Source: Pirellulaceae bacterium
GTDB taxonomy: Bacteria > Planctomycetota > Planctomycetia > Pirellulales > Thermoguttaceae
Assembly: GCA_012744395.1 (NCBI GenBank)
Contig: JAAYCB010000142.1
Coordinates: forward strand, 1-55,032
Reading direction: 5' to 3'
DNA: 55,032 nt
Part shown: positions 1 to 55,032 of the stretch, in pieces
How positions within the stretch are numbered: the first letter of the stretch is position 1
How the letters are laid out: the number at the start of each line of letters is the position of its first letter
Notes under the pieces: model-generated
Told to the model about the DNA's origin: nothing
The model's input: only the letters and a program-made list of their open reading frames with translations
The model's database searches: none
Translations under genes and position numbers: made by a program

Positions 1-23
1 GCACGCCGCTGGAAGGAAAAGGG

Positions 24-1418
24 ATGGGGCTGTCGGAGTTCCAGGTGTTCGACAAGGCGGAAGTCGTCCCCTGGCCGGCCGAAATCCGGCTCCCGGCGGT
101 GCAAGTCGGTCCAACCGGCCAGCGTGAAGCGGAAGAAGGGCTCTTTGACCGCTACCTGTTCTCCGCCGATGGGAAGTATCTGCTTTCGTGCGGACCGCGG
201 GGACTGGCCGCGCTTTGGGCGGCCGAGGACGGGGCTTTCGTCCGCATCGTCCGCCGCGACGGGGAATGTCGCTTCGACGGGAGCAACGACCTGCCGCGGC
301 TGGTCCGCGCCGTGGACATCAGTCCCAACGGAGAATCGCTGGTCGCCGCCCGCGGCATGCCCTCCGAGCCGCGGTTGAGCCTTGAAGAAACCGAGACGGG
401 TAAACGGATCCATGTCTTCCCGGTCCGACCCAAGACGGTTTTTCCTTGGATTTGTTTCAGCGACGACGGCCGTTACCTGATCGGCAGCGGAAGCTGGGTC
501 ATCGGAGAACCGGCCGGATGGACCAAGCCGCCGCTGGAGATTTGGGACACCCGGACCGGCCGCCGGGTCTGGGATCCGGATCAGCCGCCCCCGTATACGG
601 ACGGCGAGTTGGAGAAGGCGCGTCAGGCGTTGCCAGAGGACCTGGGGAAATCCGGCCGGCTGACGCCGGAACGGGCCCTGGACGATCTCAAGCTGCTGCT
701 GCTACTCCGCAAGTTCCGCGACGACGGCCGCCCGCTCGTCGCTCGCGGCACGCTTCGTGGCCACGGATTATCGTTCTTCACGCCCGACGGGTCGCGACTG
801 ATCACCCGCGATTCGATCATGCCCTACACGGAATACAGCAGCGAGGCGGTGTTCTGGGACATCGGCCGCTCGGCGCTGCTTTACGAGATGGAAGAAGACG
901 ACGAACTGCCCGAGCCCTTTCTGTTTTCCGCCGATGGCAGGCATTTTCTCCGCAAGGCCTGGGAGAAGAGCCGCGGGCTGTATGAGACGGCCTCCGGCCG
1001 CCGCCGCGGCACGTTCGACGATTTGCCGGCCACGGGTGCGGAGGCCATCACCGCCGATGGTCGCCTGGCCCTGTTGACGGCCCAGCAGCAAGCGATCCTG
1101 TTCGACATTCCCGCGGGCAAGTCGCTTCAGGACTATTCGATCGAAGGCAACAGTTCCTACCGCGCGGTGTTCAGTCCCCGCGGGGACCGCTTGTTGCTCG
1201 GTTTCAAGGAGGACACCGAAGTCCACGAGACGCGGCCGCCTTTCCGCCGGCTCTTTCGGCTGGAGCACGCCGGCGCGCACCGCGGCCGGAGCAATCACGC
1301 GGCGTTCAGCCCCGACGGGCGGCGGATTGTCTGCGCCGACGCCCTCTGGAACGCCGAAACCGGGGGCAGGCTGCGGCAGTTCCGCGTCAATGCCGGGCTT
1401 GTGTTCTCCGAATACTGA
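24..1418 (+). CDS. WD40-like beta-propeller protein
   Basis: A 464-residue protein made of about eight propeller-like repeats. Each carries a recurring strand-turn of the form F-S-x-D-G-x-x-L, for example FSADGKYLLSC, FSDDGRYLIGSG, FTPDGSRLITRD and FSPDGRRIVCAD. Such propellers usually act as protein-interaction scaffolds. No enzymatic motif, signal peptide or membrane segment is visible. The ATG follows a purine-rich GGAAGGAAAAGGG, which supports this start. The frame is open back to the window edge, however, so the real protein could begin upstream and be part of a larger fusion; planctomycetes often attach WD40 repeats to kinases. The substrate or partner cannot be named. It is followed by an inverted repeat and a SEC-C gene. 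Confidence 0.75.
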   Translation: MGLSEFQVFDKAEVVPWPAEIRLPAVQVGPTGQREAEEGLFDRYLFSADGKYLLSCGPRGLAALWAAEDGAFVRIVRRDGECRFDGSNDLPRLVRAVDISPNGESLVAARGMPSEPRLSLEETETGKRIHVFPVRPKTVFPWICFSDDGRYLIGSGSWVIGEPAGWTKPPLEIWDTRTGRRVWDPDQPPPYTDGELEKARQALPEDLGKSGRLTPERALDDLKLLLLLRKFRDDGRPLVARGTLRGHGLSFFTPDGSRLITRDSIMPYTEYSSEAVFWDIGRSALLYEMEEDDELPEPFLFSADGRHFLRKAWEKSRGLYETASGRRRGTFDDLPATGAEAITADGRLALLTAQQQAILFDIPAGKSLQDYSIEGNSSYRAVFSPRGDRLLLGFKEDTEVHETRPPFRRLFRLEHAGAHRGRSNHAAFSPDGRRIVCADALWNAETGGRLRQFRVNAGLVFSEY

Positions 1419-1437
1419 AAAGGGAGCCGATTCCAGT

Positions 1438-1565
1438 TCCCTTTATTGACCCCTGCATTTCCAATGTTCGGCTCATGGCCGCGACACAGCGGGGTTTCCC
1501 CACAATTTCTGTACGCTGGGCCGCGGCGGACTGTTCATTGGCTATGCAGGGGTCAATAGAGGGCT
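1438..1565. repeat. Inverted repeat, about 128 bp, MITE-like
   Basis: The 15-mer TATTGACCCCTGCAT (1444-1458) recurs as its exact reverse complement at 1544-1558. Similarity continues on both sides: CCCT outside and CCAATG inside, after two mismatches, giving arms of about 28 bp. The element starts about 20 bases after the stop of the WD40-like gene. It could be a small non-autonomous mobile element or a large terminator-like hairpin. No transposase is linked to it. Confidence 0.55.
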
Positions 1566-1685
1566 GCGGCGGTAAAAATCATCCGGGGCAGCGAGGGCCG
1601 CTGGAGTTCTGCTTTGCCACGGACGGACCTGCGCGTTGCCGCGAATTGACAATCGTTCGGTGCGATCACACGGAGGGGTCTGGAG

Positions 1686-2126
1686 ATGGGCGCTATTGCA
1701 GAAGGATTTGTGGCCTACGCACAGCGACTGCTCGATCAGACCGATGGTTCTGAGGGACAAGTGAAGAAGGCGTTTGCGGTTAGCCAGTGCTGTTTTAACC
1801 TCGCGCTCATGCCCGAAGGCATTCGGGAACAGACGCTCGGCAAGATGAAGCAAAGCCTCGAGATGAATGACGAGAAATTCGACGACTTTCGACGTTCCAT
1901 CGTCGTTCCGATGATCCGGCGGCACGAGAAGATGTTCCCGCGGATGCACAGGCAGGGTTCGAGCATCTTCTCACCAGGCGGTCCTTCGCCGAGTGGCCCG
2001 TTGCTGCGGGAGCAGCCGAGAGCGGCGGCGTCCGCTGAACCGGACGCTGAGCCCGGTCGCTACGCGCCCTGTCCGCGTAATAGCGGCAAGAAGTACAAAT
2101 TCTGTTGCGGTAAGAAGCGCCGTTGA
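1686..2126 (+). CDS. SEC-C zinc-motif protein
   Basis: A 146-residue protein. The first 95 residues look all-helical and match nothing I recognise. A Pro/Ala/Ser-rich linker follows. The extreme C-terminus holds a SEC-C motif, CPRNSGKKYKFCC (about residues 129-141), followed by basic residues. SEC-C motifs bind zinc, occur at the end of SecA where they contact SecB and ribosomes, and are also found on many small unrelated proteins. This is not SecA. A targeting or adaptor role is inferred from the motif alone. The ATG lies behind GGAGGGGTCTGGAG. The gene stands alone between an inverted repeat and the convergent nucleotidyltransferase gene. Confidence 0.7.
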   Translation: MGAIAEGFVAYAQRLLDQTDGSEGQVKKAFAVSQCCFNLALMPEGIREQTLGKMKQSLEMNDEKFDDFRRSIVVPMIRRHEKMFPRMHRQGSSIFSPGGPSPSGPLLREQPRAAASAEPDAEPGRYAPCPRNSGKKYKFCCGKKRR

Positions 2127-2290
2127 TTCTCGCTCGCGGAGAGGACCCGCCGGCGCGAGCGACCGCCCGCCGGTGGGAGAGGCTTGCCGGCCATAGCCGT
2201 CCCGAAAAGAGGTCCCATCTGATCCCCGGAACAAGACCGGGTTGCGATGCCTCTGTCACAAAGGGGGCCCCGGTAGACGCCCGGCCGGCA

Positions 2291-2947
2291 TCACCGCTCG
2301 GTCTGATCGCGTGCACGGGCGACAAGACAATCGAATCGCTCGACGTACTGGAGATGCACGGTGGCGAGGTGCTCGCGGATGACGTCGGCGAGGTCGGGAT
2401 TGGCCAGCACGAGTTCTACCACGTCGCTGTCGTCGCGGGCGCGGCCGGCGGCCAGCTTGAGTTCGACCAAGCCCGGCAGAAGGATGTAGGTGAGACGCCC
2501 GCGATGGGCCCCCAACCGCGCGGGATGGGGGATCGTGGTGGGGGCCGGCTGGGAGGCCGTGCCCGGGACGGCATTCTCCGGCAGAATGTCCACGTCCACC
2601 CCGGTCTCCTTGTGGTGGAGCTTGGGCCAGAGACCGCGCCGCCTCGCCGGCACCTCGAATCCGTGCACGGCGGCCACTCGCAAGAGTTCGTCCAGGTTCT
2701 CGGCCGCCACGACGATGTCGACGTCTTGCGTGACGCGGCCGAGGTATCCGTGACGCCAGACGGCCCAGCCGCCGGCAACGACGGCCTCTCCGCCGATCGC
2801 CTGCAAAATGTGATCGAGGGCGTGAATCACGCGACCGTAGCGGCCGGGCAAATCCTGGGGGTCCAGCATATGTTCTCTCCCGGCGCGCAGCACGTCGGCC
2901 AATGCGAGTTGGTCGGCAAGCAGTTTTGCGGAGACGATGGCTGCCAT
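2291..2947 (-). CDS. Nucleotidyltransferase-fold protein
   Basis: A 218-residue protein with the signature of the small nucleotidyltransferase superfamily (MNT/AbiEii-like). A GGWAVWRHG strand-turn is followed about ten residues later by QDVDIVV, which supplies the paired metal-binding acidic residues (about residues 57-80). A downstream VDVDILPE could give the third carboxylate. Relatives transfer nucleotides to proteins, RNA or small molecules, including type IV toxins; the substrate here is unknown. The start ATG shares one base with the TAA of glgC (TAATG), so translation is very probably coupled. No antitoxin-like gene is adjacent. A metabolic link to glgC is possible but unproven. An ATG start well matched to the overlap makes the boundaries secure. 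Confidence 0.7.
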   Translation of the reverse strand: MAAIVSAKLLADQLALADVLRAGREHMLDPQDLPGRYGRVIHALDHILQAIGGEAVVAGGWAVWRHGYLGRVTQDVDIVVAAENLDELLRVAAVHGFEVPARRRGLWPKLHHKETGVDVDILPENAVPGTASQPAPTTIPHPARLGAHRGRLTYILLPGLVELKLAAGRARDDSDVVELVLANPDLADVIREHLATVHLQYVERFDCLVARARDQTER

Positions 2948-4191
2948 TAAACGTCCGCCTCGGGAAAATGCTCGGCGCCGTCGCTCTTGGCGATGATCGT
3001 GATCCCGTAGGCCGTGACGTTGAAGCCGCGGGAACGGTCCCGATCGGCGTCGTAGCCGATCTCCACGCCGGGTGGAATCGAGACATTCTTTTCGACGATC
3101 GCCCGGCGAATTTTCGCGTGCCGGCCGACGTCCACATTCGCGAACAGGATCGAGTCCTCGACGACCGCGAAGCTGTTCACGCGGACGCCGCTGCTGAGGA
3201 TCGACCGTTCGACGCGGCCGCCGGAAATGATCGTACCGGGGCAGACGATGCTGTCGACGGCGTGGCCACGCCGCTGGCCGCCGGCAAACACGAACTTGGC
3301 CGGCGGCAGGTTCGGCTGGTAGGTCCGGATCGGCCACTGGTCGTCGTACATGTTGAGCTGCGGATCGACGCTGACGAGGTCCATGTTCGCCTCGTAGTAG
3401 GCGTCGAGCGTTCCCACGTCGCGCCAGTAGGCCTCGCGCTTGCGGTTCTCGTCCATGAAGGGATAGGCGAACACGCGGTTCGTATCGATGATCGCGGGGA
3501 TCACGTCGCCGCCGAAGTCGTGGCGGCTGCCCCGCCGCGTGGCGTCGCGGCAGAGTTCTTCGAACAGGAAGCGGGCCCTGAAGACGTAGATTCCCATCGA
3601 AGCCAGGCAATGCTCGGCGTCGCCGGGGATCGGCTTCGGATCGGCCGGTTTCTCTTCGAAGCCGATCACCCGCGATTCGGCGTCGACCTGGAGGACACCG
3701 AACGCCCGGGCGGCCTCCTGCCGGCTGGAGCGGAGGGCTCCGACCGTCATGTCGGCCTGGTTGGCGATGTGGGCGTCGACCAGCTTCTGATAGTTCATTT
3801 TATAGATGTGGTCACCCGCCAGAATCACCACATACTCGGGGTTCTCTTTCTCGATCGTATAGATGTTCTGGTAAACCGCGTCGGCGGTTCCTTGGTACCA
3901 GTTCTCGTCGATTCGCTGCTGGGGCGGCACGACATCGACAAACTCGCCCAGTTCGCGGCAGAAATAGCGGCCCCACCCCATGCTGATGTGGCGGTCGAGG
4001 CTCATCGCCTTGTACTGGGTGAGCAGGAGAATCTTGCGGAGCCCGCTGTTCAGACAGTTCGAGAGGGTGAAGTCGACAATCCGGTACGCGCCCCCGAAGG
4101 GGACGGCCGGCTTCGCTCGATCGCGCGTCAGCGGCTCGAGCCGCGATCCTTTTCCTCCGGCAAGAATCACTGCGACGACTCGGTCGTGCAT
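2947..4191 (-). CDS. glgC: Glucose-1-phosphate adenylyltransferase
   Basis: A 414-residue GlgC that makes ADP-glucose from ATP and glucose-1-phosphate, the committed step of glycogen synthesis. The N-terminal nucleotidyltransferase domain opens with AGGKGSRLEPLTRDRAKPA, the family pyrophosphorylase signature. It continues with the AGDHIYKMNY segment, whose Asp binds metal, and with an FEEKP motif that contacts sugar phosphate. The C-terminal part forms a left-handed beta-helix (residues about 300-400) with hexapeptide-like Val/Ile spacing. Length is normal for the family. AGGAGG lies six bases upstream of the ATG. It is the first gene of a two-gene transcript with the nucleotidyltransferase-fold gene. 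No other glycogen gene is in the window. Confidence 0.96.
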   Translation of the reverse strand: MHDRVVAVILAGGKGSRLEPLTRDRAKPAVPFGGAYRIVDFTLSNCLNSGLRKILLLTQYKAMSLDRHISMGWGRYFCRELGEFVDVVPPQQRIDENWYQGTADAVYQNIYTIEKENPEYVVILAGDHIYKMNYQKLVDAHIANQADMTVGALRSSRQEAARAFGVLQVDAESRVIGFEEKPADPKPIPGDAEHCLASMGIYVFRARFLFEELCRDATRRGSRHDFGGDVIPAIIDTNRVFAYPFMDENRKREAYWRDVGTLDAYYEANMDLVSVDPQLNMYDDQWPIRTYQPNLPPAKFVFAGGQRRGHAVDSIVCPGTIISGGRVERSILSSGVRVNSFAVVEDSILFANVDVGRHAKIRRAIVEKNVSIPPGVEIGYDADRDRSRGFNVTAYGITIIAKSDGAEHFPEADV

Positions 4192-4219
4192 GGCAACCTC
4201 CTCGTTGTGCCCGTTCCGT

Positions 4220-4511
4220 AGTGGTCCATTTCAGAAATGATGTCAGGGTTCCTTCAATGATGCAGGTTGGGCGTGCGGCGCCCGACAGAGAACGACGGGC
4301 AGGAATGCCCATCCTACCAATGAGCTTGCACGATCTTCAATCACGCCGCAGCGCGGGGTTTGCGGGGCTTGAATCCGCATCTCCCGATGACGGTCCACTA
4401 CCGCCATCTTCCGCCGAGTTCGTATCGCTCTCGATCGAAATGCTGCAGCGATTGCGCGACCGCTCCCGACAGGCGCGAGGAACCTTAACATCATTTCTGA
4501 AATGGACCACT
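4220..4511. mobile_element. 292-bp MITE-like element with 33-bp terminal inverted repeats
   Basis: The left end (4220-4252) and the right end (4479-4511) are reverse complements over 33 bases with two mismatches; each terminus reads AGTGGTCCATTTCAGAAATG inward. TA dinucleotides lie next to both ends, which would fit a TA target duplication of the IS630/Tc1 kind if the first terminal base is excluded. The interior has no convincing gene. It does contain wording such as GGGCAGGAATGCCCATCCTACCAA, of a type that recurs between genes in planctomycetes. The element sits directly upstream of glgC's ribosome-binding site and could carry or disrupt its promoter. Confidence 0.65.
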
Positions 4512-4889
4512 TAGCCAAGATCGGCCCGTTGACCCGCCGCCATTGTACCGATTTGTCGAATTCCGCCAAACAGCCCGCACCGCACGGGGCATCTTGCGCG
4601 TCTTTCCGCGATTCTGTTGCGATGATCGGGCAGGGCTGGCCGCCTCCCACCCCCCGGCCGTGCTCTTGGGAACTTCACGAATGCCGAGGCTGGTTGCCCG
4701 GATCGATCGCATCCGGATGGCGTGACCGCTTTGTTCCACGGCGCCGGCGAAAATGAATTGCCAGGACCGCGCGATTCGTGTATTATGCCGGCTCCTGGCA
4801 AGGGACGAGTTGCCGGCGCGATTTACGACTCGGCCGCCGGAAGGCGGTTTCGGGATTGCGGATCAGATCGGCCGATAGCGAGCCATCGG
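4512..4889. other. Stretch without a recognised gene
   Basis: These 378 bases between the MITE-like element and the ATP-grasp gene hold no protein-like frame and no clear hairpin. The ATP-grasp frame stays open back to 4722, but the residues there do not resemble the family, so I treat them as leader sequence that probably holds the promoter. Confidence 0.4.
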
Positions 4890-5909
4890 ATGGTTGTCAC
4901 GAGTGCCCCAGACCTGCCGGTTCTGCTCATTTACAACATCGATCCGGCGTGGAGTCCGGCGGAACGGGAAGACGCCCACCGCGACAGCCGGCGGATCGGC
5001 TTTGCCATGCGGCGGCAGGGCCATTCCGTGGATTTCCTGCCGGTCTGCGACTCCGATTTCACGGGCGTTCTTTCCGGATACGAGCCTCGGGATGTGCTCG
5101 TTTTCAATTGGTGCGAAGGCGTGCCCGGCATCGAGTGCAGCGAAGCGCTGGTCGCGGAGATGCTGGACAAGCTCCGTTTCACCTATACCGGCGCGTCGCC
5201 CGCCGCGCTGCAACTGAGCTACGAGAAGGACCGGGTCAAACGCCTCCTCGCATCGCATGGGGTTCCCACGCCGCGCTGGAAGACGGTCACCTCTCCGCGC
5301 GAGAACGGATGGGAGCGTTTCCCGGCAATTGTCAAACCCGCCCGCGAACACTGCAGCCATGGCATCGATCCGGGCGCTGTTGTGACGGGCGCCGCGGATC
5401 TGAAGAGGCGCGTCGCCTACGTGCTCGAGACCTTCCAACAGCCCGCGCTGATTGAAGATTTCATCGACGGCCGCGAATTCCACGTTCCGCTCTGGGGCAA
5501 CAGCGACGTGGAGATGCTGCCGCCGGTGGAGATGGACTTCTCCGCCTTCGACGACATCCACGACCGGCTCTGTTCCTACGACGCGAAGTTCGTGCCCGAG
5601 TCCGAGGCATACCGCGAAATCAAGAGTCATGTGCCGGTCCGCTTGTCGGAACAGGAAATGGCCGAGCTCGAGGCGACTTCAAGAGCCGCCTACGAAACGA
5701 TTGGCTGCCGGGACTACGGCCGCATCGACATCCGCTTGCGAGACGGCGTGTTCTACGTGCTCGACGTGAACCCCAACGCCGATATCAGCGCGGATGCCAG
5801 CCTGGCGTTGGCTGCCTCGAAGGCCGGCTACTCGTACGGCGCCATGGCCAGCCGGATTCTCCAGCTCGCGGCCCAGCGCCACGGTCAGAACCTGGCTCCC
5901 CACCAGTAA
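4890..5909 (+). CDS. ATP-grasp ligase, D-Ala-D-Ala ligase-like
   Basis: A 339-residue ATP-grasp enzyme; members join a carboxylate to an amine or thiol through an acyl-phosphate. The N-terminal pre-ATP-grasp domain contains FNWCEGVPG. The central domain has the nucleotide-binding strands FPAIVKPAREHCSHGI and ALIEDFIDGREF. The C-terminal metal site is GRIDIRLRDG then VLDVNPNADI, in which Asp replaces the more usual Glu before N-P-N. Substrate residues do not identify it as a true cell-wall Ddl. I chose the ATG at 4890 because family similarity begins there; an upstream ATG in frame at 4722 would add 56 unlike residues. Its last 25 bases overlap the convergent C39-like peptidase gene. A peptide or amino-acid conjugate product is possible. 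Confidence 0.85.
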   Translation: MVVTSAPDLPVLLIYNIDPAWSPAEREDAHRDSRRIGFAMRRQGHSVDFLPVCDSDFTGVLSGYEPRDVLVFNWCEGVPGIECSEALVAEMLDKLRFTYTGASPAALQLSYEKDRVKRLLASHGVPTPRWKTVTSPRENGWERFPAIVKPAREHCSHGIDPGAVVTGAADLKRRVAYVLETFQQPALIEDFIDGREFHVPLWGNSDVEMLPPVEMDFSAFDDIHDRLCSYDAKFVPESEAYREIKSHVPVRLSEQEMAELEATSRAAYETIGCRDYGRIDIRLRDGVFYVLDVNPNADISADASLALAASKAGYSYGAMASRILQLAAQRHGQNLAPHQ

Positions 5910-6778
5910 CTGCTCAGCACCGCCGTGAGCTGGGCAACCAGAAACAGGCGGTCCGCGTCGGGGGCGATGCGGATTCCGGTGGAACTCGCTACGGTCGTGT
6001 AGTCGCGATAAAAGGCGCGGAGGTCGCCGCGCGTCGATTTGCCGTTTCCACTTGCCCAGTGGGTGATGCTTTCGAGGATCACCTCCTCGTTTTCCGCGAG
6101 GACCTCCGCCAGGTACGGGCCTTCCTCGACGAGCCGCTCGTCGGGGCTGGCCAGGGCGGCCATCTCGGCAAGGTCCCTGGCCATCCCCTCGGCCGTATCC
6201 GCCGAGCCGCGCTCGCAGAGCCGCAGCCAGGCCTCGGACACCCGCCATTTCGCCGCTGCGCCGTCGCGGCGGCTGAGCAGAATCGCAAAATACTGGTCCG
6301 GTTCGTACCGATTCTCTTCCGTCGAGGTATTCCAGGCATTCCTCAACAGCCGCGCCTCGGACCAGCGCGAAAAGACCGCCTTCTCCTCCTTCGGGTCGAC
6401 GATGATGAACCTGCGCTGCCGGGCCAGATATCCAATCACGGCGACCCAGTGGTCAAACTGTCTGGTCAGCAGGATCGCCGGGTTCGCCTGGCGGAGATGG
6501 TCTCGCAGCCGGCGGACGAACTGCTTGCCCTGATCCCGATCGTCGAACAGGAGGAAATCCGATTGCACGCCGAACGCCCGGGCCGCTCGCCGCAGCCCCA
6601 CCTCGTCGACGCCGTGAATGAACACGCTCAGAGGTCGGCCGGCGGCGGCGGCCAGCCGCCGTTGCGTGGCCGAGATCCCCAGAATGAACAGGCATGCCGA
6701 AAGACTGCACGGGCCGCAATGGCTCGGCAACTGGAGTTCGCACAACGGGGCAAACAGCCGTCTTTTTCTGGCTTTCAT
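5885..6778 (-). CDS. C39-like cysteine peptidase-fold protein
   Basis: A 297-residue protein with papain-fold C39-type motifs: Gln16 and Cys21 in LQLPSHCGPCSLSAC, His110 in FDHWVAVIGY and Asp128 in FIIVDPKEE. These match an oxyanion-hole Gln and a Cys-His-Asp triad. C39 domains usually cleave double-glycine leaders of exported peptides, but this protein has no ABC-transporter part and no signal peptide, so it should act in the cytoplasm. Residues 150-297 form a helical extension I do not recognise. The gene converges on the ATP-grasp gene and overlaps it by 25 bases. That pairing suggests a shared pathway, for example making and trimming a peptide-like metabolite; this is inference. Confidence 0.7.
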   Translation of the reverse strand: MKARKRRLFAPLCELQLPSHCGPCSLSACLFILGISATQRRLAAAAGRPLSVFIHGVDEVGLRRAARAFGVQSDFLLFDDRDQGKQFVRRLRDHLRQANPAILLTRQFDHWVAVIGYLARQRRFIIVDPKEEKAVFSRWSEARLLRNAWNTSTEENRYEPDQYFAILLSRRDGAAAKWRVSEAWLRLCERGSADTAEGMARDLAEMAALASPDERLVEEGPYLAEVLAENEEVILESITHWASGNGKSTRGDLRAFYRDYTTVASSTGIRIAPDADRLFLVAQLTAVLSSYWWGARF

Positions 6779-6879
6779 CCGTGTTCTTCAGCTTCCGCAG
6801 CTCCGGCAGACCGCCCGCTTCGGCCGCAATCGACCGCATATCCGGGCTGACGATGATTCGCGAAATGCGACAACCTATT

Positions 6880-7325
6880 CTACAATCCGGGAAAGTCGGC
6901 CGGCAACCGCAAGGGACCCTGCAAATCGTCGTCGTCGAGAGCGGCGAGCGGGCGTTTGTTCTTGATGCCTACCTTCTCGCCGTGATTGTTCTTGAGCAAG
7001 CTCAATGCCGTACGCCGCAGAGCACTGAAGTTGGCATCGGCGTTGCCCTTCCGAATGCGACATCGATCTTCCTGGAAGGTGACGGCGAGTTGCCAGTGCA
7101 ACCGGTTCTCGATGCTCCAATGATCGCGTCCGGCTTGCGCGAAGCGTTTCGCGGAGAGGCACTTGCTCAGGATGTAGGACCGGCATTCCATGTGCTCCAC
7201 TCGATTGCGAAGGGCACACACGAAGACCATGCCAATCGCAGCCAGCTTGGTCCATCGACTGCGATCGGGCAGTCGTTCGGGCACTCGACACACGAAACAT
7301 TCGCGCTGCTCCTGGCGACGCGGCC
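6880..7325 (-). pseudogene. ISAs1-family transposase remnant (C-terminal part)
   Basis: Read on the minus strand, this frame carries the C-terminal third of an ISAs1-type DDE transposase. The landmarks are ECFVCRVPERLPDRSRW, then RDHWSIENRLHW with the catalytic-region Glu, then FQEDRCRIRKGNADANFSA and LRRTALSLLKNN, ending in a basic K-R-x-L-A-A-L-D tail. The N-terminal part with the first catalytic Asp is missing, because about 230 residues upstream are replaced by IS66-like sequence. It cannot be active. I see no terminal inverted repeats. Confidence 0.75.
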
Positions 7326-7498
7326 CCCGTCCAGTCGCAGTACCAGACCTTGTCCACTTGTTCGGGCGGAAAGAGCGGGCGTTCGTGACGCGTGTGTCCT
7401 GGTTGTCCGCCTGGCCGTCGTCTCTTCTTCTGGCCTTTGCCGGTCTTCCCATCCGGCCGCGGAGGTTTCACCAAGATTGGCGACACAGACCCCGACAA
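7326..7498 (-). pseudogene. IS66-family transposase remnant (N-terminal linker part)
   Basis: About 55 residues on the minus strand match the linker region near the N-terminus of IS66 TnpC proteins: VKPPRPDGKTGKG, a run of basic residues, GGQPGHTRHERPL, then FPPEQVD. The catalytic DDE core is absent, and the similarity stops within a few bases of where the ISAs1 remnant begins in another frame. The join therefore marks an insertion or deletion between two unrelated elements. The exact breakpoint is uncertain by roughly 15 bases. Confidence 0.7.
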
Positions 7499-7698
7499 CC
7501 GCGAACGGCGACGTATCTTGACGGATGGTGCGGACCTGCTACGTTGAGTGGGACGATGGAGTTCCCGGCGTTCCGTGAAACGAAGCCTTTTTTGGGGGTT
7601 TCAAGCATTGAGTTGACCGATCCTGTCAAATTGTGGTTCTGTGGCAGCGGTAATCCTGTTGCATCAGGGCCTGTAAACGCGCGCTAAAGGAGCCGAAG

Positions 7699-9111
7699 AT
7701 GCATGTCGAACAGTATTACGTGGATGGGATTGCCCACCTTTCTTACCTCGTTGGGGGCAAGGCATCCTGTGCAATCATCGACCCCAAACGTGATGTCGAG
7801 GAGTACGTTTCAGCGGCCGCACGACTAGGGCTTACGATTACACATATTCTGGAGACCCATCTGCACGCCGATTTTGTCTCAGGGCATATCGAGTTGGCGC
7901 GGCGGACAGGCGCGACAATCTACGCGCCGCGATCGGGCGGTTGCACATACGACCACGTGGCCGTCGGCGAAGGCGACCGTCTTGACATCGAAGACATGCG
8001 AGTCGAGGTGCGGGACACGCCCGGCCACACACCCGACGGAGTTTGCTTTGTCTTTACTGACCGCTCGCGGGGAGCGGAGCCTGCTGCGGTTTTCACCGGC
8101 GACACCCTTTTCGTAGGCGACGTTGGGCGGCCCGACCTATTTCCGGGCCGAGGCGACGAACTGGCCTCTCAGCTTTTTGACAACCTGCGCAACCAGCTTC
8201 TGAGGCTGCCCGACACGTGTCTGGTCTATCCCGCCCATGGGGCCGGCTCACTTTGCGGCAAGGCCATGGGCGCGATGCGCGTCAGTACGATCGGTTACGA
8301 GCGCCGGTTCAACCCCGTGCTTCAACACGCGACGGAGGTGGAGTTTAAGACAGCATTGTTGAGCGGGATGCCCGCGGCACCCGACCATTTTGCCCGCTGT
8401 TCCGACATCAACCGACGAGGACCGGGGCTGGTGGCCGAGACGCCGTCGCCGCGGCCGCTGTCTCCCAAAGACCTGCAATCGCTGATTGAAGAAGGGCACA
8501 CGGTGCTTGACGTCCGGGACTATGCCGCCTTTGGCGGCGCTCATGTGCCCGGTGCCTACAACATCGATGCGGCGCACAACTTCTCGACCTTCGCCGGCTG
8601 GCTCTTGCCGGCCGACAAACCGCTCGTTCTGGTCGCCGCGGCGAATGAACAAATTTCGGCGTTGGTCACAATGTTGCGCCGCGTTGGACTGGATACTGTG
8701 GTCGGATATCTTGACGGGGGCATGGGCCCGTGGATCGTGAGCGGGATGCCGATCGACCGCATCCCCACGACAACCATCTTCGAGGCGAAGCGTTACTGCG
8801 AAGAGAACAAGCCGGTCACGTTTCTCGACGTTCGGGCTTCGGGTGAATGGGACCTCAGCCACATTAACGGCGCGATCCATATACCCCTTCCCGCTACGCG
8901 CACCCGTCACAACGAACTCGACCGCGAAGCGACAACGGTTCTCGTGTGTAAGAGCGGCGCCCGCGCCAGCACGGCGGGCAGCATCCTCCAACGGCACGGA
9001 TTCAAGAATCTGACGGTGATGGCGGGTGGAATGACTGCTTGGACGGCGGCTGGCCTGGCGCCTGAGTGCGCCACCTGCGCGCTGACCCACGGACCACGCA
9101 CCCATTACTAG
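7699..9111 (+). CDS. MBL-fold persulfide dioxygenase-like protein with two rhodanese domains
   Basis: A 470-residue protein. Residues 1-250 form an ETHE1/Blh-like metallo-beta-lactamase domain: THLHADFVSGH for the metal ligands, DTPGHTPDG, FTGDTLFVGDVGRPDLF and YPAHGAGS. Residues about 265-355 form a first rhodanese domain whose active loop reads VAAANEQIS and has no cysteine. Residues about 365-455 form a second rhodanese with an intact VCKSGARAS loop (Cys near 416). ETHE1-type enzymes oxidise glutathione persulfide to sulfite, and rhodaneses pass sulfane sulfur. AAAGGAG stands six bases before the ATG. It leads an operon with two YeeE/YedE genes and a SulP gene, so a role in persulfide or thiosulfate detoxification is likely. 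No BigR-type repressor is adjacent. Confidence 0.92.
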   Translation: MHVEQYYVDGIAHLSYLVGGKASCAIIDPKRDVEEYVSAAARLGLTITHILETHLHADFVSGHIELARRTGATIYAPRSGGCTYDHVAVGEGDRLDIEDMRVEVRDTPGHTPDGVCFVFTDRSRGAEPAAVFTGDTLFVGDVGRPDLFPGRGDELASQLFDNLRNQLLRLPDTCLVYPAHGAGSLCGKAMGAMRVSTIGYERRFNPVLQHATEVEFKTALLSGMPAAPDHFARCSDINRRGPGLVAETPSPRPLSPKDLQSLIEEGHTVLDVRDYAAFGGAHVPGAYNIDAAHNFSTFAGWLLPADKPLVLVAAANEQISALVTMLRRVGLDTVVGYLDGGMGPWIVSGMPIDRIPTTTIFEAKRYCEENKPVTFLDVRASGEWDLSHINGAIHIPLPATRTRHNELDREATTVLVCKSGARASTAGSILQRHGFKNLTVMAGGMTAWTAAGLAPECATCALTHGPRTHY

Positions 9112-9124
9112 GGAGAATTTTGTC

Positions 9125-9646
9125 ATGGATATCTTCACGGCGCCACGCTGGTCGGCTTACGCGGTGGGAATTGGCATCGGTGTGCTCAGTTGGCTGGCTT
9201 TTCTGCTGTCGAACAGACCACTCGGGTGCTCGACGGCGTTCGCCCGAAGCGCCGGCCTTCTGGAACGCCTATTTCGCGGCCGGAAGGTCGACGAGAAACC
9301 CTACTATCAGCAGTTCGCACCGCAGATCGACTGGGAATGGGCGCTTGTTTGCGGCGTTCTAATTGGCGCCCTGGCGTCGTCGCTTCTTTCGGGCCAATTT
9401 GCCTGGCTGTGGGCGCCGACGAAGTGGGCCGCCGAAATCGGCACGGGCGCGCCGACACGCTGGCTCGTCGCCCTGTTGGGCGGTTTTTGCGCTGGATTCG
9501 GCGCCCGATGGGCAGGTGGATGCACCAGCGGACACGGCATAAGCGGAACACTCCAACTCGCCGTAAGCAGTTGGATCGCGGCAATCGGCTTTTTTGTTGG
9601 CGGCATTGCCACAGCCATGCTGATCTATCACGTCATCCTGACCTAA
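9125..9646 (+). CDS. YeeE/YedE-family permease, first half
   Basis: A 173-residue membrane protein with about four transmembrane helices. It carries the family signature GGCTSGHGISG (near residue 136), whose cysteine is thought to relay sulfur-containing ions in TsuA-like thiosulfate transporters. An RPLGCSTA segment near residue 32 provides a second conserved cysteine. Full-length YeeE proteins are about twice this size, so this is the N-terminal partner of a split transporter whose other half is the next gene. The ATG is 13 bases after the preceding stop with GGGAGA as ribosome-binding site, consistent with one transcript. A thiosulfate or sulfide-related substrate is inferred from the family and operon. 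Confidence 0.85.
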   Translation: MDIFTAPRWSAYAVGIGIGVLSWLAFLLSNRPLGCSTAFARSAGLLERLFRGRKVDEKPYYQQFAPQIDWEWALVCGVLIGALASSLLSGQFAWLWAPTKWAAEIGTGAPTRWLVALLGGFCAGFGARWAGGCTSGHGISGTLQLAVSSWIAAIGFFVGGIATAMLIYHVILT

Positions 9647-9658
9647 GGGGTTCCATCC

Positions 9659-10213
9659 ATGTTGGCAGTTCTCCACGCAAATCGCCGTCTCCAGTTATTG
9701 CTGGGATTTTTGTTGGGCATCGGTTTCGGGTTCCTCCTCCAAAAAGGCGGGGTGACGTACTACGATGTCATCATCGACCAGTTGTTGTTGAAGGATTTCA
9801 CCGTCGTCAAGATCATGTTGACTGCAATGGTCACAGGGATGATCGGCGTCCATCTGCTTGTCCGTTTCGGATTGACCCAATTGCATCCCAAGCCCGGTTC
9901 TTTGGGAGCGACGATCCCTGGATCGCTGATTTTCGGGATTGGGTTCGGCACGTTGGGCTACTGTCCCGGAACCGCGGTTGCCGCGGTCGGCCACGGGGCG
10001 CTCGACGCCTTGTTCGGCGGTGTGGCGGGCATGTTGCTCGGGGCTGCGGCCTTCGCCGCGCTTTATCCGAAGCTCAAGCCGATCCTCTCCAAGGCAGATT
10101 TCGGCAATCCGACCTTCCCACAAATGTTGCACGTCAACCCCTGGACGGTTGTCCTTCCGATTGTTGCAGTTGTGGTTGGTTTGCTCTACTGGATCGAGAG
10201 CGCGGGACTGTAG
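9659..10213 (+). CDS. YeeE/YedE-family permease, second half
   Basis: A 184-residue membrane protein with four to five predicted helices. It shows the partner motifs of split YeeE/YedE systems: FLLQKGGVTYYD near the N-terminus and IGFGTLGYCPGTAVAA (Cys near 102) in the middle. Together with the gene 12 bases upstream it should form one two-part channel of the PmpA/PmpB kind reported next to Blh-type persulfide dioxygenases. The ATG follows AAGGGG. The C-terminus is a hydrophobic anchor ending IESAGL. The transported species is not provable from sequence; thiosulfate is the best guess. Confidence 0.82.
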   Translation: MLAVLHANRRLQLLLGFLLGIGFGFLLQKGGVTYYDVIIDQLLLKDFTVVKIMLTAMVTGMIGVHLLVRFGLTQLHPKPGSLGATIPGSLIFGIGFGTLGYCPGTAVAAVGHGALDALFGGVAGMLLGAAAFAALYPKLKPILSKADFGNPTFPQMLHVNPWTVVLPIVAVVVGLLYWIESAGL

Positions 10214-10241
10214 AGGTCGGCTCCAGGAAGGCAGAGTGCCC

Positions 10242-11930
10242 ATGCTTGGCCGGATTATCCCCGCCTACGATTGGCTCCGGAATTACCGACGCAGCGATTG
10301 GCCAAGCGATCTGGCGGCTGGTGCCGTGGTGGCCGTGATGCTCGTCCCCCAAGGAATGGCCTACGCGATCCTCGCCGGCTTGCCGCCAGTCATGGGGCTT
10401 TACGCATCGACCATTCCTCTGCTCGTCTACGCTGCCTTCGGCTCGTCACGGCACCTTGCCGTGGGACCAGTGGCAATCATCTCGATGCTCATCTTCGAAC
10501 GGTGTTCCTCTATTGCCGAACCGGGAAGCGCGGATTACGTGAATGCCGTAAGCTTGTTGTGTGTGATGGTCGGCGCCATTCAGGTGGCAATGGGGCTGCT
10601 GCGTCTGGGATTCTTGGTCAACTTCCTCTCCCACGCCGTGGTCAGCGGACTGACCTCCGCCGCGGCGATCCTTATCGCCCTGAGCCAACTGAAACATCTG
10701 CTGGGGATTTCGCTTGCGTCGCAACATTCAGTCTTCCGTCTGCTTGCAGAGACCGGACGGCGAATCGGCGAGACCCATCTCGCCACGCTGCTTCTCAGCG
10801 TCGGCTGCATGATCTTGTTGCTTTTTTTCAAGATGCGATGGCCTCGTTTTCCCGCAGCCATCTTGGTAGTGATCGTCGCTACAGTCATTGTCCGCGTCCT
10901 ACGCCTGAACGAGGCAGGAGTCAGTATCGTCGGCAGCGTGCCGGCCGGCCTGCCGAGGCCGAGCCTGCCCGTGTTCGATGTCGAAACGGTTCGAGCGTTG
11001 TTTCCCGCTGGACTGACCATCGTGTTGGTCGGTTTCGTCGAGTCTCTTTCCATTGCGCAGGTGATTGCCGTGAAGGAGCGGTATCGGGTCGCGCCGAATC
11101 GTGAATTGGGCGCCCTTGGCCTGGCAAACATTGTCGCCGCACTGTCAAGTGGCTTTCCTATCACTGGCGGATTCTCCCGCACGGCCGTCAACCATCAAGC
11201 CGGAGCCAAAACGGGCATGGCCTGTTTGGTGACGGCGGCCATCGTCCTGCTAACCCTGCTGTTTCTCACCCCCCTCTTTCATTACCTTCCCAACGCGGCG
11301 CTGGCTGCGATCATCGTCGTCGCGGTCGCCGGACTCGTTGATCTGAGAACGGCCAAGAAGCTGCTCACGGTCAAGCTGGCCAACGGATTGAGCCTCGTGT
11401 TGACGTTTGGGGCCACGTTGGCCCTCGGCGTCGAAGGCGGTGTCCTGCTTGGCGCCGTCTTCTCCATGTTCGTGTTCATTTGGCGAAGCGCGCACCCGCA
11501 CACCGCGGAACTGGGCTACGTTGCGGAGGAAGGCGGCTTCCGCAACGTCAAGCGGTATCCCCATGCGACCACCTATCCGGACATTCTCATCCTGCGAGTC
11601 GACGCCTCGCTCTATTTTGCCAACATGGCCTTTCTGGAAGATTTCTTGCGCCGCGCCGTTCAAGACAGACCTGGCGTGCGATGGATCGTCATGGATTTTT
11701 CCGGCGTCAACGACATCGACGGCTGTGCGGTCGAAGCGCTCGAACGTTTCATGGAGGTTCACCACGAGGCTGGCATAGAGTTTGCGCTGGCCGGCATGAA
11801 AGGGCCGGTACGCGACGTGGTCGGCCGGGCCGGCTGGCCGGACCTACTGGGCAAACGGATGCAGTATGTGTCAACACAGCAGGCTGTCGAGGATCTTCTG
11901 AAAAACACTTCCAGAGGGGCAATTTGCTGA
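10242..11930 (+). CDS. SulP-family sulfate permease with STAS domain
   Basis: A 562-residue SulP transporter. The N-terminus PSDLAAGAVVAVMLVPQGMA is the family signature for the first membrane helix. About 10-12 further helices follow to residue 430, including SGFPITGGFSRTAVN. The C-terminal STAS domain (about 450-560) contains WIVMDFSGVNDIDGCAVEAL, in the position of the anti-sigma-antagonist loop. SulP proteins move sulfate, bicarbonate or other anions. The frame is open upstream to 9939, but the ATG at 10242, 28 bases after the preceding stop and behind CCAGGAAGG, gives the normal family start. As the fourth gene of the sulfur operon it probably exports sulfite or sulfate, or imports anions, alongside the dioxygenase. 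Confidence 0.9.
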   Translation: MLGRIIPAYDWLRNYRRSDWPSDLAAGAVVAVMLVPQGMAYAILAGLPPVMGLYASTIPLLVYAAFGSSRHLAVGPVAIISMLIFERCSSIAEPGSADYVNAVSLLCVMVGAIQVAMGLLRLGFLVNFLSHAVVSGLTSAAAILIALSQLKHLLGISLASQHSVFRLLAETGRRIGETHLATLLLSVGCMILLLFFKMRWPRFPAAILVVIVATVIVRVLRLNEAGVSIVGSVPAGLPRPSLPVFDVETVRALFPAGLTIVLVGFVESLSIAQVIAVKERYRVAPNRELGALGLANIVAALSSGFPITGGFSRTAVNHQAGAKTGMACLVTAAIVLLTLLFLTPLFHYLPNAALAAIIVVAVAGLVDLRTAKKLLTVKLANGLSLVLTFGATLALGVEGGVLLGAVFSMFVFIWRSAHPHTAELGYVAEEGGFRNVKRYPHATTYPDILILRVDASLYFANMAFLEDFLRRAVQDRPGVRWIVMDFSGVNDIDGCAVEALERFMEVHHEAGIEFALAGMKGPVRDVVGRAGWPDLLGKRMQYVSTQQAVEDLLKNTSRGAIC

Positions 11931-11947
11931 ATTCGAGTGTTATCGCG

Positions 11948-12537
11948 TCATGCCACCGCGGCGCAACATCTGCTGACCGTCCGGGGGGCCTTCCGACGCC
12001 TGACGGCCCTTTGAGACGACTTGAAACCACGGCCCGTTTTGACTGGCGTTTCGATACGCCCGGTCTCAAATGCCCAGTTGAGAACGGCCTTGCACCTCGC
12101 GATCTGGGTATTGACCGTGTTCGGGGCATACTTGGCCAACCGCTTTGATCGGTACTGGGCAAAATCATCGGGTCCAAGATCGTCGACCAGGCGGGCCTTC
12201 CCAAATCGCTCGACCATCTTGGCGCAGCACTCAGAGGCGTTCCGGAAGGCGCGCTGGGTTATCTCGCCGTCGGCGACGTCAATCTTCATGGCCGTCAAAT
12301 AGCGGTTGCAGAGGGGGGCGACCGCAAGCGCGTTCGCCCCCCTTTTTGGCGGGGCGCCCGCCCGGCCAGCAGGTCGTCTTTTACCCGCAACGACTCGTTG
12401 AGGGGAGCCTGTCGGTCAGTCCCGAAGTAGTGGACCCTGCCATTGATCTTCCGGCACCAGCGCCGTCCTTGCGCTGCCAGAGGGGGAAGTTCCGGTGATT
12501 GGTTTGCCTGCCGGGCTTGGTAGAATGTGACGTGTCA
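11948..12537 (-). pseudogene. Phage-type integrase remnant, frameshifted and truncated
   Basis: On the minus strand, segments in different frames together match the N-terminal half of planctomycete tyrosine recombinases. Near 12470-12340 there is a WCRKINGRVHYFG strand and VKDDLLAGRAP. Then, in another frame, LCNRYLTAMKIDVADGEITQ, VERFGKARLVDDLGPDDFAQ, APNTVNTQIARCKAVLNWAF and VKTGRGFKSSQ form the core-binding SAM-like domain. At least two frameshifts are needed, and the catalytic R-H-R-Y domain is absent because the frame ends at 11948. It converges on the SulP gene with a gap of 17 bases, marking the downstream edge of the sulfur island. Confidence 0.7.
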
Positions 12538-12666
12538 CGCCTCCTGTTCAGGTGTGGCCGCGCCTCCGGGTGTTACCAGCACCGCGGGGGCTTCTTGTTG
12601 GTCCAAGGTCTGAGGAACCGACACCCCTGCCAGTCGATCGGGTGTCAAATCGGGTGTCCATATCAT
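12535..12666 (-). other. Small 43-codon open frame upstream of the integrase remnant
   Basis: The frame runs from ATG to a TGA that overlaps a possible GTG start of the integrase remnant (GTGA). It begins MIWTPDLTPDRL and is Thr/Pro-rich. It may be the tail of a lost mobile-element gene or may be non-coding. It shares its upstream region with the divergent ABC-F gene. Confidence 0.2.
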
Positions 12667-12690
12667 ACGGAAAGGCGGATGGAACGTCAC

Positions 12691-14373
12691 ATGCCCCCGC
12701 ATATAATAGCATCTGCGAGATTTAGCAAGACCTTCGGCGAGAGGGTCGTGCTCCGCGAGATCAACCTGTCGTTCTATTACGGCGCCAAGATTGGCCTGGT
12801 CGGCGAGAACGGGGCGGGCAAATCAACGCTGCTGAAGATCATGGCCGGCCTCGACAAGGACATCGACGGCACGGCCACGCTCGCCAAGGGGATGCGGGTC
12901 CGCTACGTCGCCCAGGAACCGCTGATGGACCTGGAGAAGACCGTCCGCGAGCACCTCGACCTGGCCGTCCGCCCGGTCCAGGCGATGGTCGACCGCTTCA
13001 ACGCGGTGGCCGCGAAAATGGCCGATCCCGGGGAGGAAGCCAACTTCGAGAAGCTGATGGACCAGATGGGCCGGCTCCAGGAGCAGATCGACGCGGCCGC
13101 AGGCTGGGAGCTGGACCGCCTGATCGAGATCGCCTCCAACGCCCTCGTCCTGCCGCCCGACGACGCGGTGATCAAGCAGCTTTCGGGCGGGGAGCGGCGG
13201 CGCGTGGCCCTCTGCATGGCCCTCCTGGAAAAGCCGGACTTGCTGCTCCTCGATGAACCGACCAACCACCTCGACGCGGAGACGGCCGAGTGGCTCGAGC
13301 AGGCCTTGCGGGAGTACCACGGCACGGTGATCATCGCCACGCACGACCGCTACTTCCTCGACAACATCACCAAGTGGATTCTCGAAATCGACGGCGGCCG
13401 GGGGCTGCCCTTCGAGGGCAACTACTCCTGCTGGCTGGCCCAAAAGGCGGAACTGCTGCGGATTCTGGAGAAAAAGGAGACCCAGCGGCAGAAGACCTTG
13501 CAGCGGGAACTCGACTGGATCCGCAATTCCCACGAAGGGCGGAAACAGAAGAACCAGGCGCGGATCAAGGCCTACGAGCAGTTGGCGAGCGGGCAGACCC
13601 TCGACGCCCGGAGCGAGAGCCTGATCCAGATCGCGCCGGCGGCCCGGCTGGGGGAGCGCGTGCTCGAAGTGAAGAATCTCCGCAAGGGGTTCCAGGTCGA
13701 GGGGCAGTATTTGAATCTGATCGAGGACTGCTCGTTCAACGTGCCGCGCGGGGCGATTGTCGGCGTGATCGGCCCGAACGGCACCGGCAAGACGACCCTC
13801 TTCCGGATGATCACCGGCGAGGAGAAACCCGATGCGGGCACGATCGAACTGGGCCCGAGCGTCGTCCTCTCCTACGTCGACCAGCACCGCGACGCCCTCG
13901 ACGACGGCAAAACGATCTTCGAGGAGATCACCGGCGGCAAGGACACGATCGAACTGGGGACCGTCTCGGTCAACGCGCGCGTCTACGTGGGGCGGTTCAA
14001 CTTCCGCGGCAGCCAGCAGCAGAAGAAGGTCGGCGAGTGCTCGGGCGGCGAGAGGAATCGCATCCACCTGGCCAAGATGCTCCGCCGCGGCGGCAACCTG
14101 TTGCTCCTGGACGAGCCGACCAACGATCTCGACGTGGCCACGATGCGGGTCCTCGAACAGGGGCTGATCGACTTCGCCGGCTGCGCCCTGGTGATCAGCC
14201 ACGACCGGTTCTTTCTCGACCGCATCGCCACGCACCTGTTGGTGATGGAGGCCAACGGCAAGACGCGCTGGTTCGAGGGCAATTTCGCCGACTACGAGCG
14301 GGCCGTAACGGCCGAGGATCCCAACCGGGCGGTCCACCGGCGAGGAAAATACAAGCGGCTCGCCCTGCGGTGA
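12691..14373 (+). CDS. ettA: ABC-F ATPase, EttA-type translational throttle
   Basis: A 560-residue protein with two ABC domains and no membrane segments. ABC1 has GENGAGKST, LSGGERRRVALC, LLLLDEPTNHLD and ATHDRYFLD. An arm-like helical hairpin (about residues 90-140) sits inside it. The charged P-site tRNA-interaction linker follows near 255-310. ABC2 has GPNGTGKTT, VGRFNFRGSQQQKKVG, CSGGERNRIHLA, LLLLDEPTNDLD and ISHDRFFLD. The NFRGSQQQKKVG segment and the basic RGKYKRLAL tail are EttA-like. EttA gates the first elongation step according to ADP/ATP ratio. The frame is open to 12499, but the ATG at 12691 (MPPHI) matches planctomycete EttA starts. Another ATG at 12679 is possible. Confidence 0.9.
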   Translation: MPPHIIASARFSKTFGERVVLREINLSFYYGAKIGLVGENGAGKSTLLKIMAGLDKDIDGTATLAKGMRVRYVAQEPLMDLEKTVREHLDLAVRPVQAMVDRFNAVAAKMADPGEEANFEKLMDQMGRLQEQIDAAAGWELDRLIEIASNALVLPPDDAVIKQLSGGERRRVALCMALLEKPDLLLLDEPTNHLDAETAEWLEQALREYHGTVIIATHDRYFLDNITKWILEIDGGRGLPFEGNYSCWLAQKAELLRILEKKETQRQKTLQRELDWIRNSHEGRKQKNQARIKAYEQLASGQTLDARSESLIQIAPAARLGERVLEVKNLRKGFQVEGQYLNLIEDCSFNVPRGAIVGVIGPNGTGKTTLFRMITGEEKPDAGTIELGPSVVLSYVDQHRDALDDGKTIFEEITGGKDTIELGTVSVNARVYVGRFNFRGSQQQKKVGECSGGERNRIHLAKMLRRGGNLLLLDEPTNDLDVATMRVLEQGLIDFAGCALVISHDRFFLDRIATHLLVMEANGKTRWFEGNFADYERAVTAEDPNRAVHRRGKYKRLALR

Positions 14374-14438
14374 GGATTCGGGCCGCGGTTTACCTCCCCC
14401 TGACTCTCAAGCTCCCGATTGGGAACGTCCGGCGAGCG

Positions 14439-14475
14439 AAAAAAATGGCCGTTCGACCCGATGGATCGAACGGCC
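14439..14475 (-). terminator. Intrinsic terminator downstream of hydF
   Basis: On the minus strand a 10-bp perfect stem, GGCCGTTCGA pairing with TCGAACGGCC around a nine-base loop, is followed by A then seven T residues. This is the arrangement of a rho-independent terminator for transcription leaving hydF, about 200 bases after its stop. In the plus direction there is no U-run, so it would not stop ettA transcripts efficiently. Confidence 0.7.
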
Positions 14476-14677
14476 TCGATGAGAGCGGCGGACAGGTCCG
14501 CCGGTGGCGACCGGGCCGGCGTCGATGGCCAGTCGCGGCCATGCTGCCAAGTAGGCCAACGCCCCGATCGCTTAGAAGTTCTGACCTCCTTGAAAAGCAA
14601 CGGGCCAAATAGAGAAAGGAATCGCGAGACCTCATCGCCGCGAAGCGATGACTTGCCCTTGGCCTATGGCGAGGTTA

Positions 14678-15934
14678 TCAGAAGCGATTTGATTTGAAAA
14701 GACAGAATTTGACCGCTTCGCGATAGACGTCGAGTGCCTCGGGAAACGGCTCCAGGGCCCGCGCGAAGATGCCGAGCGTGTAGGCGATTGTCACCCCGTA
14801 GTTGCAGATCGGCACGCCCGCCTGCCGGCAGCGATCGATCCGTGAAAGGACCTCGCGGCGGTTCCACATGCACGCGCCGCAGTGGACCACAAGCCGGTAG
14901 GACTGGAGGTCGCCGGGGAAGTCGCGGCCCTGGACGTGGTCGAAGTGCAGCCCGCCGCCCGCATGCTGCGTCAGCCAGCGGGGGATTTTCACCCGGCCGA
15001 TGTCGTCGCCGATCGGGTGATGCGTGCAGGCCTCGGCGATCAGCACCCGATCGCCCGAGCCGAGCGAGTCGATCGCCATCGCCCCGCGGACAAACTCGGC
15101 CAGGTCGCCCTTCTGCCGCGCCAAGAGGATCGAGAACGAGGTCATCTTGATCCCGGGCGGCGTCTCGGCGGCGACTTGGAGAAACGCCTGGGAATCGGTG
15201 ACCACCAGGGCGGGCGGGCGGCGCAGCCGGTCGAGGGCGTCGCGCAACCGGCTCTCCTTGACGACCATCGCGCAGGCGTCGCCGTCCAACAGGTCGCGGA
15301 TCGTCTGGACTTGGGGGAGGATCAGCCGCCCTTTGGGGGCCTCCAGATCGATCGGCACAACGAGCACCGCCAGCTCCCCCGGCGGCACCAGGTCGGCAAC
15401 CAACGGCGGAGTCCGCAGGAATTCTTCGGGAACCGACTCGATCAGAAGCCGCCGGACTTCCAGCACGCCCTCGCCCGCCGAGGCCACCGTGCGGACGTGG
15501 GGAATCTTCCGCTCCTCAAGCCGGCGGACGAGTTCATGATCCGGTTCGGCCAGATCGGCCTTGTTGAAGACGACCACGGCCGGCGTGCCGCGACTGTCCA
15601 ACTCGGCGAGAATCCCCTCTTCAAAACGCCCCCAGCAGCCCGACTCGGCGACGATCAGCGCCAGGTCCGTGCGGTCGAACACCTGGCGCGATCTCTCCAC
15701 GCGGATTTCTCCAAGCGTTCCCCGGTCGTCAACGCCCGCCGTGTCGATGAACAGCACCGGGCCGATCGGCAGCAGCTCCATGGGTTTCTCGACCGGATCG
15801 GTCGTGGTGCCGGCCACTTCGGAAACGATCGAGACCTGCTGCCGGGTCAGCCGGTTCAAGAGCGAGGACTTGCCGACGTTCCGGCGCCCGAACAGGCCGA
15901 TGTGCAGCCGCAGGCCTTTCGGCGTGGTTTTCAC
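14678..15934 (-). CDS. hydF: [FeFe]-hydrogenase maturation GTPase HydF
   Basis: A 418-residue HydF, the scaffold on which the 2Fe subcluster of [FeFe]-hydrogenase is assembled before transfer to HydA. The N-terminal GTPase has GRRNVGKSS (residues 16-24), the switch Thr in GTTTDPV, DTAGVDD and NKADL. The C-terminal domain carries the 4Fe-4S ligands EACTHHP (Cys near 303) and VVHCGACMWNR (cysteines near 351 and 354). Family blocks KIPRWLT, GRDFP and VPICNYGVTIAY are all present. Start is GTG with GGAGG six bases upstream. It lies 185 bases downstream of hydG on the same strand, probably one transcript, and ends before an intrinsic terminator. The hydrogenase itself is not in the window. Confidence 0.95.
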   Translation of the reverse strand: MKTTPKGLRLHIGLFGRRNVGKSSLLNRLTRQQVSIVSEVAGTTTDPVEKPMELLPIGPVLFIDTAGVDDRGTLGEIRVERSRQVFDRTDLALIVAESGCWGRFEEGILAELDSRGTPAVVVFNKADLAEPDHELVRRLEERKIPHVRTVASAGEGVLEVRRLLIESVPEEFLRTPPLVADLVPPGELAVLVVPIDLEAPKGRLILPQVQTIRDLLDGDACAMVVKESRLRDALDRLRRPPALVVTDSQAFLQVAAETPPGIKMTSFSILLARQKGDLAEFVRGAMAIDSLGSGDRVLIAEACTHHPIGDDIGRVKIPRWLTQHAGGGLHFDHVQGRDFPGDLQSYRLVVHCGACMWNRREVLSRIDRCRQAGVPICNYGVTIAYTLGIFARALEPFPEALDVYREAVKFCLFKSNRF

Positions 15935-16070
15935 GGGCCGCCTCCGTCGCCGATCGCCGCGGCTTCGCAGGACAGGTCGCGGCTGCCGAGCAGCCCGGAT
16001 TCTCGGCGGGGCTGATTGATGGCTCTTGAGCTGTTATGCAGGACGGTTCCCCCGATCATCGACGATCTCC

Positions 16071-16112
16071 GGCGGATTGCTGATGGCGGATTGCTGATGG
16101 CGGATGGCTGAT
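16071..16112. repeat. Three tandem 14-bp units
   Basis: GGCGGATTGCTGAT occurs twice in succession, followed by a third copy with one change (GGCGGATGGCTGAT). It lies in the hydG-hydF gap, just beyond the hydG stop. Related GCTGAT-rich wording appears near 30430 and elsewhere, suggesting a dispersed simple repeat rather than a specific regulatory site. Confidence 0.6.
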
Positions 16113-16119
16113 GGCTATT

Positions 16120-17544
16120 CTAAAAATACAGATCGCGGCTGCCGGTCTCGCGGATGCGGCGGAGCCGGTCGACCAACTCCTGCTTGCGGGCGCCTTCGGG
16201 AAATCGGGCCAGCTCCTCTTCGATCCGTTTCGCGCCGGCCTTGCGTGTCTCTTCCGACCCGTAGTCGCAGAGGTACTCCTGAAGGGTGGCCAGCGCGTTG
16301 GGCGTGCAGAGATTCTGGATGAAGCCGGGGATCGCGAACTCCATGAAATGTTCGCCCGTCCGGCCCGCCCGGTAGCAGGCGGTGCAGAAACTCGGCACGT
16401 AGCCGTCGCGGATCAACTCGCCGATCACCACGTCGAGAGACCGGAGGTCGCCAAGCTGGAACTGCTCGCGATCGAACTGCTGATCCTTCTGGACGTCGCT
16501 GTAGCCGCCCAATTCGATCCGGCTGCCGGCGTCGATCTGGGAGACGCCGAAGGCCATCAGCTCGCGGCGGATCTCGGGATTCTCCCGGGCGGTGAGGATC
16601 AGGCCGGTGTAGGGGACCGAGAGGCGAAGCACGGCCACGACGCGCTTCAATTGCTCGTCGCTGACAGCGTAGTCGCTCTTGATATCGACACCCAGGGCTG
16701 GGCAGAGGCGGGGGAAGCTGATCGTGTGCGGACCGACGCCGAGGTGCTTTTGCAGGTGCCGGCTGTGGGCCACCAACCCCAGGACCTCAAACCGCCAGTC
16801 GTAGAGCCCGAACAGTGCTCCGATGCCCACGTCGTCGCACCCCGCCTCAATCGCCCGGGCCGGCGAGTCCAGCCGCCAGAGATAGTCCCCCTTGGAGGTC
16901 TCGCGGGGATGCATCGCGGCGTAGGTCCCGCGGTGATACGTCTCCTGGAACACCTGGTAGGTGCCGATCCCGGCCGCCTTGACCACCCGGAAGCCGGCCT
17001 GGTCGAGCGGCGCGGCATTGATGTTGACGCGGCGGATTTCACCTCGCTCGACGCGCACCGCATAAACCCGCTCGACGCAGTTGGCGATGAACTCGGGGGA
17101 ATACGCCGGGTGCTCCCCGAACACAAGGATCAGCCGCTTGTGACCGTGGCGGAGGAGCGACTCCACCTGGGCGGTCAGTTCGTCCGGCCCGAGGGTATGA
17201 CGGACAACCTCTTGGTTCGAAATGCGGAATGCGCAGTACAGGCAGTCGTTGCGGCAATGGCTGCCCACGTAGAGCGGCGCGAAGAGCACGATACGGTTGC
17301 CGTAAACGTCGCGTTTCAACTGCCGGGCGGCAGCGTAGATTTCGGCCACCAGGTCCGGATCATCCGCGCGGAGGAGCACGGCCGTTTCATCCGGTTCCAA
17401 CGGCGCCTTCGCCAGGCTCTTGGCAATGATGTCGCGAACGGCGCCAGGATCGCTCTTGCGTCCGAGGTATTCGGCAAAACGCTCTTCCTCGATAAAGCAA
17501 AATCCGCTGGCACTGAGCGTTCTTCGGTCGATAGCCGTCGTCAT
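16120..17544 (-). CDS. hydG: [FeFe]-hydrogenase maturase HydG (radical SAM tyrosine lyase)
   Basis: A 474-residue HydG, which cleaves tyrosine with S-adenosylmethionine to yield p-cresol plus the CO and cyanide ligands of the hydrogenase H-cluster. The radical-SAM cluster motif SHCRNDCLYCAF (C-x3-C-x2-C) lies near residues 95-105. The C-terminal auxiliary cluster motif is FCTACYRAGRTGEHFM, then NLCTPNALATLQEYL, giving the C-x2-C-x22-C spacing of HydG that separates it from ThiH. Length equals characterised HydG proteins. I chose the ATG whose product starts MTTAIDRR; a TTG 25 codons upstream adds unlike sequence. It precedes hydF. hydE, the third maturase, is missing locally. Confidence 0.95.
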   Translation of the reverse strand: MTTAIDRRTLSASGFCFIEEERFAEYLGRKSDPGAVRDIIAKSLAKAPLEPDETAVLLRADDPDLVAEIYAAARQLKRDVYGNRIVLFAPLYVGSHCRNDCLYCAFRISNQEVVRHTLGPDELTAQVESLLRHGHKRLILVFGEHPAYSPEFIANCVERVYAVRVERGEIRRVNINAAPLDQAGFRVVKAAGIGTYQVFQETYHRGTYAAMHPRETSKGDYLWRLDSPARAIEAGCDDVGIGALFGLYDWRFEVLGLVAHSRHLQKHLGVGPHTISFPRLCPALGVDIKSDYAVSDEQLKRVVAVLRLSVPYTGLILTARENPEIRRELMAFGVSQIDAGSRIELGGYSDVQKDQQFDREQFQLGDLRSLDVVIGELIRDGYVPSFCTACYRAGRTGEHFMEFAIPGFIQNLCTPNALATLQEYLCDYGSEETRKAGAKRIEEELARFPEGARKQELVDRLRRIRETGSRDLYF

Positions 17545-18179
17545 GAAAACACGCCTTTGGCAAGGACGGACTTCCTCGGGGAAGCGGCAAGAGGAGGCTC
17601 CCGCCGTTGCGTTAGCCAATACAAGGGGGGGCAGCCCCCGGGGAAGTGCCGTGAGGCTGTGGCTAGGACTGCTCCCCGCAATGATTCTACCAGCCGGGTG
17701 GAGAGCCGCCCGGCTGGTTTCGAATCAACTCGAGGTGGCATCCCCCCTATTCCGGCCCCACAGCCCACCACCGGCAGCGCTGTTGCGACACCGCCGAGGG
17801 CCGCTGGCAGCGAAAAGACGCGCGTTGCGCTGAGGGATGGGGGGAGAGAACGCCGCCACGCCCGCTCCACTTCGCTCCATGCAATATGGCGTCTTTTGCA
17901 AAAAGACTCAATCGCCCCCCCTAGTGTTACTAGAAACCCTCTTTCGCAGTGCACTTGCCTTCTCAATCTGGGCTCATCCAGCTGCAACTCCGAAGTCCAC
18001 AATACTTTGCTGTTCCGGAGTGCGGCGACTTGCCGCCCGACTCCAGAGGGAGGCTCCGCACCCAAGGCCGGAAGAGCCTCAAGCGTGTCAGTCGCTCCTG
18101 CGTCGGCAGCGCGGGAAGCCCGCCTGCCAAGCCGCTCTCGGGGGATGTCCAGGGGTGGCTGGTTTATGCAGCACGGCCA

Positions 18180-18214
18180 CGCTCGGGTGGCTGCAATTTG
18201 CAGCCACCCGAGCG
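18180..18214. repeat. Perfect 35-bp palindrome
   Basis: CGCTCGGGTGGCTGCAA (18180-18196) is followed by one T and its exact 17-base reverse complement. As DNA this is a strong cruciform candidate. With no loop beyond one base it is a poor RNA terminator. It could be a protein-binding site or the fused ends of a small element. Confidence 0.8.
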
Positions 18215-18750
18215 CGCGGCGATCGCCCAACGGGGCAGACCGGCGCTGTTGAAGACGCAGGGGGAACCGCCCCGGTTTTGCCGGTCTCCATCGCTTCAAA
18301 ACGACAGGAACAAGCCTGTTTGCAGCAGGAAAGGACCGTTTCCCGCGAGGCGCGAACCGCCAGCCGACTGCCGGAAACGGCCGCCGGCATCTTGAAATAC
18401 CTGAATTGGCACGGCACTTGCGGTTGGTCAGGCTGCAACGGACCGGAAACAGGATGGGACCCGATTGATCCGGAGGTTGCCGGTTTTGGGTTTCTGGGCT
18501 TTGTGAAGGAGCCTGGAGACGAGGACTGGTAGCCGGCTTTCGATCGTGGGGCAGGGTCCCATCCTGATTCTATCATTCAGCAGTTTTTGGGAACGCTCAT
18601 AGCTCTCGATGGGCGGACAGGTGGTGGATCGCCGATCGTGCAGAGACCGCCAGAGGAAAACCAGATTCCCCGGTTGACTGCCATTATCCCCTGCGCGGCA
18701 TGATTCATTTGTGCGTCGCCATCACGTCATGGAACCGGGGCGCTGTTGAC

Positions 18751-18780
18751 GAACGCTTGGTCAGCCGCGGCCAAGCGTTC
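18751..18780 (+). terminator. Hairpin, possible terminator or attenuator
   Basis: GAACGCTTGG and CCAAGCGTTC form a perfect 10-bp stem with a ten-base loop, followed by CCTGTTTT. The T-run is short, so termination would be weak. It lies about 90 bases before the sigma-54 activator gene and could attenuate its leader. Confidence 0.35.
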
Positions 18781-18867
18781 CCTGTTTTGGCCGACTGGTC
18801 AGGCCGCCCGCCATCCGCTACGCTGCAATTGTTGGCAGTTGCCTGCAATTAGCTGGTTTGGGCGGAA

Positions 18868-20910
<2,043 letters not shown>

Positions 20911-20911
20911 C

Positions 20912-21091
20912 ATGCCGCGATCGGCGAGTCCACCAGCGCGTCGTTCTTCCGGCTTCGCCCCCGCGCGCAAATCGTCGGCCCCCGGTCTGCGTCGCAAGTC
21001 GCTTCTCTCGCGGAACTTGCGGATTGTGCCGGGCGATCCCCGCGACCGCCTCCAAGACGCGCCTGTTCCCCGCCGCGGCAGACCCGAATAA
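20912..21091 (+). CDS. Possible small basic protein, 59 residues
   Basis: An ATG one base after the stop of the sigma-54 activator opens a 59-codon frame ending TAA. The product begins [11 protein letters not shown] and is rich in Arg, Pro and Ser with no recognisable domain. Tight spacing would allow translational coupling, and the second half keeps GC-rich third positions, but random high-GC sequence can look the same. The alternative is simple untranslated sequence. Confidence 0.25.
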
Positions 21092-21170
21092 TTCCGCAGG
21101 CGGCCGGCACAGAGCAGTCTCTCGAGCGCTCGATGAGGCGCACGAAAAAACACGCGAGGTGGTGATCGAT

Positions 21171-22298
21171 ATGTACGAAAACAGGATTCGCCCGCTCTCA
21201 AGACGCGCAGCGCTTGCTGCCGCGTTGTGTTCCGCCCTGCTCGCGGATGGGCGACCGCTGCTGGCCGCCGAGGCAAGCCGAATTCCGGGAGACAATCCCG
21301 CCCGAGACCGCTCGGCAGCGACTTTGCAGGGGCTCCAGCAGGCCACCTTCGGCGCCGGCTGCTTCTGGTGCACGGAAGCGGTCTTCCAGCGGGCAAAAGG
21401 GGTGCGATCGGCCGTCTCGGGCTACAGCGGCGGCAACGTCAAAAACCCGACCTACCAGCAAGTCAGCACCGGGACGACGGGCCATGCCGAAGTCGTTCAA
21501 CTCCGTTTCGATCCAGCGGTGGTTTCCTACAAGGACCTCCTGGAAATCTTCTGGAAAACCCACGATCCGACCACGCTCAACCGGCAGGGGCCCGACGTCG
21601 GCACACAGTATCGTTCGGTGATCTTCTACCACAACCCGGAGCAGAAGCGGTTGGCCGAGCACTACAAGCAGCGGTTGAACGAGTCGAAGCTGTTCGGCGC
21701 TCCGCTGGTCACGGAGATCAGCCCGATCGGCGAATTCTATCCGGCCGAACCCTACCACCAGGAGTACTACGATCGGAACCGCCGCGAGCGCTACTGCCGG
21801 CTGGTGATCCGGCCGAAGCTGGAGAAATTCAAGCAGCTGTTCGAGGACAGGCGGAAGACGGAGCGGGAGATGCAGACGGAGAAGGCGGCCGAGGCGGAGC
21901 AGCTCCAGAAGACCAGGAAGACCGACGCCCAGTGGCAGGCACAATTGACCCCCGAGCAGTTCACCGTCACCCGGAGGAAGGGCACCGAGCCGGCGTTCAC
22001 CGGCAAGTACTGGAATCACAAGGAAGTCGGGGTCTACAACTGCGTCTGCTGCGGGCAGGCGCTGTTCAACTCGGCGGCGAAATTCCAGTCGGGAACCGGC
22101 TGGCCGAGTTTCGCCGCCCCCGTCGCGGCCGGGCATATCGAAGAGGCGATCGACCGCAGCAACTTCATGCTGCGGATGGAGGTCACGTGCTCGCGGTGCG
22201 GCGCCCACCTGGGGCATGTCTTCAACGACGGGCCGCCCCCGACCGGCCTCCGCTACTGCATCAATTCGGCCGCCCTTCAGTTCGACGCCGCAAGGTAA
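21171..22298 (+). CDS. msrAB: Bifunctional peptide methionine sulfoxide reductase MsrA-MsrB
   Basis: A 375-residue fusion. Residues 1-34 look like an export signal with twin arginines ([18 protein letters not shown]), so it probably acts outside the cytoplasm. MsrA (about 57-220) has the catalytic GAGCFWC (Cys64) and reduces the S-epimer. A charged helical linker with [17 protein letters not shown] joins it to MsrB (about 240-372), which reduces the R-epimer. MsrB has the zinc cysteines in CVCCGQALF and [12 protein letters not shown] and the catalytic RYCINSAAL. The start ATG follows GAGGTGGTG. A frame open from 21024 upstream adds unlike residues. Its position beside a Tat-exported oxidoreductase fits a role in repairing envelope proteins, but no operon is proven. 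Confidence 0.95.
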
Positions 22299-22471
22299 CG
22301 CCCCCCCAGCGAGCGCGGCGCGGGCGGGGCAATCGTTTCGGCAACCGGCCGGCGGCCGATCCGCGGCTTTGTTGACGGGCGCCGCGCGAACCGCGATAAT
22401 CGGCCTTGATCCGGCGAGCCTTGCCCGGCGCCGGCCTGATGCGTTCTGTCCGATTGCCAGGAGCCAACGTG

Positions 22472-23746
22472 ATGAGCAGCCAGTCTGATCGCAGGGGATT
22501 CATGATGAGTGGGGCGGCGACCGCGGCCGCGTGGGCCGCCGCGGGGCGGCCGGGATTCGCCGCGCAACCCTCCTCGGCCACGGCTCAGCCGATGGACCGT
22601 GTCCGTGTCGGACTGGTGGGCGTCGGCAGCCGCGGAACCTGGCTGCTGAGCCTGTTGCTGGGCATTGAAGGCGTCGAGGTCCGCGCCGTCTGCGACATCA
22701 TCCCGGAGCGGGTTGCCAAGGCCCAAGAGAAGGTCGCGGCGGCCGGCCAGGCGAAACCCCAGGGATACGCCCGCGGCGAGACGGACTTCCAGCGCCTCTG
22801 CGAAACCGAGGAGTTGGACCTGGTGGTCAACGCCACGCGGCCCTGGAAGTGGCATGTGCCGATCTGCGTGGCGGCGATGCAGGCCGGCAAGCACGCCGCC
22901 ACGGAAGTCCCCGCCGCGGAGACAATCGAGGGTTGCTGGCAGTTGGTCGAGACCGCCGAGAAGACGCGAAAATACTGCGTGATGCTGGAGAACTGCTGCT
23001 ACTTCCGCGAGGTGATGCTGGTTCACAACATCCTCCGCCAAGGGCTGTTCGGCGAGCTTCGCCATTGCGAGGCGGGCTACCAGCACTACGTCGGCCGGCC
23101 GCGCCCGGCCACGACGCAACGCCCACCGGAAGACAAGGTCCGCACCGCCAACAGCTATCCGACGCACCCGATCGGCCCGGTCGCCCAATGGATGGACATC
23201 AACCGCGGCAACCGCTTCGACTATCTCGTGTCGATGAGCGCCGACGGCACGGGGGGCAACCGCCGCGCCGACATCAACACGAGCCTGATCCGCACCGCCC
23301 GCGGCCAGACGATCACCTTGTACTACGACACGAAATTGCCGCGGCCCTACGATCTGATCTACCGCGTTCAGGGCACCCGGGGTATTGCGATGGCCACGGC
23401 GGACAGAATCTACATCGAGGGGCGCAGCCCCAAGCCGAATACCTGGGAGCCGATGGAAACCTACTACAAGGAATTCGAGCATCCGCTCTGGAAGGAGCTC
23501 GGAGAGAGGGCCCGAAGCGGCGGCGGGCATGGTGGCGGCGACTGGCTGGTGGTCCACCGCCTGATCCAGGCGCTGCGGACCGGCGCGGCCCCGGACATGG
23601 ACGTCTACGACGCCGCCGCGTGGAGCTGCATCACCGAGTTGAGCGAACAATCGGTGGCCGGCAGGAGCCGCGCGATGGACTTCCCCGATTTCACCCGCGG
23701 GCGATGGGAGACAACGCCGCCGCTGGGCATTCTCGGCGGCGAATAG
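22472..23746 (+). CDS. Gfo/Idh/MocA-family oxidoreductase, Tat-exported
   Basis: A 424-residue protein. The N-terminus has a Tat-type signal (SDRRGFMMSGAATAAAWAAA), followed by a Rossmann fold starting VGLVGVGSRGTWLL and the ELDLVVNATRPWKWH / AGKHAATEVPAA segments typical of the family. Members oxidise or reduce sugars and related polyols using NAD(P), and exported versions carry a tightly bound cofactor. The usual E-K-P cofactor-site motif is replaced here by TEVPAA, seen in a planctomycete/Bacteroidetes glycosidase-like subgroup (GH109-like). Substrate is unknown. I chose the ATG at 22472 behind CCAGGAG; the frame extends upstream without family similarity. Confidence 0.88.
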   Translation: MSSQSDRRGFMMSGAATAAAWAAAGRPGFAAQPSSATAQPMDRVRVGLVGVGSRGTWLLSLLLGIEGVEVRAVCDIIPERVAKAQEKVAAAGQAKPQGYARGETDFQRLCETEELDLVVNATRPWKWHVPICVAAMQAGKHAATEVPAAETIEGCWQLVETAEKTRKYCVMLENCCYFREVMLVHNILRQGLFGELRHCEAGYQHYVGRPRPATTQRPPEDKVRTANSYPTHPIGPVAQWMDINRGNRFDYLVSMSADGTGGNRRADINTSLIRTARGQTITLYYDTKLPRPYDLIYRVQGTRGIAMATADRIYIEGRSPKPNTWEPMETYYKEFEHPLWKELGERARSGGGHGGGDWLVVHRLIQALRTGAAPDMDVYDAAAWSCITELSEQSVAGRSRAMDFPDFTRGRWETTPPLGILGGE

Positions 23747-24053
23747 CGATCCGCGCGCCGGTACGCGTCGAGTGCCGGCGCGCCCCCCGCGTTGCGGTCG
23801 GGCCCGCGTTTCCTCCGATGGTCCGCGTCGCGGCGGCGTCCTCGGCCAACAAATCGGCCGCTCTGGACGACCCGACGCGTCGGAAGCGCGGTGCCCGGTT
23901 TTGGAGCTCTCGGCCAGATCGAGTATAATGGGGGGGCCTCGCGAGACCGGCGGGCTCCTCCAGTCCGCGGGCCAACGGCCGCGGCGCGGAAGGTCTTTCA
24001 GCAGACGGTCGTGCTCGCGCTGGGGATCAACCGATGAACGTGCGGGAATGGGT
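23747..24053. other. Intergenic leader without a recognised feature
   Basis: 307 bases between the oxidoreductase and the kinase-nicotinamidase gene. The kinase frame stays open through it, but the residues are unlike any kinase N-terminus. No clear promoter or hairpin was picked out. Confidence 0.4.
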
Positions 24054-25613
24054 ATGTCTGACGATCCGTATCTGCGATTGTCCGGCGCCGGCCGGTGTGA
24101 AGTCTTCTCGCGGATTGGCGAAGGGGGAATGGGCGCGGTCTACCGTGGCCGCCACCGCGACCTGGACCTCGACGTGGCGGTCAAGTTCCTGCACGGGCAT
24201 CTCGCCGAGAAGTCCGGCGTCGCCGAGCGATTTCTCCGCGAAGCGCGGCTGGCGGCGCGTCTCCAGTCGCCGGGCGTCGTCCGCGTCTTCGACTGCGGGC
24301 AGAGCGGCGGGCACCTCTATATCGTCATGGAATTCGTCGACGGGCAGACGCTCGAAGCCCATCTCCGCGAGCGCTGCATGATGCCTGTCGGCCGGGCCGT
24401 GCAGATCGCCGAGTCGGTCGCCCAGACGTTGGGCGAAGCTCTCGACCAACTCGGCTTGATCCACCGCGACATCAAGCCGGCGAACATCTTGCTCACCCGC
24501 AGCGGCCAGGTCAAACTCGCCGACCTGGGGCTGGCGAAGGTCGTCGCCCAGGAATGCACGGCCGCTTACACCGCGGCCGGAACCGCCCTCGGCACGCCCG
24601 GCTACATGTCGCCCGAACAGTTCGCCGACGCCGGTCATGTCGACCACCGCGCCGACATCTTCTCGCTCGGTTCGACTCTCTACCAGATGCTCGCCGGACA
24701 GCGTCCGTTTCGCGGCGATTCCTTCTTCCAGGTGCTCAAACAGGTGGAGGAGGCCGAGCCCGAGCCGCTCCCCGCCCACGTCCCCCCGGAAATCCAGGCG
24801 GTTGTCGCGCGGATGATGGCCAAGCGGGCCGAGGATCGTTTCCCGACCTATGCCGAACTGGTCGATGCCTTGCGGCAGGGCCAGCAATCGCTCGGCGATA
24901 CCGAGCAGCACGTGACGGGCATGATCGCCTCCGCCACCGCCCCGACGACGGTCTCCGGTCCCTTGGGCCCGGCCGCCATCCCGCGGTTGAAGTCAATCCG
25001 TCCGGCCGTGCCGACGGAGAACCGCGTGCTCCTGGTCGTCGATGTCCAAAACGATTTCTGCCCCAGCGGCGCGCTGGCCGTTGCCGGCGGCGACGAGGTC
25101 GTGCCGGTGGTCAACAGGCTCTCGCGGCGCTTCGCCCACGTGGTCCTCATCCAGGACTGGCATTGCGAGGACCACCTCTCGTTTGCCTCCTCGCACCCGG
25201 GCAAAAAGACGTATGATCAAGTGGTTTTGCCCTATGGCAAGCAGATCCTCTGGCCCGACCACTGCATCGCCGGGACGCCCGGGGCCGACTTCCACCCGGA
25301 ACTCGAACTGGCGCACTGCGAACTGCTGCTCCGCAAGGGATACCACCGGGAGATCGACTCGTACTCGGCCTTTTTCGAGAACGACCGGCAGACGCCGACC
25401 GGGCTGGCGGGCTACCTCCGCGAACGCGGGCTGATGCGGCTGTTCCTGGTCGGCCTGGCGACCGACTTCTGCGTCGCCTACTCCGCGCTCGACGCGCGGC
25501 GACTGGGCTTCGAGGTGACCGTGATCGAGGCCGGCTGCCGCGGAATCGACGTCGACGGCTCGCTGGCGGCGGCGTGGAAGCAGATGGAGGAAGCGGGCGT
25601 GATCCGGGCCTGA
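24054..25613 (+). CDS. Ser/Thr protein kinase fused to nicotinamidase
   Basis: A 519-residue two-domain protein. Residues 10-285 form a Hanks-type kinase: GEGGMGAV, VAVKFL (catalytic Lys), LIHRDIKPANILL, ADLGLAK and GTPGYMSPEQFA. All catalytic residues are present, with DLG in place of DFG as in many bacterial kinases. After a Thr/Ser/Pro linker (about 286-320), residues 322-519 form a full isochorismatase-fold nicotinamidase: VVDVQNDF (catalytic Asp), QDWHCEDHLSF and WPDHC (metal Asp/His), LLRKGY (Lys) and ATDFCVAY (catalytic Cys near 472). PncA turns nicotinamide into nicotinic acid in NAD salvage. No membrane helix is seen. There is no stop or frameshift between domains. ATG at 24048 is an alternative start. 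Confidence 0.9.
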   Translation: MSDDPYLRLSGAGRCEVFSRIGEGGMGAVYRGRHRDLDLDVAVKFLHGHLAEKSGVAERFLREARLAARLQSPGVVRVFDCGQSGGHLYIVMEFVDGQTLEAHLRERCMMPVGRAVQIAESVAQTLGEALDQLGLIHRDIKPANILLTRSGQVKLADLGLAKVVAQECTAAYTAAGTALGTPGYMSPEQFADAGHVDHRADIFSLGSTLYQMLAGQRPFRGDSFFQVLKQVEEAEPEPLPAHVPPEIQAVVARMMAKRAEDRFPTYAELVDALRQGQQSLGDTEQHVTGMIASATAPTTVSGPLGPAAIPRLKSIRPAVPTENRVLLVVDVQNDFCPSGALAVAGGDEVVPVVNRLSRRFAHVVLIQDWHCEDHLSFASSHPGKKTYDQVVLPYGKQILWPDHCIAGTPGADFHPELELAHCELLLRKGYHREIDSYSAFFENDRQTPTGLAGYLRERGLMRLFLVGLATDFCVAYSALDARRLGFEVTVIEAGCRGIDVDGSLAAAWKQMEEAGVIRA

Positions 25614-25620
25614 CCGCCGC

Positions 25621-26583
25621 TCACTCCCGCGCCGCGTTCGCCGGCCCGGCCAGTGCCGCGGCAAGCTGCACCGCGCCGAGGACCGGCTCCGCGACAAGCC
25701 GGAGGGGGGTCGCTTCCAGCCGGCACGACGCCAACTGTTCCGCCACGCGCTGGCGCAGAGGTTCGCTGCCCAGGAGGACCCCACCGGCCAGGGCGAGTGG
25801 GAACGGCCCCCCGGCAAGGTCCAGCTTGGCGGCCACTGCCCAGACCATCCGAGCGAGTTCTTCCGCAGCGGTGTTGAAGATCTCCTGGGCCACCGGGTCG
25901 CCGGCCTCGGCGGCCTCCGACACGGCCGACGAGAGCGCTGCCAGCCGGGCCCGGTCACCGGCAATCGCATATACGGCCGGAATCAGCGCCTCGGCCCGCG
26001 GAACATTCAGCCTGCCCAGCAGCGCGTCGAGGAGTCGCGTTTGGGGGCCTCGCCCGTCGGCCGCCTTGGCCGCCGCGCGAAGCCCGGCGATCGCCATCGC
26101 GTACCCGCTCCCCTCGTCGCCCATCAAGAACCCCCAACCGCCGGAACGCGCCGCGCGGCCGGCCGGATGGCGGCCGAAAGCGAACGAACCGGTCCCCGAG
26201 ATCAGCGCGATTCCCCATCCGGCGGGAGTCCCCGCGGCCAGCAGGGGGAGAGCGTCGTGGACCACCTCGAAACGAACCGCCAGGTGGCGGCCTTCCGCCC
26301 AGCCGACCAGCGCGCGGCGGTTCTCCTGGCGGTCGGACCCGGCCAGGGCGAGCACCGCCGCGGCCACGGTGCGGGGCGGACTTCCCCGGTCCTCGAATGC
26401 CGCCTGGACCGCGCGGTCCAGGTTGGCAAACGCGGCCGGAAAACCGATGGCCTGCGGATTGGCCGGACCGGCCGAGCCCCGCCCGACGATTTCCAGCGGT
26501 CCCAAGGGCGCGAACCGCGCAAGCCACGCCACGGTCTTCGTCCCCCCACCATCGATGCCCAGAAGAAGCGATTCACCCGTCAT
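25621..26583 (-). CDS. BadF/BcrA-type ATPase, probable GlcNAc/MurNAc kinase
   Basis: A 320-residue sugar-kinase/actin-fold protein of the BadF/BadG/BcrA/BcrD group that includes N-acetylglucosamine kinase and clostridial MurK. The ATP phosphate-1 motif is LLGIDGGGTKTV (residues about 7-18). Phosphate-2/adenosine segments follow as ISGTGSFAFG and GGWGFLMGDEGSGY, and LALAGGVLLG lies near the C-terminus. Its ATG lies inside the end of murQ (11-base overlap), so the two are translated together. MurQ needs MurNAc-6-phosphate, which this kinase would supply from free MurNAc; GlcNAc is an equally possible substrate. It ends eight bases from the convergent kinase-nicotinamidase gene. Confidence 0.85.
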   Translation of the reverse strand: MTGESLLLGIDGGGTKTVAWLARFAPLGPLEIVGRGSAGPANPQAIGFPAAFANLDRAVQAAFEDRGSPPRTVAAAVLALAGSDRQENRRALVGWAEGRHLAVRFEVVHDALPLLAAGTPAGWGIALISGTGSFAFGRHPAGRAARSGGWGFLMGDEGSGYAMAIAGLRAAAKAADGRGPQTRLLDALLGRLNVPRAEALIPAVYAIAGDRARLAALSSAVSEAAEAGDPVAQEIFNTAAEELARMVWAVAAKLDLAGGPFPLALAGGVLLGSEPLRQRVAEQLASCRLEATPLRLVAEPVLGAVQLAAALAGPANAARE

Positions 26584-27475
26584 GGTCTTCCAAGGCCTTT
26601 CGCAAGTGGCCGTCGGCCCTCTGAATCCGGGCTCGCGCCGCGTCGGCCCCGATCGACCAACGCTGCATGACGATCGCCGTTTTCACCTCTCCGTCGCAAC
26701 GGCTCAGAAGCTCCCTGGCTTGCGATTCGCTCGCGCCGGTGATCTGGCAGACGATCCGCCGGGACCGCTCGACGAGCTTCCTGTTGGTCGCCCGCAAGTC
26801 GACCATCAGGTTGCCGTAGGTCTTCCCCAACAGGACCATCGCGCCGGTGGTGACCATGTTGAGGACCATTTTGGTGGCCGTGCCCGCCTTCAGCCGGGTT
26901 GAGCCGGTGATCACTTCCGGGCCGACGACCGGCGCGATCAGCAGGTCGCAGCGCGAGGCCAGGGCGGAGTCGCGGTTGCAGCTCAGGCCGATGGCGAAAG
27001 CCCCCACGCGCCGCGCAAAGCCGAGGCCGGCCAGCACGTAGGGCGTCCGCCCACTCGTGGCGATGCCGAGCACCGCGTCGGCAGCGCACAGGCCGACGGC
27101 CTGGAGATCCTGGACCGCCGATTCGGGGATATCCTCGGCCCCCTCCACGGCGCGGGTCATCGCGGGCTGCCCGCCAGCAATCAGCCCGAGCACCATTTCC
27201 GGCGGCGTGTTGAACGTCGGGGGACATTCGGCGGCGTCGATGGCCCCGAGCCTGCCGGAAGTGCCGGCCCCCAGGTAGATCAGCCGGCCCCCGCCGCGGA
27301 ACCGCTCGGCGACCACCTCGATCGTCCGCGCGATCGGCTCCGCCTCGCGGCCAACCGCCTCGGCCAGGGTGGCATCCTCGGCGTTCATCAACCGGACGAT
27401 CTCCAGGGCGGAGAGGCCGTCGATCCGCTCCGATGCCGGATTGCGCTGCTCGGTCGTGAGGTGTTCCAGGGTCAT
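26573..27475 (-). CDS. murQ: N-acetylmuramic acid 6-phosphate etherase
   Basis: A 300-residue MurQ, which removes D-lactate from MurNAc-6-phosphate to give GlcNAc-6-phosphate during cell-wall recycling. The SIS-domain signature LGAGTSGRLGAIDAAECPPT is complete, with the catalytic Glu in A-A-E-C. A second conserved acidic loop is AVEGAEDIP, and ATSGRTPYVL is the phosphosugar-binding Ser/Thr loop. The C-terminal helical UBA-like tail (LLSRCDGEVKTAIVM) is also typical. The N-terminus LTTEQRNPASERID is the family start, so the ATG is secure. It heads a two-gene unit with the sugar kinase. This supports peptidoglycan being made and recycled in this planctomycete. Confidence 0.96.
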   Translation of the reverse strand: MTLEHLTTEQRNPASERIDGLSALEIVRLMNAEDATLAEAVGREAEPIARTIEVVAERFRGGGRLIYLGAGTSGRLGAIDAAECPPTFNTPPEMVLGLIAGGQPAMTRAVEGAEDIPESAVQDLQAVGLCAADAVLGIATSGRTPYVLAGLGFARRVGAFAIGLSCNRDSALASRCDLLIAPVVGPEVITGSTRLKAGTATKMVLNMVTTGAMVLLGKTYGNLMVDLRATNRKLVERSRRIVCQITGASESQARELLSRCDGEVKTAIVMQRWSIGADAARARIQRADGHLRKALEDHDG

Positions 27476-27524
27476 TGCGTTTCCCGCCTCCTCGGCGACA
27501 GTTCACGATTATACCCGATCCAGG

Positions 27525-28085
27525 TCAGGCGAGCGTTCCCGCAACGATCAAGAACAGCGCCGCGCCGATCACCAGGCAGGTCAACGCGCCGAACCGGTCG
27601 GTCCACGAGCACGGCGGCGGCGAAAGCTCACCAGAGGTCCGGGCGAGCAGCACAATCAGCGCATTGACCGCGCAGCCGATCTCGACCAGGCACAGCACCA
27701 TCGCCAGGATGGCGAACGAGACAGCGCGGATTTCTTCCGGATCGGGCAGGCTGTGGGCGCCCCAGTAGATGACCCATATGCCCAACAGACCGGCGACGAA
27801 AACCGCAAGCGGGCTCAGCCAAAGCCACTCGCCGGCGCTGAGCGCGATCCTGCGTCCTCGAAACAGCCACTGCGAGCCCAAAACGATCGGTCCCGAAACC
27901 GCGCCGCCCAGGCAAGCGGCGATCAGAACCAGCACCACGCTCCCGATGTCGATCGCCTCGAAAGCGCCACGGGCCGGCAGAAACACCACGGAAAAGGCGA
28001 TCGCATAACCGGCCTGGAGCAGCAGTCCGTCGAGAACCGTGAACTGCTGCCAAGGCTGGCCCGGCTGTTGGTTCGGTTGACCCAT
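27525..28085 (-). CDS. Membrane protein of unknown function
   Basis: A 186-residue protein with about five hydrophobic helices (roughly residues 20-40, 48-72, 85-105, 112-140 and 160-184) and a Gln/Pro-rich N-terminus MGQPNQQPGQPWQQF. No domain is recognised and no charged catalytic motif stands out. The ATG at 28085 was chosen because hydrophobic sequence with normal composition begins just after it; the frame extends to 28301 through Arg-rich sequence that looks untranslated. It lies about 50 bases upstream of murQ on the same strand and may share its transcript. Confidence 0.6.
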   Translation of the reverse strand: MGQPNQQPGQPWQQFTVLDGLLLQAGYAIAFSVVFLPARGAFEAIDIGSVVLVLIAACLGGAVSGPIVLGSQWLFRGRRIALSAGEWLWLSPLAVFVAGLLGIWVIYWGAHSLPDPEEIRAVSFAILAMVLCLVEIGCAVNALIVLLARTSGELSPPPCSWTDRFGALTCLVIGAALFLIVAGTLA

Positions 28086-28343
28086 GGATCGAAGACAGGG
28101 CCGCCGGCTGCCGCCCGAAATCGCCAACCGGCCAAGGACGGGAGGCAACCGCAAGATCTGGAGACACCCGCCCATTATATGCCAGCGGAAGGCAGCTCCG
28201 AGGTCCTGCCCCGCGGTTTTCCGACGCACCCCCCCGGTCAGGGCAACGCGACCAACCCTCAGGGACCGATGCACCGCAAACGCAACGGCACCGACCCGCA
28301 AGGGGCGGCGCCGTTGCCTCGCTTGAAGTCCGTGCGGGGCCGA

Positions 28344-29522
<1,179 letters not shown>

Positions 29523-29569
29523 TTATACTGGTGGAAAAACGACGCCACAAGGACCTCGCAGCACAGATC

Positions 29570-30361
29570 ATGTCCCACGAGACTCGCCCGCACCGGAGGC
29601 TCCCCAGGGGGGTAACCCGCAGCCTCTGGGAATATGCCCATGCCAAGCATATTGCCACCGAGTACGACGAGTACTTCGCGGATAACCGGCTTTTTGACGT
29701 CGACGCACAGGTGATCGCACGGCACTTGACCTCGCCCGGCGTCGTCGTTGACCTGGGTTGCGGAACGGGACGCGCGCTTATCCCCCTCGCTCGGCGGGAA
29801 TTCAGTCCCCTGGGGGTCGATCTGTCGAACCACATGCTCCGCATCGTCGCCGAAAAGGCCGCCCGCGAGAGGCTCACGATTCACCGCATCCGCGCAAACC
29901 TCGTTGACCTCGGATTCTTGCGCGACGCGTCGATCGACTACGCGATCTGCCTGTTCAGCACGTTGGGAATGATTCGCAGCCGGGAAAACCGCGGCCGCAC
30001 GCTCGACCACGTCTTTCGCATGCTCAAGCCGGGCGGCCTGCTGGTGATCCACGTCCACAATTACTGGTTCAACCTCTTCGACCGGTTCGGGCGGCGATGG
30101 ATCGTCCGCAATCTCCTCGACTGGACCTTCAATCGCCAGATCGAACTGGGCGACAAGTTCTTCGATTACCGGGGCGTGCCCAAGATGTTTCTCCATACGT
30201 TCACCCAGCGGGAATTCAGGAAAGCCCTCCGTCGGTCGGGCTTTCGAATCCGCGAATGGACGCCGCTGAATGTCCCCCGAACCGGCCGGCTCGCCGCGTC
30301 GTGGTTCTTCGGCTCGCTGCGGGCAAACGGCTGGATCGCGGTGGCGGAGAAAAAGCGGTAG
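29570..30361 (+). CDS. Class I SAM-dependent methyltransferase
   Basis: A 263-residue protein with a standard Rossmann methyltransferase core. Motif I is VVVDLGCGTGRALIPLA (about residues 61-77), followed by GVDLSNHML for the acidic residue that binds the SAM ribose, a YAICLFSTLGMI strand and MLKPGGLLVIHVHNYW. The C-terminal part contains KMFLHTFTQREFRKAL and a basic tail. The substrate is not evident; such a core modifies small molecules, lipids or proteins. The frame is open back to 29354 over the gap leader. ATG at 29570 removes the unlike part. holB begins about 100 bases downstream. Confidence 0.85.
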   Translation: MSHETRPHRRLPRGVTRSLWEYAHAKHIATEYDEYFADNRLFDVDAQVIARHLTSPGVVVDLGCGTGRALIPLARREFSPLGVDLSNHMLRIVAEKAARERLTIHRIRANLVDLGFLRDASIDYAICLFSTLGMIRSRENRGRTLDHVFRMLKPGGLLVIHVHNYWFNLFDRFGRRWIVRNLLDWTFNRQIELGDKFFDYRGVPKMFLHTFTQREFRKALRRSGFRIREWTPLNVPRTGRLAASWFFGSLRANGWIAVAEKKR

Positions 30362-30365
30362 GATG

Positions 30366-30455
30366 GGTCAGCGGTCAGCGGTCAGAAGCTTACAGCTCCC
30401 AGGTTGCGGGATTTGCTGGCGCCCGCCTGCTGACGGCTGATCGCTGATCGCCATT
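30366..30455. repeat. CAGCGGT / GCTGATC simple repeats
   Basis: The gap between the methyltransferase and holB contains CAGCGGTCAGCGGTCAG and, at its other end, GCTGACGGCTGATCGCTGATC, which approximate inverted copies of one another. Similar wording occurs near 16080, 32265 and 51510, always between genes. Confidence 0.45.
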
Positions 30456-30468
30456 CAAAGGGTACGTC

Positions 30469-31539
30469 ATGAGTTGGTCAGACATCGAAGGACACGATCG
30501 AGTCGTGGGACAATTCCGCTCGGCACTGCGCCGCGGGCGGCTCTTCGGCAGTTACCTGTTTGTCGGCCCTGCGGGGATCGGCAAACACACGTTCGCCGTG
30601 AAGCTTGCCCAGGCGCTCCTCTGCCAGACGCGTGCGGAAGAAGACCTCGACCCCTGCGGCGGCTGTCCGGCCTGCGCGCAGGTCGCCGCGCGGTCCCACC
30701 CCGACCTCGTCACGGTTGCCCGGCCGGCAGACAAGGCGACGATTCCGCTCGAACTGCTGATCGGCGACAAAGAACACCGCATGCGCGACGGCCTCTGCCA
30801 CGACATCGCCTTGACGCCCTTCATGGGCAAGCGCAAGGTCGCGATCATCGACGACGCCGATTACTTGAACATCGAAGGCGCCAACAGCCTGCTCAAAACG
30901 CTTGAAGAGCCGCCGCCGCGGAGCGTGCTGATCCTCGTCGGCACGACGCCGGCCAAGCAGCTTCCCACGATCCGCTCCCGTTGCCAAATCGTCCGCTTCG
31001 CTCCGCTCGGGGAGGAGGCTCTCGTCCGACTCCTGGTGCGGACGGGCCTGGACGCCGCGGAGGCCAGCCGATTGGCCCGCGATGCCGGCGGCAGTTTGCA
31101 GCGGGCAGCGCAGATGAGGGATGCCTCCCTCTGGGAGTTTCGCAGCCATCTGTTTGCATCGTTATGCGGGCCGCTGGTGGAAAGCCCGCGGCTTGCGGCG
31201 GCCGTGCAATCGCTGGTCGAGGCCGCCGGCCGCGAGGCGCCGCCGCGCCGCGCACGGCTGCACCAGGTGATCGACATGGCGGTCGACTTCTACCGCCACC
31301 TGCTCCGCGTGCTGAGCGCCGGCCAGGCTCGGGCCGATGAGGAACTGGCCCGGTACGTCGCCGAGGCGGCGGAGGCCGTTCCCGGCGGCGTGGAAGCCGC
31401 TGCCGCCTGCATCGACCTCTGCCTGGAGGCGGGCGAAGCGATCGATCGCTTCGCCCACCAGGTCAACCTGATCGAGTACTGGACCGACGGATTGGCCGAA
31501 ATCTACCGCCTCGGCCGCGCACCGCTCCGCGCCTCGTAG
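30469..31539 (+). CDS. holB: DNA polymerase III delta-prime subunit
   Basis: A 356-residue clamp-loader AAA+ protein. Walker A is FVGPAGIGKHTFA (about residues 30-42). The four zinc cysteines characteristic of the family occur in CGGCPACAQ and just before it. Walker B is KVAIIDDADYLN, followed by the LLKTLEEPPP segment and the SRC motif in TIRSRCQIVRF. Delta-prime is the stator that helps open the beta clamp at replication forks. The C-terminal helical collar (about 220-350) is present. ATG follows AAAGGG. The stop codon lies inside the left arm of a downstream inverted repeat. Confidence 0.92.
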   Translation: MSWSDIEGHDRVVGQFRSALRRGRLFGSYLFVGPAGIGKHTFAVKLAQALLCQTRAEEDLDPCGGCPACAQVAARSHPDLVTVARPADKATIPLELLIGDKEHRMRDGLCHDIALTPFMGKRKVAIIDDADYLNIEGANSLLKTLEEPPPRSVLILVGTTPAKQLPTIRSRCQIVRFAPLGEEALVRLLVRTGLDAAEASRLARDAGGSLQRAAQMRDASLWEFRSHLFASLCGPLVESPRLAAAVQSLVEAAGREAPPRRARLHQVIDMAVDFYRHLLRVLSAGQARADEELARYVAEAAEAVPGGVEAAAACIDLCLEAGEAIDRFAHQVNLIEYWTDGLAEIYRLGRAPLRAS

Positions 31540-31760
31540 GGTGGTCCAGAGGGGACCCGCGCCAACCGGGCTGCGCGGCTGGGTAGCGTTTCGGGCGCCG
31601 CAAACCCTCGCGCCGCCAAACCGCCAGCGGCGGCCCACCGCCACAACCATACGTGCGGTGGGCCGCCGCTCCTGCCGCGGCGATTCCACCTTTGGATTTG
31701 ACATCCAGCGATTTGGTTGTGCCGGCTTGGAGGGAATGGGCCGCGTTGGACCACCCTACG
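31535..31760. repeat. 226-bp inverted-repeat element with nested hairpin
   Basis: CGTAGGGTGGTCCA (31535-31548) is matched by its exact reverse complement TGGACCACCCTACG (31747-31760). Inside, AGCGGCGGCCCACCGC (31626-31641) pairs perfectly with 31655-31670 around a 13-base loop. The left arm contains the holB stop codon. The element fills the space between the convergent holB and yjbQ-like genes and could serve both as terminator, but the TGGTCCA ends resemble those of the element at 4220, which suggests a mobile origin. Confidence 0.7.
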
Positions 31761-31773
31761 GGGGTCGGTCGTG

Positions 31774-32193
31774 CTACTCCCCTTGCAGCGTGAGCACCAG
31801 GCTGCGGCGGTGGGCGCTGCGGCGGTGCTCGCAGAGAAAGACCCCTTGCCAGGCGCCCAGGCGGAGCCGCCCGTTGGCCACCGGGATCGTCAACCCACTG
31901 TCGGTCAGCGAGACTTTCACATGGGCCGGCATGTCGTCTTTGCCTTCCACCGTGTGGCGGTAGGAAAAATCCTCCGGCGCCAGGGCGTCCAGCGCCCGGC
32001 ACAAGTCCCCCGCCACGTCCGGGTCGGCATTCTCATTCAGTGTCAGCGATGCCGAGGTGTGCTGAATGAACACGTGGAGCAATCCCACCTGGATCCCAGC
32101 GATCTCGGGGAGCGACCGCAGAATCTCTTCGGTGATTGGGTGAATGCCGGGCCCCAGGGCCGGAAGCTGAATCTCGCGTTGAATCCAAGGCAC
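31774..32193 (-). CDS. YjbQ/UPF0047-family protein
   Basis: A 139-residue protein matching the YjbQ family over its whole length: the N-terminal Q-I-P-L-like strand, FIQHTSASLTLNENADPDV, HTVEGKDDMPAHVK, SLTDSGLTIPVANGRLRLG and WQGVFLCEHR. Conserved His and Asp residues cluster in these blocks and form the presumed active site. Family members show weak thiamin-phosphate-synthase activity in tests, but the true role is unsettled. Start ATG is normal for the family. It converges on holB across an inverted-repeat element. Confidence 0.93.
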   Translation of the reverse strand: MPWIQREIQLPALGPGIHPITEEILRSLPEIAGIQVGLLHVFIQHTSASLTLNENADPDVAGDLCRALDALAPEDFSYRHTVEGKDDMPAHVKVSLTDSGLTIPVANGRLRLGAWQGVFLCEHRRSAHRRSLVLTLQGE

Positions 32194-32395
32194 GACCGGT
32201 TCTCCGTCTGCAAACCAAAGCCATTAGTTTAGCCGCGATCGGCCCGCTGTCCAGGCCGTCCCGCCGCTGACCGCTGAGCGGCGGGCTCTTCCCGGCTTGC
32301 CCCGCCGCGTATAATCAAACGAGATGCGGCCGATCAAGCCGGGCGGACTTCACCGACCCCCCGCGCAGACATTCACTCACTCCGCGGACCAGACG

Positions 32396-32596
32396 ATGAG
32401 CTGCCAGCACCTTCGCGAAATTATCGAAACCTGCCAGCGGACGGGCATCAAGCTCAGCAGCTCGGACGTGATCCGCATGGTCTGCCCAACCTGCGGCGCC
32501 GAGGAGGTCTGCCCCTCGATGCTCTGCGAGCACTACGACGCGATCCACGGCGAAGCCGGCGAGGCCGAAAGCGGAAGGCCGGAAGCGGAAAGCTGA
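32396..32596 (+). CDS. Small Cys-rich, probable zinc-binding protein
   Basis: A 66-residue protein beginning MSCQHLREIIETCQRTGIK, with a CPTCGAEEVCPSMLC cluster (about residues 33-47) in which two Cys pairs could hold one zinc ion. The tail is Glu/Ala-rich. I do not recognise the family; it could be a small adaptor or nucleic-acid binder. The frame is open to 32324, but the ATG at 32396 starts the ordered part. The gene is divergent from yjbQ and converges on the FAD oxidoreductase gene with a 13-base gap. Confidence 0.6.
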   Translation: MSCQHLREIIETCQRTGIKLSSSDVIRMVCPTCGAEEVCPSMLCEHYDAIHGEAGEAESGRPEAES

Positions 32597-32609
32597 TCGC
32601 TCACAGCTC

Positions 32610-35441
32610 CTACTGCTTCAGCAACTGCACGCAGTCGACCACCACGTGGCCGTCGGCGCCCGCGTTGGAGATTTCGATCTTCGCCGCCTCTCCGGCCTTG
32701 AACTGGTAGCTGCCCAGCGAAATGAACAGGCCGTCGAGCGGCGGGACGGCGCGCTGGTTCACCTCAAGGGTTCTCACGCTGCCGGAGGCGTGCACGCGGA
32801 CTCTGGCGTTCGACGCCCGGTTGGTGTACGCGACGTAACCCAGGCGGACCTCGTAGGCGCCCGATTCCGCGATCCGGGAGCGGAACCGCAAGACCTTGCT
32901 CCCCTTGCCTGCGTCGCCATCGTGTAGATACCCCTCGCCCACGTAACGCTCCGACCAGGTGGAATGGAACCAGTCGCCGATCCGCTCGGCCGCGCTGTCG
33001 TCGAGGACGATCCCGCCGAGCTTCCGCGGGTCGATGCCCGGCGGCGGCAGCTCGTCGTCGCCCCAGGGGAGCCAGGGCCCCTCGTCCGGCCGGCGCATGT
33101 CGTCGTGCGCTCTTCGGGCGATCTCCACGAGCCGCTCCGGCTCCTCGTAGACGCGAATCTCGCAGATCGCCGCCGGTTCGTTCTCGACCACCCGGACCGC
33201 GTCGGCGGCGATCCGCTCGGGCAACCCGAGCACGTGCCGCCGATGCCTGTTGTCATCGACTTCGACGAGCCGCTGCCAGCGGCCGCCGCGGCGGGCTTCG
33301 ACGGCGAACCAGCGCGGCGCCAACTCCGCCGTCTGGAAGGAAACGTGGACCATGTTGAAGACCGCCGGCGCGGGCCAGGCAAGCTCGATCCAGTGGGGCT
33401 CGGCCGCGGCCGGGTCCGGTCCCCAGGCGTTGGTCGTTTCATGCGGGCGTTCGCCCACGGCTCGGGCGAAGCCGTTGATCACGTTCGCAGCGGCCATCCA
33501 CTCGCCGCTGGTGTGCGCCCGCTCGCTCGAAGCGGTCGCCTTGGCTCGCGGGGCCAGGTCGCGGGGGTCGTCGGCCTTCCGTTCGAGGATCGGGGCCCCC
33601 TCCTTGAGCAACTGCTGCTGCAAGCCCGGCATGTGGTCTTGATAGACGCGGCGCGGGGTCGCATCCTTCTGAACGCAGAAGGCTGCGCCGGTGCCGGCCG
33701 CGTGTCCCAGAATTGCGCAGGTGAGCATCACGCGCGTGTCGGACATGGCAAGATGGCTGGCCGAGATATTGCGCCCGGCCATCATCAGGTTGTCGACGTT
33801 TTTCGAATAGAGGCAGCGGAAGGGGATCGAGAAGGGCACCCCCATGTAATCCCGCTCGGATGGATCGCGGCGCTGGGGCGTGGCGCGGTCGTCAAAGAAA
33901 CCGCCCGAGTAGTGGTCGTCGATGCTCCAGGCGCCGAAGGCGACCCGGTCGGGGAAGAGCGTCCGGTTGCCGATGTCGTTTTGCGTGAGCACGTAGTCAC
34001 CGATCAGCCGGCGGTTCTCGCGCTTGCCGGCCACGTGGCCGACCCAGGCGAGCGCGTAGTTGGCGGCTTTCTCCCGGTCCTTTTCGCAGTGGTTTTTCGT
34101 GTGGTCCCAGAGGCCGTAGACGAGCCGCAAGAGTTCGTCGCGAATTTCCTCGGCGTCGGCGTAGGTGTCGCGGAGGCCGCCCAGTTCGATCACCCATTGG
34201 TAGTCGATCTCGATGCTGGTCGTCAGCCGCGGGTGGCGTTGGGGGCGGAAGCTGTCGCACGTGGGGAAGGGCAGAATCCAGCCCGGGGCTTCGAAGGGGC
34301 GAGGCTCGCCAACGTCGCGAGCGTAGTACTTCAGGCCGTTGCCCATCGTGTTCGTGCTCGGCTCGTCGGGCGCCCAGGGCTCGCCGTACATCGACCTGGG
34401 CTCCTTGCCTTGGCGATACTCGGCGTCCGCCGCGACGGCCACGGCCGAGTCGCCCGAGCAGTCGAGGAAGATCCTGGCGGGAAAGCGCATCCGCCGTCCG
34501 GAGACGACGTCGAGGGCGTCGACCGCGCGAATCCGTTTGGGCTGGCCCTCGTGCATCTCGACGCCGGTGGCGTGGGTGTTCAAACACAGCTTGAGGTTCG
34601 GCTCGAGGGCCAGCAGCCGGTGCAAGCGGTTCGAATACAGGCGGCCTTCGGACACCCGCTGGTTGCCGGCGGTGCGATACTCGTCGACGATGCCGGTCTC
34701 GCGCGGATCGAGGGGATACTTCGCCCGAAAGATGCTCGGCCAGGCGCCGACCGGCGGCACGAGAATCTCGCGGCTGGCGTTTCCGCCGAGGAGGGGCCGG
34801 TTCTGGAGGAGCACGGTCCGGCAGCCGTTGCGGGCAGCCGCCACGGCCGCCGTCGCGCCGGCCAGACCGCCGCCGACCACGACAACGTCGGACTCGGGCA
34901 TGACTTCAACCTGGCGGCTTACGCCCCCCTGGGCCTGGCGGATCGCGGCAATCGCATCCACGGCCTCGGGCGGGACCCAGTCGAGCCGGTCGGTGAGCAC
35001 CAGGGCGTCGCAGCGAGCATAGTAGCCCGTCATATCCTTCAGCCGCACTTCCACCTCGCCGGCGAGCGAGTGGACCTTGCCGTCTTCCCATTTCCACCCC
35101 GCCGCGCCCGACGCGCCGAACGCCCCCGCGGCCGGTTTCCCGTCGAGCAGGACCTGGAAACGGCCGGGGTGGTGTTCCGGAACCCAGTCCTTCGTGCGGA
35201 CCCAGAGCCGGTAGCGGCCCGGTCTGGCTAGCCGCACGGTCGTCAGCGCGTCTTTTACGGGCGTTCCCAGGCCGACGCTGAGCAGGTACGGCGAGCCCAT
35301 CTGGTCGATGAACTGGGCGTCGTTGGTCCAGCCGCCCGGGTCGGCGAACTGCTCGGCCTCGAGCCAGAGAATCTCGGATCGCGCCTTGGTGGGGCCCAAG
35401 ATCGCCAGGACGGCAAGAGAAGAGACGAGGCAGGATCGCAT
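32610..35441 (-). CDS. Secreted FAD-dependent oxidoreductase with discoidin-like and golvesin-like domains
   Basis: A 943-residue exported protein. A signal peptide (MRSCLVSSLAVLAILG) is followed by a jelly-roll-like domain (about 25-165) and an FAD_oxidored domain (about 185-640) with DVVVVGGGLAGATAAVAAA, LLGGNASREILVP, IFLDCSGDSAVA and NLMMAGRNISASHLA. Then comes an F5/8-type-C-like region (about 670-790, HWIELAWPAPAVFNMVHV) and a C-terminal golvesin/xanthan-lyase-type domain (about 815-943, SGAYEVRLGYVAYTNRASNA, VVVDCVQLL). The combination suggests an envelope enzyme acting on polysaccharide or another surface substrate; none can be named. ATG at 35441 follows CAGGAG. A longer frame starts 27 codons upstream. 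Confidence 0.87.
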   Translation of the reverse strand: MRSCLVSSLAVLAILGPTKARSEILWLEAEQFADPGGWTNDAQFIDQMGSPYLLSVGLGTPVKDALTTVRLARPGRYRLWVRTKDWVPEHHPGRFQVLLDGKPAAGAFGASGAAGWKWEDGKVHSLAGEVEVRLKDMTGYYARCDALVLTDRLDWVPPEAVDAIAAIRQAQGGVSRQVEVMPESDVVVVGGGLAGATAAVAAARNGCRTVLLQNRPLLGGNASREILVPPVGAWPSIFRAKYPLDPRETGIVDEYRTAGNQRVSEGRLYSNRLHRLLALEPNLKLCLNTHATGVEMHEGQPKRIRAVDALDVVSGRRMRFPARIFLDCSGDSAVAVAADAEYRQGKEPRSMYGEPWAPDEPSTNTMGNGLKYYARDVGEPRPFEAPGWILPFPTCDSFRPQRHPRLTTSIEIDYQWVIELGGLRDTYADAEEIRDELLRLVYGLWDHTKNHCEKDREKAANYALAWVGHVAGKRENRRLIGDYVLTQNDIGNRTLFPDRVAFGAWSIDDHYSGGFFDDRATPQRRDPSERDYMGVPFSIPFRCLYSKNVDNLMMAGRNISASHLAMSDTRVMLTCAILGHAAGTGAAFCVQKDATPRRVYQDHMPGLQQQLLKEGAPILERKADDPRDLAPRAKATASSERAHTSGEWMAAANVINGFARAVGERPHETTNAWGPDPAAAEPHWIELAWPAPAVFNMVHVSFQTAELAPRWFAVEARRGGRWQRLVEVDDNRHRRHVLGLPERIAADAVRVVENEPAAICEIRVYEEPERLVEIARRAHDDMRRPDEGPWLPWGDDELPPPGIDPRKLGGIVLDDSAAERIGDWFHSTWSERYVGEGYLHDGDAGKGSKVLRFRSRIAESGAYEVRLGYVAYTNRASNARVRVHASGSVRTLEVNQRAVPPLDGLFISLGSYQFKAGEAAKIEISNAGADGHVVVDCVQLLKQ

Positions 35442-35524
35442 CGGAGGGCTCCTGGTGAACCGACGGGACGGGCGAGAGTTCGAGTCTGCGGCGGAAGGCA
35501 AGGAAACGAACGCGCGGTTCATAC

Positions 35525-35755
35525 TAACCCGAGGCTCGGGCAGGGGCCAGACGGGGCCTGAAAGGCCGACACATTCCAGCTCAGGGCGCGGCCCTGAGGT
35601 ACACGCCCCACCCTGCCACGATCAGGGCTGAAGGGCCGATACGTGACGCCCGAGCCGCCCTCAATGTGTGTCGCCTTCAGGGCCAGAGCAGAGGCGCCGG
35701 CCGGTTCCCAAGGCCGCGCCCTGGGCTGGAATCTGGCGCCCCTGCCGGGGCGGGC
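35525..35755. repeat. Intergenic inverted-repeat family member
   Basis: ATTCCAGCTCAGGGCGCGGCC (35573-35593) recurs inverted at 35712-35732 with one mismatch, and GGCAGGGGC flanks both arms. The rest is built of GGGCCTGAAAGGCC and CAGGGCTGAAGGGCC modules, the kind of wording found scattered between planctomycete genes. It occupies the 530-base gap between the FAD oxidoreductase and glpF starts. The glpF-proximal 200 bases should hold the promoter. Confidence 0.6.
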
Positions 35756-35972
35756 AACCGGCCAAAGCGTGCCTTCCACCGCTGTGATTGGTCGGGTGCA
35801 TGGTGACCCAAGTGCGGGGCAAGCCCATGCGGCCATCGGTCAGCGGCGGTGTCCACCGGTTGCAGCTTGCCCCCAGCGGTTAAAAGAGGTAGATTCGCGT
35901 CGTTTCAGCCACAACGCTGCTGGTCCGAGGCCGGATCTGGCGGAAGCTCATCGCAGTAGCAGAGGGACAATA

Positions 35973-36701
35973 ATGAACGTGTTCATTGGCGAGTTGGTGG
36001 GAACGATGATCCTCGTGTTGCTCGGCGACGGGGTCGTGGCCAACGTGCTCTTGGCGAAGTCGAAGGGACAGGACTCCGGCTGGATCGTGATCGCGGCGGG
36101 TTGGGGATTCGCCGTGGCGATCGGCGTCTATATCGCCGGTTGGGCCAGCGGGGGCCACCTCAACCCGGCGGTCACCGTGGGCCTGGCCGCGATCGGCGAA
36201 CTCGAGCTGGGAAAACTGCCGGTCTATTTTGCCGGGCAGTTTCTCGGCGGATTTCTCGGCGCCGTGCTTGTCTGGCTCTCGTATCTCGCCCACTGGGCGC
36301 CGACCGATGACGCATTGGCCAAACGGGCCGTCTTCTGCACCGTGCCGGCGATCCGCCACACACTGGGCAACCTCGTCTGCGAGATCATCGGCACGGCCGT
36401 GCTGCTCGTCGGCGTGCTGGGCATCCTCAACGTCAACAACGACCTGGCCAATGGAATCGGCCCGTACGCCGTGGGCATCCTCGTTTTCGGCATCGGGCTC
36501 TCGCTCGGCGGCCCGACCGGCTACGCGATCAATCCCGCCCGCGACCTCGCCCCGCGCCTGGCCCACGCGCTCTTGCCGATTCCGGGCAAGGGCGATTCCG
36601 ACTGGTCGTATGCCTGGGTCCCGGTCGCCGGTCCGCTCATCGGCGGCGCGCTCGGCGCGGTGTTCTACAACGTGCTCTTCTCGGGACTGACACCGGTTTG
36701 A
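35973..36701 (+). CDS. glpF: MIP-family channel, glycerol-facilitator type
   Basis: A 242-residue membrane channel with six helices and two half-helices. The two pore motifs are GGHLNPAVTVG (near residue 60) and GYAINPARDLAPRL (near residue 185). The Asp directly after the second N-P-A-R is the mark of glycerol facilitators rather than water-only aquaporins. It would let glycerol and similar small polyols across the inner membrane. Length is slightly short of E. coli GlpF but complete. ATG at 35973 follows AGAGGGAC; the frame is open upstream through repeat sequence. No glycerol kinase gene is adjacent. Confidence 0.92.
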   Translation: MNVFIGELVGTMILVLLGDGVVANVLLAKSKGQDSGWIVIAAGWGFAVAIGVYIAGWASGGHLNPAVTVGLAAIGELELGKLPVYFAGQFLGGFLGAVLVWLSYLAHWAPTDDALAKRAVFCTVPAIRHTLGNLVCEIIGTAVLLVGVLGILNVNNDLANGIGPYAVGILVFGIGLSLGGPTGYAINPARDLAPRLAHALLPIPGKGDSDWSYAWVPVAGPLIGGALGAVFYNVLFSGLTPV

Positions 36702-36794
36702 GCGGCGGTACGCGCGAAATAGCTCTCCCAATGAAAGGCCTGGCAGGCAGCTTCGGGCCGTGGCCGCTGGGCCGAGACCGCTGACCTTCCTCCG

Positions 36795-39700
36795 CTATTG
36801 CAGTGCCTTCGACGCCTCGACCCCCTGGGCCGGCGCTTTGTAGAGCGAGTCGAGCTGTTCGACCTGCTTCCGCTGCTCGATGATATTCCTTCCTTGCACG
36901 CCCTCAAGCAACTGCTGCTTCAGCGAGGCGGGGGCGGCCGGTTGGGATTCCGCCTTCTCGGCCGCCTTGGCTTCCTGCCCCGCCTGGTCCGCTCGGGCCG
37001 GCTGGCCCTTGGCTTCCACCCGGGGCACGAGGTCCGTCTTGCCGCGGAAGAAGGCGTAGTGCGCGGGGCCGGCCTGGGCGATCACCGTCGAGGAGCCCAG
37101 GATCCCCTCGGCCACGAAGACGCCGCGCAGATCGGTCTCGCCGGAGACGAAGTCGGGGTTATTGCTGCCGATCGTTTTGACGTGCACGCCGCGCAGATAG
37201 CGGTCCTCCGTGCGGTCCTTGACCGTCGTGCGGACCTGGCCGGCGACCGCATCTTCCTGGACTTCGACGACCAGCGGAGTCACCAGCACCAGGCCGCTGG
37301 CATACAGGTTCTCGCCCCGGCAGACGACCAGGTAGGCCCCGTCGTCGTTCAGCGGCAGCGCGAGCGGCTTGCGGCAGTCGCGATAATCCTTGCCGTCGCC
37401 GAGCTCGACCGTCGCCTCGTGGTAGGGCTGGATGCCGGCCAGGTTGATCTGCGTGATTCCCTTGAGGTCGCGTTTGAGCAGCCCGAACTTCATCAGGTCG
37501 ATGCGATACGCCTTGACGTCGCACGCGGCGATGTTGCGGTACTCCAGTTCGACCTCGACCGGTTCGCCGGGCGCGACGGTCGTCACTTCGCCGAGCCGGA
37601 TCGCCTTCCGCGTGAAGTATTCGATCGACTGCTTGGCGTCGGGGAATCGATCCTCCACGAGGCGGTACTGGTCGATCGCCTGGGCGGCTTGCCCCAGGCT
37701 GTGATGGATCTGCCCGAGAATGTACACGGCGCGCCACTTCTCGTCGCTTTCGATCTGGCGGCCCGTCCGCTCGTCGACTCGCTGGGACTCGGCCACCTTG
37801 CGGCACATCGTCAAGGCCTCTTCGTGCTTGCCCATGGCGAACTGGCAGTAGCCGATTACGTACCAGAAGGCGTCGAGCAGGTCGCTCTTGGGATAGCGGT
37901 CGGCATAGCGGCGGCAGGCGGCGGCGGCCTCGCCGTGGGCGTCGATGTCCAGCAGCGTGTTGGCGGCGGCGAAGGCGGCCTGGTCCGCGGCTGGATCGTC
38001 GGGATGGGCGGTCAGAAAGCCTTCGAGCATCTGCCAGGCCCGCTGGATCAGCATCACGCGGTTGACCTTCTGCTCGCGGAGCTGGGGGTCCTCGGCGGCC
38101 TTGGCCGCCGCGGCGTAGATTCGCTGCGCCAGGGCGTAATCGGCGGCGGCGATGTAGCTCTCCGGCGGATATTGCCGCAGCAGCCGTCCCATGACGTCGA
38201 CGCTGCGGAGGAACTCGCCCTGCGACTGGAGAAAGCCGGCCACGGAGCTTTCGCGGGAGAAGCTGCTCTCGATCGTCGCGCGAAACACGAGGTAACTCCG
38301 TTCAAACTCGCCGATCGCGTCGTAGGCGGCGCCGACCTTCAAGATCTTCTCGAAGGGAATGTTCTCCGCCGGCCATTTCTCGCGGACGATCTCGAAGTAG
38401 TGGACGATCCGCTCGGAGGCGCCCGTCGCCAGGTAGCTGTCCAGCAGCGTCGTCACGGCCTCCTTGTAGACCTCCGGCCGCAGGTTCCACTTTTCGACCA
38501 GTTCCTCCAGATGCTTCTGGGCGGCCTCCATCCGGTCGGCGGCGAACTCGAGTTTGCCCAGCTCGAACAGCTCGCGCGGCGTCAGGCGGTATTCGTCCTT
38601 CGACTCGGCCCCGAGCGGCAGGACGGCAAGCGACTTGGCCTTGCTGGCGATCAGCTCGCCCGGCCGGTAGGCGTTGCGGACCACCGTCGGCCCGGCGCGG
38701 TACGCGCCCGGCAGATAGCCGACGAGGTCGTAGCGGATCGAACCGACGTGGCGGCGGCTGCCGACGTAGAAGGTGATTTCGCCGGGCGCGATTTCGAAGC
38801 GCTCGAATCCGCCCCGCACCGAGTCGGCCGCCACGGAGCACCCGCAGGGGATCGGCTCGGTGACGACGAGGTATTCGAGCTGCGCCTCGGGCACTTCGCC
38901 CGCCAGAGCGTTCCTCCAGATGCTCAGCTCCACCTCGCCCCGCCTGGCCACCGGCAATTCGGTGAGCGGGTTGTGGAACGTGGAGTAGCCCCCGGTAAGC
39001 ACGTCGAAGCCGCGGGGGACCGGCTTGCCCTCGCGGTCCAGCGGGGCCGGATCGTAGTTGCGGCGGACCTCCCAGAGATTGGTGGTGCTTTTCAGCTGAT
39101 CCGCCGGCACAAACCCGCCGAGGATGCACTGGTAGGCGTAGCGGCCGCGCCCGGCGATCTGGAACTCGATCCGCTGCTTGCCTTCAACCAGCATCCCGCC
39201 GGGCACGTCGATCGTCCGGGTCGGCGACGCGGGTTCGATCTCCAGAACCGCCGCCCGCTGGCCGTTGACGGAGACGCTCAACTGGTATTTTTCGCCCTCG
39301 AAGCGGCTCTTCGCATACCACTGGCAAACCGCCAAGGCGGCCGGTCCGGTGGCCTTGTCGGGCGTCCAGCGATAGCCGCTGCGATGCGCCATCAGCCAGT
39401 CGATCACCTGCCGCGTCCGCTCGGCCGCCGGATCGACCTTGACGAGCACGAGCGCGTAGAGCGCCCGGAGTTCGGCGCCGCTGCCGCTCCAGGGGAGCAG
39501 GCCGTCGGCCGCGGCGCGGCGATTGACGGCCCCGTCGAGGTTCTTTTCTGCCAGCGCGTCGGCCAGTTCCTTCGCGGTGCTGGTCCGGTTCATCGCCGCG
39601 AAGGCCAGCGCGGTGTGGGCCAGGGCCGCGGGCGAGAGGACCGGCCGGCTGCGGTAGAGCCGGTTGGCCAGCGTGAAGTCTTCCCGCCCGGCCACGGTCA

Positions 39701-42700
39701 AGGCATGAAGCAGGATCGCCTTGCTCTCGTAGTCGTCGGCGCCGGTCGCGGCGATCTGGCCTTGGAGGTAGGCGGTGGCCTTGTCGAAGCTCTCCTCCGA
39801 CACCTTGTAGGCCGCCTTCCTGGCCAGGGCCAAGGCCCAGACGGCCCGCGCCGAGCCATAGCGGTCGCTCGGGCCGCCGCGGCCGGTCCAGCTCCAGCCG
39901 CCGTCGTCGTTCTGCGACGAGACCAGCGCGCCCGCCGCGCCGCGGATTCGCTGGTCGATCGCCTCCGCGGCCGGCCCCCCCTTGTCTGTGCTGGCCGAAA
40001 GCAGCTCTTGGAGGCCCAGCAAAGCCAACAGGTCGCTCGTCGTACTCTCCATGCCGGAGGCCAGCCGGCGCGTCTCGATCTGGCAGCGCGGGGCCGGCGA
40101 GAGCACGATGTCGACCAGGCTCCGCTCGACCGTCGGCCCGACCAGAATCTGGAGGCTCGGACCGGCAAGGACCATCTCCTTGGGTGCTTCCACCCAGGCG
40201 GTCATGTCGCTGGTCGCGGTGCCGCTCGCCGTGGCGAACACAGGCATCCCGTAGGGCTTCAGCGGCACGACCTGGCGGACGACGTCCAACGCCGGGCCGG
40301 CGGCGCCCTCAACCTCGGCCGAAACGGCAAGCTCGAACTCGACGTTCTCCTCCGCGGGGATCGCGCCCTGGACCTGCTCGCCCTGGGGCCTGCGGAGCTC
40401 GCAGGAGAAGCTCGTTTCATGCAGACCCTTGGCCGCCACGTCGATCGTCTTTGTCTCCGCAACCGTGCGGCCGCCGATCGTCGTCTTCAGCGTGGCATGG
40501 ATGCGGCCCTTTTCCATCCGCCCGTTGTGGATTGTGGCCAGCACCTCCGCCGTGTCGCCGTCGGTAAACGCCGCGGGGAGCTTCAGCTCGCCGAAGAGGT
40601 CCTTCTTGACGGTCAGCTCGCTGGTGGTTTCGCCCGCCAGCGTCTCCACGCTGATTCCCTTGGCGGCGATCGTCCAGGCGGTCGACCGCTCGGGCACGGT
40701 GAACGTGACCCGCGCCGTGCCGTCGTCGCCCGTGGCCACCGCCGGGTCCCAGAAGCCGGTCTCTTGAGAGCCCAGCCCCGGCAGCAGGACCGCCCCGGTC
40801 TCCGCCAGACTGCTGGCCAGATCGCGGGCGCGTGCGGGATCGAAGCCGCCGCCGTCCCGAAGGTTGACCCCCTTCACCTGGCCGCCGGCCAGCAGCACGG
40901 TGACTTGCTGGCGATTCTGCCGGCCGAGCTGCATCAGGTTGTCGGCGTTGGCGGGCGCGTAATCGTAGCGGCGGTCGCCCTCGACCCGGTCAACGTCCTC
41001 GCCCGCGGCCAGGCGTCCGTCCGCCCAGCCGCCAGGTGCGAGGGGCGACCGATCGGCAGAGTACATCCCGCCGCCGCCAAGGCCGACTTGAACAGGAACA
41101 GAGGCGTCGCCGGACGTTGCCGGCTTCTTCGCGACTTCCATCCCCAAGGCCAGCTGGCCGGCCTGGCCCACGGGCAGCGATCGCACGGCAATTTCATTTG
41201 CGGACAGCTCATCCAGCGCGGAGGTCGGCGCCGGTGCATCCGCGGGCGGTCCGCCGGGCGCGCCCGGCAGACCGCCCGCCGCCGCGCGCCGCAGATGCTC
41301 GGCGCTGGCGCCGGCCAACTCACTGCGGCTGGCCGCCTCCTCACGCTCCACCTCCAGCCGGTCCGATTCGGCCAGGAGCCGGGCGTTGATCGGCCGCGTG
41401 GTCGGCTTGTAGGCAAACGTGATGCTCGAGGTGGTGCGGACCGCCGGTTCCCGCCGGTTGCCGCGGAAGAAATCCTGGATCGGCGCCAGCGACGAGGCGA
41501 ACCGGTCGAGCAGCGACTTCTCCACCATCCCCAGGCTGAGTTCGGCCGCCACGGCCTTTCCCTGCGGGTCGGTCGTTTTGATCGTCACCTCGATGTCTTC
41601 GCCGGGCCGCAGCGGCCCCTCGCCCTTGCCAGCGCGCTTCCAGGACAGCGCCACGTTCAAATCGCGCTCGACCGTAAACGGGCTCGAGGCGGCATGGAAC
41701 CGCTGGATCGGTGGGTCGGGGGTCTTCTCACCTTTCTGGGGCCGCCGATCGGTCATCACGGCCACGGCCAGCTCGAAGTTGGGCGCCAGTTCGGCCCCCA
41801 GGGGGACCTCCAGCGCGTTTGCCCCTTTGTCCAGCGTCACGAGCCGGTACTGGAGAATCTTGGCCCCTTGGTGCGTGACCAATCCCAGGGCGGGCTCCTC
41901 GCGCCAGAGAATCTGCACCTTGGCCGTGTCGCCGACTTTGAACGTGTGGCGGTCGGCCAGAATCCGCAGCCGCACGCGGTCTTCCTCGCCGGAGATCGTC
42001 ACCGCGTGTTCGCCGGAAACGACGTTGTCGAAGCGGTCCGTTCCCACCGCGCGGCAGACGTACTGGCCTCCTTCTTTCAAGCTCAATGTCTGCCGCGCGT
42101 TGCCCTCCTTGTCGGTCTCCAGCGGATGCTCCTCGACGAGCCGCTCGCCCACCTCGCCATCGACCTCCGTCCGCCGCAGCACCCGCAAGGCGAGCTTGCC
42201 GGCGATCGGTTTGCCTTCCGCGTCGCGCGTGCGCAGAGAGACCTCAAACGATTCGCCGGCCACGTAGACCTTGCGGGCCGTTTCCAGCTGGATCGTGAAG
42301 CCTTGGGTAGCGAGGAAGAAATTGACCGCCCGGGCGATGCTCCGCTCGGGCAGGGCGACCGTCAAGGGGAGGACCTGGCTTTCGAGGAAGTCGCGGGTGG
42401 CGAGTTTGAACTTCACTTCGCCTTGCTCGTCGGTGGTGGCGGTATGGGAGCGTTCGCCCGCAAGCTGATAGGTCACCTGCCGGCCGGCCAGAGGCCCGCC
42501 GTGGTAGAATTCCGCCCGGATCGTCCCCTCGATCGTCTCCCCCCGGTAATAGACGCGCCGCGGCGTATCGACGACCAGGCGGACCGGCTCCAGCTTGTAC
42601 TCCTCGACAAGGAATCCGCCCTGGTACTGGCGCTCCTGGTCATCAGAGACGAGGATCCGGTATTCGCCCTGGGGGCTGGTCTCCGGGAGGATGAAATGCG

Positions 42701-45185
42701 TGTGGAACGCGCCGAACTTGCCCAAGGTCGCCTCCTCTTCGCGGAGCAACCGGTTCCGCGGGTCGAAGGCCTGGAGCGTGACCTTCTTTCCCTCGGGGAC
42801 GACGTAGCGGTCGTCGGCCACGCGCCGCAGGCAGCCGCGGACGTGGACCAGGTCGCCCGCCCGGTAGGCGGGCCGGTCCGTGTAGATATAGCCGCGATCA
42901 GTCAACCCCCGGGCGACGCCGACGCCCTCGAGGCCGACGACGTTCGAGGCGACGTGCCCCGCGCTGGCGGCGAAGACCCGCACGTCGCCGGCATCGTGGA
43001 GCTCCTTGAAGGCTTTGTGAAACACGCCGTCCTCGCCGGTGGCCGCCTCGGCGAAGACGCGGGCGCCGTCGGACACGAGCAGCCGCGCGCCCGGCCAGGG
43101 CTTGCCCGTGAGCATGTTCTCGGCGAACACGAACACCTCGTCGCGCGAGCTCTTGACGATGAGGTCCAGATCGCTCTGGATCACGAGCGTCGTCGCTTCG
43201 AGCGTCTTGCTGCTGACCGTGACGGCCATCACGCCGGCCGTGGCGCTTTTGGGAAGAGGCACTTCGACGCTCGACGTTCTCTGCTGGTACTCGGCATAGC
43301 CGGGAATCGCGAATTCAAACGATGCGTCCGGGTCGATCAGGGCGATATCGAGCCTCTCCACGCCCCTGGCCAGGTGCATCTTGCGAAAGTAGGTCTCCAT
43401 GTCGACCTTGTATGCCCGCACGGTCACCGATTCGATGTTCCGCGAGGTGAGCTTGACGAGCGGCTTCTCATCGCTGCGGAAAATCCGCTCGGTGGCGACC
43501 GTCAGGCTCTTGGCGGTCAGGCGGGCGATCGCCTGCCGGGCCTGCGCTGCGCTCGGCCCCCAGTCCAGCATCGTGAACTCCTCGAGCGATTCGGCGAGCC
43601 GGCCGAGCTTCTCTTCGAGCGTCGCGGCGATCATGAACTGGCCGCGGGAGGCCTCGTCCGACTTGGGATATTTCGACACCAGGCGGCGCCAATCGGCGAT
43701 CGCCGCATCCCATTTCTCCTCCTCGTGGTGCATCTCCCCGAACGTGTAGAGAATCGCCGGGTTCCGCTCGTCGAGCGGGTACTTGGCCAGGAACGCCGTA
43801 TAGAGTTGTTGCGCTTCCTCGTATCTCTTCCCCTGCCGGGCGTCCGCCGCCATCAGGAACTCGGTGTTGATGATTTCGCGCTGCACGGCGCTCCAGGCTT
43901 CGTGGGCCGGGTGCTTTCCCAGGTATTCCTGCCACGTCGCCAGGGCCTCGGGGAACTTCTTCTGGAGTTGGTAGCAGCGGCCCAAGAGATTGCGGGCCTC
44001 GGCCACCTCCACGCGCTGCGCGTAGCGATCCAGGGCGAGAAACGCTTTCAGGCTGGCGACGGCCTCCTCGTAGCGGTTGCGGTGGATGTAGCTGCGGACG
44101 ATGTCCAGCTGCGCGGCGGCGGCCTTGGGATCGCCCGGAAACCGTTTCAGGAACCCCTCCAGGGCGGCCACGCCCAGATTGAGCTGCCGGTCGTCTTGCG
44201 GCTGGGGAATCTGCCAGGTTCGTGAGAGGAGAAACATCGCCTCGGCGATCCGGGCGGAAGACGAGTCGACGTGCTCGGCGAGCAGGTCCTGCCAGGTCCG
44301 CCGGGCTTCGGCGTGCTGCCCCTTGGCCAGTTCGACCTCGCCGAGGCGGAACCGGACCTCGACGCGCAAGGGGCTCGTCTTGTGGGCGTCGAGAAATCCG
44401 CGATAGAGCCGCGCCGCGTCGTCGAGACGGCCCAACTGCTGGTGGCAGCGGGCGATTTGCAGTTCGATCCGCTCCTGCTCGTCGGCCTTCGGACCGACTT
44501 CGAGCGCCTTGGTGTAGAAGATCAGCGCCTTTTCGTAGTCGGGCTGCCGTTCGGGATCTTTGACGCCGGCGTGGGCAGCCGGCGGAGGCGTGGCAAATGG
44601 ATCGGCAGTCGGCTCCGGATTGGCGGGGTTTGCCGCGCTTGGCGCGCTGGGCGGCGCGCCGGGCCGGTCCCCGCGCGGTCTTCCCGCCTGCGAAATGAGC
44701 CCCGGCGGATCGAAGTAATCGTCGGCGAACTGGAGATAGATGTCGGCGATCTGCTGCTTGCGATCGGCCGAGAGGAGGTGCTCGGCCTGTTTGCGGTAGA
44801 TCGCCTCGGCCTTGGCAAAGTCGCCTTTTCGGGCGTGGGAGAGCGCTTCGCCGAACCGAGCGCGGCGGAGCCACGTGCTTTGGGGAGACTGCGCCTCGAC
44901 CTGTTGGAAGGCGGCCACTGCCGCGTCGTATTTCCTGTCCAGATACAGCGCCCGCCCCTTCAGATAGCCGAGGTAGTCGGCCGGGGCGTCTGCCTTCTTG
45001 GCTTCCACGTCGATCGCCGCCACCGCCTCGGCGTATTGGGCGTCCTGCATCAGCGCGCGGATTCCGGCGGCGACCAGGGGGGCGTCGGTCGCCGTCGCGC
45101 CCGGTGCAACCGGTTTGTCACCTCCCAGGGCAGGGGCAGCCAACCACCAAGTCAACAACAGAGCGAGAAATCTGGCCGGAAACAT
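36795..45185 (-). CDS. Giant alpha-2-macroglobulin-family protein with TPR regions at both ends
   Basis: A 2796-residue exported protein. The signal peptide MFPARFLALLLTWWLAAPAL leads into TPR-like helical repeats (about 30-560). Macroglobulin beta-domains follow (565-1450) with YTDRPAYRAGDLVHVRG and YRGETIEGTIRAEFYHGGP, then the A2M domain near 1475 (ETGFWDPAVATGDDGTARVT). A thioester-type alpha-toroid (about 1700-2000, SSQNDDGGWSWTG) comes next, then a second TPR block (2200-2490), another beta-domain and a Lys/Ala/Gln-rich tail. At the thioester position the sequence reads RRLASGMESTTSDLL: the G-C-x-E-Q motif is missing, so it cannot form a covalent trap. ATG follows AGGAGG. Bacterial A2Ms guard against proteases; the TPRs suggest added scaffold roles. 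Confidence 0.92.
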   Translation of the reverse strand: MFPARFLALLLTWWLAAPALGGDKPVAPGATATDAPLVAAGIRALMQDAQYAEAVAAIDVEAKKADAPADYLGYLKGRALYLDRKYDAAVAAFQQVEAQSPQSTWLRRARFGEALSHARKGDFAKAEAIYRKQAEHLLSADRKQQIADIYLQFADDYFDPPGLISQAGRPRGDRPGAPPSAPSAANPANPEPTADPFATPPPAAHAGVKDPERQPDYEKALIFYTKALEVGPKADEQERIELQIARCHQQLGRLDDAARLYRGFLDAHKTSPLRVEVRFRLGEVELAKGQHAEARRTWQDLLAEHVDSSSARIAEAMFLLSRTWQIPQPQDDRQLNLGVAALEGFLKRFPGDPKAAAAQLDIVRSYIHRNRYEEAVASLKAFLALDRYAQRVEVAEARNLLGRCYQLQKKFPEALATWQEYLGKHPAHEAWSAVQREIINTEFLMAADARQGKRYEEAQQLYTAFLAKYPLDERNPAILYTFGEMHHEEEKWDAAIADWRRLVSKYPKSDEASRGQFMIAATLEEKLGRLAESLEEFTMLDWGPSAAQARQAIARLTAKSLTVATERIFRSDEKPLVKLTSRNIESVTVRAYKVDMETYFRKMHLARGVERLDIALIDPDASFEFAIPGYAEYQQRTSSVEVPLPKSATAGVMAVTVSSKTLEATTLVIQSDLDLIVKSSRDEVFVFAENMLTGKPWPGARLLVSDGARVFAEAATGEDGVFHKAFKELHDAGDVRVFAASAGHVASNVVGLEGVGVARGLTDRGYIYTDRPAYRAGDLVHVRGCLRRVADDRYVVPEGKKVTLQAFDPRNRLLREEEATLGKFGAFHTHFILPETSPQGEYRILVSDDQERQYQGGFLVEEYKLEPVRLVVDTPRRVYYRGETIEGTIRAEFYHGGPLAGRQVTYQLAGERSHTATTDEQGEVKFKLATRDFLESQVLPLTVALPERSIARAVNFFLATQGFTIQLETARKVYVAGESFEVSLRTRDAEGKPIAGKLALRVLRRTEVDGEVGERLVEEHPLETDKEGNARQTLSLKEGGQYVCRAVGTDRFDNVVSGEHAVTISGEEDRVRLRILADRHTFKVGDTAKVQILWREEPALGLVTHQGAKILQYRLVTLDKGANALEVPLGAELAPNFELAVAVMTDRRPQKGEKTPDPPIQRFHAASSPFTVERDLNVALSWKRAGKGEGPLRPGEDIEVTIKTTDPQGKAVAAELSLGMVEKSLLDRFASSLAPIQDFFRGNRREPAVRTTSSITFAYKPTTRPINARLLAESDRLEVEREEAASRSELAGASAEHLRRAAAGGLPGAPGGPPADAPAPTSALDELSANEIAVRSLPVGQAGQLALGMEVAKKPATSGDASVPVQVGLGGGGMYSADRSPLAPGGWADGRLAAGEDVDRVEGDRRYDYAPANADNLMQLGRQNRQQVTVLLAGGQVKGVNLRDGGGFDPARARDLASSLAETGAVLLPGLGSQETGFWDPAVATGDDGTARVTFTVPERSTAWTIAAKGISVETLAGETTSELTVKKDLFGELKLPAAFTDGDTAEVLATIHNGRMEKGRIHATLKTTIGGRTVAETKTIDVAAKGLHETSFSCELRRPQGEQVQGAIPAEENVEFELAVSAEVEGAAGPALDVVRQVVPLKPYGMPVFATASGTATSDMTAWVEAPKEMVLAGPSLQILVGPTVERSLVDIVLSPAPRCQIETRRLASGMESTTSDLLALLGLQELLSASTDKGGPAAEAIDQRIRGAAGALVSSQNDDGGWSWTGRGGPSDRYGSARAVWALALARKAAYKVSEESFDKATAYLQGQIAATGADDYESKAILLHALTVAGREDFTLANRLYRSRPVLSPAALAHTALAFAAMNRTSTAKELADALAEKNLDGAVNRRAAADGLLPWSGSGAELRALYALVLVKVDPAAERTRQVIDWLMAHRSGYRWTPDKATGPAALAVCQWYAKSRFEGEKYQLSVSVNGQRAAVLEIEPASPTRTIDVPGGMLVEGKQRIEFQIAGRGRYAYQCILGGFVPADQLKSTTNLWEVRRNYDPAPLDREGKPVPRGFDVLTGGYSTFHNPLTELPVARRGEVELSIWRNALAGEVPEAQLEYLVVTEPIPCGCSVAADSVRGGFERFEIAPGEITFYVGSRRHVGSIRYDLVGYLPGAYRAGPTVVRNAYRPGELIASKAKSLAVLPLGAESKDEYRLTPRELFELGKLEFAADRMEAAQKHLEELVEKWNLRPEVYKEAVTTLLDSYLATGASERIVHYFEIVREKWPAENIPFEKILKVGAAYDAIGEFERSYLVFRATIESSFSRESSVAGFLQSQGEFLRSVDVMGRLLRQYPPESYIAAADYALAQRIYAAAAKAAEDPQLREQKVNRVMLIQRAWQMLEGFLTAHPDDPAADQAAFAAANTLLDIDAHGEAAAACRRYADRYPKSDLLDAFWYVIGYCQFAMGKHEEALTMCRKVAESQRVDERTGRQIESDEKWRAVYILGQIHHSLGQAAQAIDQYRLVEDRFPDAKQSIEYFTRKAIRLGEVTTVAPGEPVEVELEYRNIAACDVKAYRIDLMKFGLLKRDLKGITQINLAGIQPYHEATVELGDGKDYRDCRKPLALPLNDDGAYLVVCRGENLYASGLVLVTPLVVEVQEDAVAGQVRTTVKDRTEDRYLRGVHVKTIGSNNPDFVSGETDLRGVFVAEGILGSSTVIAQAGPAHYAFFRGKTDLVPRVEAKGQPARADQAGQEAKAAEKAESQPAAPASLKQQLLEGVQGRNIIEQRKQVEQLDSLYKAPAQGVEASKALQ

Positions 45186-45322
45186 CGGACGCCTCCTGGT
45201 TTCAAAAGACAAACGTCGGCGCGCACCCCCGATACAAATATAACGGGCAACCGCCGGAAGCGTTTCCCGCCGCGGCCGAAAATTCCGGCGGGGTTCAAGG
45301 CGCCGTTCGAACCGGGCAGGGC

Positions 45323-45485
45323 TCAATTCGCCACTGGCCGGGAGATACGCCCCGCCCGGCGAGCGCGGTTGCTGTCGATCCCCATCCTGGCGGCTATTTC
45401 TTCCGCCGTCTTGAAGCCGATCCCCCAGGCATCATTGGCCAGTTGACAAAGATGATCGTAATGCGGCTCTGGGGCATCGTCTGTT
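45323..45485 (-). pseudogene. Possible RecD-type helicase fragment
   Basis: Directly downstream of the 231-residue orphan gene, a minus-strand frame of about 50 codons ending TGA reads HYDHLCQLANDAWGIGFKTA, then EEIAARMGIDSNRARRAG. This resembles the helix-hairpin-helix region of RecD2/TraA-type helicases (W-G-I-G-F-K-T-A-D-x-I-A-x-x-x-G-I). No start codon, Walker motif or remaining helicase is nearby, so at most it is a relic. Confidence 0.45.
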
Positions 45486-45493
45486 CTGCAACG

Positions 45494-46189
45494 TCACCGC
45501 CAATTCCAGAACCAGTATGAGTAATCCGCGATCAACTGCCGATTCGGTTTACCCTGGTTGACCTCCAGTTCACCCAGTGGCAGGGTCACCAAGCGCCCTT
45601 CCTGACGAGCTTCACAAAAGATGCCATATGTTTCATCGATCATCGGTTCGCCAGGATCGCCAAGGCCAACGACCTTTACCGGTATCGTTCTGCTGGAGAA
45701 GGGGCCGGTTTCCACGGTATACCTAGCCCCGAAGGGAAAGACCAGGTCCTTCGACAGGCGCTCTTGGTATCTCTGCAACATTTCGTAGTCCACAGCAGGC
45801 AGTGGATCATTACTGGTCAGCCCAAACACCATCCTCACCCGATCATCTTGATCTCTGGGGGAAAGTGGCTTCGTCGTGATTTCCGTAGGCTGCTCGATGT
45901 CGAGGGGGCCACCTTCGTCCGGCTCCAAGTCATCTTCGCCCAGCCAATACTCCTCCAATTCCATGCCATCCCGGTCGCAACGTTTCTTGACGACGGGATG
46001 GATGGCAGCAAGTATCTCGCGGCTCCACCGGACAGTGAACATGCCGTCCTTGTCGGATGCGGAGATAATCCCAGCCCATCCGCCCAGCGGCATATCCGGG
46101 TATTCAGTGTCCCTGATGCCTCGTTTCACCCGAACCCGATCTCCGACCTTGAACTTGGCCGGGGCAGGCGATCCTCTCTTCTTCGCCAT
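45494..46189 (-). CDS. Calcium-binding-like planctomycete protein with KOW/SH3-like start
   Basis: A 231-residue cytoplasmic protein. Residues 10-70 look like an SH3/KOW barrel (FKVGDRVRVKRGIRD, PLGGWAGIISASDKDG, FTVRWS). An acidic stretch WLGEDDLEPDEGG follows, then a beta-rich C-terminal part ending VNQGKPNRQLIADYSYWFWN. That ending, an N-x-Q-L-I-x-D-Y-x-x-W-F box, recurs in uncharacterised planctomycete proteins labelled calcium-binding, as I recall; no EF-hand is visible. Function is unknown. ATG at 46189 (MAKKRGS) follows GAGGAG. Base composition is less GC-rich than neighbours, hinting at transfer. Confidence 0.6.
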   Translation of the reverse strand: MAKKRGSPAPAKFKVGDRVRVKRGIRDTEYPDMPLGGWAGIISASDKDGMFTVRWSREILAAIHPVVKKRCDRDGMELEEYWLGEDDLEPDEGGPLDIEQPTEITTKPLSPRDQDDRVRMVFGLTSNDPLPAVDYEMLQRYQERLSKDLVFPFGARYTVETGPFSSRTIPVKVVGLGDPGEPMIDETYGIFCEARQEGRLVTLPLGELEVNQGKPNRQLIADYSYWFWNWR

Positions 46190-46494
46190 GGTCCGCTCCT
46201 CCTGTGGCTGATATGCTGGCACTTCCCTCACACTGGTCTATGCCAGGCAATCTTGGGGGTCGACCCCTCCGTCTTACCACAGGCGACGGTGCCCGTCGCC
46301 ATGCTTATCCCATTTTCAAGACTGAGTTCAACACGAGCGCTGGAGACACCCCAAGTTTACCGGGAGTGAACCGCGTGGCCAACCGTTGCTCCGGCCGCCA
46401 CAATCCGCCGCGCGACGCTTGCCGCCGAGCGGAGAGGCGCTAGAATTCATTCGGCCAGCGGGGGTTGCTGCTTGCCTGGCAGGGGAGGTGGCCG
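46190..46494. other. Divergent promoter region, nothing recognised
   Basis: 305 bases between the starts of the calcium-binding-like gene (minus) and the universal stress gene (plus). It should contain both promoters. No operator, hairpin or small gene stands out. Confidence 0.4.
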
Positions 46495-47328
46495 ATGCTC
46501 AAGAGCATACTCATCGGGCTGGACGGTTCTGACTACAGCGAAGTCGCGCTGGAACTGGGCCTTCAGTGGGCCAAGCAGTGCGATGCCGTGCTCGTCGGGT
46601 TGGGAATCGTCGACGTACCGACAAGCCGCAGCCACGAGCCGGTGCCGATCGGCGGCGGACTGTTCCGGATGGAGCGGGATGAAGACCGGATCGCCGCGGC
46701 GCGCGGCAAGGTCGAGCGGCGCCTCGACGCGTTCAACGACCGATGCGACCGGGCTGGAGTATCCTGCAAGGTGATCGACGAGGCGGGCTTGCCGTATGAG
46801 GAGATTCTCCGCAAGTCGCACCGCCACGACCTGGTGCTGCTCGGGCATGAGACCCATTTTCATTTCGAGACGCATGACAAGCCGGATCAGACCCTGTGGC
46901 GCGTGCTGAGGCGCGAATCGCGCCCCGTGGCGATTGCCCCGCCGCAACTCCAGCCGGGCTCGTCGGTCGTGCTCGCCTATGACGAAAGCCCCCAGGCGGA
47001 TCGCGCCCTGCAAGCCTTTCAGGCCTCGGGGCTGGATTTCGGCGAGGAGGTGGTTGTGCTGTGCATCGGCACCACCGAGGAGCAGGCCGGCGGTCAGGCC
47101 GAGGAGGCCGTGGAGTATTTGCAGTCGCATGGCATCCGCGCCGCCTCTTGCCCGCGGATGTCGTCCGCGCCCACTGGGCAGATCATCGTTCAAGAGGTCC
47201 GCAATCGCCGCGCGCGGCTCTTGGTCATGGGAGTCAGCAGGCACTCCACGCTCCGCGATCTGTTGCTCGGCGGTGTGACCAAGACCGTCTTGCGGGAGAG
47301 CCCGGCCCCCGTCTTCTTCAGCGATTGA
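46495..47328 (+). CDS. Universal stress protein with two UspA domains
   Basis: A 277-residue tandem UspA protein. Domain 1 (1-145) starts LKSILIGLDGSDYSEVALEL and has HDLVLLGHETHFHF in place of the usual G-x-x-G phosphate loop. Domain 2 (152-277) starts SSVVLAYDESPQADRAL and ends with LLVMGVSRHSTLRDLLLGGV, close to the ATP-binding G-x2-G-x9-G-S pattern but imperfect. Usp proteins bind ATP or other ligands and help survival in stress or anoxia. The first ATG in frame is at 46465, but the one at 46495 lies six bases after GGGGAGGTGG and fits the family start. Confidence 0.88.
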   Translation: MLKSILIGLDGSDYSEVALELGLQWAKQCDAVLVGLGIVDVPTSRSHEPVPIGGGLFRMERDEDRIAAARGKVERRLDAFNDRCDRAGVSCKVIDEAGLPYEEILRKSHRHDLVLLGHETHFHFETHDKPDQTLWRVLRRESRPVAIAPPQLQPGSSVVLAYDESPQADRALQAFQASGLDFGEEVVVLCIGTTEEQAGGQAEEAVEYLQSHGIRAASCPRMSSAPTGQIIVQEVRNRRARLLVMGVSRHSTLRDLLLGGVTKTVLRESPAPVFFSD

Positions 47329-47456
47329 CGCCCGGCGGCATCCATGCTCGACCGGCGCTCGCGTCTCGTCGCGTGAAATCGCCCCGCGCCCGCCAACGGC
47401 AGCGGCTTTCGAACATCGCGCGCACGGCCCCCTCCGAACCACCCTGTCGGTCGCGG

Positions 47457-48227
47457 TCAGTGATGCGCGGAACGGCGCCACCAATAGTAGTATTGTCCCT
47501 CCAAATCCGCACGGCTGGGGAACGGATAGAACAGCATTTCGTGCTGGTCGCCCACGTAGACGCCCGTCTTGATGCAGTGGTAGGGGAACTGCTGCGGATG
47601 GAGCCGATCGACTGTCTTGGTGTGCTTGTGCTCGTGGGCCTGCAACTCCAGCAGGCACTCGCGCAAATGCCAGAACCGGTCGGGGTAGTAGAGCTCGCGG
47701 GGCGTCCCTTGCCGCGGATCCGCGGCCAGGTCCCCCAGGTCGATGTCGGCAAAGCAGATTCTCGGCACAAACAGCGGCTTGCTCGGATCGGTGATGAAAC
47801 GGACGAACGCCGGCGGGTCCAGCTCGCTGGCGATCAACGGATGGACCGGGCAGAGTTCCTGATAGAGGTAGAAATTGTCGGACAATCGCGGCGGCTCCGT
47901 CGACGCCTTCAACTCCAGCACCTGGCCGCGAACCGTGACCAGCCACAGGCTGCCCAAGGCCCCCAACGGCAATCGCTCCAGCACACGGTAGATCGCCAGA
48001 TAGAGGGAATGCTTGGGCCGCCCGTCTGGGTGGGGCACACACCGCCGGCCGACCAGGCTGAAATCGAACTCCGTGCTCGCCAGGCCCTCCTTCAGATCGA
48101 AGAACATCGCCTGGTCATTGGCGCTCTTCTTGGTGCCGATCGCCAGGTACCTGCCGAACTCCTCCGGCGGCAATTGCGATGCCACCAGCGACTCCGGACT
48201 CATCGAAAAATAGAGATATCGCCGCAT
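47457..48227 (-). CDS. Conserved-looking protein of unknown function
   Basis: A 256-residue protein I cannot assign. It is rich in aromatic residues and His: MRRYLYFSMSPESLVAS at the start, FFDLKEGLASTEFDFSLVG, FYLYQELCPVHPLIASEL in the middle, LELQAHEHKHTKTVDRLHP and a C-terminus GQYYYWWRRSAHH. The HEHKH cluster could bind metal. There is no signal peptide or membrane helix. Clear coding composition, an ATG behind GGGAGGGG and a frame free of stops support a real gene. It converges on the universal stress gene and is divergent from the HzsA-related gene. Confidence 0.65.
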   Translation of the reverse strand: MRRYLYFSMSPESLVASQLPPEEFGRYLAIGTKKSANDQAMFFDLKEGLASTEFDFSLVGRRCVPHPDGRPKHSLYLAIYRVLERLPLGALGSLWLVTVRGQVLELKASTEPPRLSDNFYLYQELCPVHPLIASELDPPAFVRFITDPSKPLFVPRICFADIDLGDLAADPRQGTPRELYYPDRFWHLRECLLELQAHEHKHTKTVDRLHPQQFPYHCIKTGVYVGDQHEMLFYPFPSRADLEGQYYYWWRRSAHH

Positions 48228-48390
48228 CGCCACCCCTCCCTTGTCCAGCCTTTCGACAGACCTTCGTGGAGAGCCGATGCTGGGCTTCCCCGTCGCCAAG
48301 ATCAGGCTGACACCCCACGGACATTATAAGGCCCGAGCAGAAGTTGGCCAGGAATCGGTTCCGGCTTGTCATCTCGCCAGACCTCCCTGG

Positions 48391-48537
48391 TTCCCAAGCT
48401 CCGGCTTGGGAACGCCTGGCCCAGGCAGGGCATACTGCCAGGCGGCGCCAGGAATGATGAAAATCATCGTCGGGGGGATCGGAAGGTTCCCAAGCTGGAG
48501 CTTGGGAACCAGAGAAGAGGCTGGAGCTTGGGAATCC
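48391..48537. repeat. Cluster of TTCCCAAGCT palindromic repeats
   Basis: Two near-perfect palindromes, TTCCCAAGCTCCGGCTTGGGAA (48391-48412, split here as TTCCCAAGCT / CCGG / CTTGGGAA) and GGTTCCCAAGCT-GG-AGCTTGGGAACC (48485-48510), are followed by a half copy GGAGCTTGGGAATCC (48523-48537). They fill a 419-base divergent promoter region. The same core occurs singly at many intergenic sites in planctomycetes, as I recall, so this is probably a local burst of a dispersed repeat. Confidence 0.75.
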
Positions 48538-48646
48538 GGAGAGACGTTCGACGCCAGGTTGATTGACTAGTTCGCGGGAAGACGCCATCTTGGGGGGTGT
48601 TCTCTCAGGAAGCGGCAGTCGCGGCCCGCGCGGAGGAGGATTGTCT

Positions 48647-51508
48647 ATGACAAAGCGATGCAAATACCCGTGCATGAAGTCGGCCCTGTCGCTGGCGGTC
48701 TGTCTTGGCGTCGTAGGCGCGGCATCGGCCGAAGCGAATGCCAGAGGCGGCCCGGCGCTGACCCGCAGCCAGGTCGAAGCCGATTGGCTGAAGCAGGCCG
48801 AGCTTCGCTTTCCCGCGCGATCGGAAGAGACGTCAACGGATGCCGACGCGGCGGGCGGTTGCGACGGGCTGATCGACGGCAAGTGGGGGTTCCACACGGC
48901 CAACGAGAAGAATCCCTGGTGGCAAGTTGACCTCCAACAGGCCGTCAGCATCGACCGGATCGTGATCTACAACCGCTGCGAAAAGGGGATGGCCGAGCGC
49001 GCCTCGCAAATCATGATCCTCGTGGGCGACGCGCCCGAGCGACTCGCCGTGGCTTATCGGCACGGCGGGCAAGTCTTCTACGGCCACAGCGGGGGCGATC
49101 CGCTTTCGGTCCGCTTCGGCGGCAAGCCGGCCCGTTACGTTCGCCTGCAACTTCCCACGACGAGCTATTTCCATCTGGATGAAGTGCAGATCTTCGCCAG
49201 CGGATCGGAGGAGAACGTCGCCCGAGGGAAACCGGCGACGCAAAGCAGCACGAGCCAGTGGTCCAAGCCGGCCGCGAAGCTGGAGATGGGCTGGCCGGCG
49301 ATCGTCAGGGCGACGATTGAGCGGGGCGGCCGCCTGGCGGAGTCGCTTGCCCGGTTGGAGGTCGACGTGACGCGTTTGCGCGTCGTCCTGCGGCAGGTTG
49401 CCGCCAGCGCGGAACGGCTGCCGGCCACCGCGGAGGAGGCCTGGCGGGCCTGTTACTTCAATGCCCGAGGGGCGATTCGCAACGCGCTCGTCAGCCACCC
49501 GCTGCTCGATTTCGACTCGATCCTGTTCGTCAAGCGGGCGCCGACGCAGTTCCCCCACCTTTCCGACCAGTGCTACGGCTGGTGGTCGCGGCCGGGCGGC
49601 GGCGTGTACGTTCTCGACGGCTTCAAGTCGCCGAGCCCCTCGCTCCGCTGCCTGACGAGCCAGTTTGCCCCCGGCAATTTCGCGCAGCCGGACCTCGATT
49701 TCGACGGTCAGCGGCTGGTCGTCGCCTACGCCAGGCACTACCGGCACGTCGCCGAGGTCCAGGACAAGGTTGTCAAGGCGAACATGCCCGAGGACTCCTT
49801 CTACCACCTCTACGAGACCAACCTCGACGGCGGCCAGACGCGGCGTCTGACAAGGGGGCGCTACGACGATTTCGACGGCCGCTATCTTCCCGACGGGCGG
49901 CTGCTGTTCCTCTCCACGCGCAAGGGGACGTTTCTCCAGTGCTCGGCGGAGAACACGGCCAAGACGCTCACGGCGGACCTGCCTGACAGCTATGTCCGCT
50001 GCGGCGGCGGCAATTCCCGCCCCGTACCGGTGTTCACCCTCCACGTGATGAATCCTGACGGCGGCGGGATCGCGCCCCTCTCGGCCTTCGAGACGTTCGA
50101 GTATTCGCCGTCGCTCGCCGCCGACGGCCGGATTCTCTATTGCCGGTGGGACTATATCGACCGCTTCAACGGCCACTTCTTCAGCCTCTGGTCCTCCAAC
50201 CAGGACGGCAGCAACGCCCAGCTTGTTTACGGCAATTACACCAGGGCGCCGCAGGCCACGATGGAGCCGCGCGAAGTGCCGGGCTCGACCAAGATTCTCT
50301 TCACCGGCGCGGCGCACCATTCGATCACCGGCGGGTCGCTGGCGCTGCTCGACCGCACCAAGGGGACCGAGGGCGAGGGGCCGATCACCCGGCTGACGCC
50401 CGAGGCGCCGTTCCCGGAGACTGAGCAAAACGTCGGCCACTACTATGCCAACCCCTGGCCGCTTTCGGAAGACCTCTACCTGGTGAGCTGGTCGAACCGC
50501 CGCCTGCCACCGCATAGCCGCGTGACCACGGACGAAGCCAACCCGGTCAACGCCCAGGGAATCTACCTGCTCGACCGCCACGGCAATCTGGAGCTCCTCC
50601 ACCGCGACGCGGCGATCTCGAGCATGTCGCCGATCCCGGTTCGCTCCCGGCCGCGTCCGCCCATTCAACCCGCAAAGCCCCGGTACGCGGCCTCGGGCGT
50701 GGGCCGCTATCTCCTCCAGGATATCTATTCGGGCCTGGCGGGGATCGAGCGCGGAGGGGTCAAGCGAATCCGGATCATCGGCGTGCCGCCCAAGGTCCAG
50801 CCGCACATGAACGTCCCCGCGCTCGGCGTCAGCCGGGAGGAGACGGGCAAATACGTGATCGGCTCCGCGCCGGTCGAAGCCGATGGATCGGCGTTGTTCG
50901 AAGTGCCGTCGGGAGTGCCGCTGTTTTTCCAGGCCTTGGACGAACGGGGACGCGCCGTCCAGACGATGCGCTCGCTGACCTACGTGCAGGCCGGTGAGAC
51001 GCTCTCCTGCGCCGGTTGCCACGAGAATCGGGAGACCGCCCCCAAGGCCGCCGCCCCGCTGGCCCTGGCCAGGGGCGCTTCGCCGCTGCGGCCCGGATGC
51101 GAGGGCTCATGGCCCCTGCGATTCGATACGCTGGTCCAGCCGGCGCTCGATCGCCGTTGCGTGAGCTGCCACCGGCCGGGCGGCAAATGCCCCGAATACG
51201 ATCTGACCGGCGACAAGTCGCACGCGGCCCTGCTCGCCCATGCCGACAACGACCTGGGCAGCCTCGTGTTCGAAAAGGACCTTTCCACGCCCGGCCAGTC
51301 CCCCTCGCTCAAGAGCAAGCTGCTAGAGTTCCTCGCCGCCGACAAGGTCCACAAGGAGATCAAGCTTGATGAGGATGAATTCGAGCGGCTTTATACCTGG
51401 ATGGACACCTACGGCCACACGCAGGGCTCCTTCAGCCCCGAGCAGGAGGCCGAACTGGTCGAGTTCAAGAAGCGGTACCGGTTCTTATTCGCAGGGGGGG
51501 AGGAGTAG
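48647..51508 (+). CDS. HzsA-related diheme protein with discoidin-like domain
   Basis: A 953-residue exported protein. The signal region (1-30, ALSLAVCLGVVGAASA) is followed by an F5/8-type-C/galactose-binding-like domain (about 65-190, NPWWQVDLQQAVSIDRIVIY). A propeller region (about 270-700) follows with DGGQTRRLTRGRYDDFDGRY and YSPSLAADGRILYCRWDYID. The last part, like hydrazine synthase alpha, has KVQPHMNVPALGVSREETG and two c-type heme sites, CAGCH (Cys near 788) and CVSCH (near 838). HzsA-related proteins are widespread in planctomycetes that do not perform anammox; no hzsB or hzsC is here, so it is probably an envelope electron-transfer or sugar-related oxidase. ATG follows GGAGGAGGA. 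Confidence 0.88.
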   Translation: MTKRCKYPCMKSALSLAVCLGVVGAASAEANARGGPALTRSQVEADWLKQAELRFPARSEETSTDADAAGGCDGLIDGKWGFHTANEKNPWWQVDLQQAVSIDRIVIYNRCEKGMAERASQIMILVGDAPERLAVAYRHGGQVFYGHSGGDPLSVRFGGKPARYVRLQLPTTSYFHLDEVQIFASGSEENVARGKPATQSSTSQWSKPAAKLEMGWPAIVRATIERGGRLAESLARLEVDVTRLRVVLRQVAASAERLPATAEEAWRACYFNARGAIRNALVSHPLLDFDSILFVKRAPTQFPHLSDQCYGWWSRPGGGVYVLDGFKSPSPSLRCLTSQFAPGNFAQPDLDFDGQRLVVAYARHYRHVAEVQDKVVKANMPEDSFYHLYETNLDGGQTRRLTRGRYDDFDGRYLPDGRLLFLSTRKGTFLQCSAENTAKTLTADLPDSYVRCGGGNSRPVPVFTLHVMNPDGGGIAPLSAFETFEYSPSLAADGRILYCRWDYIDRFNGHFFSLWSSNQDGSNAQLVYGNYTRAPQATMEPREVPGSTKILFTGAAHHSITGGSLALLDRTKGTEGEGPITRLTPEAPFPETEQNVGHYYANPWPLSEDLYLVSWSNRRLPPHSRVTTDEANPVNAQGIYLLDRHGNLELLHRDAAISSMSPIPVRSRPRPPIQPAKPRYAASGVGRYLLQDIYSGLAGIERGGVKRIRIIGVPPKVQPHMNVPALGVSREETGKYVIGSAPVEADGSALFEVPSGVPLFFQALDERGRAVQTMRSLTYVQAGETLSCAGCHENRETAPKAAAPLALARGASPLRPGCEGSWPLRFDTLVQPALDRRCVSCHRPGGKCPEYDLTGDKSHAALLAHADNDLGSLVFEKDLSTPGQSPSLKSKLLEFLAADKVHKEIKLDEDEFERLYTWMDTYGHTQGSFSPEQEAELVEFKKRYRFLFAGGEE

Positions 51509-51700
51509 CGGTCAGCGGGCAGGCCACAATTCACAGGCTGCAAGCGCCAGCAGTCTGCGAGGCGCCGCTCACCAACCTCTCGTCGGCGGAGCGACTGGCC
51601 AGGCCATGATGCGGCTTGCTTGCAGAATCGGCAGAAATCGTTAGACTTCCGAGCATCGGCAAAGTGGCAGGGAGACAACCGGACCAAAGGATACCGACGC

Positions 51701-52606
51701 ATGTCATCCGATTGCAGAATCACGCGGCGCGCGGTGCTCGTCGGCGCGGCGCAGGCGGCGGTTGCCGCCGGCATGTCGCGCGCGGAAGGGCCGGTTCGGC
51801 GCCAGCCCGGGCTGACACGCGCCCAGCACGTCGTCTGGGACGCGCACGGCCATCTGAGCGCGCCGGGCGACACGCCCGCGGAGAAGCTCGCCAATCTGCT
51901 CAAGTTCGCCGACCGCATGGGGATCGAGCGGGTGATCGTGTTCATGGGGTATCCCTGGTCGCAGGACCCCTCGCCCGATGAATTCCGCCGCCAGAACGAC
52001 CAGGTTCTCGAAGCGGTCGAGCATTCCCGGGGCCGTGCGTTGGGTTTCGTTTACCTCAACCCGCAGCACACCCAGGCGAGCCTCGACGAGTTGGATCGCT
52101 GCGTCGCCAAGGGGCCGATGGTCGGCGTCAAACTCTGGGTCGCGGTGCACTGCCACGAGGCCTGCCTCGATCCGATCGTCCGCCGGGCCGCTGAGTTGAA
52201 AGCACCGGTGCTTCAGCACACGTGGTCCAAGATCACCGGGAACCTGCCGGGCGAATCGACCGCCGCCGAGCTGGCCGCCCTGGCCGCGCGGCATCCCGCA
52301 GCGACGCTGATCGCCGCGCACAGCGGCGGGGATTGGGAGCCGGGCATTCGCGCGATCCGTTCGACAGCCAATGTCGTGGCCGAAATCTGCGGCGGGGATC
52401 CGGCGGCGGGCATGGTCGAGATGGCCGTCCGCGAGCTCGGCGCGGAGCGCGTGATCTACGGCAGCGACTTTTCCGGCCGCAGTTTCGCCTCCCAACTCGC
52501 CAAGGTCTACGGCGCCGACGTTCCAGAAGAAGCCAAGGCGCTGATCCTCTCAGGAAACATCCGGAGAATCCTCGCGCCGATTCTCGCCGCCAAGGGGATT
52601 GCCTGA
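51701..52606 (+). CDS. Amidohydrolase-2-family metal hydrolase, Tat-exported
   Basis: A 301-residue protein with a Tat-type signal (RITRRAVLVGAAQAAVAAG, about 5-25) and a TIM-barrel amidohydrolase_2 domain (about 45-300). Metal residues are visible as H-x-H in VVWDAHGHLSAPG, His in VLQHTW and AAHSGGDWEPG, and an Asp in ERVIYGSDFSGRS. The family includes decarboxylases and lactonases acting on aromatic or sugar acids; the substrate is unknown. ATG at 51701 begins the signal peptide. Its TGA overlaps the ATG of the following homolog (TGATG), so they are co-translated and may form a heterodimer. Confidence 0.88.
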   Translation: MSSDCRITRRAVLVGAAQAAVAAGMSRAEGPVRRQPGLTRAQHVVWDAHGHLSAPGDTPAEKLANLLKFADRMGIERVIVFMGYPWSQDPSPDEFRRQNDQVLEAVEHSRGRALGFVYLNPQHTQASLDELDRCVAKGPMVGVKLWVAVHCHEACLDPIVRRAAELKAPVLQHTWSKITGNLPGESTAAELAALAARHPAATLIAAHSGGDWEPGIRAIRSTANVVAEICGGDPAAGMVEMAVRELGAERVIYGSDFSGRSFASQLAKVYGADVPEEAKALILSGNIRRILAPILAAKGIA

Positions 52607-53376
52607 TGATCACCGACGTGAACGTCAACCTGTCGCGATGGCCCTTCCGCCGGCTCCCCTGCGACGAGCCCGCCAGGCTGGTCGAGCGGCTCGAGGCCTG
52701 CGGCGTCACGCAGGCCTGGGCCGGCAGCTTCGACGGCCTGTTGCACAAGGATTTGGGCGGCGTCAACGCCCGGCTGGCCGAGGACTGCCGCAAGGCTCCG
52801 GCGGGCCTGCTGCGCCCCTTCGGCGCCGTCAACCCAACGCTGCCCGATTGGCGCGAGGACCTCCGCCGCTGCCACGAAGACTACCACATGCCGGGCATCC
52901 GGCTGCATCCGAATTACCACGGATACCGGCTGGATGATCCGCTGTTTGCCGAGTTGCTCGCCGAGGCCGAACGGCGCGGATTGGTCGTCGCGCTGGCCGT
53001 TCGCATGGAAGACCCGCGGATGCAGCACCCCTTGACGCGGGTGCCGGATGTCGACACGGGGCCCCTGCCGGCCCTGCTGGCCAACCGGCCCGGGTTGCGG
53101 CTGGTCTTGCTCAACGCGCTCGGCCCGCTCCGGGGGGCCGCAATCACCTCACTCATCGGCGCCGGGCAGGTCTGCTTCGAGATATCGACGCTCGAAGGAG
53201 TCGGCGGCATCGGCAGCCTGCTCGATCGCTTCCCGCTCGACCGGCTTCTGTTCGGCTCGCATTTTCCGTACTTCCTGCTGGAATCGGCGATCCTCAAGCT
53301 CCAGGAGTCGGACTTGTCCGCCGAACAGGTGAAGGCGATCACGCGCGAGAATGCCGCGAGCATACTCGCAAAGTGA
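52606..53376 (+). CDS. Amidohydrolase-2-family protein lacking the HxH motif
   Basis: A 256-residue relative of the upstream protein, without a signal peptide. The barrel starts MITDVNVNLSRWPFRRL: where active members have H-x-H after the first strand, this has N-x-N. Later landmarks persist: MPGIRLHPNYHGYRLDD with His, ALAVRMEDPRMQHPL and LLFGSHFPYFLLESAI, in which the final barrel Asp is replaced by His. Loss of metal ligands suggests a catalytically altered or structural subunit working with the exported partner, although one has a Tat signal and the other may be carried along with it. Start overlaps the preceding stop by one base. Confidence 0.85.
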   Translation: MITDVNVNLSRWPFRRLPCDEPARLVERLEACGVTQAWAGSFDGLLHKDLGGVNARLAEDCRKAPAGLLRPFGAVNPTLPDWREDLRRCHEDYHMPGIRLHPNYHGYRLDDPLFAELLAEAERRGLVVALAVRMEDPRMQHPLTRVPDVDTGPLPALLANRPGLRLVLLNALGPLRGAAITSLIGAGQVCFEISTLEGVGGIGSLLDRFPLDRLLFGSHFPYFLLESAILKLQESDLSAEQVKAITRENAASILAK

Positions 53377-53446
53377 TCGCTCTGCGGGCTTGTCCGGCGA
53401 TTCTTGAAGGATCCAGGCGAAAGGCCGTCGCCGGCAGGACACCCGG

Positions 53447-54334
53447 TTATTGCCCGCGGACGTTCATCCGCACCGCGTACAGGCCCTTCCGCGCCGTGAT
53501 GAACAGCGTCTTCCGGTCCCTGCCCCCGAAGCAGACGTTGGCCGGAGGTTCGGGGACCTCGATCGTGGTGATGGCTTTACCCTCGGGGCTGTAGACGTGG
53601 ACCACGTTGCGGGCCAGGTAGAGGTTGCCGCGCTCGTCGCGCGTCATGCCGTCGGCGCCGACCGGCGCGATCCGCTTGCGGTCGGCGAGCGATCCGTCGG
53701 CCTGGATGCGGTAGACGTACGTCCTGCCGCCCCCCGCGTCGGCCACGTAAAGGGTCTTGCCGTCGGTGGCGCCGAGCACTCCATTGGGCTTGACCAGATC
53801 GCCGATGACGCGGACCGGCTCCGGGCAATTCGGCGGCAGGTAATAGACGTGAAAGCCGTCCTGCTCCAGTCCGTCCTCCTGCCCGTAGCGAGGATCGCTA
53901 AAGTAGACGCCCCCCTTCGGATCCACCCAGAGGTCGTTCGGGCTGTTGAGCTTCTTGCCCTGAAAGCCGTCGGCCAGAACGGCGACCTTTCCGTCCGGCG
54001 AGATCGACGTCAGGCGGCGATTGCCCCCTTCGCAGGCGAGCAGGTTGCCTTCGCGGTCGAAGTACAGCCCGTTGGCCTTGCCGCTGTTTTCGCGAAACGT
54101 CGTCAGCTTGCCGTCGACCGACCACTTGTGAATCCGCTCGTTGGGGATGTCGGTGAAGTAGACGTCTCCCTCGCCGTTGCAGGCCGGCCCTTCGGTGAAC
54201 GCGAATCCGCCGGCGAGCAATTCGACTTTCGCGCCCGGCGCAACCAGTTCGGAAGCCGGCGCCGGCTGCGCGGCGGCAGCGATGAGAACAGCCAAGATGC
54301 CGATGTACCCCGCTGGCGCAGACTGCCTGATCAT
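53447..54334 (-). CDS. SMP-30/gluconolactonase-family protein, exported
   Basis: A 295-residue six-bladed beta-propeller enzyme with a signal peptide (about 1-28, YIGILAVLIAAAAQPAPAS). The divalent-metal residues of SMP-30 lactonases are present: Glu in FAFTEGPACNGEG, Asn in LNSPNDLWVD, and Asp in the GADGMTRDERGNLYLA region, with KPNGVLGATDG completing the site. These enzymes open sugar lactones such as gluconolactone. ATG at 54334 follows AGGAGA. It converges on the amidohydrolase pair, and both could treat sugar-acid products of a periplasmic oxidoreductase; that is inference. Confidence 0.92.
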   Translation of the reverse strand: MIRQSAPAGYIGILAVLIAAAAQPAPASELVAPGAKVELLAGGFAFTEGPACNGEGDVYFTDIPNERIHKWSVDGKLTTFRENSGKANGLYFDREGNLLACEGGNRRLTSISPDGKVAVLADGFQGKKLNSPNDLWVDPKGGVYFSDPRYGQEDGLEQDGFHVYYLPPNCPEPVRVIGDLVKPNGVLGATDGKTLYVADAGGGRTYVYRIQADGSLADRKRIAPVGADGMTRDERGNLYLARNVVHVYSPEGKAITTIEVPEPPANVCFGGRDRKTLFITARKGLYAVRMNVRGQ

Positions 54335-54373
54335 GAATCTCTCCTTACCGGGTTGACCGCCCGCTGCGGCCGG

Positions 54374-55032
54374 TCATCGGCCCCTGCCACGGTCTCCTCT
54401 GCCACGGCCGCCGCCGTCGCCCGGGCGATTCGCCGACCGCCCGCTCCGAGCGGAGGGAGACGCCGCGCGGGTCGACCGCTGGCCGCCCGATCGGGCTGTC
54501 GCCGCCGGCGGGCGCGTGTAGCTCGGGCCGGCACGGCTAGTGCTGCCAGCCCGAACATTCCCGGAACTGCGAGTCTGCGGCGGCCGGACACTCGGCTGCG
54601 CGGGGCGGCGCACTTCCCGGTTCCCAGCCGCCGGCAATCGAGGGGTTTGGACCTTCGGCGCCGGCGAAGCGCTTGGGGATCTTGTCGGCGGCTGGCGGCG
54701 TTCGACCCGCGGCATCTTCGCTGCCGGCCCGCTCTCGCTCGGCCTGCCCCGATCCAGACTCGACGTCCGCCCGCGGTCGATCCGCGGTCTCTCCCCCGGC
54801 TTCGAGACTTCCGGCTGTCTCAATTCCGGCGGTTTCGCCGGCCGTTCGATCCGCGGCGTCTTCGCTGCCGGCCCGCTCTCGCCCGGCCTGCCCCGATCCA
54901 GACCCGGCGTTCGCCCGCGGTCGATCCGCGGTCTCTCCCCCGGCTTCGGGCCCTCCGGCGGTCTCAATTCCGGCGGTCTCGCCGGCCGTTCGACCCGCGG
55001 CGTCTTCGCTGCCGGCCCGCTCTCGCCCGGCC
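54374..55032 (-). CDS. Low-complexity Arg/Pro-rich repeat protein, C-terminal part only
   Basis: The frame runs off the right edge of the window. The visible 219 residues start inside 48-residue repeats (GERPRIDRGRTPGLDRGRPG then ESGPAAKTPRIERPAKPPEL) and end in a Ser/Arg/Gly-rich tail, GGGRGRGDRGRGR. The product is extremely basic and should be disordered. RGG-like tails often bind RNA or polyanions. No catalytic domain is seen; one may lie upstream, outside the window. An ATG at 54967 exists, but repeat wording continues beyond it, so it is not the true start. It ends 40 bases from the SMP-30 gene start. Confidence 0.6.
   Translation of the reverse strand, partial: PGESGPAAKTPRVERPARPPELRPPEGPKPGERPRIDRGRTPGLDRGRPGESGPAAKTPRIERPAKPPELRQPEVSKPGERPRIDRGRTSSLDRGRPSESGPAAKMPRVERRQPPTRSPSASPAPKVQTPRLPAAGNREVRRPAQPSVRPPQTRSSGNVRAGSTSRAGPSYTRPPAATARSGGQRSTRAASPSARSGRSANRPGDGGGRGRGDRGRGR
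54715..55032. repeat. 144-bp tandem repeat inside a coding frame
   Basis: The phrase GCCCGCTCTCGC recurs at 54727, 54871 and 55015, exactly 144 bases apart, so one unit encodes 48 residues without shifting frame. Two units are complete enough to compare and differ at scattered positions. The array continues past the window edge. Confidence 0.8.

Follow-up and report, generated by a model that had tools for sequence, protein, structure and literature searches.

The fusion gene and its domains

The window, meaning the whole 55,032-nucleotide stretch of DNA that was analysed, contains a single uninterrupted frame of 519 codons on its forward strand, translated without a stop, in which a PknB-type Ser/Thr kinase is followed by a nicotinamidase (PncA):

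24054..25613, + strand: kinase–nicotinamidase fusion gene, 519 aa plus stop (whole-length homologues)
24054..24893, + strand: PknB-type Ser/Thr kinase domain, residues 1–280 (Pkinase, PknB 1mru, invariant motifs, dN/dS)
24894..25016, + strand: linker, residues 281–321, about 40 residues (pLDDT under 50 at 282–321; dN/dS 0.35–0.61)
25017..25610, + strand: nicotinamidase (PncA) domain, residues 322–519 (NF008623; 2wt9; dN/dS 0.05–0.12)

Pfam profiles placed Pkinase at residues 17–263 (E = 4e-48) and Isochorismatase at residues 325–515 (E = 7.5e-26). The NCBIfam nicotinamidase/pyrazinamidase equivalog NF008623, which has a curated cut-off of 174 bits, was matched at 210.9 bits by the whole protein and at 214.5 bits by the PncA half. 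The best matches among solved structures were the A. baumannii nicotinamidase (2wt9, E = 1.5e-74) for the enzyme half and M. tuberculosis PknB (1mru, E = 4.5e-46) for the kinase half. The Stk1/PknB equivalog with PASTA repeats, NF033483, reached 273.8 bits, below its cut-off of 450, and the match ended at residue 287. Many PADLOC models for the PD-T4-6 anti-phage kinase also matched; most of these matches covered the kinase domain, as could be the case for any kinase of this kind.

The stop codon is separated by 7 bases from a convergent gene, and 307 bases lie between the preceding gene and the start codon; the fusion gene is therefore probably transcribed alone.

Distribution of the fusion

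The same fusion, 64–83% identical, was found in both isolates and metagenome-assembled genomes. A scan of named genomes identified it in the isolates Singulisphaera acidiphila DSM 18658, Singulisphaera sp. GP187 and Paludisphaera soli, and a whole-length homologue, 83% identical, is present in a second genus of the window's own family. In a survey of 397 Planctomycetia genomes, this type of PncA occurred in 18, and in 16 of these it shared one long frame (518–702 codons) with the kinase. The 16 genomes span six families (f1, f16, f21, f22, f118 and f121), across which the kinase halves are 59–83% identical. The distribution is patchy: of the 119 genomes from the family of the window, just 3 have the fusion. 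A full-length fusion was not found in the plasmid collection. Other long PncA frames (loci L014, L024, L141, L149 and L193) have upstream extensions that, judged by eye, do not resemble a second domain.

The preliminary description, which had proposed a real fusion of a kinase and a nicotinamidase in this one frame, had also raised the possibility of a missed stop or frameshift at the junction, by which two separate genes would have been merged during assembly. The window's assembly is indeed a draft of 551 contigs. However, the same open frame occurs in isolate, complete and single-contig genomes and, at 83% identity, in the second genus of the family; since these independent genomes share it, we rejected an assembly artefact as virtually inconceivable. 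The profiles and the homologues thus bear out the fusion itself.

Close relatives of the kinase half were found in 17 of the 397 genomes, and each is part of a long frame that includes PncA sequence as well; a kinase half without PncA sequence was not found in this set. In the kinase-half match in G722, whose coordinates match those of locus L065 in G535, the PncA frame departs before the catalytic Cys. At L065 (8001–9686) the fusion frame diverges shortly before this residue; the genome also has a second, 39% identical PncA-like gene. An assembly from the same genus as the window (G001; locus L056, contig C754), compared with window positions 24506–30146, has lost 88 bp from the kinase part, which shifts the frame, and also lacks the last PncA residues and two downstream genes (25581–27522). 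The damage may be either true decay or a fault of the assembly.

Active sites, linker and selection

Residue conservation was scored on 17–18 aligned fusions, with each residue counted where a copy covers its position. The principal residues are located as follows:

24183..24185, + strand: kinase ATP-binding Lys44 (17 of 17 full-length fusions)
24468..24470, + strand: kinase catalytic Asp139 of HRD (18 of 18)
24522..24524, + strand: kinase metal Asp157 of DLG, a DFG variant (18 of 18)
25041..25043, + strand: PncA catalytic Asp330 (18 of 18)
25155..25175, + strand: PncA metal-site loop D368-W-H370-C-E-D-H374 (D368, H370 and H374 in 18 of 18)
25260..25262, + strand: PncA metal ligand His403 of WPDHC, which corresponds to WPPHC in M. 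tuberculosis PncA (18 of 18)
25335..25337, + strand: PncA catalytic Lys428 (18 of 18)
25470..25472, + strand: PncA catalytic nucleophile Cys473 (18 of 18)

All kinase motifs (GxGGMG at 22–27, K44, E63, HRD at 137–139, N144 and DLG at 157–159) are present and are invariant in the aligned fusions that cover these positions, as are Thr173 and Thr181 of the activation segment across the alignment. This invariance indicates that kinase activity has been selected. On the PncA side, D330, K428, C473, D368, H370, H374 and H403 are present in all 18 fusions. Asp330 presumably has the catalytic role expected from known PncA chemistry, and D368, H370 and H374 are taken to form the metal site by homology with known PncA structures. 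D373, considered as a possible hallmark of the fusions, was rejected, Asp being frequent at this position among PncAs in general. The earlier statement that both active sites are intact extends to every catalytic and metal residue examined in the 17–18 fusions, and the fusion, whose conservation had been proposed at the same time as a check, is present in 16 of 397 genomes from six families. Both halves are predicted to be catalytic, one in hydrolysis of nicotinamide and the other in protein phosphorylation.

Pairwise dN/dS values, which are simple NG86 estimates from five pairs, were 0.09–0.18 for the kinase, 0.05–0.12 for PncA and 0.35–0.61 for the linker. Both domains are therefore under purifying selection, PncA evolving more slowly than the kinase, while the linker is relaxed. 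Conservation of the linker is poor, no phospho-site in it being obviously invariant among the aligned fusions, and it is probably disordered; its last residues overlap a conserved PxENR junction (residues 320–324), of which E322-N323-R324 are kept in 18 of 18 fusions. The structure model consisted of two domains joined by a low-confidence linker (residues 282–321), and with a mean pLDDT of 68 and a pTM of 0.51, it is too weak to place the domains relative to each other.

Origin of the nicotinamidase half

In a tree of 84 PncA sequences, the fusions fell on one side of a branch (99/88), adjoining proteobacterial and other enzymes, and apart from the stand-alone PncAs of planctomycetes. The closest stand-alone enzymes were from an Acidobacteriaceae assembly (62% identity) and from Azospirillum and Sinorhizobium plasmids (62–63%). 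Because of this placement and these closest relatives, the PncA half is likely to have come from outside the phylum and to have been joined once to a kinase; a single origin of the fusion is supported by the trees. In the resulting scenario, a PncA of proteobacterial or acidobacterial type would have been joined to the kinase and the fusion would now be patchily distributed, in place of the stand-alone enzyme.

Two genomes (G627 and G816) have this type of PncA without the kinase half. One of them, G627, shares its genus with a genome that has the fusion (G638), whereas the assembly of G816 is 75% complete. The best kinases of G627 and G816 are 44% and 41% identical, respectively, to the kinase of the window. 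In a larger tree, both kinase-less PncAs fell within the fusion group and had longer branches. A fusion clade that excludes them was rejected by the AU test when more outgroups were included (p = 0.006), but not with few outgroups (p = 0.12). Loss of the kinase half on two occasions is thus favoured but not proven, the result depending on the rows included, and descent of the two enzymes from a pre-fusion ancestor is disfavoured by the larger set, though not by the smaller one. The stand-alone PncAs L210:1411–2103 and L211:1498–2169, which group within the fusion clade and have longer branches than the fusions, have lost the ENR junction motif and have Gly at the position of D373.

The fusion as the probable nicotinamidase of its hosts

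Nicotinamidase converts nicotinamide, or vitamin B3, to nicotinate for Preiss–Handler salvage of NAD. In the genome of the window, the fusion is the sole clear PncA. Just one further protein of the isochorismatase family is encoded there (181–189 aa, contig C435), and the PncA-half query did not match it. In 10 of 11 fusion genomes, the fusion was the only PncA match at E = 1e-20, and in most fusion genomes it replaces the ordinary stand-alone enzyme. Adjacent genes for PncB and NadE lie on another contig of this genome (C292), and nicotinate therefore has a route into NAD. Taken together with the known path of NAD salvage, the presence of this route and of a sole clear PncA makes the fusion most likely the working nicotinamidase of its hosts.

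Genomic neighbourhood

No gene family other than the fusion itself was found to be common to at least three fusion loci, although some neighbours are shared by the two Singulisphaera genomes. The stretch of G013 DNA that aligns to the window begins at the start codon of the fusion and extends just past its stop. The preliminary description had suggested that the nearby FHA–sigma54 activator could read a signal from the fusion. The domains of this protein (FHA, GAF, sigma54 activator and Fis HTH; 18868–20910, + strand) were confirmed. However, the fusion genomes have no conserved neighbours, the other genus of the family aligns to the window over the fusion gene alone, and neither a sigma54 activator common to the fusion loci nor membership of the fusion in an FHA–sigma54 operon was found, so the suggestion was dropped.

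Downstream, convergent with the fusion, are genes for a BadF/BcrA-type ATPase and a SIS-domain (MurQ/GKRP-like) protein (25621–27475, − strand), which share a few bases of overlap and resemble a pair for the recycling of amino sugars. A link between them and the fusion was rejected, these neighbours not being conserved. Upstream, a frame at 21024–22298 (+ strand) reads, by eye from its translation, as an MsrA–MsrB methionine sulfoxide reductase fusion. The stand-alone planctomycete PncAs at L014 and L024 adjoin Nudix-type (NrtR-like) frames, and L024 also has NadD-, NadK- and PncB-like frames nearby (all names assigned by eye); an NAD gene cluster of this kind is absent around the fusion.

The role of the kinase half

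The reading that we tentatively prefer, at somewhat less than an even chance on the sequence evidence, is that the fusion is the nicotinamidase of the cell, tuned in cis by the attached kinase. A soluble bifunctional protein would deamidate nicotinamide to nicotinate for Preiss–Handler salvage, and its N-terminal PknB-type kinase would regulate this step in cis by phosphorylating itself, the linker and/or the PncA domain, leading to an altered nicotinamidase output. The direction of control and the sites of phosphorylation are presumptive elements of this model. We favoured a kinase in the service of the enzyme over an enzyme that acts purely as a sensor for the kinase, mainly because the kinase was never found without PncA, while PncA was found twice without the kinase, an asymmetry that leans towards the former. 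Counting against control in cis are the poorly conserved linker, the structure model, which does not fix the placement of the domains, the two lineages that appear to manage without the kinase half, and the kinase deletion in G001, although the deletion may be a fault of the assembly.

In the main rival reading, PncA could be the sensor: binding of nicotinamide or nicotinate in the PncA site would set the activity of the kinase on other proteins and thereby report NAD turnover. Selection for kinase activity, as reflected in the invariant motifs and Thr173 and Thr181, would fit such a role, as would the constant presence of PncA sequence beside the kinase (17 of 17) and the accessory domains often borne by planctomycete kinases (PMC11032199). 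However, the catalytic residues of PncA are all retained and most hosts have no other clear PncA, so that the domain is no mere sensor. Furthermore, this PncA type stands without a kinase in two genomes, and there is no conserved neighbour or partner that would indicate a target. We consider this reading rather unlikely.

A third reading, which we regard as unlikely, is that the halves are not coupled at all, and that a chance fusion has been kept as the sole nicotinamidase, the kinase acting independently or aiding only expression or localisation. The variable, probably disordered linker, the slower evolution of PncA relative to the kinase and the two genomes in which PncA lacks the kinase half are all consistent with this. 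Across six families, however, all of the catalytic residues examined in the kinase are retained, at 59–83% identity and a dN/dS of 0.09–0.18, and the kinase was never found outside the fusion, which would be unexpected for an independent kinase.

Finally, an active nicotinamidase might consume nicotinamide and at the same time switch a kinase that phosphorylates other proteins. We think such a nicotinamide-gated kinase improbable; if true, it would constitute a one-protein sensor of NAD turnover, a type of signalling for which we found no description.

Comparison with known systems

The usual partners of Hanks-type kinases in bacteria are membrane sensors or protein-binding repeats, and the signals to which these kinases respond are for the most part unknown. 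In the fusion, the partner of the kinase is a defined metabolic enzyme, and its small-molecule substrate is likewise defined. The replacement of the ordinary enzyme by a conserved fusion suggests that NAD recycling may be tied to protein phosphorylation in these planctomycetes, and the fusion offers a testable case of direct coupling between the two in isolates such as Singulisphaera acidiphila.

The preliminary description knew of no such system, and our search of the open PMC literature likewise found no description of a kinase–nicotinamidase fusion. The combination may have an entry in domain databases or tables where it is not discussed. The parts are ordinary, but the kinase–enzyme architecture is genuine and conserved, and apparently undescribed. 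A 2024 survey of planctomycete kinases listed 105 accessory domain groups, and its main text makes no mention of an isochorismatase or nicotinamidase accessory domain (PMC11032199).

The planctomycete kinases described there likewise combine a kinase with an accessory module (WD40, TPR or sulfatase-modifying domain; Odelgard et al. 2024, PMC11032199) and come from the same phylum, but they are mostly membrane proteins, commonly with repeat domains. Kinases of the PknB/Stk1 type share the same kinase domain with all of its motifs (E = 4.5e-46 to M. tuberculosis PknB); the protein of the window differs from them in having no PASTA repeats and a metabolic enzyme in the accessory position. The stand-alone planctomycete PncAs (L014 and L024) have the same predicted reaction, but belong to a different PncA clade and lie in neighbourhoods of NAD genes. 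Stand-alone PncAs from A. baumannii (2wt9), S. meliloti and Azospirillum share the Asp-Lys-Cys triad and the metal ligands with the fusion, at about 55–63% identity over ~200 residues; these are single-domain enzymes, whereas that of the window forms the C-terminal half of a kinase protein.
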